From Planctomycetota bacterium (lineage in GTDB: Bacteria > Planctomycetota > UBA1135 > GCA-002686595), in assembly GCA_016872755.1 (NCBI GenBank), contig VGZE01000011.1:1-45465 (forward strand): a stretch of 45,465 nucleotides of DNA, written 5' to 3'. The notes beneath the pieces were generated by a model. That model saw only the letters and a program-made list of their open reading frames with translations, made no database searches and had not been told where the DNA came from. The position numbers and the translations under genes were made by a program. Positions 1 to 45,465 of the stretch are shown here, piece after piece. How positions within the stretch are numbered: the stretch's first letter is position 1; each line of letters starts with the position of its first letter.

Positions 1-291
1 CGAACGCGCCTCGCGCGCGGCGGGCGGATCCTCGCCGGGCGCGCTGATGCGCGCGTGCTCGAGCACGGGATCGCACAACAGGCGCGCGGCGACGAATTCG
101 GCGTCCGCGCGCGACCACTCGGGAGACAGCAGGTAGCCGCGGCCGGCGCGCACGGACGCGGGCTCGCCGTAGCCGCTCTCGGTCAGCGCGGCCTGCACGC
201 TGGCGCCCTCGGCGTCGTCGCGCTCGGGGCGGCGGAAGACCTCGATGCGCCAGGCCTGCGGGCCGGCGGCGCTGGAAGCGGGCGCGCTCAT
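1..291 (-). CDS. purL: Phosphoribosylformylglycinamidine synthase, N-terminal PurS-like domain (partial)
   Basis: The 5' end of a gene that leaves the window at base 1; 97 codons are visible from ATG at 291. The product starts MSAPASSAAGPQAWRIEVFR and continues with a small alpha/beta domain of PurS type (a strand with IEVFRRP, a GYGEPASVR turn, a strand RGYLLS, then the helix DAEFVAARLLCDPVLEHARI). PurS is the small subunit of FGAM synthase, which converts FGAR, glutamine and ATP to FGAM in purine synthesis. Free-standing PurS is only about 80-85 residues, whereas this frame runs past 97 without a stop, so I infer a fusion to PurL. It is divergent from accA and has its own promoter. The PurL catalytic domain lies outside the window, so the fusion is not proven. 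Confidence 0.6.
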   Translation of the reverse strand, partial: MSAPASSAAGPQAWRIEVFRRPERDDAEGASVQAALTESGYGEPASVRAGRGYLLSPEWSRADAEFVAARLLCDPVLEHARISAPGEDPPAAREARS

Positions 292-297
292 CGCGTG

Positions 298-327
298 AGG
301 ATACGGCGCGTCGGCGCAGAGGCTCAA
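298..327 (-). promoter_or_regulatory. Candidate promoter of purL, leaderless type
   Basis: On the minus strand, TTGAGC (322-327) and TATCCT (298-303) are 18 bp apart. The -10 box ends only 6 nt before the ATG at 291, so transcription would start at or next to the start codon. The same TTG...TATCCT form recurs upstream of the atp operon, infC and rpmI. The rest of the 138-bp gap between purL and accA shows nothing else I can name. Confidence 0.5.
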
Positions 328-429
328 GCATGCGCCGGCTGCGCCGGCGCAAGCGGTTGCGCTCCCGACCCCGCGCGGGCACGATGCTCGGCCCCCCGGA
401 GGACCCGAGGGGGATCCCCGAGGCACGCA

Positions 430-1452
430 TTGGCCGAGAAGAAGAAGAGCTCCGAGAGCACCGCGCGCGAGGCCGGCGGCAAGGTCGCCAGCCTGCCGTT
501 CGAGCGTCCGATCCAGGAATACGAGGAGCGCATCTCGGCGCTCGAGACGCTGGCGCGCAACACCAAGCTCGACATCTCCGGCGAGATCAAGACGCTGCGC
601 GCGCTGATGGAGGAGAAGCTGCGCGAGACCTACGCGAAGCTGACGGCCTGGGAGCGCGTCACCGTCGCGCGCCATCCGAACCGCCCGATCACCTCCGATT
701 ACATCGCGACGCTGCTCGACGATTTCCACGAGCTGCACGGCGACCGCGCCTTCGGCGACGACCCGGCCATCGTGACCGGCTTCGCGACCATGGCGGGCCG
801 GCGCATGCTGATCGTCGGCAATCGCAAGGGCCGCACGACCAAGGAGCGGCTGCGCTGCAATTTCGGTTGCGCGCATCCGGAGGGCTATCGCAAGGCGCTG
901 CGCAAGATGAAGCTCGCCGAGAAGCTCGGCTTGCCGATCGTCAGCCTGATCAACACGCCCGGCGCCTATCCCGGCATCGGCGCCGAGGAGCGCGGCCAGG
1001 CCATGGCGATCGCCGAGAACATCCTGGCCATGGTCACGCTGCGCGTGCCGATCGTGGTCGTCGTGATCGGCGAGGGCGGCAGCGGCGGCGCGCTCGGCAT
1101 CGGCGTCGGCGACCGCGTGCTGATGCTCGAACACGCGTACTACTCGGTGATCAGCCCCGAGGGCTGCGCGGCGATCCTGTGGAAGGACGCCGAGAAGACG
1201 CCCGACGCCGCCGAGGCGCTCAAGCTGACCGCGCCGGACCTGCTGAGCCTGGGCATCATCGACCGCATCCTGCCCGAGCCGCTCGGCGGCGCCCATCGCG
1301 CGCCCGAGCAGGCGATGGCGACGGTCAAGCAGGGGATCCTGGCCGCGCTGGACGAGCTGGCCACGATCCCGATCGACCAGCTCGTGGCCGCGCGGGGCGA
1401 GAAGTACCGGCGCATCGGCGAGCTGCCCGGGCGCTTTCCGCGCCCGGACTGA
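430..1452 (+). CDS. accA: Acetyl-CoA carboxylase carboxyltransferase subunit alpha
   Basis: The alpha subunit of the carboxyltransferase half of acetyl-CoA carboxylase. With AccD it moves the carboxyl group from biotin-BCCP to acetyl-CoA, giving malonyl-CoA for fatty acid synthesis in the cytoplasm. The family is clear from PFERPIQEYEERISALE near the N-terminus, the ELHGDRAFGDD segment, the NTPGAYPGIGAEERGQA acyl-CoA/oxyanion region and GEGGSGGALGIGVGDRV. I chose the TTG at 430 (product MAEKKKSSES..., 340 aa, close to the usual 315-325). The frame is open further upstream, but that part is low-complexity and not AccA-like. The start is not backed by a well-placed Shine-Dalgarno, so it remains uncertain. 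accD is not in the window. Confidence 0.95.
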   Translation: MAEKKKSSESTAREAGGKVASLPFERPIQEYEERISALETLARNTKLDISGEIKTLRALMEEKLRETYAKLTAWERVTVARHPNRPITSDYIATLLDDFHELHGDRAFGDDPAIVTGFATMAGRRMLIVGNRKGRTTKERLRCNFGCAHPEGYRKALRKMKLAEKLGLPIVSLINTPGAYPGIGAEERGQAMAIAENILAMVTLRVPIVVVVIGEGGSGGALGIGVGDRVLMLEHAYYSVISPEGCAAILWKDAEKTPDAAEALKLTAPDLLSLGIIDRILPEPLGGAHRAPEQAMATVKQGILAALDELATIPIDQLVAARGEKYRRIGELPGRFPRPD

Positions 1453-1460
1453 ATCTTTTT
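1427..1460 (+). terminator. Candidate intrinsic terminator overlapping the end of accA
   Basis: A perfect 8-bp GC stem (CCGGGCGC at 1427-1434 and GCGCCCGG at 1440-1447, loop TTTCC) is followed after 8 nt by a T-run (TCTTTTT, 1454-1460). The stem lies in the last codons of accA and the stop codon falls between stem and T-run. The gap before the T-run is longer than in textbook terminators. Confidence 0.4.
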
Positions 1461-1516
1461 CCGAACGGCGCGGACCAACACCCGTGGGCTGTCCCGCGTA
1501 GCAGTCGGGGTCCGAA

Positions 1517-2317
1517 ATGCTAGCTTCGACCGCCAGCCGCCTGCCGCGTCGAATGGCCCCCGCCCCTCTTCCCCCGCACGAGCGCAACCACGAGCCCCTG
1601 CCCGACCCTGGTCCGGTGGAGCGGGGGCGCGCCGAGTCGTCGCCGGCCGGGAGTGGGGGCGCTGCCGCCGGAGCGGATCACGCGGCCGTGCGCCGCGCGC
1701 AGCAAGGGGACGCGCGTGCGTTCGAGGAACTCGTCCGCCGCCACGAGCGCGGCGCGCTGCGCGTCGCGCTGAACCTCGTCGGGCGCCGCGAGGACGCCGA
1801 GGACCTCGTGCAGGAGGCCTTCCTGCGCGTGTTCAAGAACCTCGAGCGCTTCGATTTCCAGTACGAATTCTCGACCTGGCTGTATCGAATCGTCACGAAC
1901 CAGGCGATCGATTGGCTGCGCCGCCGGCGGCCCGTGCACACGACCAGCGCGCGCGAGGAGGACGAGCCCGAGATCGAGCTGCCCGACCCAGGCGTGCCGG
2001 CCCCCTGGCAGGGCTTGGAACTGGGGGAGGAGGCGGTCAAGGTGCGCGCATGCCTGTCGGCCCTGGCGCCGCACTTCCAGGCCGTGCTGGTCTTGCGCGA
2101 GATGGAGGGTATGGCCTGCACCGAGATCGCCGACATCGTGGGCGCCACGCACGTGACCGTGCGCTGGCGGCTGCACCGCGGCCGCAAGCTGTTCCAGGAG
2201 GAATGGGAGCGCCGCGAGCGGCTCTCCGAGCAGGAACTCGGCCTGACCGAGCACCGCCGCTCGAACCCGGCGGCGGGCGAGCCCGCCGGCGGCCCCCCCG
2301 AGCCGGATCCCACCTGA
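1517..2317 (+). CDS. RNA polymerase ECF-type sigma factor
   Basis: A sigma-70 family, ECF-type sigma factor. Region 2 (about residues 55-140) has AFEELVRRHERGALRVA, then DAEDLVQEAFLRVFKNLERF and STWLYRIVTNQAIDWLRRRR, the core-binding and -10 recognition segments. Region 4 (about 180-225) has AVLVLREMEGMACTEIADI and a VTVRWRLHRGRKL recognition helix. The N-terminal 50 or so residues are Pro/Ala-rich and unlikely to be structured; ATG 1553 is an alternative start that removes 12 of them. The Pro/Gly-rich C-terminal tail is also outside the conserved fold. The next gene, 58 nt downstream, is a zinc-finger anti-sigma factor, so the pair is probably a cotranscribed envelope-signalling switch. Targets cannot be told from the window. 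Confidence 0.9.
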   Translation: MLASTASRLPRRMAPAPLPPHERNHEPLPDPGPVERGRAESSPAGSGGAAAGADHAAVRRAQQGDARAFEELVRRHERGALRVALNLVGRREDAEDLVQEAFLRVFKNLERFDFQYEFSTWLYRIVTNQAIDWLRRRRPVHTTSAREEDEPEIELPDPGVPAPWQGLELGEEAVKVRACLSALAPHFQAVLVLREMEGMACTEIADIVGATHVTVRWRLHRGRKLFQEEWERRERLSEQELGLTEHRRSNPAAGEPAGGPPEPDPT

Positions 2318-2375
2318 GCCGGCTGCCCAACGCACACCAACGAATCCCGCTTCTCCACGTACCTCTTCCCGCACC

Positions 2376-3047
2376 ATGGATGGCCATCCCGACTGCCTGC
2401 TGATCCAGAGCCAGCTGCAACTGCACGCCGGCGGCGACCTCACGCGCGAGGAGGGCGAACTCGTCGAGCGGCACCTGGCGCGCTGCACCGAGTGCGCCGA
2501 ACTGGCCGCCCGCGCGCGCCGCTCGCGCCAGCGCCTGGCCGAGGCCGCCTATCCTGCCTCCAGCGTCGCGACGAGCGCCTCGCTGTGGCCGCGCATCGCG
2601 GCGGGCCTGCAGCCGGTTGCTCCGACGGCGGAGCGCGCCGCGGATCCTGTCCCCGCGCCCGCGCGCGGCAAGTTGCTGCACTTCCCGCGCCTGGCCAAGA
2701 TCAGCGGCCTGGCCGCCGCGCTGTTGTGCGCCGGCTGGTGGCTGGCGCAGCGCGGCACCCCGGCCGAATTGCCGAACGCCGCTGCGGACGAGAACGTCGC
2801 GCTGGTGGATGCGCCGACGCCGCAGGCCGGCATCGAGTCGAGCGCTCCGGACGGCACTGCCGTCGCTGATCTGGGTTCGAGCGAGCCCGCTGCGGCGGCT
2901 CGCGGCGGCGGCCTGCGCCGCATGAGCGCCGACGAACTGCCATTCTCGGACTTCGCACAAGACCCGGCCGCGCTGCGTGTGCTGCCGGTGCGATTGGGTG
3001 CCGCGCCGTCCGGCGCCACACCTGCTTCCGTGCGCGAGCTGCGCTGA
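2376..3047 (+). CDS. Anti-sigma factor, zf-HC2 type, single-pass membrane protein
   Basis: A 223-aa protein with an N-terminal zinc-binding anti-sigma domain: a helical segment followed by HLARCTEC, the H-x3-C-x2-C motif of ZAS/zf-HC2 proteins. A predicted transmembrane helix (ISGLAAALLCAGWWLAQ, about residues 108-124) separates it from a roughly 95-aa Ala/Pro-rich outer region. This is the usual layout for a membrane anti-sigma that holds the sigma factor inside and senses a signal outside. It follows the sigma gene (stop 2317) directly and precedes a secreted PDZ protein. The outer region has no domain I recognise. A protease that would cleave it is not encoded nearby. Confidence 0.8.
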   Translation: MDGHPDCLLIQSQLQLHAGGDLTREEGELVERHLARCTECAELAARARRSRQRLAEAAYPASSVATSASLWPRIAAGLQPVAPTAERAADPVPAPARGKLLHFPRLAKISGLAAALLCAGWWLAQRGTPAELPNAAADENVALVDAPTPQAGIESSAPDGTAVADLGSSEPAAAARGGGLRRMSADELPFSDFAQDPAALRVLPVRLGAAPSGATPASVRELR

Positions 3048-3101
3048 CGCGCAGGATCCGCCATCCGTTTCCGACCGATCCAGGCCACTCCAGGAGGCCC
3101 C

Positions 3102-4292
3102 ATGCCGTCGAATTCGTCGACCGCGTCGCTGTGTCTTTCCTTGGTCCTTTGTGCCGCCGCGCTGCCGGCCCAGCAGGCGCGGCTGTTCCGCGTGACGCCC
3201 CAGGCGCCGCGCGCCGCTCCGCAGGCGCCGAGCGAGCCGTTCGATGCGCAGCACTGGCAGTCCGCCCTCGCGCAGTCGGACCTCGCGCTGCGCGAGCGCG
3301 CCTTCGCGGACCTGGCCGAGCTGGCCGGGCGCGACGCGGCCGCGCGTGAATGGGTGCGCGAGACGATGCGCGGCGACGGCGAGCTCGCGTGGACGTGCCG
3401 GTTGCTGATGCGCGAGCTCGACGGCGCCGGGAACAGGCGCAGCTTCGGATTCCAGCCCTTCGCCTTCGATCACGGCAACTTCGACCACGGCCTCTTCGAC
3501 CACGGCCCCTTCGCGACGCAGGACCAGCTCGCCGACCTGCACGAGCGCATGCAGCAGATGTTCGACGACCTGCGCGGTGGGCTCGCGCCGCTGCCCGGCG
3601 CGCCGGCGCAACCCACGCAACCCGCGCTGCCGGGTGTGCAGGGCTCGTCGCGTTCGGTGCGCATGGAGCAGGGCCCCGACGGCTGCAAGGTGACGGTCGA
3701 GGAAGAGATCGACGGCAAGCTCGAGAAGCGCAGCTACGAAGCGGCCAACCTGGAGGAGTTGCTCGAAGCGCACCCGGAACTGCGCGACAAGGTCGGCATC
3801 TCGATCACGACGCCGAATGCGCACGGCTCGCCCGGTCAGCTCGATCGCTGGTACCGGCCGCGAGCCGGGGCCGACGGCGGCTGGTTGGACAATTGGCCGC
3901 TGGTCGCGGGGAGCGATCAGGGCCCGCTGCGCACGGACATCCTCGGCGTGATCGTCGGCGCGGTTCCCGCGGCCCGCGCGAAGGAACTCGAGCTGCGCGA
4001 CGACGTCGGCCTGCTGGTGCAACGCGCCGAGCCCGGCACGATCGCCGGCGTGCTCGGCATCGGCGCGGGGGACGTGCTGGTCGAGATCAACGGCCGCGCG
4101 ATCCGCTCGCGCGACGACATCGGCGCCGCATTGCGCGAGCGCAAGCGCGGCGACGAAGTCGGCGTGACCTGGTACGACGCGCGTGGCCAGAAGCGCTCGC
4201 GCACCTGGCGCGAGGGCAGCGCGGAGCAGGACGGCGCGGATGCGCGCGGCGACGGTTCGCGGCCGCTGCGGGCGCCCCAACAGGACGTATAG
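3102..4292 (+). CDS. Secreted PDZ-domain protein of unknown function
   Basis: A 396-aa protein with a start supported by a strong Shine-Dalgarno (AGGAGG at 3092-3097, 4 nt from ATG). The N-terminus has a hydrophobic export signal ending near LPAQQA. The middle holds an all-helical stretch (residues about 45-105) and a small repeat in which FDHG occurs three times in succession (about residues 126-136, encoded near 3466-3510). A PDZ domain occupies about residues 278-375 (LGVIVGAVPA ... GVLGIGAGDVLVEINGRAI ... RGDEVGVTWYDARG). There is no protease triad, so it is not DegP/HtrA-like. Its position after a sigma/anti-sigma pair suggests a periplasmic role, perhaps binding unfolded C-termini, but that is inference. 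It ends at a convergent repeat array. Confidence 0.7.
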   Translation: MPSNSSTASLCLSLVLCAAALPAQQARLFRVTPQAPRAAPQAPSEPFDAQHWQSALAQSDLALRERAFADLAELAGRDAAAREWVRETMRGDGELAWTCRLLMRELDGAGNRRSFGFQPFAFDHGNFDHGLFDHGPFATQDQLADLHERMQQMFDDLRGGLAPLPGAPAQPTQPALPGVQGSSRSVRMEQGPDGCKVTVEEEIDGKLEKRSYEAANLEELLEAHPELRDKVGISITTPNAHGSPGQLDRWYRPRAGADGGWLDNWPLVAGSDQGPLRTDILGVIVGAVPAARAKELELRDDVGLLVQRAEPGTIAGVLGIGAGDVLVEINGRAIRSRDDIGAALRERKRGDEVGVTWYDARGQKRSRTWREGSAEQDGADARGDGSRPLRAPQQDV

Positions 4293-4298
4293 ATACCG

Positions 4299-4429
4299 GG
4301 TACCGAGCCCGCCTCGAATCCGGCGACTTGGCGTGTAGGTACCGAGCCCGCCTCGAATCCGGCGACTTGGCGTGATTCGAGACGGGCTCAGGTCTTGCCA
4401 ACTCGCCGGATTCGAGGCGGGCTCCGTAC
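4299..4429. repeat. Direct plus inverted repeat array at a convergent gene junction
   Basis: Two perfect 37-bp direct copies (4299-4335 and 4338-4374, period 39) begin GGTACCGAGCCCGCCTCGAA and end GGCGACTTGGCGTG. They are followed by two inverted copies: a short one (4374-4389, 15 of 16 bases matching the core GAGCCCGCCTCGAATC) and a long one (4397-4429, 31 of 33 matching). Long hairpins can form between either direct copy and either inverted copy. The array fills the gap between the stop codons of the PDZ gene and the convergent TPR gene, so it could act as a two-way terminator or a BIME-like repeat. Confidence 0.85.
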
Positions 4430-4431
4430 TA

Positions 4432-5412
4432 CTACCCGCGCAGGCCGGCTTCGCACTTGGTGCGCAGGTCGTAGGCGCCGCGCACGTCCGGGTGATCGTA
4501 CGGGTGCTCGGACAGCTTCAGGTACAGGTCGATGTCCGTGAGCGCCTCGGCGTGGCGCGACAGGTCGTACAGGCGCTTGGCCCGCAACCCGTACAGGTCG
4601 GCGCGCTGCGGCGCGAGTTCGATCGCGGCCGTCAGCTTCTCGACCGCCTGCTCGCGCGCATCGAGGCGCACCAGCGTCTCGGCCGCGAAGACCAGCGTGT
4701 CGACCGTCAGCAGGCGCGCCTCGCCGAGGCTCTTGCGGAAGCGCGTCTCGTCGGTCAACGAGATCTGCGGCCGGTCGAGCTGCTGCGCGTAGAAGGCGCG
4801 GTCGGCGTCCAGCGAGCGCAACAGCTCCTGGCTCTTGGCGTAGGCCTCCTTCCACTGCCCCAGGTACGCGCAGACGCGCTGCGCGCCGTTGAGCGCACTG
4901 CGGTCGGCGGGCTTGGTGCGCAGGATCTCCTCGAACTGCGCGCGCGCATCGGTCCATTGCGCGGTGGCCTGTGCGCGCAGCTCCTCGGCGCGCTTCTTCG
5001 GATCCTTGCCGCCGACGGCCTCGCGCTTGCCCGCGTCCAGATCGTTGGCCGCATCCTGTGAGAGCCGACCGAGGCGATCCAGCGAGTTGGCCAGGCCCAG
5101 TCGCGCTTCGTAACCGCCGTCTTCGAGCAGCGCGCGGAACTCGCGCTCGGCCGCGAAGAGGCTGTCGCGATCCTCGCGCCGCAAACGGCACCAGGCGACC
5201 AGCAGCCGCATCTTGAGATCCTCGGGCTCGAGCTCGAGCGCCTTGCGCGCCTGACCCTCGGCGCGGTCGATGTCGTCGTTCGCGTAGTGGTAGGCGGCCG
5301 ATTCCTTGTACAGCGATAGCTGCTTCTCGGGGTCGACGCGCGGGCCGTCGGACTGGCAGCCGGCCAGCAGGGCGGCGAGCAGAAGCGGAGCGGTGCGAAG
5401 AGACCGGTGCAT
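4432..5412 (-). CDS. TPR-repeat lipoprotein
   Basis: A 326-aa protein with a lipoprotein signal peptide (MHRSLRTAPLLLAALLAGC, lipobox LAGC at 16-19), so probably anchored in a membrane facing the periplasm. The mature part is helical, with TPR-like pairs: YHYANDDIDRAEGQARKALE at about 41-60, LLEDGGYEARLGLANSLDRLG, LNGAQRVCAYLGQWKEAYAK and ELAPQRADLYGLRAKRLYDL. TPR proteins scaffold protein complexes; no specific partner is evident. It runs opposite to the PDZ gene, with the repeat array between them. The start is an ATG 7 nt from a TAGAAT box. Confidence 0.75.
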   Translation of the reverse strand: MHRSLRTAPLLLAALLAGCQSDGPRVDPEKQLSLYKESAAYHYANDDIDRAEGQARKALELEPEDLKMRLLVAWCRLRREDRDSLFAAEREFRALLEDGGYEARLGLANSLDRLGRLSQDAANDLDAGKREAVGGKDPKKRAEELRAQATAQWTDARAQFEEILRTKPADRSALNGAQRVCAYLGQWKEAYAKSQELLRSLDADRAFYAQQLDRPQISLTDETRFRKSLGEARLLTVDTLVFAAETLVRLDAREQAVEKLTAAIELAPQRADLYGLRAKRLYDLSRHAEALTDIDLYLKLSEHPYDHPDVRGAYDLRTKCEAGLRG

Positions 5413-5419
5413 GCGGGGG

Positions 5420-5425
5420 ATTCTA
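5420..5425 (-). promoter_or_regulatory. Candidate -10 box of the TPR lipoprotein gene
   Basis: TAGAAT on the minus strand ends 7 nt upstream of the ATG at 5412, the spacing expected for a leaderless transcript. No convincing -35 box is visible. The same TAGAAT hexamer precedes ndk. Confidence 0.35.
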
Positions 5426-5473
5426 CGGGCTATGGGGGGGGACGGGAGGGTCCTACCCGCGGCGCGGCGCGAG

Positions 5474-6964
5474 TCACTCGCGTTCGCCGGCTGCGCCGTC
5501 GCCGGCGCGCGTGTCGAGCAGCCGCTTCAGTCGCTCCGCATCGACGCGCAGTTGCAGCGTCTTGCCGCCCGACAGGTGCACGAGGCCCGGCTTGGCGCCG
5601 CGCGGCTTGTGCACGTCCTTGGCGCGCGCGACGTGCACATCGGCCTTGCGGCTGCCGCGCAGCGGCGAAAAGTGCACGGCCAGGTGCGCGGCGTCGAGCA
5701 CGTCCTCGGGGTCGGCCTCCGCGCCCTTTTCGACGCGCAGCACGACGTGGCTGCCGGGCGAGTCGGCCGTGTGCAGCCAGACGTCGTTGCCGCGCGCGTG
5801 CTTGAGCGAGAGCGCGTCGTTGTCCGCGGCCGTGCGCCCGACCCAGATCTCGGTGCCGCGCGCGGAGCGGTAGACCTTGTACGGCAGCCGCGGCGCGACC
5901 GCGGCGAGCTTGCGCGGCGGCTGCTGCGGCGGCTCGAGCAGCCCGGCGGCCTGCGCCTCGCGCTCCAGCTCTTCCGGGTCCGCCGCGTCCACGCGCGCCA
6001 GCAGCCGCTCGAGCTCCGCGAGCGCGTGCGCGCCGCGCTGCTCGTCGGCGCCGAGCTCCTCGGCCGCGCGCAGCAGCTTGTGGTAGCGCTGGAAGATGCG
6101 CTCGACATTGGCGTGCGGCGAGAGCTTGGGATCGAGCTCGATCGCGCGCGTGCCCGCGCCGTCGGCGCTGAACCAGTCGGGGACCTCGACCCGCGCGGCG
6201 CCGCGCTCGACGCGCTCGAGCGCGGCCTTGAGCAGCTCGCCGTCCTCGCGCAGGCGCTCGGCGCCGGCGCAGGCCGTGCGCCGGACCGCGAGGCCGTTCA
6301 GGAATTGCCGTGTCTTCGCGCGCTTCTTCTCCAGTCGCTCGCGCAGTGCGTCGCGCAGGTCGGCCAGCCGCAGCTCCTGCTGCGCGAGTCCCAGCGTTCG
6401 CTCGATGCGCGCCGACAACGGCGCCTCGGTCGTCGGCGCTTCGGGCGCGGCTGCGAAGACCTCGGCCAGCGGCGGCCCCGGCTCGGCCGCTTCGCGCGCG
6501 GGCGGCGGGGGCTGGTAGCGCAGGCCGACCTGCACGCGCAGCGCCTTGGCGCCGACCGGCGGGTCGAGCGCCGCCAGGATGATGTCGTTCTCGTCGAGCA
6601 GCGCGAGCGTCGCGCGCCGACCGGTCAGTTCCAGCACCAGCGCGCGCGCGCGCCCTGCGCGCGTGCCGCGGAACTCGAGCCAGGCGATGCGGTCGCCGCG
6701 CAGCTGCGAGATGCGCGCCAGCGTCGCGCCGACCAGCTCCTGCTCGCAGGCGCGATAGAACGGCCCCAGCGGTCCCGCGTGCGGCGCCGCGCGCGCGCGC
6801 TGCACGTGCAGGCGCGCGCAGCGCGGATCCGCCGACAGCCGGACGAGCCGCACGCGCGCGCCGGGCTCGGACGGCTCGAGCACGAGCACGAGATCGCGCG
6901 GCGGGAGTCCTTCCAGCGCCTTCAACGCGCGGCCGGCGCAGAGCGTGGAGAGCTCCGCGACCAA
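5474..6964 (-). CDS. NFACT family protein, RqcH-like (ribosome-associated quality control)
   Basis: RqcH/Rqc2/NEMF-family protein. RqcH binds 50S subunits that carry stalled peptidyl-tRNA and recruits Ala-tRNA to add C-terminal alanine tails. The N-terminal NFACT-N domain includes the conserved Asp-Arg pair in LRGDRIAWLEF (residues 91-92 from this start), corresponding to the pair needed for tailing in B. subtilis RqcH. A charged helical region (about 200-345, with FQRYHKLLRAAEELGADEQR) should form the coiled coil. A C-terminal NFACT-R domain follows (about 360-490: RGTEIWVGRTAADNDALSLK, GNDVWLHTADSPGSHVVL, KPGLVHLSGGKTLQLRVD). The TTG at 6964 may be internal: the frame continues upstream with family-like residues (LTPPSLSARHVGE) to a CTG at 7003, 10 nt after ndk. 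At 496 aa it is short for the family (about 550-570). Confidence 0.85.
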   Translation of the reverse strand: MVAELSTLCAGRALKALEGLPPRDLVLVLEPSEPGARVRLVRLSADPRCARLHVQRARAAPHAGPLGPFYRACEQELVGATLARISQLRGDRIAWLEFRGTRAGRARALVLELTGRRATLALLDENDIILAALDPPVGAKALRVQVGLRYQPPPPAREAAEPGPPLAEVFAAAPEAPTTEAPLSARIERTLGLAQQELRLADLRDALRERLEKKRAKTRQFLNGLAVRRTACAGAERLREDGELLKAALERVERGAARVEVPDWFSADGAGTRAIELDPKLSPHANVERIFQRYHKLLRAAEELGADEQRGAHALAELERLLARVDAADPEELEREAQAAGLLEPPQQPPRKLAAVAPRLPYKVYRSARGTEIWVGRTAADNDALSLKHARGNDVWLHTADSPGSHVVLRVEKGAEADPEDVLDAAHLAVHFSPLRGSRKADVHVARAKDVHKPRGAKPGLVHLSGGKTLQLRVDAERLKRLLDTRAGDGAAGERE

Positions 6965-7013
6965 TTCGCCGACGTGGCGGGCGCTGAGGCTCGGCGGCGT
7001 CAGGACGGCCTCG

Positions 7014-7490
7014 CTACGACAGCTCTTCCTTCACGCTGTAGACCCAGCCCAGGTTGGCCGGCGTCCACGTGACCAGCTCGCCCGGAGCGGGGAAGAACAG
7101 CGCCAGCTCGCGCGCGGCGGCCTCGGGGCTGTCCGAGCCGTGCACGAGGTTGTTCGAGAAGGACATGCCGAAGTCGCCGCGGATCGTGCCGGGCTCGGCC
7201 TGCGCGGAGTTCGTCTTGCCCATCAGCTTGCGCACGACCTCGATCGCGCCCTTGCCCTCCAGCGCCAGCGCGACGACCGGGCCGGAGCCCATGTAGGCGA
7301 CGAGGTTCGGATAGAACGGGCGCTCGCGGTGCACCGCGTAGTGCTGCTCGAGCAGTCCGCGCTCGAATTGCCGCATCTTCAGCCCGATCACCTTGAGGCC
7401 CTTGTCCTCGAAGCGCGTCAGGATGCGACCCAGCAGTCCGCGTTGGACGGCGTCGGGCTTGAACAGGACCAGCGTGCGTTCCATGGCCAT
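7014..7490 (-). CDS. ndk: Nucleoside diphosphate kinase
   Basis: Transfers the gamma phosphate of ATP to other (d)NDPs through a phosphohistidine, balancing NTP pools. The 158-aa product has ERTLVLFKPDAVQRGLLG at the N-terminus, the HYAVHRERPFYPNLVAYMGS segment, TIRGDFGMSFSNNLVHGSDS with the catalytic histidine (His117 here), and AARELALFF. It is slightly longer than the usual 140-150. Two in-frame ATGs (7490, 7484) could start it. The gene directly precedes the RqcH-like gene on the same strand, so the two are probably cotranscribed. It is divergent from the ATP synthase operon. Confidence 0.97.
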   Translation of the reverse strand: MAMERTLVLFKPDAVQRGLLGRILTRFEDKGLKVIGLKMRQFERGLLEQHYAVHRERPFYPNLVAYMGSGPVVALALEGKGAIEVVRKLMGKTNSAQAEPGTIRGDFGMSFSNNLVHGSDSPEAAARELALFFPAPGELVTWTPANLGWVYSVKEELS

Positions 7491-7539
7491 GGAGGCGGTG
7501 TATCTCGTGGGGCGTGGGAGGGGGAGAAAAGGGGCGGAG

Positions 7540-7568
7540 ATTCTACGCGCTCGGGGCGCGGGCCGGAA
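7540..7568 (-). promoter_or_regulatory. Candidate ndk promoter
   Basis: On the minus strand, TTCCGG (7563-7568) and TAGAAT (7540-7545) are 17 bp apart. The -10 box is good and the -35 weak. The leader to the ndk ATG would be about 45 nt. Confidence 0.35.
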
Positions 7569-7603
7569 CGGCGGGCCGGCAACCGCTATTTGGCGCGTGA
7601 GTG

Positions 7604-7631
7604 TTGATTCGGGAGCCCGGATTCCTATCCT
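7604..7631 (+). promoter_or_regulatory. Candidate promoter of the ATP synthase operon
   Basis: TTGATT (7604-7609) and TATCCT (7626-7631) are 16 bp apart and precede the first small atp gene by about 125 nt. The -35 matches four of six bases of TTGACA. It lies about 60 bp from the divergent ndk promoter. Confidence 0.5.
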
Positions 7632-7757
7632 GTTGGCCCTCGAACGGCGTACGAGTGCCGCGGGTCCCACCGGGCCCGCCGGCGCGCGCGCACCCTTCGC
7701 ACAACTCGGACGGATCCGCACGCCTGCACGCAGGCGCGCGCGGCTTCCGATCGCGGC

Positions 7758-8021
7758 ATGCAACCCCAGGAGCCCGAGCCTCGCAGAGGTCCGGCCGCTC
7801 GACGCCAGGCGCTGGCCGTCGAGTGGTCGCGCTTCGCCGGCCTCGGCATCCAGTTCGCCGCGACGATCGGGCTCTTCACCTGGGCCGGCTGGTGGGCGGA
7901 TTCGCGCCTGTCCAGCTCACCCTGGTGCCTGCTGCTCGGCGTCGCGCTCGGATTCACCGGGGCCCTGATCGCGCTCGTGAAGGCCGTGCCGCGCGCGTCG
8001 CGGCGGAGCCCGCCGCGCTGA
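7758..8021 (+). CDS. AtpZ/AtpI-like small membrane protein of the ATP synthase operon
   Basis: An 87-aa protein with two hydrophobic helices (FAGLGIQFAATIGLFTWAGW and WCLLLGVALGFTGALIALV) joined by a short loop containing DSRLSSS. This matches the AtpZ/ATPase_gene1 family of small proteins encoded first in many atp operons and implicated in Mg2+/Ca2+ transport or c-ring assembly. It starts at ATG 7758 and is followed after 26 nt by a second small membrane gene. Family membership rests on size, topology and position. Confidence 0.7.
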   Translation: MQPQEPEPRRGPAARRQALAVEWSRFAGLGIQFAATIGLFTWAGWWADSRLSSSPWCLLLGVALGFTGALIALVKAVPRASRRSPPR

Positions 8022-8047
8022 AACCCGATCGATCACGTCCCCACGCC

Positions 8048-8443
8048 ATGACTCGCCTGACGCTGGCCCTGCTCGCCTGCACCGCTGCCGCGGTCGGGCT
8101 GTACGTGTGGCGTCCGGGCCCGATCGGCCTGGGCTCCGTGATGGGGATCTGCATGGGGGCGGGCCTCGGGGCGCTGGGCGTGCTGTGGGTCGCGCGCGAG
8201 GCGCGCCGCGGCGGACTGCACGCGTTCCGCGCGCAGACGCTGCTGTTCCTGCTCAAGCTCGGCGTGCTGACGGCCGGCGCGCTGGCGCTGCGCTTCCTGC
8301 CGCAGCTCGAGCAGAGCGCCGACTGGCGCGCCTGGCTGCTCGCCTTCGCCGCGGCGAGCGTGCTGGTGCTGTTCGTCGGTCTGTGGGGCCTCTTCCCGAT
8401 CCCCCGGCGGCCGCTGCTGTCCAACGTAGACCGCCTCGCATGA
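8048..8443 (+). CDS. Small membrane protein, possible AtpI (ATP synthase protein I)
   Basis: A 131-aa, very hydrophobic protein with about four helices (LTLALLACTAAAVGLYVW; VMGICMGAGLGALGVLWVA; LFLLKLGVLTAGALALRFL; LLAFAAASVLVLFVGLWGLF) and a basic loop between helices 2 and 3 (REARRGGLHAFR). Size, topology and position directly before atpB fit AtpI, which assists c-ring assembly in some bacteria, but I see no diagnostic motif. Its stop overlaps the atpB start (ATGA at 8440-8443), so translation is coupled. Confidence 0.6.
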   Translation: MTRLTLALLACTAAAVGLYVWRPGPIGLGSVMGICMGAGLGALGVLWVAREARRGGLHAFRAQTLLFLLKLGVLTAGALALRFLPQLEQSADWRAWLLAFAAASVLVLFVGLWGLFPIPRRPLLSNVDRLA

Positions 8444-9453
8444 GCCCCGTCCCGTCCCTCGGCAAGTTGCTGGCCTCCCCGCGCTCGCTGGTCGCGCTCG
8501 CGCTGTGCATCGGCGCGATCTGGTTCGGCATGACGCACATCGCGCACCACGCGAACGAGTCGCCGTTCCAGACGCTCTACCTGCACTTGAAGCCCGAGGC
8601 GCTGGTCTGGCATCCGCCGCATGCCGAGCCGGGCGTCGAGGCCGCCGCTCCCGGGCCCGCCGATCACGTGCTCGCGGTCCCGGCGAACTTCCTGCCGGCG
8701 CTGTTCACGCGCCCGCTGGGCGCGGGGCCCGAGGACAGCCCGTCCGGGCAGCGCTACCTCGTGCTGACCAACCTGCAGCTGTTCCAGCTGCTGGCGGTGC
8801 TGCTCGTGCTGGTGTTCTTCTCGGGCGTGCCCAAGCACGTGCGCACCGGCCAGGGCGATGCGCCGACGCGCATGGCGGCCGGATTCGCGCAGTGGATCCG
8901 CGACGAGATGGTCTACCCGGTCATGCACAAGGAGCTCGGCTCGAAGTTCCTGCCGTACTTCCTGTGCGTGTTCTTCTTCATCCTGTTCATGAACCTGGCC
9001 GGGCTGCTGCCCGGCGCGGCCACCGCGACCGCCTCGATCTTCGTGACCGCCGCGCTGGCGCTGACGACCTTCCTCTCGATGATCGTGTGCGGGATGGCGA
9101 TCCAGGGCCCGATCGCCTTCTGGAAGCACCTCGTGCCGCACGTGCCGCTGGCGCTGTGGCCGCTGATGTTCGTCGTCGAACTGATCGGTCTGCTCGTCAA
9201 GCCCTTCGCGCTGATGATCCGCCTGTTCGCGAACATGACCGGCGGGCACCTGGTCGTGCTCTCGTTCATGGGCCTGATCTTCTTCTTCGCGCAGCAGATG
9301 GGCGCGGCCGCAGGTTGGGGCGTGTCGCCGCTGGCCGTCGGCTTCGCGGTCTTCATCATGATCATCGAGAGCTTCGTCGCGCTGCTGCAGGCCTACGTCT
9401 TCACGCAGCTGTCGATCCTCTTCGTCAACGCCAGCGTGCATCCGGAGCACTGA
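8440..9453 (+). CDS. atpB: F0F1 ATP synthase subunit a
   Basis: The membrane stator subunit that forms the two proton half-channels beside the c-ring. The 337-aa product is longer than the E. coli protein (271) because of an N-terminal extension: a first helix (LVALALCIGAIWFGM) followed by about 75 mostly polar residues before the next membrane helix (LFQLLAVLLVLVFF). The essential arginine lies in MIRLFANMTGGHLVV (Arg261), and the last helices include FVALLQAYVFTQLSILFVN. The ATG overlaps the stop of the preceding gene. What the extension does is unknown. Confidence 0.95.
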   Translation: MSPVPSLGKLLASPRSLVALALCIGAIWFGMTHIAHHANESPFQTLYLHLKPEALVWHPPHAEPGVEAAAPGPADHVLAVPANFLPALFTRPLGAGPEDSPSGQRYLVLTNLQLFQLLAVLLVLVFFSGVPKHVRTGQGDAPTRMAAGFAQWIRDEMVYPVMHKELGSKFLPYFLCVFFFILFMNLAGLLPGAATATASIFVTAALALTTFLSMIVCGMAIQGPIAFWKHLVPHVPLALWPLMFVVELIGLLVKPFALMIRLFANMTGGHLVVLSFMGLIFFFAQQMGAAAGWGVSPLAVGFAVFIMIIESFVALLQAYVFTQLSILFVNASVHPEH

Positions 9454-9563
9454 GCCGAACGCTGCTTAGCCCCACGCTGACCCGCATCGAGCCGGAGTCC
9501 GGCCCCGGACCACGCCTCGTACCTCTAGCAACCAGAAACCCATTTCCGAAACCAAGACTGCTC

Positions 9564-9809
9564 ATGAATCTCCCCGTTGAAGGCAATGTGATGGACCTCG
9601 CCAAGTTCGGTGCCGCGATCGGCGCTGGTGTCGTCGCGATCGGTGCCGGCCTCGGCATCGGCCGCATCGGTGCCTCCGCGAACGAGGGCATCGCGCGTCA
9701 GCCCGAGGCCGCGGGCGACATTCGCGGCGGTTCGATCATCCTCGCGGCTCTGATCGAAGGCGTCGCGCTGTTCGCGGTCGTCGTCACGCTGCTGATCGCG
9801 CTGAAGTAG
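9564..9809 (+). CDS. atpE: F0F1 ATP synthase subunit c
   Basis: The 81-aa proteolipid that builds the rotating c-ring. It has two helices with the glycine-rich AIGAGVVAIGAGLGIG motif, the polar loop ARQPEA that contacts gamma/epsilon, and the ion-binding glutamate Glu65 in ALIEGVALF. Sodium-type c subunits carry Gln at the position of I32 and Ser-Thr after the Glu; here the loop reads GIGRIG and the Glu is followed by Gly-Val, so proton coupling is expected. ATG 9564 is used; Met10 (ATG 9591, MDLAKFG) is a plausible shorter start. A 110-bp gap precedes it and may hold an extra ribosome-loading region, as expected for the most abundant subunit. Confidence 0.96.
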   Translation: MNLPVEGNVMDLAKFGAAIGAGVVAIGAGLGIGRIGASANEGIARQPEAAGDIRGGSIILAALIEGVALFAVVVTLLIALK

Positions 9810-9923
9810 CGCTTCGCGCCGGGGAGATGCGCGACGGACAGGCCCGCGCGGCCGGTCCGTCTCCTGCCTCCGCGGCGCCATGCGCATCCTTCCTCGGCAC
9901 GCCCACTCCGCAGGTCCACAACC

Positions 9924-10475
9924 ATGCCTACACTCCTCCTCGCGTCCGCCGGCGGCGGCTTCGACCCGCTCGACGTGTCGGGCGCCGGCGGCCTGATCTG
10001 GACGCTGGTGATCTTCTTCATCGCGCTGCCCTTCATGTGGAAGGTCGTGATGGGCCCGGTGGCCAAGGCGCTGACCGAGCGCGACGCCAAGGCCTCGGAG
10101 GCGATCGTCGCCGCCCAGCGCGCCAGCGAGCAGGCCCAGAAGGCGCGCGACGAGGTCGAGTCGAAGCTGACCGAGGCGCGCGCCGACGCGGCCAAGACGA
10201 TGGCCGATGCGCGCACGCGCGCCGAGGCGCGCGAGCGCGAGATCGTCAGCGCCGCGCAACAGCAGGCCCAGGTGCTGCTGGACAACGCGGGCAAGGCGAT
10301 CCGCGCCGAGCAGGAGAAGGCCGTCGCGGCGATCCGCCGCGAGGTCGTCGACCTGTCGCTCTCGGCGGCCTCGAAGGTGCTGAAGCGAGGCGTCAACTCC
10401 GACGACGATCGCCGCCTCGCGCAGGAGGCGGTCGCGCTGGGTCAGCAGTCCTCGGCGGCGCGGAGCGGGTCGTAG
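9924..10475 (+). CDS. atpF: F0F1 ATP synthase subunit b
   Basis: The peripheral-stalk subunit: one N-terminal membrane helix (GGLIWTLVIFFIALPFMWKVV, about residues 22-42) and a long, highly charged helix with heptad-like Ala spacing (AKASEAIVAAQRASEQAQKA through EVVDLSLSAASKVLKR). As a dimer it links subunit a to delta/alpha3beta3. At 183 aa it is a little longer than E. coli b (156). No second b-type gene (b') is present, so a homodimer is expected. The atpH start lies 4 nt after the stop. Confidence 0.93.
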   Translation: MPTLLLASAGGGFDPLDVSGAGGLIWTLVIFFIALPFMWKVVMGPVAKALTERDAKASEAIVAAQRASEQAQKARDEVESKLTEARADAAKTMADARTRAEAREREIVSAAQQQAQVLLDNAGKAIRAEQEKAVAAIRREVVDLSLSAASKVLKRGVNSDDDRRLAQEAVALGQQSSAARSGS

Positions 10476-10479
10476 CGGC

Positions 10480-11031
10480 ATGAACGCAGATCCGGTCACC
10501 TCACGCTGGTGCGAGGCGCTGTTCTCGCTCGCGGGCCGGCGCGGCCGGCGCGACGCGGTCGCGGCCGACCTGCACAAGCTCCAGCGCGAGCTGGCGGGTC
10601 CGCTCGGCCGCCTCGTGTTCGACAACCGCGTCGCGCAGTCCGAGCGCCGCGCCAAGCTCGAGCCCGTGCTGGCCGGTTGCGATCCGCTGACCGCGAACTT
10701 CGTGAACCTGTGCTTCGACAAGCGCCGGGTCGAGGTGCTGCGCTCGATCGCCGCGGCCTTCGAGCAGCGCCTGCTGGCCGAGCAGGGCGCGATCGAGGGC
10801 GTCGTCGAGAGCGCGCGTCCGCTCTCGCAAGGCGACGTCGCCGAGCTCGCGCTCGGTCTTGCCAAGCTGTACGGCAAGCGCCTGGTCCTCACCAATCGCG
10901 TGCGTCCGGAGCTGATCGCCGGCGTGCGCGTGATCGCCGACGGCCGCATGGTCGACGTGTCGGCCCAGGGGCGCCTCGACAGCCTCGAGAAGCGCCTGCT
11001 CGAGTGTTCGCTGCCCGCGCCCACCGCCTAG
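10480..11031 (+). CDS. atpH: F0F1 ATP synthase subunit delta
   Basis: A 183-aa OSCP/delta subunit that ties the peripheral stalk to the top of the F1 head. It has the N-terminal helical domain (VTSRWCEALFSLAGRRGR, LHKLQRELAG), the central LTANFVNLCFDKRRVEVL, and the C-terminal LYGKRLVLTNRVRPELIAG with the GVRVIADGRMVDVSAQGRLDSL signature segment. The N-terminal domain is less conserved, as usual for the family. Position between atpF and atpA is standard. Confidence 0.93.
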   Translation: MNADPVTSRWCEALFSLAGRRGRRDAVAADLHKLQRELAGPLGRLVFDNRVAQSERRAKLEPVLAGCDPLTANFVNLCFDKRRVEVLRSIAAAFEQRLLAEQGAIEGVVESARPLSQGDVAELALGLAKLYGKRLVLTNRVRPELIAGVRVIADGRMVDVSAQGRLDSLEKRLLECSLPAPTA

Positions 11032-11082
11032 GCGCGTCCCTTCCCTCCGCTCTCACCGCAACCGGAAACCGCCACTCCTCCC

Positions 11083-12675
11083 ATGGATCTCCGCCCCGCA
11101 GAAGTCACCTCGATCCTCTCCAAGGAGATCGAGAACTACAAAGGCGACCTCGCCGTTCAGAACGTCGGCACCGTGCTCAGCGTCGGTGACGGCGTCGCGC
11201 GCGTCTGGGGTCTCAACGACTGCATGATGAACGAGCTGCTCGAGTTCTCGGGCGGCGTTCGCGGCGTCGCGCTGAACCTCGAGGAGGACAACGTCGGCTG
11301 CGTGCTCCTCGGCGATGCGACCAAGGTCAAGGAGGGCGACACCGTGCGCACCTCGGGGCGCATCATCTCGGTGCCGACCGGTCCGCAACTGCTCGGGCGC
11401 GTCGTCAATGCGCTCGGCGACCCGGTCGACGGTCGCGGCCCGCTCGGCGTGACCGAGAAGGACTACCTGCCGATCGAGCAGCCCGCTCCTTCGGTGGTCG
11501 AGCGCGAGCCGGTCAAGGAGCCGCTGCAGACCGGCATCAAGGCGATCGACGCGATGATCCCGATCGGCCGCGGCCAGCGCGAGCTCGTGATCGGCGACCG
11601 CCAGACCGGCAAGACCGCGCTGTTGATCGACACGATCATCAGCCAGAAGAACTCCGGCGGCGGCGACCCCAACAACCCCGATCAGGTGCTGTGCGTCTAC
11701 GTCGCGATGGGGCAGAAGCAGTCGACGGTCGTCGACGTCGTGCGCCGCCTCGAGCAGTCGGGCGCGATGCCCTTCACGATCGTGGTGTCCGCCTCGGCGA
11801 ACGACGAGGCCTCGATGCAGTACCTGGCCGCCTACGCCGGCTGCTCGATGGCCGAGCGCTTCCGCGACGAGGGCCGCCACGTCGTGATCATGTACGACGA
11901 CCTGTACAAGCAGGCGCTCGCCTACCGGCAGGTCATGCTGCTCCTGCGCCGCCCGCCGGGGCGCGAGGCCTTCCCCGGCGACGTGTTCAACCTGCACAGC
12001 CGTTTGCTCGAGCGCGCGGCCAAGATCTCGCGCGACGCGCCGAAGATCAATCCGCGCTTCAAGAAGGGCGGCGGCTCGATCACCGCGCTGCCGGTCGTCG
12101 AGACGCAGGAGGGCGACGTCTCGGCCTACATCCCGACCAACGTGATCTCGATCACCGACGGCCAGATCTTCCTCGAGTCGAACCTGTTCAACTCAGGCGT
12201 CAAGCCGGCCGTGAACGCGGGCATCTCGGTCTCGCGCGTCGGCGGCTCGGCCCAGATCAAGGCGATGAAGGACAAGGCCGTGGCCGGCGGTCTGCGCCTG
12301 GGCCTGGCCAGCTACCGCGCGCTGGCGGCCTTCGCGCAGTTCGGCTCGGACCTCGACAAGGCGACGCAGCAGGAGCTGACGCGCGGCGAGCGCCTGGTCG
12401 AGCTGCTCAAGCAGGGCCAGTACGCGCCGCTGCCGGTCGAGCAGCAGATCATGGCGATCTACTGCGGCACCTCGGGCGGCCTCGACGACTTCCCGGCGCG
12501 CCGCGTGCAGGAATTCGAGAAGGCCTTCCTGCGCTTCATGAACGACCACCACCCGGAGGTCGGCCAGGAGATCCGCACGACCAAGGAGCTGTCCGCCAAG
12601 TCGCGCTCGACGCTCGAGGCGGCCTGCAAGACGGTCAAGCAGCAACTCAACCCGGGCGCCTCGGGGAAGGGCTGA
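11083..12675 (+). CDS. atpA: F0F1 ATP synthase subunit alpha
   Basis: The non-catalytic nucleotide-binding subunit of the F1 head. The 530-aa product has the N-terminal beta barrel ([20 protein letters not shown]), Walker A GDRQTGKT at 171-178, [20 protein letters not shown], the Walker B region [17 protein letters not shown], and [17 protein letters not shown] with the conserved arginine finger region. The C-terminal helical domain ends with [13 protein letters not shown]. Length compares with 513 in E. coli. It is preceded by a 51-bp gap and followed 10 nt later by atpG. Confidence 0.98.
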
Positions 12676-12685
12676 CGAGCGCGCC

Positions 12686-13570
12686 ATGGCCTCAGTTCGC
12701 GATCTGCGCTCACGGATCAAGTCCGTCGGCAACATCCGCCAGATCACGCGCGCGATGGAGATGGTCGCGTCGACCAAGCTGCGTCGATTCCAGGATCGCG
12801 CGGTCGCGTCGCGGCCCTACGCGCGCGAGATCGCCGGGCTCGTCGGCCGGCTGGCGGGACTGCTCGGCGACGATGTCGGCGACCGGCCGCTGTTCAAGGA
12901 CGGCGCCGGCGAGAAGACGGCGATCCTGCTCGTGACCAGCGATCGCGGCCTGTGCGGCGCGTACAACTCGAACCTGTTCCGCTTCCTCGAGCAGTGGTTG
13001 CGCGAGCATCCCGCCGCGCAGCCGCGCTACTACGTCTACGGTCGCAAGGGCTACCAATACCTGTGCCGCCGCGGGCGCGAGGAGCAGATCGAGCGCTTCC
13101 TCGTCGAGCCCGTGCTCGAGCAGACCGACTACCGCGCGGCCGCGCGCACCTCGAACCTGCTCGTCCAGGCCTTCCAGTCGGGGCAGTACAAGGACGTGCT
13201 GATCCTCTACACCGCGTTCGAGACGATGGTGCGCTACCTGCCGACCTGCGTGCCGTTGCTGCCGATCCGCAGCGACAACCTGGCGGCCGGCCCCGGCGAG
13301 AAGAGCGCCGCGACCGACGTCATCCTCGAACCCGATCCGGCCACCATCTTCGATCAGCTGGTCCCGCGCTACCTCGAGACGCGCGTGTACAACGCGCTGC
13401 TCGAATCACTGACCAGCGAATACGCGTCGCGGCGCTTCTCGATGAAGAACGCGACCGACGCGGCCAAGGGCATGCAGAACGTGCTCAAGGGCAAGTACAA
13501 CCGCAAGCGTCAAGAGACCATCACCAAGGAACTGCTCGACATCGTCGGCGGCGCGGAAGCGCTGCGCTGA
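12686..13570 (+). CDS. atpG: F0F1 ATP synthase subunit gamma
   Basis: The central rotor shaft. The 294-aa product shows the paired N- and C-terminal coiled-coil helices: RSRIKSVGNIRQITRAMEMV with ASTKLRRFQDRA at the start, and SEYASRRFSMKNATDAAKGM with YNRKRQETITKELLDIVGGA at the end. The Rossmann-like middle starts with AILLVTSDRGLCGAYNSN. Length is that of the family (about 287). It lies between atpA and atpD as in most bacteria. Confidence 0.97.
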   Translation: MASVRDLRSRIKSVGNIRQITRAMEMVASTKLRRFQDRAVASRPYAREIAGLVGRLAGLLGDDVGDRPLFKDGAGEKTAILLVTSDRGLCGAYNSNLFRFLEQWLREHPAAQPRYYVYGRKGYQYLCRRGREEQIERFLVEPVLEQTDYRAAARTSNLLVQAFQSGQYKDVLILYTAFETMVRYLPTCVPLLPIRSDNLAAGPGEKSAATDVILEPDPATIFDQLVPRYLETRVYNALLESLTSEYASRRFSMKNATDAAKGMQNVLKGKYNRKRQETITKELLDIVGGAEALR

Positions 13571-15088
<1,518 letters not shown>

Positions 15089-15114
15089 CCGCTGCATCCC
15101 GTTCCACGACGCCT

Positions 15115-15531
15115 ATGGCCACCGACCTGCACCTGCGCGTGATCACGCCCGACAAGATCGCGCTCGACACCCGTACCGATTCGGTGCGCGTGCCGGCCGT
15201 CGACGGGCAGATGGGCATCCTGTCGCGGCACGCGGCCATGGTCGCGGCGCTCGATGCCGGCGTGCTGCGCTGGACCGAAGGCGGAGTGTCGCGCCACATG
15301 TTCGTGGCGGGCGGCTTCTGCGAGGTGCAGCGCGGCGAGGTGCGCATCGTCACGCCGGCCGGCGAGCGTCCCGTCGAGATCGACGAGGCGCGCGCCCGCG
15401 AGGCCGAGGCGCGCGCGCGCGAGCGCCTGCGCGTCGGCAAGAGCACGACCGGCGAGCCCCTCGATACCGTGCGCGCCGAGCTGTCGCTGCGCCGGGCCCT
15501 GCTGCGCCTTTCGGCAAAGAGCCTGGAGTGA
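15115..15531 (+). CDS. atpC: F0F1 ATP synthase subunit epsilon
   Basis: A 138-aa central-stalk subunit that contacts the c-ring and can brake ATP hydrolysis. The N-terminal beta-sandwich has LRVITPDKIALDTRTDSVRV, VDGQMGILSRHAAMVAALDA and MFVAGGFCEVQRGEVRIVT. The C-terminal helical hairpin is present (EARAREAEARARERLRVG, then LDTVRAELSLRRALLRLSAK), so the inhibitory element is probably retained. The start is ATG 15115, 26 nt after atpD. The next gene, aspS, starts only 4 nt after the stop. Confidence 0.95.
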   Translation: MATDLHLRVITPDKIALDTRTDSVRVPAVDGQMGILSRHAAMVAALDAGVLRWTEGGVSRHMFVAGGFCEVQRGEVRIVTPAGERPVEIDEARAREAEARARERLRVGKSTTGEPLDTVRAELSLRRALLRLSAKSLE

Positions 15532-15535
15532 GCGC

Positions 15536-17362
15536 GTGAGCACTCCAGCGGCCGCGGCGCAGCGTCGTCCGGGAGACTGGCGGCGCACGCACACCTGCGG
15601 CGCGCTGCGGCTGTCGGATGCCGGCGCGACCGTGACCCTGAACGGCTGGGTGCACGCGCGGCGCGACCACGGCGGCATCTACTTCGTCGACCTGCGCGAT
15701 CGCTACGGCCTCACGCAGGTCGTGCTCGACGAGAAGCTCGCCTCGAGCGTGCGCTTCTCGGCCGAGTACGTGCTCTCGGTGACCGGCACGGTCAAGGCGC
15801 GCGACGCGCAGAATCGCAACGCCGAACGCGCCACCGGCGAGATCGAGGTGGTGGCTGCGCGCGTCGAGGTGCTGTCGGCGTCGCCGAATCCGCCCTTCGA
15901 GGTCTCCGACGACATCGACACCGCGCTCGAGACGCGCCTGCGCTACCGCTGGCTGGACCTGCGCCGGCCGCTGTTGCAGAAGAACCTGTTGCACCGCTCG
16001 CGCTTCATCAACGCCATCCGCCGCTCGTTCGAACGGCAGGGCTTTGCCGAGATCGAGACTCCGATCCTGACCAAGGCGACGCCCGAGGGCGCGCGCGACT
16101 ATCTGGTGCCGGCGCGCGTGCACCCCGGCAAGTTCTACGCGCTGCCGCAGTCGCCGCAGATCTTCAAGCAGCTCCTGATGGTGGCCGGCATGGACCGCTA
16201 CTTCCAGGTCGCGCGCTGCTTCCGCGACGAGGACCTGCGCGCCGACCGGCAGCCGGAGTTCACGCAGCTCGACATGGAGATGAGCTTCGTCGAGGAGGAA
16301 GACGTCTTCGCGTGCTGGGAGCGCGTGCTGTCGGAGACCTTCGCCGAGTGCATGGGCCTGCAGATCAAGACGCCGTTCAAGCGCCTGCACTACGACGAGG
16401 CGCAGCAGCGCTACGGTTCGGACAAGCCCGACACGCGCTTCGGACTCGAGCTGAAGGCGCTCGACGCTTGGGCGCGCCAATGCGAGTTCAACGTGTTCAA
16501 GTCCGTGACCGCGCAGGCGGGCGGCCGCGTGATGGGCATCAGCGTGCCGGCCGACCTGGCGGCGCAGATCTCGCGCAAGGACCTCGACACCGAGCTCACC
16601 GACCATGCCAAGTCCTTCGGCGCCAAGGGCCTGGCCTGGTGGCGGCCGGCGGCCGACGGCGGCGCCGGCCCGCTGGCCAAGTTCGCCGCGGGCGAGCAAG
16701 GCCTCGCGCTGCGTGCGGCGCTCGGCGCCAAGGATGGCGACCTGTGCCTGTTCGCGGCCGGCCCGCAAGCGCAGGTGCTGCGCGTGCTCGGCGAGCTGCG
16801 CAACCTGCTCGGTCGCAAGTTCGGACTGGCCAAGGCCAGCGGGATCGCCTGGGATTTCCTGTGGGTGACCGGCTTCCCGATGTTCCTGCGCAACGAGGAG
16901 AATGGTCGCTGGGAATCCGCGCACCATCCGTTCACGGCGCCGGCCGATTGGAACTTCCGTGCCGACGACGACGCGGCCCTGGGCAAGCTCGAGAGCCGCG
17001 CCTACGACCTCGTGATGAACGGCTGGGAGCTCGGCTCGGGCTCGATCCGGATCCACCGCGAGGAGGTCCAGCAGCGCGTGTTCGGCCTGCTCGGGATCGG
17101 TCCAGACGAGCAGCGCGAGAAATTCGGCTTCCTGCTCGAAGCACTGGCCCACGGCGCTCCGCCGCACGGCGGCTTCGCGGTCGGGCTCGACCGGCTGACC
17201 GCCCTGACGGCCGGGCTCGACAACATCCGCGAGATCACCGCCTTCCCCAAGACGGCCTCGGCCGCCGACCTGATGTGCCAGGCGCCGTCGCGCGTGGCGG
17301 ACGCCCAGCTCGCCGAGGTGCACGTCGCCCGCGCGGGCAAGGGTCTCGAGGAAGGCGCTTGA
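15536..17362 (+). CDS. aspS: Aspartyl-tRNA synthetase, probably non-discriminating
   Basis: A class II bacterial-type AspRS (608 aa) that charges tRNA with aspartate. Visible parts are the OB-fold anticodon domain (LNGWVHARRDHGGIYFVDLRD), the motif 2 region (FRDEDLRADRQPEFTQLDME), the GAD insertion (about 290-430), and motif 3 (GGFAVGLDRLTALTAG). The GTG at 15536 is used because the product then begins just before the OB fold. Residue 45 (RRDHGG) is His where E. coli has Leu30; His at this position in P. aeruginosa (H31) is linked to non-discriminating enzymes that also make Asp-tRNA(Asn) for GatCAB. Location 4 nt after atpC implies transcription with the ATP synthase operon. Confidence 0.97.
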   Translation: MSTPAAAAQRRPGDWRRTHTCGALRLSDAGATVTLNGWVHARRDHGGIYFVDLRDRYGLTQVVLDEKLASSVRFSAEYVLSVTGTVKARDAQNRNAERATGEIEVVAARVEVLSASPNPPFEVSDDIDTALETRLRYRWLDLRRPLLQKNLLHRSRFINAIRRSFERQGFAEIETPILTKATPEGARDYLVPARVHPGKFYALPQSPQIFKQLLMVAGMDRYFQVARCFRDEDLRADRQPEFTQLDMEMSFVEEEDVFACWERVLSETFAECMGLQIKTPFKRLHYDEAQQRYGSDKPDTRFGLELKALDAWARQCEFNVFKSVTAQAGGRVMGISVPADLAAQISRKDLDTELTDHAKSFGAKGLAWWRPAADGGAGPLAKFAAGEQGLALRAALGAKDGDLCLFAAGPQAQVLRVLGELRNLLGRKFGLAKASGIAWDFLWVTGFPMFLRNEENGRWESAHHPFTAPADWNFRADDDAALGKLESRAYDLVMNGWELGSGSIRIHREEVQQRVFGLLGIGPDEQREKFGFLLEALAHGAPPHGGFAVGLDRLTALTAGLDNIREITAFPKTASAADLMCQAPSRVADAQLAEVHVARAGKGLEEGA

Positions 17363-17384
17363 TCCAGAGGCAGGCCGGCGTTCG

Positions 17385-17413
17385 TTGCGGCTTTGCAGTC
17401 GCGCGCCTATCCT
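17385..17413 (+). promoter_or_regulatory. Candidate infC promoter
   Basis: TTGCGG (17385-17390) and TATCCT (17408-17413) with a 17-bp spacer lie just after the aspS stop. The leader to the infC GTG would be about 55 nt. The form matches the purL, atp and rpmI promoters. Confidence 0.5.
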
Positions 17414-17474
17414 TGTGCACCGGCGCAGATCCCCGTCGAGATCCGCCAGCCCCCGAAGTGGAATCCAACCCCGC

Positions 17475-17981
17475 GTGACTCAGACCTACCGCGTCAACCG
17501 TCAGATCCGAGTGCCCGAAGTCCGCCTGATCGATCAGGACGGCAACCAGGTCGGGGTGGTCACGATCGAGGACGCGCGCCGCCGCGCGGACGACGCGAAT
17601 CTGGATCTGGTCGAGGTGTCGCCGAACGTCGCGCCGCCGGTCTGCCGGATCCTGGATTTCGGCAAGTTCAAGTACGAGCAGCGCAAGAAGGAGAAGGGCG
17701 GGGCGGCCAAGAAGCACGCCAGCCAAGTCAAGGAGCTGCGCGTGCGGCCGGCGATCGGGGATCACGATCTGGAGTACCGGATCCAGCAGGGAAGGGGGTT
17801 CCTGGAGGAGGGGTACAAGGTGCAGGTCGTGTGCGTGTTCAAGGGGCGGCAGATGGCGCACCCCCAGCTTGGACGGCAGGTGATCATGGAGGTGGTGGAG
17901 AAGCTTGCGGATATTTGCAAGGTGGATGGGAGTCCGAAGTTGATGGGGAATCGGATGACGACGTTGTTGGTGAGGAAGTAG
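17475..17981 (+). CDS. infC: Translation initiation factor IF-3
   Basis: IF-3 binds the 30S subunit, keeps 50S away and checks the start codon-fMet-tRNA match. The 168-aa product has the N-terminal domain (YRVNRQIRVPEVRLIDQDGN), the basic linker (FGKFKYEQRKKEKGG), and the C-terminal domain (VKELRVRPAIGDHDLEYRIQ through MTTLLVRK). I chose GTG 17475, which starts five codons before the conserved N-terminal motif. The last third uses codons unlike its neighbours, rich in GGG, GGA and TTG, with a strong G excess on the plus strand. Normally rpmI follows directly; here 2 kb of other sequence intervenes. Confidence 0.96.
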   Translation: MTQTYRVNRQIRVPEVRLIDQDGNQVGVVTIEDARRRADDANLDLVEVSPNVAPPVCRILDFGKFKYEQRKKEKGGAAKKHASQVKELRVRPAIGDHDLEYRIQQGRGFLEEGYKVQVVCVFKGRQMAHPQLGRQVIMEVVEKLADICKVDGSPKLMGNRMTTLLVRK

Positions 17982-17998
17982 AGGGGGAACGTGGGGGA

Positions 17999-18091
17999 GT
18001 CGCGCGCTGCGCGCGCGACTTGCGTGCGCGAGGACGCGCACGCGACTCCGCATGCGCTCGGGCGCGCAGACGCGCCCTCGCGTCTGCGGAG
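17999..18091 (+). repeat. Three-hairpin repeat element, copy A (3' UTR of infC)
   Basis: Three consecutive hairpins begin 18 nt after the infC stop. Hairpin I: AGTCGCGCGC/GCGCGCGACT (17999-18021, loop TGC). Hairpin II: GCGTGCGCG/CGCGCACGC (18023-18044, loop AGGA). Hairpin III: outer CTCCGCA (18047-18053)/TGCGGAG (18085-18091), inner GGCGCG/CGCGCC with loop CAGA (18061-18076). Copy B on the other strand has the same order, the same TGC and CAGA loops and a 30-nt core around hairpin II that differs at one base, while the stems of I and III differ by paired changes. Confidence 0.85.
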
Positions 18092-18248
18092 TTTAAGTAA
18101 GAGGGATTCGAGGAGGGGGAGATCGTGGGGGCGGCGTGCTTTCACACTTTTTCTGGCACGCCCTCTGACACACCCGAGCGGACCGCCCTCCCGTTTCTCT
18201 CCTCTCTTCTCTCCTCTCTTCTCTCCGCCATCGAGTCCAAGTCATGAA

Positions 18249-18345
18249 CTTCGCATTCGCGCGGGTCGCGTCTGCGCGACCCGAGCGAATGCGAAGTCGC
18301 GTGCGCGTCTTCGCGCACGCAAGTGCGCGGGCGCAGCCCGCGCAC
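18249..18345 (-). repeat. Three-hairpin repeat element, copy B (3' UTR of the ASST-family gene)
   Basis: Read on the minus strand it starts 6 nt after the stop of the upstream gene. Hairpin I is GTGCGCGGGC/GCCCGCGCAC (18323-18345, loop TGC). Hairpin II is GCGTGCGCG/CGCGCACGC (18299-18320, loop AAGA). Hairpin III has a perfect 12-bp outer stem CTTCGCATTCGC/GCGAATGCGAAG (18249-18260, 18285-18296) and an 8-bp inner stem GGGTCGCG/CGCGACCC with loop CAGA. Compared with copy A, several stem positions change on both sides so that pairing is kept. Confidence 0.85.
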
Positions 18346-18351
18346 CCTCCA

Positions 18352-19869
18352 CTACCTCTTCAACTTCGCCAACCCCGAATACTCCACCCCATACCGCTCC
18401 GCCCTGAACAACGCATGCGGCGGCGCCTTCCCTCCCTGCTCCGTCGGCTTCTCCTCGCCGCCCAGCGTATTGCGCCAGTCCCACACGACTTCCTTCTCCG
18501 GCGTCACCTCGAAAACCCGTCCCGCCGCGCCCGAGCAGATCAGCGTGTTCCCGTTCGCCAAACGCTGCGCCCCCGAGATGAACGGCGAGAAGAACAGCGG
18601 CGCATCCTTGTACGCCCAGACCGGTTCTCTCGGCCCGAACGCCGCCCCAGCCGCGAGCTCGAAGCCCTTCCCGCTCGCGTACGGCAGCTCGAGCTCGAGC
18701 ACCTGCGAGAAATCCCCCGGCCGGTGCATCCCGTTGTCGAAGACCAGCAACCTCGGCGCGCCCGCGTCCGCATTCTTCAACCACGTCGGATTGTGCTGGT
18801 AGTGCAGCCTCTGATCCGCCTCCGTCCCGCGCCCGTAGTTCCGCGGATTGCCCCAGCGGAACAGGATGTCGCCGCCCTTGCCGTGGCGCCCTCCGGAGGA
18901 GGTGGCCGCCTGCGCGGTCGTCGTCGAGTGATCGATCACGAGCAACTCGCCGAGCTCGGGTGACGAGATCACGATCACGTCCAACCCGGCGTGGTGCTTG
19001 ACCGAGTTCGTGTGCATCCAGTCGCCCTTGTACTTCGACTTCGGCTTGTCCGGCCCCTTCGCGGGCGGCGGCGCGCCGCCGCCGGCGTAGCCGAGCGCGG
19101 CCATCTTCTTCTCCTCCTCCTCGCGCTTCTTGCGCTCCGCGTCCGACTCCTCGCGCGGCTCGAAGCGGTGATCGGCGTTGATGTCGAGCCGACCGGGATG
19201 GTCGGCCTTGGCGACGAAGTTCGGCTTCTTCGGGTTGCGGTCCTGCATCAGGTGATCCCAGGCGCGCCACTGCCAGACCACCTTGCCGCCGCCGCGCGGA
19301 TTGCGCTCGAGTTCGAGGATCGTGTCCGGCCACAGGCCCTCCTCGACGACCGCGTGGAGATCGCGGCCGGCGGCGAGCGCCTCGTCGGGCGAGTGGTACT
19401 CCCACGCGATCAGCAGCAGGTTGCCGTTGGGGAGCACGTCGAAGTCGTGGTGCAGCGTCAGCTGGTCGGTGGCCTGCACGTGCTCCCACACGACACTCGA
19501 ATCCCATGCGAGTTCCTGGATGCGTCCAGCGATCCCGCCGCCGTGGAAGCGCGGGTTGTCGGGCTCCTGGCACTGGCGCAGCAGGTTGCCGTTCGGGAGC
19601 AGCACGCAGGCGCCGCCCGGCACGTACTGCGTCTTCCAGGTGTGAACCGTGTTGCCGTCGAGGTCGACGAGGTGCGCGTTCTTCGAGTTCAACGGGTTGA
19701 CGAGCAGGTAGCCGGGCGTCGCGCCGGGGGTGCGCAGGCGCAGTCCGCGTGGCTCGACGGCCTCGAGGCCGCCCTCGAACGGCGAAGGCCGGGACTGGGG
19801 AGCCTCGGCACCCGGGGCCTGGATCGCGGCAAGCAGGAGCAGCGCGGAGAGGGGCAGCATGTCGGGCAT
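18352..19869 (-). CDS. Arylsulfotransferase (ASST)-family secreted protein
   Basis: A 505-aa exported protein with a signal peptide (MLPLSALLLLAAIQAPGAEA). The rest reads as a beta-propeller of the ASST type: repeated blades with NGN turns (VLLPNGNLLRQ, DVLPNGNLLLIAWE, RLANGNTLICSG) and motifs such as HLVDLDGNTVHTWKT, HHDFDVLPNGN, GKVVWQWRAWDHL, WMHTNSV and GRVFEVTPEKEVVWDWRN. ASSTs move sulfate between phenolic compounds, but whether this one is catalytic is not clear. A charged, Gly/Pro-rich insert (residues about 237-283, with ERKKREEEEKKM) interrupts the propeller. ATG 19869 is chosen because it precedes the signal peptide; 19860 also works. The gene sits inverted inside the infC-rpmI block. 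Confidence 0.75.
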   Translation of the reverse strand: MPDMLPLSALLLLAAIQAPGAEAPQSRPSPFEGGLEAVEPRGLRLRTPGATPGYLLVNPLNSKNAHLVDLDGNTVHTWKTQYVPGGACVLLPNGNLLRQCQEPDNPRFHGGGIAGRIQELAWDSSVVWEHVQATDQLTLHHDFDVLPNGNLLLIAWEYHSPDEALAAGRDLHAVVEEGLWPDTILELERNPRGGGKVVWQWRAWDHLMQDRNPKKPNFVAKADHPGRLDINADHRFEPREESDAERKKREEEEKKMAALGYAGGGAPPPAKGPDKPKSKYKGDWMHTNSVKHHAGLDVIVISSPELGELLVIDHSTTTAQAATSSGGRHGKGGDILFRWGNPRNYGRGTEADQRLHYQHNPTWLKNADAGAPRLLVFDNGMHRPGDFSQVLELELPYASGKGFELAAGAAFGPREPVWAYKDAPLFFSPFISGAQRLANGNTLICSGAAGRVFEVTPEKEVVWDWRNTLGGEEKPTEQGGKAPPHALFRAERYGVEYSGLAKLKR

Positions 19870-19870
19870 C

Positions 19871-19899
19871 TTGCCCAGCGGGGGGGGCCCCGCTATCCT
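19871..19899 (+). promoter_or_regulatory. Candidate rpmI-rplT promoter with a palindromic spacer
   Basis: TTGCCC (19871-19876) and TATCCT (19894-19899) are 17 bp apart. The spacer is almost entirely a perfect palindromic stem, AGCGGGG / CCCCGCT around GGGG (19877-19894). It abuts the start of the divergent ASST-family gene. With infC cut off by that gene, rpmI needs its own promoter. A leader of about 110 nt remains before rpmI and could hold L20-type control, but I cannot recognise one. Confidence 0.5.
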
Positions 19900-20015
19900 C
19901 TTTCCCCCCAAGTGCTCCGCACGCCTCCCACGGCGGCGGGACACCCCTGCAAGCGGCCGATCGTTCGGGCTGGCTGGCGAGCAGGGCTCCGCAACCCCGC
20001 TACGAGTCCAAGGAA

Positions 20016-20204
20016 ATGCCCAAGAACAAGTCCAAAGGCGCCGTCAAGAAGCGCTTCAAGATCACGAAGAGCGGCAAGGTGCGCAGCAGCCGCCCCGGTC
20101 GTGGTCACATGCACGCTGCGTACGACGGCTCGACGAGCCGCAAGCTCCGCTCCGGTCTGATCCTGAACAAGACGTTCGGGGATCTGATCAAGGCGATGAT
20201 GTAA
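20016..20204 (+). CDS. rpmI: 50S ribosomal protein L35
   Basis: A 62-aa, very basic ribosomal protein: MPKNKSKGAVKKRFKITKSG at the N-terminus and RKLRSGLILNKTFGDLIKAM at the C-terminus. Family members are usually 64-66 aa. The ATG is preceded by AAGGA at close spacing. It is normally in an infC-rpmI-rplT operon; here rplT follows after 16 nt but infC is 2 kb upstream beyond an inverted gene. Confidence 0.96.
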   Translation: MPKNKSKGAVKKRFKITKSGKVRSSRPGRGHMHAAYDGSTSRKLRSGLILNKTFGDLIKAMM

Positions 20205-20220
20205 GGGGAGGAGCAACACC

Positions 20221-20577
20221 ATGGTACGCGTCAATCACGGGGCGGCGACCCGCCGCAAGAAGAACCGCTATTTCAAGCAGGCCAAGGGCTTCCGCGCCGG
20301 CCGCCACAATCAGTGGCGCATGGTGCGCGAGACCCTGCTGCGCGCCTGGTACTTCGCGTTCCGCGACCGTCGCCAACGCAAGCGCCACTTCCGCCGGCTG
20401 TGGATCCTGCGCATCAATGCGGCGGCGCGCATGCGCGGCCTCTCGTACAGCCAGCTGATCGACGGACTGAAGAAGGCCAAGGTCGACCTGAACCGCAAGA
20501 ACCTGTCGCAACTCGCGTTGAACGAGCCGCAGGCCTTCGATCAGTTGGTCAGCCTGGCCAAGTCCTCGCGCGGCTAG
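20221..20577 (+). CDS. rplT: 50S ribosomal protein L20
   Basis: A 118-aa ribosomal protein that binds 23S rRNA early in 50S assembly and in many bacteria represses its own operon. It has the basic N-terminal extension (RVNHGAATRRKKNRYFKQAK) and the globular part (RRLWILRINAAARMRGLSYS, LIDGLKKAKVDLNRKNLSQL). Length matches the family. A clear Shine-Dalgarno (GGGAGGAG) lies upstream of the ATG. Confidence 0.97.
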   Translation: MVRVNHGAATRRKKNRYFKQAKGFRAGRHNQWRMVRETLLRAWYFAFRDRRQRKRHFRRLWILRINAAARMRGLSYSQLIDGLKKAKVDLNRKNLSQLALNEPQAFDQLVSLAKSSRG

Positions 20578-20597
20578 GTTGCGCGCCGGCGCGCGCG

Positions 20598-20627
20598 TTG
20601 TGACGAACCGCGCGCGCTGGCTAGACT
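20598..20627 (+). promoter_or_regulatory. Candidate pheST promoter, near-leaderless
   Basis: TTGTGA (20598-20603) and TAGACT (20622-20627) are 18 bp apart, and the -10 box ends 10 nt before the pheS GTG. A 14-nt perfect palindrome GCGCGCCGGCGCGC (20581-20594) sits between the rplT stop and the -35 box and could slow read-through from rplT, though it has no T-run. Confidence 0.5.
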
Positions 20628-20637
20628 TGCCCGGATC

Positions 20638-21678
20638 GTGCACGAACCGACGCAAGCCCAGCCGGCGCTGCCGGAACTGTTGAACGACGGCCTCGCCCGC
20701 GTCGCGACGGCGCGGACGACGGACGAGCTGCGCGCGTTGGAGCGCGAGTTCCTGGGCAAGGGCGGCGTCATCGCGACGCTGCTCGCGGCCGTGCCGAGCC
20801 TGCCGGCGGAACAGCGCCGCGCGGCCGGCCAGGGCGCGAACGAGCTCAAGTCGAAGCTGGCCGAGGCGCTCGCCGCGCGCGAGCGCGAGCTCCAGGAACA
20901 GCATCTCTCGGCCGAACTCGCCGGCGCGAGCTTCGACCCGACGCTGCCCGCGACGCCGCCGCGCACCGGCTCGCTGCACCCGCTGACGCAGGTCACGCGC
21001 GAGCTCGAGGCGATCTTCACTTCGATGGGCTACGCGATCCTCGACGGGCCGGAGGTCGAGCGCGCGTACTACAACTTCGAGGCGCTCAACATCCCCGCCG
21101 ACCACCCGGCGCGCGAGATGCACGACACCTTCTGGTGCGACCGCGCGGGCTCGCTGGTGCTGCGCACGCACACTTCGCCGGTGCAGGTGCGCGCGATGGA
21201 GCGACTGAAGCCGCCCTTCCGCGCGATCGTGCCGGGCAAGGTCTTCCGCCAGGAGACCACCGACGCGTCGCACGAACACACCTTCCACCAGATGGAAGGG
21301 CTGGTCGTCGGAGAGGGCATCACGGTCGGCCACCTGATCGGCACGCTGAAGACCTTCCTGCGCGAGGTCTTCCGCCGCGATCTCGAGGTGCGGCTGCGGC
21401 CCGGCTACTTCCCGTTCGTCGAGCCCGGCTTCGAGCTCGATGCGCGTTGCCCGTTCTGCACGAAGGGCTGCTCGGTGTGCAAGCAGTCGACCTGGATCGA
21501 GCTGTGCCCGTGCGGCATGGTTCATCCGAACGTGTTGCGCGCCGGCGGCATCGATCCCGAGCGCTGGACCGGCTTCGCGTTCGGCCTGGGCCTGTCGCGC
21601 CTCACGATGCTGCGCTACCGGATCGACGATGTCCGGCACCTGCTCGGCGGCGATCTGCGCTTCCTCGAACAGTTCTAG
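20638..21678 (+). CDS. pheS: Phenylalanyl-tRNA synthetase alpha subunit
   Basis: The catalytic subunit of the alpha2beta2 PheRS. The 346-aa product has the N-terminal coiled coil (ELRALEREFLGKGGVIATLL), class II motif 2 (FRAIVPGKVFRQETTDASHE), the active-site THTSPVQVRAM and EHTFHQMEGLVV, and motif 3 near GFAFGLGLSRLTMLRYRIDD. A cysteine-rich loop (CPFCTKGCSVCKQ, then CPCGMVHPNV) replaces the short loop of E. coli PheS; such a loop, possibly zinc-binding, occurs in other bacterial PheS. It starts at GTG 20638 and is followed after 15 nt by pheT. Confidence 0.97.
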   Translation: MHEPTQAQPALPELLNDGLARVATARTTDELRALEREFLGKGGVIATLLAAVPSLPAEQRRAAGQGANELKSKLAEALAARERELQEQHLSAELAGASFDPTLPATPPRTGSLHPLTQVTRELEAIFTSMGYAILDGPEVERAYYNFEALNIPADHPAREMHDTFWCDRAGSLVLRTHTSPVQVRAMERLKPPFRAIVPGKVFRQETTDASHEHTFHQMEGLVVGEGITVGHLIGTLKTFLREVFRRDLEVRLRPGYFPFVEPGFELDARCPFCTKGCSVCKQSTWIELCPCGMVHPNVLRAGGIDPERWTGFAFGLGLSRLTMLRYRIDDVRHLLGGDLRFLEQF

Positions 21679-21693
21679 CCCCGCTTCCCAGTC

Positions 21694-24189
21694 GTGAAGA
21701 TCTCCTACCGCTGGCTGTCGCGCCACGTCGACCTGACCGGGCTCTCGCCGCAGGAACTGGCCAATGACCTGACGCTCCATACCGCCGAGGTCGAGGGCTT
21801 GCATGCCTTCGCGCCGGTGCTCGAGCGCGTCGTGGTCGGGCACGTGCTCGAGCGCGCCAAGCATCCGGATGCCGACAAGCTGTCGGTGTGCCGCGTCGAA
21901 GTCGGCCCCGCCGGTGTCGCGGGAGAGGCGCTGCAGATCGTGTGCGGCGCGCCGAATGTCGCCGCGGGGCAGCGCGTCGCGGTCGCGCTGGCCGGCACCG
22001 AGCTGCCGGGCGACGTCAAGATCAAGAAGAGCAAGATCCGCGGCGTCGAGTCGAACGGCATGATCTGCTCGGAGCGCGAGCTCGGCCTGGGCGACGAGCA
22101 CAACGGGATCTGGGTGCTGCCCGAGGCCGCGACGATCGGGCGTCCGGTGCTCGCGTCGGCTCCGGCCTTCGGCGCGTCCGGCATCGCGGGCGCGCTCGAC
22201 TGGGTCATCGAGATCGACAACAAGTCGCTGACGCACCGGCCGGATCTGTGGGGCCACCGCGGTTTCGCGCGCGAGGTGCACGCGATCCGCGCGGCGGCGT
22301 TGCGGCCGCTCGATCTGGAGCTCGGCGCGCTCGCGCAGCGCGCCAGGACCGGCCAGCCCTTCGACCTGCGCGTCGACTCGCCCGCCTGCCTGCGCTACCT
22401 CGCGCTCGAGCTCGACGGAGTCGCGAACGGCCGCTCGCCCGACTGGCTGCGCTTCCTGCTGCTCGCGGTCGGCCAGCGGCCGATCGACCTGCTGGTCGAC
22501 CTGTCGAACTTCGTGATGCTCGACCTGGGTCAGCCCAACCACGTCTTCGACCGGCGCAACCTGCCGCGGCGCTCGATCGAAGTGCGCATGGCTCGCCCCC
22601 ACGAGCGTCTGACGACGCTCGACGGGATCGCGCGCGACCTCGGGCCCGACGACCTGCTGATCTGCTCGGGCGACGCGCCGGTCGCGCTGGCCGGTGTGAT
22701 GGGCGGCGACGCGTGCAAGGTCGCGCCGGACACGAGCTCCATCCTGCTGGAGGTGGCGAGCTTCCAGCCGGCCGTCGTGCGCCGCACCGCGCAGCGACTG
22801 GCACTGCGCACCGACGCCTCCGCGCGCTTCGAGAAGAACCTCGCGCCGACGCTGGCGGGCGAGGCCGTCGCGCACTTCGCGCGCCTGCTCGCCGAGCTGC
22901 AGCCAGAGGTGCGCGCGACATCGCTCGCCGACGCGGGCGCGTGGACCGATCCGGCGCGCACATTGCCGCTGCGGCCGGCGCGCGTGCGCGCGCTGCTCGG
23001 CTGCGAGATCCCCGACGCGCGCATCGAGGAGATCCTGACGCGCCTCGGGCTCGGCGTCGTGAAGCGCACCAGCGGCGAGTGGGACGTGCGGATTCCCGCC
23101 ATCCGCGCCACCAAGGACCTGACGATCGAACAGGACCTCGTCGAGGAGATCGGCCGCATCGTCGGCTACGCGGCGATCCCGGAGCGGCCGCTCGTGGCGC
23201 CGCTCACGCCGGCGCCGCGCGACGAGCGCCGCGAGCTCGTGCGCGCGCTGCAGGATCGGTTGTCGGGCACGCATGCCTTCCACGAGACGCTGTCGTACTC
23301 GTTCCTGCCCGAGCCGTTGGCCGCACAGCTCGGCGTGCTCGGCGACCCCTGCGTCGAGGTCGTCAATCCGGTGGCCGAGGGCTGGCAGCGCGTGCGCCGC
23401 GGCGTCGCGACCAGCCTGCTCGGCCTGCTCGAGCCGAATCTGCGTCACGCGCCCGTCGTTCAGCTCTACGAGGTCGGCAAGGGGTACCAGCCCGAACGCG
23501 CCAATGCGCACGGCGAGCCGCTCGAGCTGCACGAGCTCGCGTTGCTCTGCGCACAGCCGCGGCCCGCGTCCGGCGCGCGGCACGACGAGGGCGCGCTCCC
23601 GCGCGCCAAGGCGATCGTCGAGGACCTGCTGCGCGTGGCGGGCCGACCCGTGCGCACGTGGATCACGCCGCACGAGGCCTCGGCGGCCCACGGCTTGCCG
23701 GCGACGCTGCCGCCGTGGGTGCACCCGAAGCGCTGCGCGCTCGCCTGCGGCGAGCAGGCCGGGGTCGTGCTGGCCTCGCTGGCCGAGCTCGATCCGCGCG
23801 TCGCGCGCGCGCTCGGCGTCGCCAGCGACGTCGCGATCGCCTCGCTGTGGATCGACGCGCTGCTCACGGCGCCGCGCACGCCGGTGCATTACGAGCCGCT
23901 GCCGAAGTTCCCCGGCACGCGACTGGATGTGGCCATGTCGATGCCCGCCGAACTGCCCGCCGCGCGCGTCGAGCAGGCGATCCGCGGCGCCGGCAAGGAG
24001 CTCGTGCGCCGGCTGCGGCTCTTCGATCTGTACGAGGGCGAGAAGGCCGGTCCCGGGCGCAAGTCGCTCGCCTACACGGTCGAGCTCGTCGCCGAGGGGC
24101 GCACGCTCGCGGAAAAAGATACCCAGCGCTTCCTGGAGCGGCTCGCGCGCGAGGCCGAGGCGCTGGGAGGCGAGCTGCGGCGCGCCTGA
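21694..24189 (+). CDS. pheT: Phenylalanyl-tRNA synthetase beta subunit
   Basis: An 831-aa large subunit. Domain order is standard: N-terminal B1 (MKISYRWLSRHVDLTG), the EMAP/tRNA-binding fold (VVVGHVLERAKHPDADKLSV, IVCGAPNVAAGQRVAVALAG), the B3/B4 editing region (FVMLDLGQPNHVFDRRNL), B5 (LLGCEIPDARIEEILTRLGL), the catalytic-like module (IEQDLVEEIGRIVGYAAIPE) and the C-terminal anticodon-binding fold (FPGTRLDVAMSMPAELPAAR ... LFDLYEGEKAGPGRKSLAYT). The start is GTG. Length is slightly above E. coli (795). With pheS it charges tRNA(Phe). Confidence 0.97.
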   Translation: MKISYRWLSRHVDLTGLSPQELANDLTLHTAEVEGLHAFAPVLERVVVGHVLERAKHPDADKLSVCRVEVGPAGVAGEALQIVCGAPNVAAGQRVAVALAGTELPGDVKIKKSKIRGVESNGMICSERELGLGDEHNGIWVLPEAATIGRPVLASAPAFGASGIAGALDWVIEIDNKSLTHRPDLWGHRGFAREVHAIRAAALRPLDLELGALAQRARTGQPFDLRVDSPACLRYLALELDGVANGRSPDWLRFLLLAVGQRPIDLLVDLSNFVMLDLGQPNHVFDRRNLPRRSIEVRMARPHERLTTLDGIARDLGPDDLLICSGDAPVALAGVMGGDACKVAPDTSSILLEVASFQPAVVRRTAQRLALRTDASARFEKNLAPTLAGEAVAHFARLLAELQPEVRATSLADAGAWTDPARTLPLRPARVRALLGCEIPDARIEEILTRLGLGVVKRTSGEWDVRIPAIRATKDLTIEQDLVEEIGRIVGYAAIPERPLVAPLTPAPRDERRELVRALQDRLSGTHAFHETLSYSFLPEPLAAQLGVLGDPCVEVVNPVAEGWQRVRRGVATSLLGLLEPNLRHAPVVQLYEVGKGYQPERANAHGEPLELHELALLCAQPRPASGARHDEGALPRAKAIVEDLLRVAGRPVRTWITPHEASAAHGLPATLPPWVHPKRCALACGEQAGVVLASLAELDPRVARALGVASDVAIASLWIDALLTAPRTPVHYEPLPKFPGTRLDVAMSMPAELPAARVEQAIRGAGKELVRRLRLFDLYEGEKAGPGRKSLAYTVELVAEGRTLAEKDTQRFLERLAREAEALGGELRRA

Positions 24190-24282
24190 GCGCGTCCCGC
24201 GGCGTAGGATAGTCCTGCCGAGTCCTCGTCCGGCCCCAGCGCGGGTGCCGATGCAGGTTCTCGGATCGCTCCGCTCCCAGGC

Positions 24283-25707
24283 ATGAAGATCACGCTGGTC
24301 ACGCCGCCGTCGCCGCCCGAGTTCCGCGTCAGCCGCGGGCTGATGGGGGGCTTCGGCATGGCGGTCAACCAAGAGCTGCTCTACCCGCCGATCGAGCTCG
24401 CGCACGTCGCCAGCGTGCTCGAGGCCGACGGCCACACGGTCGCGATCTTCGACGCCGACGCGCGCGGGCTCGACACGCAACAGAGCCTCGCCGAGATCGC
24501 GCGCGACAAGCCCGACTTCGTGTGCCTCGATTCGTCGAGCACCTCGCTCGATCTCGACCTGACGCTCGCGCGCGGCCTGCGCGCCGCGCTCGGCGTGCCG
24601 GTCGGCATCCTCGGCTCGCAGGTCACGTACACGCCGCGCGAGGTGTTCGAGAACGAGAGCGTCGACGTCGTCGTGCGCGGCGAACCGGAGCACACGGTGC
24701 GCGAGCTCGCGCAGCGCGTCGCCGCCAAGCGCGGCTTCGAAGGCGTCGCCGGCACGAGCTGGAAGCGCGGCCCGAACGACATCGTCGACGAGCCCGAGCG
24801 CGAGAAGATCGCGAATCTCGACGAGCTGCCGATCCCGGCGCGGCACCTGCTCGACAACCAGGCCTACCGCTTCCCCGGCGTGCGCGGAGCGATCACGACG
24901 GTCAAGAGCTCGCGCGGCTGCCCGCTCGACTGCTCGTTCTGCGGCTACACGCTCGCGCAGGGCCTGCGCTTCCGCTTCCGCAGCCCCGAGCACGTGCTGT
25001 CGGAGCTGCGCGACATCGCCAAGCGCTGGAAGGTCGCGCACGTCGTGTTCCGCGACCCGATCTTCACGACGCGCAAGGACCGCGTGCACGCGATCTGCGA
25101 CGGCATGATCGCCGAGGGCCTGAACCTCGAGTGGCAGTGCGAGACGGCCGTCAAGACGGTCGACCGCGCGCTGATCGAGAAGATGGCCAAGGCCGGCTGC
25201 AAGCACATCTCGTTCGGCGTCGAGTCGGGCAATGTCGAGATCCAGACCAGGCACTGCGGCTCGAAGCTGCTCGACGGCAAGAAGCAGCTCGATCGCGCGC
25301 GCATCGTCGAGGTCTTCGACGCGTGCCGCGACCACGGGATCGAAACGCGCGCGTTCTGCATGATCGGCTTCCCGGAAGAGACGCCGGCCATGGCCGAAGA
25401 GACCTTCGAGCTGGTCGAGGCCTGCGACCCGGACCAGGTGCAGTTCTGCGCGGTGACCGCGTACCCGGGCACGCCGCTGTACAAGATGCTGCGCGGGACG
25501 CGCGAGTTCGACTTCGCGCAGATGACCGGCTTCCAGGCGCTCGAAGGCAACGAGCACATGAGCGCCGCACAGATCGAGGCGAAGATCCTCGAGGGCTACC
25601 GGCGCTTCTACCGGCGGCCGCGCCGGCTGGTGCGGGAACTGCGCCACCCGATGCGCTTCGCCGGCAAGGCCGCGCGCTACTTCACGCTGTTCACGAAGCG
25701 GGCCTGA
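24283..25707 (+). CDS. Cobalamin-binding domain radical SAM protein
   Basis: A 474-aa enzyme with an N-terminal B12-binding-type Rossmann domain (MKITLVTPPSPPEFRVSRGL, LYPPIELAHVASVLEADGHT, DVVVRGEPEHTVRELAQ) followed by a radical SAM domain. The [4Fe-4S] motif is CPLDCSFCGY (C-x3-C-x2-C), the SAM-binding region includes FRDPIFTTRK, and FGVESGN is typical. The BchE-like architecture covers methyltransferases, cyclases and lipid-modifying enzymes. The classical DxHxxG cobalamin-ligand motif is not apparent. Substrate cannot be inferred, and the neighbours do not help: a convergent MsrBA gene and upstream pheT. A TAGGAT box at 24205-24210 is a possible -10 element. Confidence 0.8.
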   Translation: MKITLVTPPSPPEFRVSRGLMGGFGMAVNQELLYPPIELAHVASVLEADGHTVAIFDADARGLDTQQSLAEIARDKPDFVCLDSSSTSLDLDLTLARGLRAALGVPVGILGSQVTYTPREVFENESVDVVVRGEPEHTVRELAQRVAAKRGFEGVAGTSWKRGPNDIVDEPEREKIANLDELPIPARHLLDNQAYRFPGVRGAITTVKSSRGCPLDCSFCGYTLAQGLRFRFRSPEHVLSELRDIAKRWKVAHVVFRDPIFTTRKDRVHAICDGMIAEGLNLEWQCETAVKTVDRALIEKMAKAGCKHISFGVESGNVEIQTRHCGSKLLDGKKQLDRARIVEVFDACRDHGIETRAFCMIGFPEETPAMAEETFELVEACDPDQVQFCAVTAYPGTPLYKMLRGTREFDFAQMTGFQALEGNEHMSAAQIEAKILEGYRRFYRRPRRLVRELRHPMRFAGKAARYFTLFTKRA

Positions 25708-25749
25708 AGCGCCGGGCGCGCCCCCTGGCGCCGGCCTGGTCGCGCAAGC

Positions 25750-26808
25750 CTAGTCGCGCAAGTAGTGGCAGGTGTACCCGCCCGGGTGCTTCTGCAGGTA
25801 GTCCTGGTGGTAGTCCTCGGCCGGCCAGAACTCGCCGGCCTCCTCGATCGCCGTGACCACCGGCCGCTTCCAGCGCCCGGACTTGTTCGCGCGCTCGATC
25901 GCCGCCTGCGCCTCCTTCCGCTCGGCTTCGTTCGCGACGAAGATCGCCGAGCGGTACGCGCTGCCGATGTCATTGCCCTGGCGATTCAGCGTGGTCGGGT
26001 CGTGCATCTTGAAGAACCAGTCGAGCAGCGCGGCGTAGCTCAGGCGGCTCGGGTCGTACACGACGCGCAGCGCCTCGGCGTGGCCGGATTTGCCGGTCTT
26101 CACGTCGTTGTAGGTCGCGTTCTTCACGCTGCCCCCGCAGTAGCCGACCTCGGTATCGAGCACGCCGGGGATCTCGCGCACGATCTCCTCCATGCCCCAG
26201 AAGCAGCCGCCGGCGAGCACGGACGTCCCTTGCGCGGTCGCGGGCGCGGCGGCGCCTTGGCCGAACAGGCTCGCGTACTCGGCGTAGCCTTCCCGGACGA
26301 GGTCCTTGGCCGGCACGAAGCGCAGCGCGGCCGAGTTGATGCAGTAGCGCTGCCCGGTCGGCGCGGGGCCGTCGTCGAAAACGTGGCCGAGGTGCGAGTC
26401 GGCGCGCGCCGAGCGCACCTCGACGCGCAGCATGCCGTGCGAGGTGTCGCGCTTCTCGGCGATCGGCGCGAGCGGCTGCGTGAAGCTCGGCCAGCCGGTC
26501 CCCGAGTCGAACTTGTCCTTCGACGAGAACAGCGGCTCGCCCGACACGATGTCGACGTAGATACCGTCCTCGTGGTGGTTCCAATAGGCGTTGCGGAACG
26601 GCGGCTCGGTCCCGCACTGCTGCGTGACGTGGAACTGCTCGGGCGTCAGCTTCTTCTTCAGGTCGTCGGTGGAGGGCTTCACGTAGGCACCTGCGGTGGG
26701 GGGCGCGGCGGACGGCTTCGGGTCCGCGCCGTACTCGGAGCCCGCGCTGCACCCGCAGGACAAGAGCACGACGGCGAGGAGCACGAGCCTTAGGGAGCGG
26801 AAATACAT
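25750..26808 (-). CDS. Lipid-anchored bifunctional methionine sulfoxide reductase (MsrB-MsrA)
   Basis: A 352-aa fusion that repairs both stereoisomers of methionine sulfoxide. A lipoprotein-like signal ([19 protein letters not shown]) places it outside the cytoplasm. MsrB comes first (about 47-170: [42 protein letters not shown], and catalytic Cys156 in [11 protein letters not shown]; Cys65 may be the resolving residue). MsrA follows (about 195-352: catalytic Cys202 in [48 protein letters not shown]). The MsrB zinc CxxC pairs are absent. Many fusions have MsrA first, so this order is the less common one. A thioredoxin-like electron donor is not nearby. It is divergent from acs. Confidence 0.9.
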
Positions 26809-26866
26809 GGCGTTTCGGATGCCGGAGGTCGCTGCGAGGTTTCGGTCGATTCGGGCGTGCGGATGG

Positions 26867-26872
26867 TAGGCT
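26867..26872 (+). promoter_or_regulatory. Candidate -10 box of acs
   Basis: TAGGCT lies 27 nt before the acs ATG, in the 91-bp gap shared with the divergent msrBA gene. No strong -35 is visible at the proper distance. The same hexamer precedes the nucleosidase gene at 32814. Confidence 0.35.
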
Positions 26873-26899
26873 CCGCCACCCCGCAACCAGGTCACGATC

Positions 26900-28849
<1,950 letters not shown>

Positions 28850-28896
28850 CTCGGCTCTCAGGATCAGTTTTCTCACCTTTGGGTCAGGGCGAAGCC

Positions 28897-28902
28897 TAGA
28901 CT
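28897..28902 (+). promoter_or_regulatory. Candidate -10 box of the endonuclease III-like gene
   Basis: TAGACT, identical to the pheS -10 box, ends 7 nt before the CTG at 28910. This spacing is the same as at purL, the TPR gene and the nucleosidase gene, and supports a leaderless start at that CTG. The -35 is unclear. Confidence 0.35.
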
Positions 28903-28909
28903 GGCGAGC

Positions 28910-29689
28910 CTGTCGCTCCCCCAGACCCTCGATCGGCTCGAGAAACAGCACGGCTCGCAGCGGCGGCCGCTGCTGCGCACGCCGTTCGCGTGGATCGTGT
29001 GGCACAACGTCGCGTACCTCGTCGATGACGAGCACCGGTTGCGCGCCTATCGCGCGCTCGAGCGGCGCGTCGGTCTGGACCCCAAGGCCATCGCGGCCGC
29101 CTCGAACGAGGATCTGCTCTCGATCGCGAAGCTCGGCGGGCCGATCGCCGACAAGCGCGTGCAGAAGCTCAAGGCCTGCGCCGAGCTCGCGCTCGCGCTC
29201 GGCGGCGGCGATCTCGGCCAGTTGCTGTCGGAGCCGACCGCCAAGGCGCGCCGGCAGCTCGAACGCTTCCCGTCGATCGGCGCGATCGGGGCCGAGCAGA
29301 TCCTGTTGTTCTGTGACGCTTGGCCGGTGCTGGCGCTGGAGGCGCATGGGTTGCGCGTGCTGCTGCGCTTGGGCTACGGCGTCGAGAGCGACGACTATGC
29401 CAGCGCCTATCGCAGCGCGCAGCGCGCGGCAGCGTCCGAAATGGCCGAGCAGTGCACCGGGCTGCAGCGCGCGTACATGCTGCTCCGCCTGCACGGACTG
29501 AACGTGTGCAAGCGCAGCGCGCCGCACTGCGGCGAGTGTGCGATCGCGAGCATGTGTCCGTCCGCGGGGAAGGTCGTGGAAATCGCGGCCGCGCCGGCCA
29601 CGGCGCTGGCGGCGACGACGGCGAAGCCGGCTGCCAAGCCGGCCCGCAAGAACAGCGCGACCAAGCCGGCGCGCGCGAAGGCGAAGTAG
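28910..29689 (+). CDS. Endonuclease III-like DNA glycosylase-fold protein with [4Fe-4S] motif
   Basis: HhH-GPD family protein, 259 aa from CTG 28910. The region before the first GTG (28997) is clearly coding: LDRLEKQHGSQRR and TPFAWIVWHNVAYLV, which resembles the start of the glycosylase fold, so a GTG start would truncate it. The hairpin-helix region reads RFPSIGAIGAEQILLF and the cluster ligands are C-x6-C-x2-C-x5-C (Cys200, 207, 210, 216), the Nth/MutY pattern. Aligning by eye to E. coli Nth, the lyase lysine (K120) is Ile126 and the catalytic Asp (D138) is Glu144, so normal bifunctional Nth chemistry is doubtful. A Lys/Ala-rich tail (about 230-259) may bind DNA. The DUF523 gene begins 2 nt later. 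Confidence 0.75.
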   Translation: MSLPQTLDRLEKQHGSQRRPLLRTPFAWIVWHNVAYLVDDEHRLRAYRALERRVGLDPKAIAAASNEDLLSIAKLGGPIADKRVQKLKACAELALALGGGDLGQLLSEPTAKARRQLERFPSIGAIGAEQILLFCDAWPVLALEAHGLRVLLRLGYGVESDDYASAYRSAQRAAASEMAEQCTGLQRAYMLLRLHGLNVCKRSAPHCGECAIASMCPSAGKVVEIAAAPATALAATTAKPAAKPARKNSATKPARAKAK

Positions 29690-29691
29690 CC

Positions 29692-30153
29692 GTGGCGGAG
29701 GCGCGACAGCCGGTGCTCGTCAGCGCCTGCCTGCTCGGCGAGGCCTGTCGCTACGACGGTCGTCACAACCGCGACGCCGCGCTGGAGCGCGAGCTCGAAG
29801 CGCGCAACGAACACGCCGTGCCGTTCTGCCCGGAGGAACACGGCGGCCTGGGCACGCCGCGGCCCGCCGCCTGGCTCGATGCCGGCGCGGCGGACGTGCT
29901 CGACGGTCGCGCGCGCGTGTTGACCGAGGCCGGTACCGATGTGACGCGCGAGTTTCGCGCGGGCGCCGAGGGCGCGCTGGCGGTCTGTCGCGAGCAGCGG
30001 ATCGCCAAGGCGTACTTGAAGGAGCGCTCGCCGTCCTGCGGCTGCGCGCACACGCATGTCGGCGGGCGATTGGTCGCCGGGTCGGGCCTGACGAGCGAGC
30101 TGTTGCGCCGCAACGGCGTCGCGGTCGTAGGCGTCGAAGGCCGGCGCGAGTAG
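29692..30153 (+). CDS. DUF523 family protein, TudS-like (possible thiouracil desulfurase)
   Basis: A 153-aa protein from GTG 29692, 2 nt after the previous stop. The DUF523 motifs are VSACLLGEACRYDGRHN, VPFCPEEHGGLGTPRP, and AYLKERSPSCGC. Cys13, Cys46 and Cys116 match the three cysteines that bind an iron-sulfur cluster in TudS, a DUF523 member that removes sulfur from 2-thiouracil. Function here is inferred from family only; DUF523 is broad and most members are untested. Coupling with the FeS glycosylase-like gene is probably by shared transcription and does not prove shared function. Confidence 0.75.
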   Translation: MAEARQPVLVSACLLGEACRYDGRHNRDAALERELEARNEHAVPFCPEEHGGLGTPRPAAWLDAGAADVLDGRARVLTEAGTDVTREFRAGAEGALAVCREQRIAKAYLKERSPSCGCAHTHVGGRLVAGSGLTSELLRRNGVAVVGVEGRRE

Positions 30154-30167
30154 CGCCGGCTCGGCGC
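30153..30167. terminator. Candidate two-way hairpin at a convergent junction
   Basis: GCGCCG / CGGCGC with loop GCT (30153-30167) lies between the stop of the DUF523 gene and the stop of the convergent beta-helix gene. An outer pair AGTAGC/GCTACT flanks it. There is no T-run, so factor-independent termination would be weak. Confidence 0.35.
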
Positions 30168-30179
30168 ACCGCGGCCCTG

Positions 30180-31355
30180 CTACTGCGGCACGATCACGGC
30201 CGCGACGGGGCGCAGCAGGCCCTGCGTCACGCTCAGCGGTTGCAGGACCATCTGCAGGCCGAGCAGCCCAGTGTCGTTCGGGATCGAGTAGTTCTTGATG
30301 CCGAAACCGCCGCCGGGGCTCAGGATTCCGAGCGACATGAAGGTCGCCGGATTCAGGAACGCCGTCCCCAGGCCGGGCACTGCGATCGGCGCGCCGGGAC
30401 CGAAGGAGAACAGCGCGTAGCTCGCGCCCGACGGTAAAGTGAAGCTGAGCAGCCAGGTCGCACCTGGCTTGGGATCGCCGACGGCCTCGATCGTGCCCGG
30501 CAGCGTCGCGTTCGTGCCGGCGATGACGGCCGGGTAGCTGCCGTAGTTGAAGCAGTTCAACGGCGTTCCGGAACCCGCCGATCCCGGCCAGGCGAGGTAG
30601 ATCGAGCCGGTGCCGGACTGCAGCGTGGAGTTGGCCTGGTACACGGAGCCGGCCTTGACCGCGCTGGCGCCCTCGCCGCCGGCGGTCGCGACTCCGAACG
30701 GGCAGTTGCTGGCGAACTCCGAGCACAGGTAGCCGCCGTTTCCGCCGCGCAGCGTCGAGTCGAGCACGAGCAGCGCGCCGCTGCCGATGTCGACGGCCGC
30801 GTGGTTGACCTGGCCGAGCTGGATCGCCTGGGAGAACGAGCAGATGTCGACGTCGTTCTGCGCCGAGCGAATGTTGCAGCGCTCGAGAGCGACGAAGGGG
30901 ATGCCGGTCGTCTTGAGGCCCTCGACGCCGTTGCCGAGCCCGGTCGCGCCCGACAGCGGCTCGGGGATCTCGACCTCGTACAGGAACAACGAGGCGAAGC
31001 CGCTGCCGCCGATCGGCGTGGGCGGATCGAAGCAGTCGAAATTCGAGCTGAACTTCGCGTTCGTGATCGTCACGCTGCCGCTGCCGGGGCCGGCGAGCCG
31101 CACCAACGGTTGGGAGATGCAACCGATCGTGTTGGCTTCGATCCGGAGCAGCGGATCACCCAGGATCGTGATCGGCTTGGTGATCGACACATTGCCCTGC
31201 GGCACCTGGGTCTGCACCAGGATCACGTCGTTGGGCGCGGCGGCTGCGAGCGCGGCGGCCAGCGTCGGCTGGTCGGTCGGCACGCGGATCTGGCCCGCTT
31301 GCGCGGGCAGGGCGGGAATGAGCAGGGTGGCAAGGGCAATGGCGAGTCGCGGCAT
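30180..31355 (-). CDS. Secreted right-handed beta-helix protein of unknown function
   Basis: A 391-aa protein with a signal peptide (LAIALATLLIPALPAQAGQ). The next part, IRVPTDQPTLAAALAAAAPN and DVILVQTQVPQGNVSITKPI, is the usual start of a parallel beta-helix (pectate-lyase-like) domain, followed by short strand repeats with paired cysteines (TIGCIS, FDCFDP, CSEFASNCPFG). The last 100 residues (DPKPGATWLLSFTLPSG ... PNDTGLLGLQMVLQPLSVTQ) look like a C-terminal beta-sandwich shared by many secreted proteins of Planctomycetota-type genomes; that link is from memory. No catalytic residues are recognised. A cell-surface or extracellular role is likely. Confidence 0.65.
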   Translation of the reverse strand: MPRLAIALATLLIPALPAQAGQIRVPTDQPTLAAALAAAAPNDVILVQTQVPQGNVSITKPITILGDPLLRIEANTIGCISQPLVRLAGPGSGSVTITNAKFSSNFDCFDPPTPIGGSGFASLFLYEVEIPEPLSGATGLGNGVEGLKTTGIPFVALERCNIRSAQNDVDICSFSQAIQLGQVNHAAVDIGSGALLVLDSTLRGGNGGYLCSEFASNCPFGVATAGGEGASAVKAGSVYQANSTLQSGTGSIYLAWPGSAGSGTPLNCFNYGSYPAVIAGTNATLPGTIEAVGDPKPGATWLLSFTLPSGASYALFSFGPGAPIAVPGLGTAFLNPATFMSLGILSPGGGFGIKNYSIPNDTGLLGLQMVLQPLSVTQGLLRPVAAVIVPQ

Positions 31356-31380
31356 GAAAATCCTTCGAAGAGACCTGCAA

Positions 31381-31715
31381 CTAGCCCAACTTCCGCAGTT
31401 TCGATGGACGATCTGAGTCCTGACAAGGACTTATGTCCGTTTTCTCCCAAATGTTGTCACTACACGGGCGCGACGACCGGCGAGCGGTCGCTGGTCTCTT
31501 GCGCCCTCGCCGAACCGTCGTGTGCCTCAGGTACATCGCTGGCTTCGCCTGGCACTATTTCTCGCGATGCAGAGCGCCGCGGACAATCGGCAATGTTGTC
31601 ACTACATCGACTTTTTAGCGTTGTTGACTGCCGAATTGCCTTTCCGACGCTGCAGATGCAAGTCGAGCATCCGCAATTGACTTCCGCTTTTTCCCAACTG
31701 CGGAAGTTGGGCTAG
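31381..31715. mobile_element. MITE-like element with 20-bp perfect terminal inverted repeats
   Basis: CTAGCCCAACTTCCGCAGTT at 31381-31400 is found as its exact reverse complement at 31696-31715, 335 bp end to end. The ends begin and finish with CTAG, which is the target of IS630-type elements that duplicate TA, so the true ends may lie within CTAG. No transposase is encoded. Base composition is lower in GC than its surroundings. No longer target duplication is visible outside the ends. This could alternatively be an old regulatory palindrome, but the length and perfect ends favour a non-autonomous transposon. Confidence 0.6.
31450..31606 (+). repeat. 15-bp direct repeat inside the MITE-like element
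   Basis: AATGTTGTCACTACA occurs at 31450-31464 and again at 31592-31606, 142 bp apart, both inside the element. A nearby perfect hairpin AGTCCT/AGGACT (loop GACA) lies near the left end. Confidence 0.7.
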
Positions 31716-31788
31716 CCTACGCAAACGGTTTCGGAGCGCCAGCACGCGGCCTCACCAGCGACGCCTCGCGGCGCCGGGGGACGAAGCT

Positions 31789-32745
31789 CTACCCGGCCTT
31801 GGCCGGTGGCACCGCCGCCGGATCCTCTTGCTTCCACCAATCACCGGCCGCGACCTCCCTGATCCCCTCGGCATAGGTCCGCGGTGTCCAGCCGAGCTCG
31901 TGCACGGCGTTGGTGATGTCGTGCTCGTGGTGCAGCCCGAAGTAGGCCGAGGAGCGCCGGTACTCGGTCGTGTCCTTGAACCAGCTCAGCACGGTCATCC
32001 CCATGTCGATCCACTTCTTGGGGATGTTGCGCCGCTTGACCTTGCCGCTGGTCGCCGCGATGGTCAGGTCGATGAATTCGTTGTACGGGATGCCGGCCGG
32101 ACCGGCGAGCTCGTAGATGCAGTCGACCCCGCGCGTGAAGTCGAAGAACCGGATCACCGCCTCGACCACGTCCTCGACGTGCACCGGGTTGATCTTCGAG
32201 CGCCCGTCGTGGGGGATCCACAGGCTGCCGCCCTGCGCGCCGCACTTCTTGAGCAGCGGCGCCGTGTGCCGGAAATCGCCGCGGCCGTAGACCAGCGTCG
32301 GCCGGAAGCTCGCCCATTCGAAGCCGGAGCCGCGGATGATCTTCTCCTGCACGCGCTTGGAGTCGCGGTAGTACGAATAGACCGGTGCACCGATCACGGC
32401 CGAGGAGATGATCCACAGGCGGATGTCGGGAGAGCCCGAGCGCTTGGCTTCCTTGATCAGGTTGTCCGTGCCCTGCACGTTGACCTTCTGCATCTCCTCC
32501 TCGGTGAAGTGGTCGTGCGCGCTGGCGAGGTGCAGCAGGATGTCGATGCCGTCGAGGAAGCCCTCCAGCGACTTGGCATTGGTCAGGTCGCCGCTGTGGA
32601 TCTCGATCGGCCGCTCGACCGGCTTCTCGATGGCGCTCTCGCGACCGGGGCGTGCCAGCGCGCGCACGTCGTGACCGGCGCGCGCCAGTCCGTGGACCAT
32701 GTAGCGACCGATGAATCCTGTGGCTCCGGTGACGGCGATGTGCAT
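31789..32745 (-). CDS. NAD-dependent epimerase/dehydratase (extended SDR)
   Basis: A 318-aa extended short-chain dehydrogenase. The Rossmann motif is VTGATGFIGRYMVHGLARAG (GxxGxxG), DLTNAKSLEGFLDGIDILLH follows, the catalytic Tyr-Lys pair is YRDSK, and RPTLVYGRGDF and NPVHVEDVVEAVIRFFD are typical. Members act on nucleotide sugars, sterol-like substrates or other hydroxyl compounds; substrate is unknown here. Being next to the polysaccharide cluster makes a sugar substrate plausible, but the gene is on the opposite strand and divergent from it. Confidence 0.85.
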   Translation of the reverse strand: MHIAVTGATGFIGRYMVHGLARAGHDVRALARPGRESAIEKPVERPIEIHSGDLTNAKSLEGFLDGIDILLHLASAHDHFTEEEMQKVNVQGTDNLIKEAKRSGSPDIRLWIISSAVIGAPVYSYYRDSKRVQEKIIRGSGFEWASFRPTLVYGRGDFRHTAPLLKKCGAQGGSLWIPHDGRSKINPVHVEDVVEAVIRFFDFTRGVDCIYELAGPAGIPYNEFIDLTIAATSGKVKRRNIPKKWIDMGMTVLSWFKDTTEYRRSSAYFGLHHEHDITNAVHELGWTPRTYAEGIREVAAGDWWKQEDPAAVPPAKAG

Positions 32746-32758
32746 GGGGATCGTCGCG

Positions 32759-32806
32759 AGTGTAGCAGGGCGCGCGCGTGTGCCGAAGCCGCCGGCCGCT
32801 TAGGCT
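32759..32806. promoter_or_regulatory. Divergent promoter pair for the epimerase and the nucleosidase genes
   Basis: On the minus strand, TTCGGC and TACACT (32759-32764) are 17 bp apart, 13 nt from the epimerase ATG. On the plus strand, TAGGCT (32801-32806) ends 7 nt before the nucleosidase ATG at 32814. The two promoters share a 68-bp gap, so they may affect one another. Confidence 0.4.
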
Positions 32807-32813
32807 GGTGGCC

Positions 32814-33515
32814 ATGGCGCAAGATCCCTCCGGCGCCGCGGGCGCGAGCGGCATCGGCATCCTGTGCGCGCTGCGCGAGGAACTCGGCGGGCTCGCCGTG
32901 GCGGTCGTCGCGCGCAGTCAGTCCCAAGGGCTGGAGCTGTGCGCGCTGGGGCGCTCGCAACTGGGCCTGGATCCGGACGGACCGCCGTTGTGGGCCTGTG
33001 TCTGCGGTGTCGGCAAGGTGCATGCGGCTCGCGCGGCGACGCTGCTGGTCGAGCGCGGCGCGCGCGACGCGCTGCTCGTCGTGGGGACCTGCGGGGGCAT
33101 GCGCAAGGGTCTGGTGCCCGGGACGCTGGTGCACGCCGAGCGCGCGATCCAGGCCGACCTCGCCGTGCGGCACGCGCGCGAGCAGCGCGCGGACGCGCAA
33201 CTCCTGGCGCTGTGGGAGGGGGTCGCCGGCGGCGTGCGCGGAGCCTTCCTGACCGCCGATCGGCCGGTTCTTTCCGCCTGGCGGCGCTGGCGCGTCGCGC
33301 GGCACGTCGTGGGGCCCTGCGTGGCCGACATGGAAACGGCTGCCGCCTCGGCGGTGGCGCAGGCCGCCGGGGTGCGCTGGGCCGCCCTGCGCGCGGTGAC
33401 CGATCGAGCCGACACCATGGGCCCGCTGTCGTTCCGGCAGCACTTTCCAGTCCAGGCCGGGCGCGCAGCCGATACGATTCCCCAACTGTTGCGGCGCTGG
33501 CGTCCGCGCTCCTGA
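32814..33515 (+). CDS. Phosphorylase-superfamily protein (nucleosidase-like)
   Basis: A 233-aa protein of the PNP/UDP superfamily fold: GIGILCALREELGGLAVAVV at the start, VCGVGKVHAARAATLLVERG, VVGTCGGMRKGLVPGTLVHA, and the conserved VADMETAAASAVAQAAGVRW followed by ALRAVTDRAD. Met and Glu of DMETAA bind ribose and the Asp of TDRAD would be the catalytic acid. Members include MTA/SAH nucleosidase, futalosine hydrolase and hopanoid-side-chain phosphorylase (HpnG); I cannot separate these. The upstream frame is open but ATG 32814 fits the -10 spacing and the domain start. Confidence 0.7.
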   Translation: MAQDPSGAAGASGIGILCALREELGGLAVAVVARSQSQGLELCALGRSQLGLDPDGPPLWACVCGVGKVHAARAATLLVERGARDALLVVGTCGGMRKGLVPGTLVHAERAIQADLAVRHAREQRADAQLLALWEGVAGGVRGAFLTADRPVLSAWRRWRVARHVVGPCVADMETAAASAVAQAAGVRWAALRAVTDRADTMGPLSFRQHFPVQAGRAADTIPQLLRRWRPRS

Positions 33516-33551
33516 GCGCCGCATCCCCCCCCGGAAGCAATCTCGTACACA

Positions 33552-35078
33552 ATGGCCGACGACTTGGCGGACTCAGCCGCATCCTCCTCGGTCGCACCGA
33601 TGTCCCTGGCAGGAACCCTCGTGCGGCGGCACTTCGAGCCGCTGACCCTGACCGCGCAGGTCCTCTTGGATCTATGCGTGCTGCTCGGCGCGTGCTGGCT
33701 CGGCTGGTGGGCCGGCGCGCTCATCGACGTGCCGGGCGCGATCCCGCCGGTGACCAGCTACGAGAAGCTGTGGTACCTGACCTCGGCCGTGTGCCTGGTC
33801 ACCTTCCACGCGTTCGGGATGTACAGCCCGGTCAAGAGCCTGCTGAACGTCGAGGAGTTCAAGGCCATCGCGAAGAGCACGGTGGTCTCCTTCCTGGTGC
33901 TGTTCACGTTGATCGCGTTCCTGCGCGTGACCAAGCAGCAGCCCGCGGACGGGGTCTTCGCGTGGCTGGTCCGACTGCACCGGCTGGTGGACGTCGAGTT
34001 CAGCGTCGAGCAGGTCTCGCGCCTGACGGTCCTGATCACCTTCGTGCTGATCTGGTTCCTCACGACGGTCAGCCGCTTCTGCACGTTCAAGCTGATCCAG
34101 TGGCTGCACCGGCACGGCATCGGCAACCGCAACGTGCTGATCATCGGCACCGGCACGACCGGCCGCTGGCTGGAGCGCAAGTTCGTGATCGTCCCCACCC
34201 TGGGACTGCGGCTGATCGGCTTCGTCTCCGAATCCCCCGGCGACGTCGGCAAGCGCGTGGATCGCGCCGATGTGCTCGGTTCGCTCGACGATCTCGACGA
34301 TCTGGTTCGCGCGCACAAGGTCTCCGAGGTCTTCGTCGCGCTGCCCGAGGCGGACGAGGGGCACGTGCTCGGCATCATCGAGCGGCTCGAGCGCCTGGGC
34401 GTCACCTACCGCGTGGTGCCGCGCTTCTACCACCTGATGGGACAGCGCGTGCGCATCGAGAACCTCGACTCGATTCCGCTGATCACGAGCGCGGAACGCG
34501 ATCCCGGCCTGATCGGCCTGTTCGGCAAGCGCGTGCTCGACATCGTCGGGGCGAGCTTCGTGCTGCTGTGCACGGCCCCGTTGTTCCTGATCGCCGCGAT
34601 CCTGATCCGGCGCGAGTCGCCGGGGCCGGTTTTCTTCGTGCAGAACCGCATCGGCAAGGACGGCCGCTCCTTCCCGATGCTGAAGTTCCGCACGATGTAC
34701 ACGCACTTGTCGGGGGACGCGCTCAAGCCCAAGGACCACCACGATCCGCGCGTGACCAACAGCGGGCGCTTCCTGCGGCGCTACTCGCTGGACGAGCTGC
34801 CGCAGTTCTTCAACGTGCTGCGGGGCGAGATGAGCATCGTCGGCCCACGCCCGGAGATGAAGTTCATCGTCGACAATTACGGGCCGCTGGAGCGCGAGCG
34901 CCTGCGCGCCAAGCCCGGCATCACCGGCCTGTGGCAGATCTCCTACCACCGTTCGGCCGCCATCCACGAAAACCTCGATTACGACATCTACTACGTCGAG
35001 AACCGCTCGCTGCTGCTGGACGTGCTGATCATTTTCCTGACGGTCTTCGCCGTGGCCAAGGGCACGGGAGCGCATTAG
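33552..35078 (+). CDS. Polyprenyl-phosphate sugar phosphotransferase (WbaP/WcaJ type)
   Basis: Starts the sugar chain by moving a sugar-1-phosphate from a nucleotide sugar to undecaprenyl phosphate. The 508-aa protein has four or five N-terminal membrane helices (about 28-190), a Rossmann-like cytoplasmic domain (NRNVLIIGTGTTGRWLERKF; residues about 195-320), and the C-terminal catalytic bacterial transferase domain (KRVLDIVGASFVLLC, ESPGPVFFVQNRIGKDGRSF, MLKFRTMY, RRYSLDELPQFFNVLRGEMS, IVGPRPEM, KPGITGLWQIS). Which sugar is used cannot be read from the sequence. It is the first gene of the glycosyltransferase cluster and begins 36 nt after the nucleosidase gene. Confidence 0.92.
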   Translation: MADDLADSAASSSVAPMSLAGTLVRRHFEPLTLTAQVLLDLCVLLGACWLGWWAGALIDVPGAIPPVTSYEKLWYLTSAVCLVTFHAFGMYSPVKSLLNVEEFKAIAKSTVVSFLVLFTLIAFLRVTKQQPADGVFAWLVRLHRLVDVEFSVEQVSRLTVLITFVLIWFLTTVSRFCTFKLIQWLHRHGIGNRNVLIIGTGTTGRWLERKFVIVPTLGLRLIGFVSESPGDVGKRVDRADVLGSLDDLDDLVRAHKVSEVFVALPEADEGHVLGIIERLERLGVTYRVVPRFYHLMGQRVRIENLDSIPLITSAERDPGLIGLFGKRVLDIVGASFVLLCTAPLFLIAAILIRRESPGPVFFVQNRIGKDGRSFPMLKFRTMYTHLSGDALKPKDHHDPRVTNSGRFLRRYSLDELPQFFNVLRGEMSIVGPRPEMKFIVDNYGPLERERLRAKPGITGLWQISYHRSAAIHENLDYDIYYVENRSLLLDVLIIFLTVFAVAKGTGAH

Positions 35079-35127
35079 CTCCGTACTGGAGATCGCACCC
35101 GCGCCGTTGCAGACTGCTGCCCGCAGC

Positions 35128-36261
35128 ATGCGCGTCGTACACGTGATGGAGTCGACGATCGGCGGCACGCGGCGCCACCTGGTGGACGTCGCGCGCGGGC
35201 AGGCGCGCGCCGGGCTGGACGTGCACGTGATCGCCTCGTGCGAGCGCATGGCGGCCTTTCGCGATGACATGCAGGCGCTGTCGCGCGAGGGGGTGCACAT
35301 GTACGAGGTCCCGATGCGGCGCGAGATCGCGCCGCGTCGCGACCTCGCGCATGCGCGCGTGATCGCCGCGACGCTGCGCTCGTTGCGCCCGCAGATCGTG
35401 CACACGCACAGTTCCAAGGGCGGCGCGCTCGGGCGCATCGCGTCGATCGCGACGCGCCAGGGCCGGCGCGTGCACACGCCGCACACCTTCGCATTCCTGT
35501 TCGGGCAGATGTTCTCGCCGCTCAAGCGGCGGCTGTTCCACGGCGTGGAGGGCGTGCTCGGCGCGCGCACGGATCGCATGATCGCCGTCTCCGCGTCGGA
35601 GCGCGCGACGATCGAGCGCTCGCGCGTCACGCGTCCCGAGCGCCTGCGCGTGGTCGCCAACGGCATCGATCCGCAGCCCTGGAGGAAGGCCGAGCCGCTG
35701 CCGCGCGGCGTGCTGGGCGTCCCGGAGGGCAAACCGGTGGCCGCCGTGGTCGGGCTGCTCAACGCGGCCAAGGGCCAGGACCTCGCGCTGGAACTGCTGG
35801 CGCTCGAGGGGCTGGGCGAGCTGCACCTGTTGATCGTCGGCCACGGCGAGGATCGCGCCAAGCTGGAGGCGCTGGCGGCCGAGCGCGGCGTCGCGTCGCG
35901 CGCGCATTTCCTGGGCTGGCGCGACGACGTCCCGCGCCTGCTAGCGAGCTCGGACTTCCTGCTGCTGCCCTCGCGCTGGGAGGGCATGCCGTACATCGTG
36001 CTGGAGGCCTTCGCGGCCGGCCTGCCGGTCGTCGCGGCCTCCGTCGACGGCGCGCGGGACCTGATCGTGGAAGGTTCCCAGGGCTTCCTCGCGCGCGTGG
36101 AGGACGTCGCGGACCTGGCCAGCGCGACGCGCCGGATGTTGGCCTTGTCGCCGCGCGAGCGCCGAGCGCTGGGCCAGTCGGCCGCGGCGCGCGTGCAGGA
36201 CGGCTACACGATCGACCACATGGTGCGCGGGCTGATCGACGTGTATCGCGAGCTGGCATGA
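35128..36261 (+). CDS. Glycosyltransferase family 4 protein
   Basis: A 377-aa GT-B retaining glycosyltransferase. The N-terminal acceptor domain has MRVVHVMESTIGGTRRHLVD, IVHTHSSKGGALGRIA and RVHTPHTFAF. The C-terminal donor domain has VAAVVGLLNAAKGQDLALEL, LLIVGHGEDRAKLEAL and the E-x7-E motif WEGMPYIVLEAFAAGLPVV. ATG 35128 is chosen over TTG 35107 because the conserved strand MRVVHVM starts there. Its stop overlaps the next GT (ATGA at 36258-36261). Sugar and linkage are unknown. Confidence 0.88.
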   Translation: MRVVHVMESTIGGTRRHLVDVARGQARAGLDVHVIASCERMAAFRDDMQALSREGVHMYEVPMRREIAPRRDLAHARVIAATLRSLRPQIVHTHSSKGGALGRIASIATRQGRRVHTPHTFAFLFGQMFSPLKRRLFHGVEGVLGARTDRMIAVSASERATIERSRVTRPERLRVVANGIDPQPWRKAEPLPRGVLGVPEGKPVAAVVGLLNAAKGQDLALELLALEGLGELHLLIVGHGEDRAKLEALAAERGVASRAHFLGWRDDVPRLLASSDFLLLPSRWEGMPYIVLEAFAAGLPVVAASVDGARDLIVEGSQGFLARVEDVADLASATRRMLALSPRERRALGQSAAARVQDGYTIDHMVRGLIDVYRELA

Positions 36262-37391
36262 AGATCCTGCACGTGATCACGACGCTCGACGTCGGCGGCG
36301 CCGAGATGCACATCCTGTCGCAGGTCCGCGGGCAGGTCGCGCGCGGGCACGAGGTGCGCGTCGCCTACCTGAAGGGACACGGCACGCTCGTGCCCGATTT
36401 CCAGGCGGCCGGCGCCGGCTGGGTCGGCTGCGTGTCGAGCGGCCCGGCGCTGCCCGCGCGGCTGTGGCCGCATTTGCGCTGGGCGCAGATCGTGCACAGC
36501 CATCTGCTCAAGGCCGACATGGTCAGCGCGCCGCTGGCCTGCCTGGCCGGGCGGCGGCGCGGTCTGGTCTCGGGCAAGCACAATGACGAGCAGGTGCTGC
36601 GCCGCCCGCTCGTCTCGCGCGTGCACGGGCTGATCGGCGCGTTGCCGCGCCTGACGATCGTCCTGTCCGACCACGTCGGCCGTTTCATGGAAGAACATGG
36701 GCGGGTGCCGCGTGCGCGCCAGGCTCGCGTGTACTACGGCATCGACCACGCCGCCTTCGAACGCGCGGCCGAGGCGGGTCGTGCGCGGCGCGACGAGCTG
36801 CGCGCGGAGTTCGGCTGGGGCGCCGCCGACATCGTCTTCACCTGCGTGGCGCGCTTCGCGCCGCAGAAGGCGCACGACGTGCTGCTGCGAGCCTTCGCGC
36901 GCGCGCGGGCCGCCGGCGAACCGAGCGCGGCGCGCCTGCGGCTGCTGCTGGTCGGCGACGACCCGTTCGGCGACGGGCGCGTCCGCATGGAAGCGTTGGC
37001 GCGCGAGCTGGGTCTGGGCCAGGCCTGCGTGTTCGCGGGCATCCGGCGCGACGTGGCGGCCCTGCTGGGCGCGTCCGACGTGTTCGTGATGGCTTCGCTG
37101 TGGGAGGGGCTGGGCCTGGTCTTCCTCGAGGCGATGGCGGCCGGCCTGCCGGTGCTCTCGACCCAGGTGTCGGCGATTCCCGAGGTCGTCGTCGACGGCC
37201 TGACCGGCCGACTCGTGCCGCCCGGCACGGACGAACCGCTCGCGCAGGGCATGCTGGAACTCGGGCGCGATCCCGATCTGCGCGCCCGACTCGGACGGGC
37301 CGGCCGCGCGCGCGTCGCGGAGCGCTTCGGCCTCGCGCGCATGCACGAAGAAACGCTGGCGCTGTACGCGCGCCTGCTGGAGCAAGGTTGA
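36258..37391 (+). CDS. Glycosyltransferase family 4 protein
   Basis: A 377-aa GT4 enzyme with KILHVITTLDVGGAEMHILS at the N-terminus, IVHSHLLKADMVSAPLA, the donor-domain start DIVFTCVARFAPQKAHDVLL, LLLVGDDPFGDGRVRMEALA and the E-x7-E motif LWEGLGLVFLEAMAAGLPVL. The start overlaps the previous stop, so translation is coupled. The two adjacent enzymes have the same length but are distinct in sequence, and probably add successive sugars. Confidence 0.9.
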   Translation: MKILHVITTLDVGGAEMHILSQVRGQVARGHEVRVAYLKGHGTLVPDFQAAGAGWVGCVSSGPALPARLWPHLRWAQIVHSHLLKADMVSAPLACLAGRRRGLVSGKHNDEQVLRRPLVSRVHGLIGALPRLTIVLSDHVGRFMEEHGRVPRARQARVYYGIDHAAFERAAEAGRARRDELRAEFGWGAADIVFTCVARFAPQKAHDVLLRAFARARAAGEPSAARLRLLLVGDDPFGDGRVRMEALARELGLGQACVFAGIRRDVAALLGASDVFVMASLWEGLGLVFLEAMAAGLPVLSTQVSAIPEVVVDGLTGRLVPPGTDEPLAQGMLELGRDPDLRARLGRAGRARVAERFGLARMHEETLALYARLLEQG

Positions 37392-37394
37392 CCG

Positions 37395-38363
37395 ATGCTC
37401 TTCGTCCTGTTGCTCGCCGTGTGCGCGTTGCAAGCGCCGCTGCCGTCGACGCCGCAGCAGCCGGCGGCGCAGGCGCTCGACGCACGCCTGGGCGCCGAGG
37501 GCGCTGCGCTGCTGGAGCGGATGGCCGATGCCTACGGCGGCCGAGACGCGTGGCGCGCGCAGGGCGGCGCGGCGTGGGACCAGCTCGAGACGCTGCGCGT
37601 CGAGAAGCAGCCCGGCAGCGGGCAGTGGAGCGTTCACAGCCGCGTGCCGCGGCGCGCCGTCTTCGATCCGCTCGGACAGGGCTGGCTGCTGTCGGAATAC
37701 GCGCGCTACGACGAACCCAGCGCGCGCGTCGTGCGCGATCTGTATCGCCAGGTGCGGCATGCCGAGGCGGCCTGGGCCGAGCACGCGGGCCTGCCAGACC
37801 GCGCCGCGGCGACGGCCGCGCGCGCGCGCGACACGCTGCAGCGCGAGTTCCTGCTCGGCGCACTGCCGTTCGCGCTGCCCGAACTCGGCGCGCGGGTGCG
37901 CGAGCTCGAGCCGGTCGTGCTGGGGGAGCGACGCGCGCTGCGCATCGCGCTGCTCTTGGACACGCCGTTGTCGCTGCAGGCCGACGAGACGGTGACCGAA
38001 CTGGAGCTCTTCGTCGACGCGGCCTCGGCCGAGCCGCTGCGGCTCGCCTACACGGCCTCCGGCAGCGGTCCCGCCGGGAGCGCCGCGAGTCGCCAGCGCG
38101 CCTGGATCGATTTCAGCGGCCGGATCCAGGCCGGAAAGGTCTTCCTGCCCGCGCTGCGCGAGCACCACCTCGAGCAGGGCGCGCGCTCCGCGCGGGTGGA
38201 ACTCGCGCGCACGCGGCCCGGAACGCCCGACCCGGCCGGGTTGCGCCGCCCCTGGGTCAGCGGGCGCGTCTGGGATGGGGCCGAGCGCGCGCTCAGTTGG
38301 GACCCTCCCGCGGCCGAGTCCGGGCAGGCCGTGCTTGAGAGCATGCCCGCCGCGGGCCGATAG
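37395..38363 (+). CDS. Secreted protein, lipoprotein-sorting (LolA)-like segment
   Basis: A 322-aa protein starting 3 nt after a glycosyltransferase. A short hydrophobic N-terminus (MLFVLLLAVCALQ) looks like an export signal. The following part, LLERMADAYGGRDAW, then WDQLETLRVEKQPG, and later LYRQVRHAEAAWAEHAG, resembles the helix-plus-beta start seen in outer-membrane LolA/lipoprotein-sorting relatives; no motif is decisive. Its role in the cluster is unknown. It might carry a lipid or polymer between membranes, but that is a guess from the fold. Confidence 0.45.
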   Translation: MLFVLLLAVCALQAPLPSTPQQPAAQALDARLGAEGAALLERMADAYGGRDAWRAQGGAAWDQLETLRVEKQPGSGQWSVHSRVPRRAVFDPLGQGWLLSEYARYDEPSARVVRDLYRQVRHAEAAWAEHAGLPDRAAATAARARDTLQREFLLGALPFALPELGARVRELEPVVLGERRALRIALLLDTPLSLQADETVTELELFVDAASAEPLRLAYTASGSGPAGSAASRQRAWIDFSGRIQAGKVFLPALREHHLEQGARSARVELARTRPGTPDPAGLRRPWVSGRVWDGAERALSWDPPAAESGQAVLESMPAAGR

Positions 38364-38403
38364 CACGCTGCGTGGTGGAGTCGCGCGGCCCCGCCCGGCC
38401 CCC

Positions 38404-38886
38404 ATGCAGGAACCGCAAGCATCGCAGCCGCTCGTGCCTGCCCCGACCAGCACGGGCAAGCCGCCCTGGGGCCCGCGCGGCAGCGATCGGCGCCGGCGGC
38501 GCACGCCGCGCTTCTCGCGCTTCACGTTCTTCGGCGGCAAGCGCATGCACGCGCGCCGGCCGCACGAGCTCGAGGGCAGCTTCGTGGACCTGTACAGCCA
38601 GCGGCTGTGGCTGCTCGCGCTGTGGACCGCGCTGATGAACAGCGGCGACTGCTTCTTCACGCTCGTGCACCTGCAGTCGGGCGGCACCGAGGTCAATCCG
38701 GTTGCCGCCGCCCTGCTCGGCACGGGCCGGCTGGGCTTCGTGCTGTGGAAGTCGCTGCTGATCGGGCTCGCGCTGCTCGTGCTCGTGCAGCACAAGAACT
38801 TCGGACTGGCGCGCTTCGGCCTGTGGGTGGCCAGCGGCGGCTATACGCTGCTGTTCCTCTACCACCTGCTGTTGTTCCGCTTCTGA
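38404..38886 (+). CDS. DUF5658-like small membrane protein
   Basis: A 160-aa protein from ATG 38404. A basic, proline-rich N-terminus (about 70 residues, with GSDRRRRRTPRFSRFTFFGG) precedes three to four membrane helices (WLLALWTALMNSGDCFFTLV, GFVLWKSLLIGLALLVLVQH, FGLWVASGGYTLLFLYHLLL). The pattern of a helix with N-S-G-D, a G-x-x-E-V-N-P-V loop and a K in the next helix fits the DUF5658 family. Function unknown. The frame is open upstream to 38275, but that part overlaps the previous gene. Confidence 0.6.
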   Translation: MQEPQASQPLVPAPTSTGKPPWGPRGSDRRRRRTPRFSRFTFFGGKRMHARRPHELEGSFVDLYSQRLWLLALWTALMNSGDCFFTLVHLQSGGTEVNPVAAALLGTGRLGFVLWKSLLIGLALLVLVQHKNFGLARFGLWVASGGYTLLFLYHLLLFRF

Positions 38887-38901
38887 GCCGGCGCCTACAC
38901 T
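38872..38901 (+). promoter_or_regulatory. Candidate internal promoter of the glycosyltransferase cluster
   Basis: TTGTTC (38872-38877) and TACACT (38896-38901) are 18 bp apart. The -35 box lies inside the end of the preceding gene and the next ATG is 23 nt downstream of the -10 box. Confidence 0.35.
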
Positions 38902-38924
38902 GGCCGGCTCGCGGTCCCCGCCCC

Positions 38925-40121
38925 ATGCGCATCGCCCGAGTCCTGACCCGCCTGAATCTCGGCGGTCCCGCGCGCCAGGTCCTGGCGAGCGATCCGCTGC
39001 TGGCGCGGGCCGGGCACACGCTGCGCGTGTTCGCCGGCGCGCCAGAGCCCGGCGAGGGCGATCTGGCCGGCGCGCTCGCCGCGCGCGGGATCGAGGTCGA
39101 GCGCGTCAGCGGGCTCGCGCGCGGGCTGAACCCGGCCAAGGACCTGTGGGCGCTCTCGGCCCTGCGCTCGAAACTCGCGGCCTTCCGCCCCGACATCGTG
39201 CACACGCACGCGTCGAAGGCCGGCGCCCTGGGTCGTCGCGCGGCGGCCAGCCTGCCCGGCGCGCGCTGCGTGCACACGTTCCATGGGCACGTGCTCGAGG
39301 GATATTTCCCGCCGCTCCTGTCGCGGCGCCTGGTCGCGGAGGAGCGCCGGCTGGCCGCGCGCAGCGAGCGCATCGTCGCGGTTTCGCATGCGACGGCCGA
39401 GGATCTGTTGCGCCTGCGCGTCGTCGAGGCCGCCAAGTTGGTGGTCGTGCCCCCGGGCATCGAGCTCGATCCGTTCCTGGAGTTGCGGCGACCGCCCCCG
39501 GGCAGCGCCGAATGGGCCTCGGAGCGGCGCGGCGCGCTGCGCGCGCTGCTGGGCGCCGATCCGGAGCGGGTGCTGGTGGGGATCGTCGGCCGGCTGGCCG
39601 AGGTCAAGCAACCGCTGCTCGCGCTGGAGGCGCTGAAGCTCCTCGCGGCGCGACATGCGCGTCTGGAGCTGGTCTACGTCGGCGACGGCGAGCTGTACGC
39701 GCCGCTCGTGCGCGCGGTGCGCGCGCTGGCTCCGGAGCTCGCGCGGCGCGTCCACGTGCTCGGCGCGCGCGAGGACATGCCGGAGGTCCTGCGCGAGCTC
39801 GATGCGCTGCTCTTGTGCTCGCGCAGCGAAGGCGCGCCGGTCTGCCTGATCGAAGCGCATGCCGCCGGCCTGCCCGCCGTCGCGATGGACGTCGGCGGTG
39901 TCGGCGAGATCGTCGCTCACGAACGCACCGGTTTCCTCGGCCGCACCGTCGACGATCTCGCCTTCGGGCTCGACAAGCTGCTGGCCGACGACGCGTTCCG
40001 CCACGCCTGCGGGCTGCGCGGGCGCCTGCGCGTGCGCGAGCGGCACTCGGCGGCGGCGCTGGCCGCGCGCTTGGAAGGCCTGTACCAGGACGTGCGGGAG
40101 GCGGCCACATGCGGCTCTTGA
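38925..40121 (+). CDS. Glycosyltransferase family 4 protein
   Basis: A 398-aa GT-B enzyme: MRIARVLTRLNLGGPARQVL, IVHTHASKAGALGRRAA, CVHTFHGHVLEGYFPPLLSR (typical acceptor-domain segment), VLVGIVGRLAEVKQPLLALE, LVYVGDGELYAPLVRAV and the donor motif SEGAPVCLIEAHAAGLPAVA. The HTFHGHVLEGYF segment resembles glycosyltransferases that act on lipid-linked oligosaccharides. The last 13 bases overlap the following gene. Confidence 0.88.
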   Translation: MRIARVLTRLNLGGPARQVLASDPLLARAGHTLRVFAGAPEPGEGDLAGALAARGIEVERVSGLARGLNPAKDLWALSALRSKLAAFRPDIVHTHASKAGALGRRAAASLPGARCVHTFHGHVLEGYFPPLLSRRLVAEERRLAARSERIVAVSHATAEDLLRLRVVEAAKLVVVPPGIELDPFLELRRPPPGSAEWASERRGALRALLGADPERVLVGIVGRLAEVKQPLLALEALKLLAARHARLELVYVGDGELYAPLVRAVRALAPELARRVHVLGAREDMPEVLRELDALLLCSRSEGAPVCLIEAHAAGLPAVAMDVGGVGEIVAHERTGFLGRTVDDLAFGLDKLLADDAFRHACGLRGRLRVRERHSAAALAARLEGLYQDVREAATCGS

Positions 40122-41266
40122 TGCTCTCCGGCGACCGGCAGGTCGTGCTCGGGCAGAAGGGCCCGTTCCACTCGATGCAAGCGGAGTTCTCGCGCCACTT
40201 CGAGCGCATCGACGTGCTCGTGCCGCGGCCGGACGGGCCCGCCAAGGTGCTGCTGATCCACGAGCGCGTGCACTTCCACCCGGCGCCCTGCGGTCGCGCG
40301 GGCATGCTGCGCTGGTTGACCCGGCGCGGCCGTGAACTGCTGGCCGAGCAGCACCACGACCTGATCGTCAGCCACGACTACGGCTGGTTCTACAACGGGC
40401 TGGCCGCCGGCCGGATCAGCGCGGCGACCGGCGTGCCGTTCGTCAGCGAGATCCACCACGTGCCCGGCCATCCGCGCGCGCAGGACTGGAAGGAGCGCTT
40501 CGACAAGCTCCTCGCGCGCCTGTACATCCGGCACTGGGCGCGTCCGCGCGCCGTCGCGATCCGCGTCGTGAACGAGCGCGAGATGCCGCCGCTCTTGGAG
40601 CGCTGGGGCGTGCCGCGCGAGCAGATCGCCGTGCTGCCGTCGCTGTACATCGACCTGTCGACGTTCCGCGCCGCGGGGCGCGCGACGCCGCTGCGCCAGG
40701 ATGTCGTGTACGTCGGGCGCATGGTCGAGAACAAGGGTCTCGACCGCATCGTCGACGCGCTCGCTCTGCTCAAGGCGCGCGGCCTGCCGCATCGCGCGCT
40801 GTTCGTCGGCAAGGGGCCGCTGCTCGGGGCCACCAAGGAACGCGCGGCGCGCCGCGGTCTGGGTGAACAGGCGCGCTTCGTCGAATGGGTCGACACGCCC
40901 GCCGATCTGGCCGAGGTGTATCGGCAGAGCCGCGTCGGCGTGTGCGCGTCGACCTGCGAGGGCGGACCGCGCGTGACGGTCGAGGCGATGGCCTGCGGCG
41001 TGCCCGTGGTCAGCACGCCGGTCGGAGTGATGCCCGAGTTGCTCGAGGACGGGCGCGCCGGCCGGCTGGCCGGCTTCGACGCGGAGTCGCTGGCCGACGC
41101 GCTCGGCGACGTGCTGGCCGACGAGACGCGCCGTCGCGTGCTGGGCGCCGAGGCCGCGCGACGCGTGCAGCGCTTCGAGGCCAAGGCGATGCTCGACGGC
41201 TACGCGCGCGGCCTGGCCCGCCTGGCCGAAGCGGGAGCGGCGCGCCGGGGGGCGGCGCGCGCGTGA
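40109..41266 (+). CDS. Glycosyltransferase family 4 protein
   Basis: A 385-aa GT-B enzyme with RLLMLSGDRQVVLGQKGPFH, LIVSHDYGWFYNGLAAGRIS, FVSEIHHVPGHPRAQDWKER, the donor-domain start DVVYVGRMVENKGLDRIVDA and the E-x7-E motif CEGGPRVTVEAMACGVPVVS. ATG 40109 overlaps the previous gene by 13 nt. Its GTGA stop/start overlap with the next gene points to coupled translation. Confidence 0.88.
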   Translation: MRLLMLSGDRQVVLGQKGPFHSMQAEFSRHFERIDVLVPRPDGPAKVLLIHERVHFHPAPCGRAGMLRWLTRRGRELLAEQHHDLIVSHDYGWFYNGLAAGRISAATGVPFVSEIHHVPGHPRAQDWKERFDKLLARLYIRHWARPRAVAIRVVNEREMPPLLERWGVPREQIAVLPSLYIDLSTFRAAGRATPLRQDVVYVGRMVENKGLDRIVDALALLKARGLPHRALFVGKGPLLGATKERAARRGLGEQARFVEWVDTPADLAEVYRQSRVGVCASTCEGGPRVTVEAMACGVPVVSTPVGVMPELLEDGRAGRLAGFDAESLADALGDVLADETRRRVLGAEAARRVQRFEAKAMLDGYARGLARLAEAGAARRGAARA

Positions 41267-42318
41267 AGCTCCTGTTCCTGACGCAGGTCCTCGACGCGCA
41301 GGACGCGGTCCTGGGATTCGTGCCGCGTTGGATCGAGGGGCTGGCGCGGCATTGCGAACGCGTGCGCGTGGTCGCGCTGGAGGTCGGCGACGCGCGCGGG
41401 CTGCCGGCCGGCGTGGACGTGCGCGAGATCGGGCGTCGCGGCGTCGTGCGACGCTACCTGCGCTACCGCCGCGTGCTCGCGGAGGCGCTCGGACGCGACG
41501 GCTTCGACACGGTGCTGTCGCACATGGTGCCGCGCTACGCGCTGGTGGCCGACGGGCCGGCGCGGCGCGCCGGCGCGCGCGCGTTCCTGTGGTACACGCA
41601 CAAGGGCGTCGACGCGCGACTGGTGAAGGCCTGCGCGCGGGTCGCGAAGGTCTTCACGGCCAGCCCGGAGTCGCTGCGCGTCGACACTCCGAACAAGGTC
41701 GTGACCGGCCACGGCATCGATCTGCGGCACTTCCAGCCGGCCAGCGTGCCGGCGGGCCCGCCGCGCCTGCTGTCGGTCGGCCGCATCACGCCGGCGAAGG
41801 ACCCGCTCGTGATCGTCGAGGCGCTCGCGCGGCTGCGCGCCGAAGGCCGCGACGTCGCGCTCGATCTGGTCGGCGGCGGTCTGGCCAGCGGCGATGCCGA
41901 GTACGGCGAGCGCGTGGCGCGGCGCATCGACGAGTTGGGGCTCGCGCCGCACGTCGAGCGTCCCGGCGAAGTGCCCTATCCGCGCGTGCCCGACAGCTAC
42001 GCGCGCGCGACGCTGGTCGTCAATGCCTCGCACACGGGTTCGGTCGACAAGGTCGTGCTGGAAGCCTTCGCGTGCGGGCGTGCGGCGCTTTCCTGCAACG
42101 AGTCGATCCCGCCGCTGCTCGCGCCGCTCGGCGCGCGCGCGGAATGGCTGCGCTTCGACAAGGGAGATGCGGCGAGCCTCGCGCGCGCGGTCGGCCGGCT
42201 GCTCGACCTCCCCGCGGCCGAACGCGCGGAGCTGGGGCTCGCGCTGCGGCGCGAGGTCGCATCGAAGCACGAGGTCGATGCGCTGATGGCGCGGTTGTGT
42301 CGGGAGATGGCCGCGTGA
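41263..42318 (+). CDS. Glycosyltransferase family 4 protein, atypical donor motif
   Basis: A 351-aa GT-B protein from GTG 41263 (overlapping the previous stop). VKLLFLTQVLDAQDAVLGFV and LSHMVPRYALVADG lie in the acceptor half; RLLSVGRITPAKDPLVIVEA starts the donor half. The E-x7-E motif is altered: SHTGSVDKVVLEAFACGRAA keeps the second Glu (LEAF) but has Gly-Ser where the first Glu usually stands. This may change sugar-donor binding. The next gene overlaps by GTGA. Confidence 0.82.
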   Translation: MKLLFLTQVLDAQDAVLGFVPRWIEGLARHCERVRVVALEVGDARGLPAGVDVREIGRRGVVRRYLRYRRVLAEALGRDGFDTVLSHMVPRYALVADGPARRAGARAFLWYTHKGVDARLVKACARVAKVFTASPESLRVDTPNKVVTGHGIDLRHFQPASVPAGPPRLLSVGRITPAKDPLVIVEALARLRAEGRDVALDLVGGGLASGDAEYGERVARRIDELGLAPHVERPGEVPYPRVPDSYARATLVVNASHTGSVDKVVLEAFACGRAALSCNESIPPLLAPLGARAEWLRFDKGDAASLARAVGRLLDLPAAERAELGLALRREVASKHEVDALMARLCREMAA

Positions 42319-43220
42319 AGCTCTCGATCGTGATCCCGTCGTGGAACACGCGCGAGCTGTTGCGCGCCTGCCTGGCCTCGCTCGAGCGCGCGCGCTTGCC
42401 GGAGCACGAGACGATCGTGATCGACAACGCCAGCGTCGACGGTTCGGCCGACATGGTCGAGCGGGATTTTCCGCGCGTGCTGCTGCAGCGCAATGCGCGC
42501 AACGAGGGCTTCGCGATCGGCTGCAACCAGGGGCTGCGCCGCGCGCGCGGCGCCTACGTGTTCCTGCTCAACGCCGACACGGAGGTCGAGCCCGAGGCCG
42601 TCTCGCGCATGCTGGCCTACCTGGACGCGCACCCAGGACATGCGGCGATCGCGCCGCGGCTGGTCTCGCCCGACGGCTCGACGCAGCGCACCTGCATGGA
42701 TTTTCCCAACTGCTGGACGCCGCTGTGCTTCGGCGGTCCGGTGGAGCGCTGGTTCCCGCAGAACTTCGAGCTGCGGCGCTACTTCATGCGCGATTGGGAC
42801 CAGCAGTCCAGTCGCGACGTCCCGCAGCCGCCGGCGGCCGCGCTGATCGTGCGCGCGTCGGCCCTGGCGGAGGTCGGGCTGTTCGACGAGCAGCTGTGGT
42901 TGTTCTACAACGACGTCGACCTGTCCAAGCGCCTGCACGCCGCCGGTTGGCGCACGCACTACCTCGCCGAGGCGACCGTGCTGCACCACATCGGCGCCTC
43001 CACGCGCCAGTTCGGCAATTTCCTGCCCGAGTGGCACAAGAACCGCCTGCACTACTACCGCAAGCACCACGGGCGCCTGGGCGGCCTGTGGGTCAAGGCC
43101 TGCACCGGCCTGGCCGCGCTGGACTGGTCGGTCGAGATGCTGGGCCGGCGCGTGCGCGGGCAGGGCGCCGAACCGATCGCGCCGCTGTGGAGCAAGTATT
43201 GGAGCTACGTGCGGCTGTGA
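42315..43220 (+). CDS. Glycosyltransferase family 2 protein, rhamnosyltransferase-like
   Basis: A 301-aa GT-A inverting enzyme: KLSIVIPSWNTRELLRACLA, IVIDNASVDGSADMVERDFP, NEGFAIGCNQGLRRARGAYV, the DxD-type motif FLLNADTEVEP, the acceptor region GLFDEQLWLFYNDVDLSKRL and WRTHYLAEATVLHHIGAS. The closest kind by eye is the GT2 group that includes dTDP-rhamnosyltransferases (WbbL-like), but I cannot assign the sugar. It starts at GTG 42315. Confidence 0.9.
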   Translation: MKLSIVIPSWNTRELLRACLASLERARLPEHETIVIDNASVDGSADMVERDFPRVLLQRNARNEGFAIGCNQGLRRARGAYVFLLNADTEVEPEAVSRMLAYLDAHPGHAAIAPRLVSPDGSTQRTCMDFPNCWTPLCFGGPVERWFPQNFELRRYFMRDWDQQSSRDVPQPPAAALIVRASALAEVGLFDEQLWLFYNDVDLSKRLHAAGWRTHYLAEATVLHHIGASTRQFGNFLPEWHKNRLHYYRKHHGRLGGLWVKACTGLAALDWSVEMLGRRVRGQGAEPIAPLWSKYWSYVRL

Positions 43221-43245
43221 GGCGAGCGCGTCGCACGGGGGACGC

Positions 43246-45054
43246 ATGAGTCCGCTCGCACTGCCGGAGCCGTCGACGCAGGCGCTGCAGCAGGTGCTCG
43301 AGCCGCTGCGCCGGACCCTGGGCTGGCTGGCCTCGCTGCGCGACGGACAGGGGCGCGTGATCTGCCCCGAGCACCGCATCGAGCACACCGGCAAGAGCGC
43401 CTACGTCGCGCTGCTCGCCTGCGAGCTCGCGCGCCACGCGCGCGACCTGACCGAGCGCGAGCGTTGCGTCGAGCTCGCGCTGCAGCAGGGACGCCGGCTC
43501 GTCGCGCGCCTGGAGCGCGAGGGCAGCAGCCCGTGCCACACGTTCCGTCCCGGCCGCCACGATCCGTTCAACTGCTCGAATTCGGTGATCGACGGCGGTG
43601 CCTGCAGCGATGCGCTCGCGCACCTGGTGCTGAACCTCGCCGCTGCGCTGCCGCAGGAGGATCTGCGCGCGTTCCGCGAGGCGGCCTTGCTGCATGCGCG
43701 CACGTACCTGCGCTACGCGGTGCTCGACAAGGGCATCCCGGCGCAGCGCGCGTGGGGGCTGACGGGGCTGGCCGCCGCCTTCGAGCTCGCGCGCGATCCG
43801 GACCTGGAGCGCGCGGCGCTCGAGGCGGTGGGCGTGCTCGAGGGCGTGCAGCACGAAGATGGCTCGTACCCGTATCACCCGCTGGAATGGGGCGCCGGCC
43901 ACATCGGTGCGAGCGATGTTTCGGCCTTCTACCAGTCGCGCTTGTCGGGCTTCCTGATCCACGCGCTCGAGCGGCTCGGGCGCGCGCCGACCTCGGCGCT
44001 GTTCGGCGGGCCGATCCAGCGCGGGCTCGAGTTCCTCTGCGCGCTGCAGGGGCCCGACGGGCGCAAGTGCGGGCTGGTCGAGGCCAAGCCCTGGTACTGG
44101 GGCGCGACCTACGAGGTGGCCAGCCACGTGTTCGATGCCCACGCGCTGGCGCGCGGTTGGGAGCTGTTCGGACGTCCGCGCTACGGCGCGGCGGCGGCGC
44201 GCGCCTGGCGCGCCTGGGTCGCGCACCTGTCGAGCGACGGCCGACCGAGCAGTCACCAGCCGGGGCCGGGGCGCTTGCGGAGCTACCAGTGCCCGTTGTT
44301 CTGGGCCGCGCACGCGGCTTGGATCGCGCGCGCGCTGCGACCGCTGGCCTGTGCGCTGGATCGCTTTCCCGCCGGCAGCCCGACACCCGGCGCACGCGAG
44401 CGCAGCTCGATCGACCTGGAGGTTTCCTGGTACCCGCGCGCGCAATTGGTACGCCTCGAGGATGCGCGCGTGGTGGCCTGGGTGCGCGGCGCGCGGCCCG
44501 GCTTCAACGTGAATCACGGCAGTCCGCACGGAGCCGGCTTGCTGCAGGTGGTGAGCAAGTCCGACGGTCGTGATCTGCTCGAACGCTGTCGGCTCGGCGG
44601 GTCGCAGGAAGGCGAGTGGCACGGGCTGGCCGGCGGGATCGCGCCGCGCCGCGGCTGGAACAGCGGCGGGCAGGAGCTGCGCTTCTCGTTGTGGCTCGCG
44701 CGCGTCGAGCTGCGCGCGCGGCGACCGCTGCGCGCGCTGGGCGCCGCGCCCGATCTGCTGCGCCGCGGCGTGCTGTCGGTTGCGCATCCGCGCGTGTCGA
44801 GTGCGTTCGCGCTCGCGCCCGAGCTGCGCTTGCTGCCCGACGGCGTCGAGCTCACGTCGCAACTCGCATGGCGCGACGGTACAGCGGTTTCGGGCAGTCG
44901 TCTGTTGCGCACGTACCAACTCGACGGGGAAGGCGTGCTGGTGCGCGACGAAATCCTTTCCGCCGGCAGCGCGCGCGGCGTCGGCTACACGCTGCCCAAG
45001 GCGGCGCGCGACGCGAAGTACGATGCGCACGTGGTCGAGTACCGGCTGGGATGA
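43246..45054 (+). CDS. Alpha/alpha-toroid protein, heparinase II/III or alginate-lyase-like (uncertain)
   Basis: A 602-aa protein without a signal peptide. The N-terminal half is helix-rich with the spacing of an (alpha/alpha) toroid (LGWLASLRDGQGRVICPEHR, HTGKSAYVALLACELARHAR, RAWGLTGLAAAFELARDPDL, EDGSYPYHPLEWGAGHIGAS, YEVASHVFDAHALARGWELF). The second half (about 400-602) looks like beta-sandwich: SSIDLEVSWYPRAQLVRLED, HGSPHGAGLLQVVSKSDG. This layout is shared by heparinase/alginate-lyase-type enzymes and C5-epimerases. No catalytic residues were assigned. A role in trimming or modifying the polymer made by the cluster is inferred from position. Confidence 0.5.
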   Translation: MSPLALPEPSTQALQQVLEPLRRTLGWLASLRDGQGRVICPEHRIEHTGKSAYVALLACELARHARDLTERERCVELALQQGRRLVARLEREGSSPCHTFRPGRHDPFNCSNSVIDGGACSDALAHLVLNLAAALPQEDLRAFREAALLHARTYLRYAVLDKGIPAQRAWGLTGLAAAFELARDPDLERAALEAVGVLEGVQHEDGSYPYHPLEWGAGHIGASDVSAFYQSRLSGFLIHALERLGRAPTSALFGGPIQRGLEFLCALQGPDGRKCGLVEAKPWYWGATYEVASHVFDAHALARGWELFGRPRYGAAAARAWRAWVAHLSSDGRPSSHQPGPGRLRSYQCPLFWAAHAAWIARALRPLACALDRFPAGSPTPGARERSSIDLEVSWYPRAQLVRLEDARVVAWVRGARPGFNVNHGSPHGAGLLQVVSKSDGRDLLERCRLGGSQEGEWHGLAGGIAPRRGWNSGGQELRFSLWLARVELRARRPLRALGAAPDLLRRGVLSVAHPRVSSAFALAPELRLLPDGVELTSQLAWRDGTAVSGSRLLRTYQLDGEGVLVRDEILSAGSARGVGYTLPKAARDAKYDAHVVEYRLG

Positions 45055-45073
45055 CTAAGCTCTGTACAGGTCG

Positions 45074-45465
45074 ATGAATTCGCCGTCCCCGAAGCCCGCC
45101 GCCTCTGCCGCGACCGCCGCGCAGGCCCTGCTCGTCTCCGGCCTGGCCTGGGGATTGGCCGACGCGGCGCTGGCCGCGCGCGGTTTCCGCTGGGACGGCG
45201 CGCTCGATGCGCCGCTGTGCGCTGCCGGCGCGGTATTCGTCTGCACGCTGGTGCTGGCGCCCGTGCTGCTGGGCGCGGCGCTGGTGCCGCGCCTGCGCAG
45301 TTTCGCGTGCCTGCTCGGTCTCGGCCTCGCGCTGGCGCTGTTCGTCGAGGCGTACTGGTGGTCTCGGCCGTGGGTGTTCCCCGGGCGCTCGGCCACCTCG
45401 CCGGAGCGGCTCGCCGCGAGCGCGGGGATCGCGCTGGCGGCACTGGGGGCCGGCCTCGCGCTGGG
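45074..45465 (+). CDS. Polytopic membrane protein, N-terminal part (truncated by the window edge)
   Basis: Starts at ATG 45074 and stays open to the last base (130 codons seen). After a short Ala/Pro/Ser-rich head (MNSPSPKPAASAATAAQ) come at least four hydrophobic helices: LLVSGLAWGLADAALAARG, GAVFVCTLVLAPVLLGAALV, ACLLGLGLALALFVEAYWW and AASAGIALAALGAGLAL. An amphipathic loop with SRPWVFPGRSATSPERL lies between helices 3 and 4. This resembles the membrane part of sulfatase-type or transferase enzymes in surface-polysaccharide clusters, but the diagnostic domain lies outside. Function is not assigned. A possible -10 box TAAGCT precedes it by about 13 nt. Confidence 0.6.
   Translation, partial: MNSPSPKPAASAATAAQALLVSGLAWGLADAALAARGFRWDGALDAPLCAAGAVFVCTLVLAPVLLGAALVPRLRSFACLLGLGLALALFVEAYWWSRPWVFPGRSATSPERLAASAGIALAALGAGLAL

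Follow-up and report, generated by a model that had tools for sequence, protein, structure and literature searches.

Among described systems of extragenic palindromic repeats, the BIMEs of enterobacteria consist of alternating inverted palindromic units joined by mosaic spacers and lie between or after genes. The element described here is likewise extragenic and built of alternating inverted palindromic units; unlike a BIME, it has three hairpins and about 100 nt per arm, carries no REP consensus or GTAG tag, and has an oriented skew around most of its copies. REP dimers have also been described (PMC3733652), and the frequent G.T pairing in REP stems was taken there as support for an RNA function. 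With the GTAG/CGTC REPs and REPINs (PMC3733652, PMC3116915) the element shares facing palindrome dimers, a position mostly between convergent or unidirectional ORFs and variable spacers, whereas it has no tag at the hairpin foot and no flanking RAYT that we could find, and G.T pairs are nearly absent from it. Finally, hairpins have been proposed to arise and persist through template switching (PMC8794818, in the part drawn on here), and the perfect stems of the element resemble those hairpins in changing by apparent double substitutions without intermediates. That part of PMC8794818 deals with RNA genes and makes no link to extragenic repeats or to local skew. A literature search on palindromic repeats at convergent genes of Planctomycetes and on local skew at palindromes returned nothing directly comparable.

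A three-hairpin repeat at convergent gene ends

The window, by which we mean the whole 45,465-nt stretch of DNA that was analyzed, is contig C11 of a fragmentary 3.98-Mb genome in 389 contigs (G000). Sequence inspection and folding bore out the claim of an earlier note that two inverted copies lie in the sense direction after the stop codons of two convergent genes (Table 1), with copy A starting about 15 nt past the stop codon of infC and copy B 5-7 nt past that of an arylsulfotransferase-like gene. Each copy consists of three tightly packed GC-rich hairpins followed by a tail. The hairpin order and loops are those noted earlier (I, TGC; II, AGGA/AAGA on a 9-bp stem; III, CAGA), and the hairpin II core does differ between copies A and B at a single base (AGGA/AAGA). 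The CAGA hairpin of hairpin III was also recovered, but its extent had to be revised, as an outer stem, ACTYCGCA/TGCGRAGT, encloses it. In addition, a tail of ~25 nt, which reads GACTTGGACTCGATGG in copy B and goes beyond the earlier description, is part of the repeat, so that the unit is a ~100-nt three-hairpin head with a repeat-rich tail. Chance palindromes were ruled out by shuffled folds and by the many matches in the same genome; the folding energy was -77 kcal/mol (z = -4.1) for copy A and -89 kcal/mol (z = -8.0) for copy B, and none of 200 shuffles matched the native fold energy.

Table 1. Positions in the window of the two copies, their spacer, their skew fields and the genes upstream of them
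Feature	Coordinates	Strand	Basis
infC (translation initiation factor IF-3), upstream of copy A	17475..17981	+	Pfam IF3_N, IF3_C
GC-skew field of copy A, G on + strand; +0.50, +0.32, +0.13 per 150-nt step away	17546..17995	+	
Copy A hairpin I, GAGTCGCGCGC / TGC / GCGCGCGACTT	17997..18021	+	fold, alignment
Copy A hairpin II, 9 bp, loop AGGA	18022..18043	+	fold, alignment
Copy A hairpin III, outer stem ACTCCGCA/TGCGGAGT, loop CAGA	18045..18092	+	fold, alignment
Copy A tail, purine-rich, matches 3' part of model R1	18093..18118	+	model search
Facing-pair spacer, first half purine-rich, second half C/T-rich	18119..18222	.	composition
Copy B tail, TTCATGACTTGGACTCGATGGCGG	18223..18247	-	DNA and model searches
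Copy B hairpin III, loop CAGA	18248..18297	-	fold, alignment
Copy B hairpin II, 9 bp, loop AAGA	18299..18320	-	fold, alignment
Copy B hairpin I, GTGCGCGGGC / TGC / GCCCGCGCAC	18323..18345	-	fold, alignment
GC-skew field of copy B, G on - strand; +0.49, +0.20, +0.18 per 150-nt step away	18348..18797	-	
Arylsulfotransferase-like gene, upstream of copy B	18352..19869	-	Pfam PF05935

A DNA search of the same genome yielded 48 matches to the repeat, of which 19 span nearly its whole length (E 1e-47 to 1e-21). Together, DNA and covariance-model searches of the genome and its relatives gave 51 copies in two genomes, refuting the possibility that only the two copies in the window exist: 23 are in G000, where the copy at the start of C21 may be one and the same as that at the end of C208, and 28 are in Planctomycetota bacterium GW928_bin.9 (G001), the sole congener searched, where one is cut by a contig end; 50 arms could be tested. 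All family statistics come from these two genomes, both fragmentary, and as arms and pairs share ancestry the counts are not independent events. No other carrier was found among 121 relatives and 154 genomes of the order (overlapping sets), a degenerate core pattern matched GW928_bin.9 alone among ~85,000 species genomes, and the same pattern had no match in 2.9 million viral contigs; as far as these data show, the family is restricted to the genus among the genomes searched. Weak matches in G050, G060, G019, G029 and G091 are apparent chance fits, and those in G083, of the same order, belong to an unrelated tandem repeat. The G083 locus (L048:1062-1620) holds tandem ~220-bp repeats with GTAG-type palindromes, GTAGGGCGCGGGCATCGCCCGCG, which are likely ordinary REP-like elements.

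Adjacent copies alternate in orientation, forming 19 facing pairs within 700 nt with spacers of 6-380 nt between model ends, and G000 has two recently amplified arm types, with arrays of alternating arms in the family at C66 and C9. Degenerate repeats of ~17-35 nt occur in tails and spacers. There was no preference for heterodimers within pairs, identity being 0.73 within pairs versus 0.75 to other arms. The usual site is the gap after convergent stop codons, the exceptions being C66, with arrays in reversed order, and C83, where a pair lies between divergent genes, and three single elements (L080:3830, L084:3974 and L086:1836) each follow a stop codon in sense. With a cut-off of 60 nt, 29 of the 50 arms start in sense 5-55 nt past a stop codon, at a median distance of 19 nt; for points placed at random in the intergenic space concerned, 12.5% would be expected. 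The count is approximate, as genes were called by a custom codon-bias script. It bears out a strong link of the copies to gene ends, which the earlier note had left to be checked.

Several other repeats were seen in these genomes. A lone hairpin III-like sequence, GCGCGGGTCGCG CAGA CGCGACCCGCGC, lies without hairpins I and II after an adenosylhomocysteinase-like gene in C66 (L031:11404-11443). The same contig has degenerate ~17-19-nt minisatellites at L031:7500-7700 (GATCGAACGCGCTTTCA) and 11780-11890 (CCGCCATCGAGTTGGGA), the second of which resembles the tail of the element. Other large near-perfect palindromes, unrelated to the element, lie in gene-end gaps at L111:3296-3434 and L086:1950-2040 (CGAATCCGGCGAGTTGGCAGGAAATGAGCC; GGTGCCTGGCTCATTTTTGTCGG).

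Covarying stems and a possible role at RNA 3' ends

The covariation of the stems reported from the two copies is real across the family. Among 62 model-aligned matches, 11 of which mostly read hairpin III on the reverse strand, 26 of 39 pairs showed double-sided changes, compared with 5-7 when partners were slid, and 96% of cells were paired, figures that come from model-made alignments, which lean toward the model's own structure. An unfitted alignment of 18 copies gave nine covarying pairs versus 0-2, and in hairpin II 99% of cells are paired across copies. The changes are swaps from one Watson-Crick pair to another: G.U pairs account for 12 of the ~1,841 paired cells in the 50-copy set, and about ten of these 12 come from one column of one arm type. 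The three loci common to both species (infC, C99/C374 and C59/C377) differ by double changes, for example ACTCC...GGAGC versus ACTCT...AGAGT. As some hairpin variants recur in different arms, part of the covariation may represent whole-module exchange; copy A, for one, has a hairpin III identical in sequence to the one in the congener arm that follows the arylsulfotransferase ortholog.

The element has also been gained or lost between the two species. At four loci with orthologous genes on both sides (C730/C10, C97/C20, C762/C58 and C74/C107), one species has the element and the other lacks it, with partial cases at C9/C669, C208-C21/C613 and C444/C218. In the species without it, the stop codons at C97/C20 directly adjoin each other. 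A MITE or insertion-sequence derivative would have terminal inverted repeats with a target-site duplication; at the empty sites, the flanks between genes have diverged too far for insertion boundaries or duplications to be defined.

If the family were an RNA 3'-end element, with a selected fold whose hairpins in the sense transcript block 3'-to-5' exonucleases or mark the processed ends of convergent mRNAs, the strong covariation, the sense position of 29 of 50 arms and of the three single elements behind stop codons, and the asymmetrically conserved, mostly NRGA loops of hairpins II and III, a pattern implying that recognition is strand-specific, would all be expected. Nevertheless, G.U pairs are near absent although RNA tolerates them, there is no U-tract, the reversed arrays at C66 and the divergent-gene pair at C83 do not fit, orthologous genes manage without the element, and the skew in antisense-transcribed genes described below would be left unexplained. 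We regard an RNA 3'-end element as a rather unlikely account of the family, while an additional RNA role after stop codons is plausible and may explain the persistence of copies there. The earlier note had taken the covariation to suggest selection on RNA structure. The covariation holds and the step to RNA is only partly supported, since with near-absent G.U, Watson-Crick swaps, gain and loss of loci, arrays in the 'wrong' orientation and an oriented skew independent of transcription, covariation here is no proof of RNA selection. An intrinsic terminator was not found either, as the copy alignment has no T-run after hairpin III, where TTCATGACTTGG or a similar sequence stands. In addition, no Rfam covariance model matched the window at its gathering score, consistent with the earlier remark that no element with this layout is known to have been described.

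A strand-oriented GC skew around most copies

Around most elements, G is enriched and C depleted on the sense strand over ~450 nt. The mean raw GC skew on each side, in 150-nt steps from the element, is +0.28, +0.16, +0.10 and +0.02, reaching about zero beyond ~450 nt; little or no skew was seen at the C66 array (7715-8380), the C377 pair and the downstream side of C762. The two most extreme of the 151 skew bins in the window, +0.41 and -0.30, flank the element pair, and the final 50 codons have a GC3 skew of +0.71 in infC and +0.73 in the arylsulfotransferase-like gene. |GC skew| exceeds 0.3 in 14% of 300-nt intervals near elements versus 0.14% far away, and both far intervals fall within a single locus, about 1 kb away from elements.

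The skew reaches the third codon positions of neighboring genes. GC3 skew is +0.36 in genes before a sense element versus 0.00 in element-free convergent genes (p = 7e-6), and the mean of 0.00 in 40 element-free gene ends rejects the skew as a general trait of convergent gene ends. In genes before a sense element, G3 and C3 go gradually from 0.67 and 0.21 in the last ten codons to 0.50 and 0.42 at 100-150 codons, while other genes keep a G3 of ~0.45 and a C3 of ~0.47 and depart from these values slightly, in their last ten codons only. Comparison of filled with empty orthologs showed G3 raised and C3 lowered in 10 of 10 genes, the oriented skew being absent from the empty orthologs. Synonymous differences near the element comprised 63 C-to-G versus 14 G-to-C between filled and empty genes, and as these substitutions are not polarised, the skew could predate insertion. 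The excess of C-to-G over C-to-T changes is not what plain cytosine deamination would give.

At the single elements L080:3830+ and L084:3974-, the sense strand is G-rich both upstream and downstream, even in genes transcribed in the opposite direction, so that near the element the coding strands of their convergent neighbors are rich in C (GC3 skew -0.64 and -0.86). Genes transcribed away from the elements at L089 and C66:12075 likewise take on the sign set by the element. Because the sign holds in genes transcribed against or away from the element, the field follows the element and not the gene, and the neighboring gene's own transcription was rejected as its driver. A double-strand break with 5' resection was also rejected, as it predicts a sign flip across single elements, and two single elements have none. 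Stronger DNA folding of the sense strand, considered as a cause, was not seen (25 of 50 copies). At a divergent promoter region in G001 contig C18 (L080:4950-5400), a strong skew of -0.4, opposite in sign and centred there, accompanies CTCGCAACGCGCAC-type degenerate repeats with no three-hairpin element, perhaps a decayed relative.

The composition of the spacers raises the further alternative of a putative Rho valve, in which C-poor sense RNA would be spared, C-rich and G-poor antisense RNA would be bound by Rho, and each convergent transcript would be ended in the zone of the other gene, the skew being selected. All 17 of 17 pairs switch at mid-spacer from a purine- and G-rich first half to a C/T-rich second half, in which C exceeds G, against flat composition in six element-free convergent gaps read as controls, and extension of the skew into genes would also be in keeping with such a valve. 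However, it seems too much to ask that selection act on synonymous sites as far as 450 nt inside coding sequence, the C-rich RNA falls at the 5' part of the gene for L089 and the C66 element at 12075-12197, and the skew is absent from most convergent genes read, making a Rho valve quite improbable.

A DNA-level reading of the family

The earlier note had also raised a REP-like mobile repeat. This fits better than RNA selection, yet the tag, size and RAYT association of known REPs were not found. In its classical form, with REPs or REPINs moved in trans by a RAYT (Y1 transposase) and the skew as a side effect, this explanation would draw on the facing extragenic dimers, which lie behind genes just as REP dimers do (PMC3733652), on the filled and empty loci, and on Y1_Tnp matches in both G000 (three) and G001 (eight). 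The repeat is indeed extragenic and multi-copy, with 51 copies, 19 facing pairs among them and dimers often between convergent ORFs. On the other side, nearly all copies have three adjacent hairpins over ~95 nt, in arms of ~100 nt, in place of the single palindrome of a 20-40 bp REP. The all-copy alignment has no invariant GTAG or CGTC tag, the 5' foot being GGAG/CGAG/GGG and the linkers ACTT/GACT. The RAYT-like Y1 transposase genes, of ~300 aa and with weak Pfam matches (C42:22402, C42:495 and C47:16634 in G000; eight in G001), had no convincing element match around the 9 of 11 Y1_Tnp matches read (best E 0.006), in incomplete genomes where an unassembled RAYT is possible. Since neither a GTAG/CGTC tag nor a flanking RAYT was found, the family was not assigned to a known REP family, and we consider the classical RAYT explanation unlikely, while mobilisation by a RAYT is compatible with a DNA-level explanation as a means of spread.

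The reading we prefer, tentatively and with confidence just short of even, is that of a genus-specific extragenic palindromic repeat family with BIME/REPIN-like architecture that most likely acts at the DNA level. The oriented excess of G over C around most copies points to a DNA-level process and not an RNA signal alone, and the skew field suggests that one strand is repeatedly exposed or repaired. The hairpin cluster would leave the sense strand repeatedly single-stranded or resynthesised for ~450 nt on either side, possibly through stalled forks, gaps or nicking. Template switching within the stems, with which the near-absent G.U and perfect stems fit, would preserve their strict Watson-Crick pairing, a bias of mutation or repair on the exposed strand would deplete C and enrich G, and slippage may yield the 17-35-nt tail repeats; the elements themselves may be mobile. 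Set against the DNA-level reading, folding energies give no reason for the exposure of one strand, the fit to stop codons is equally expected of an RNA 3'-end role, and the element could be tied to no nuclease, transposase or target-site duplication. A stronger form, which we think possible but doubtful, is that the element is a strand-specific mutagenic, or single-strand-exposing, DNA element that orients a mutation field rewriting synonymous sites ~450 nt to both sides regardless of transcription, while templated repair keeps its stems perfect. If this is true, a non-coding repeat would set the local strand asymmetry of a chromosome.

RNA structure is by convention proved by covariation, and this family pairs very strong covariation with signs of a DNA-level process, offering a natural test case for template-switch maintenance versus RNA selection. 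An element that sets the sign of GC skew over ~1 kb, inside genes and regardless of their direction, makes the cause of strand asymmetry testable, with some twenty replicate sites in each genome and the empty orthologs as controls.
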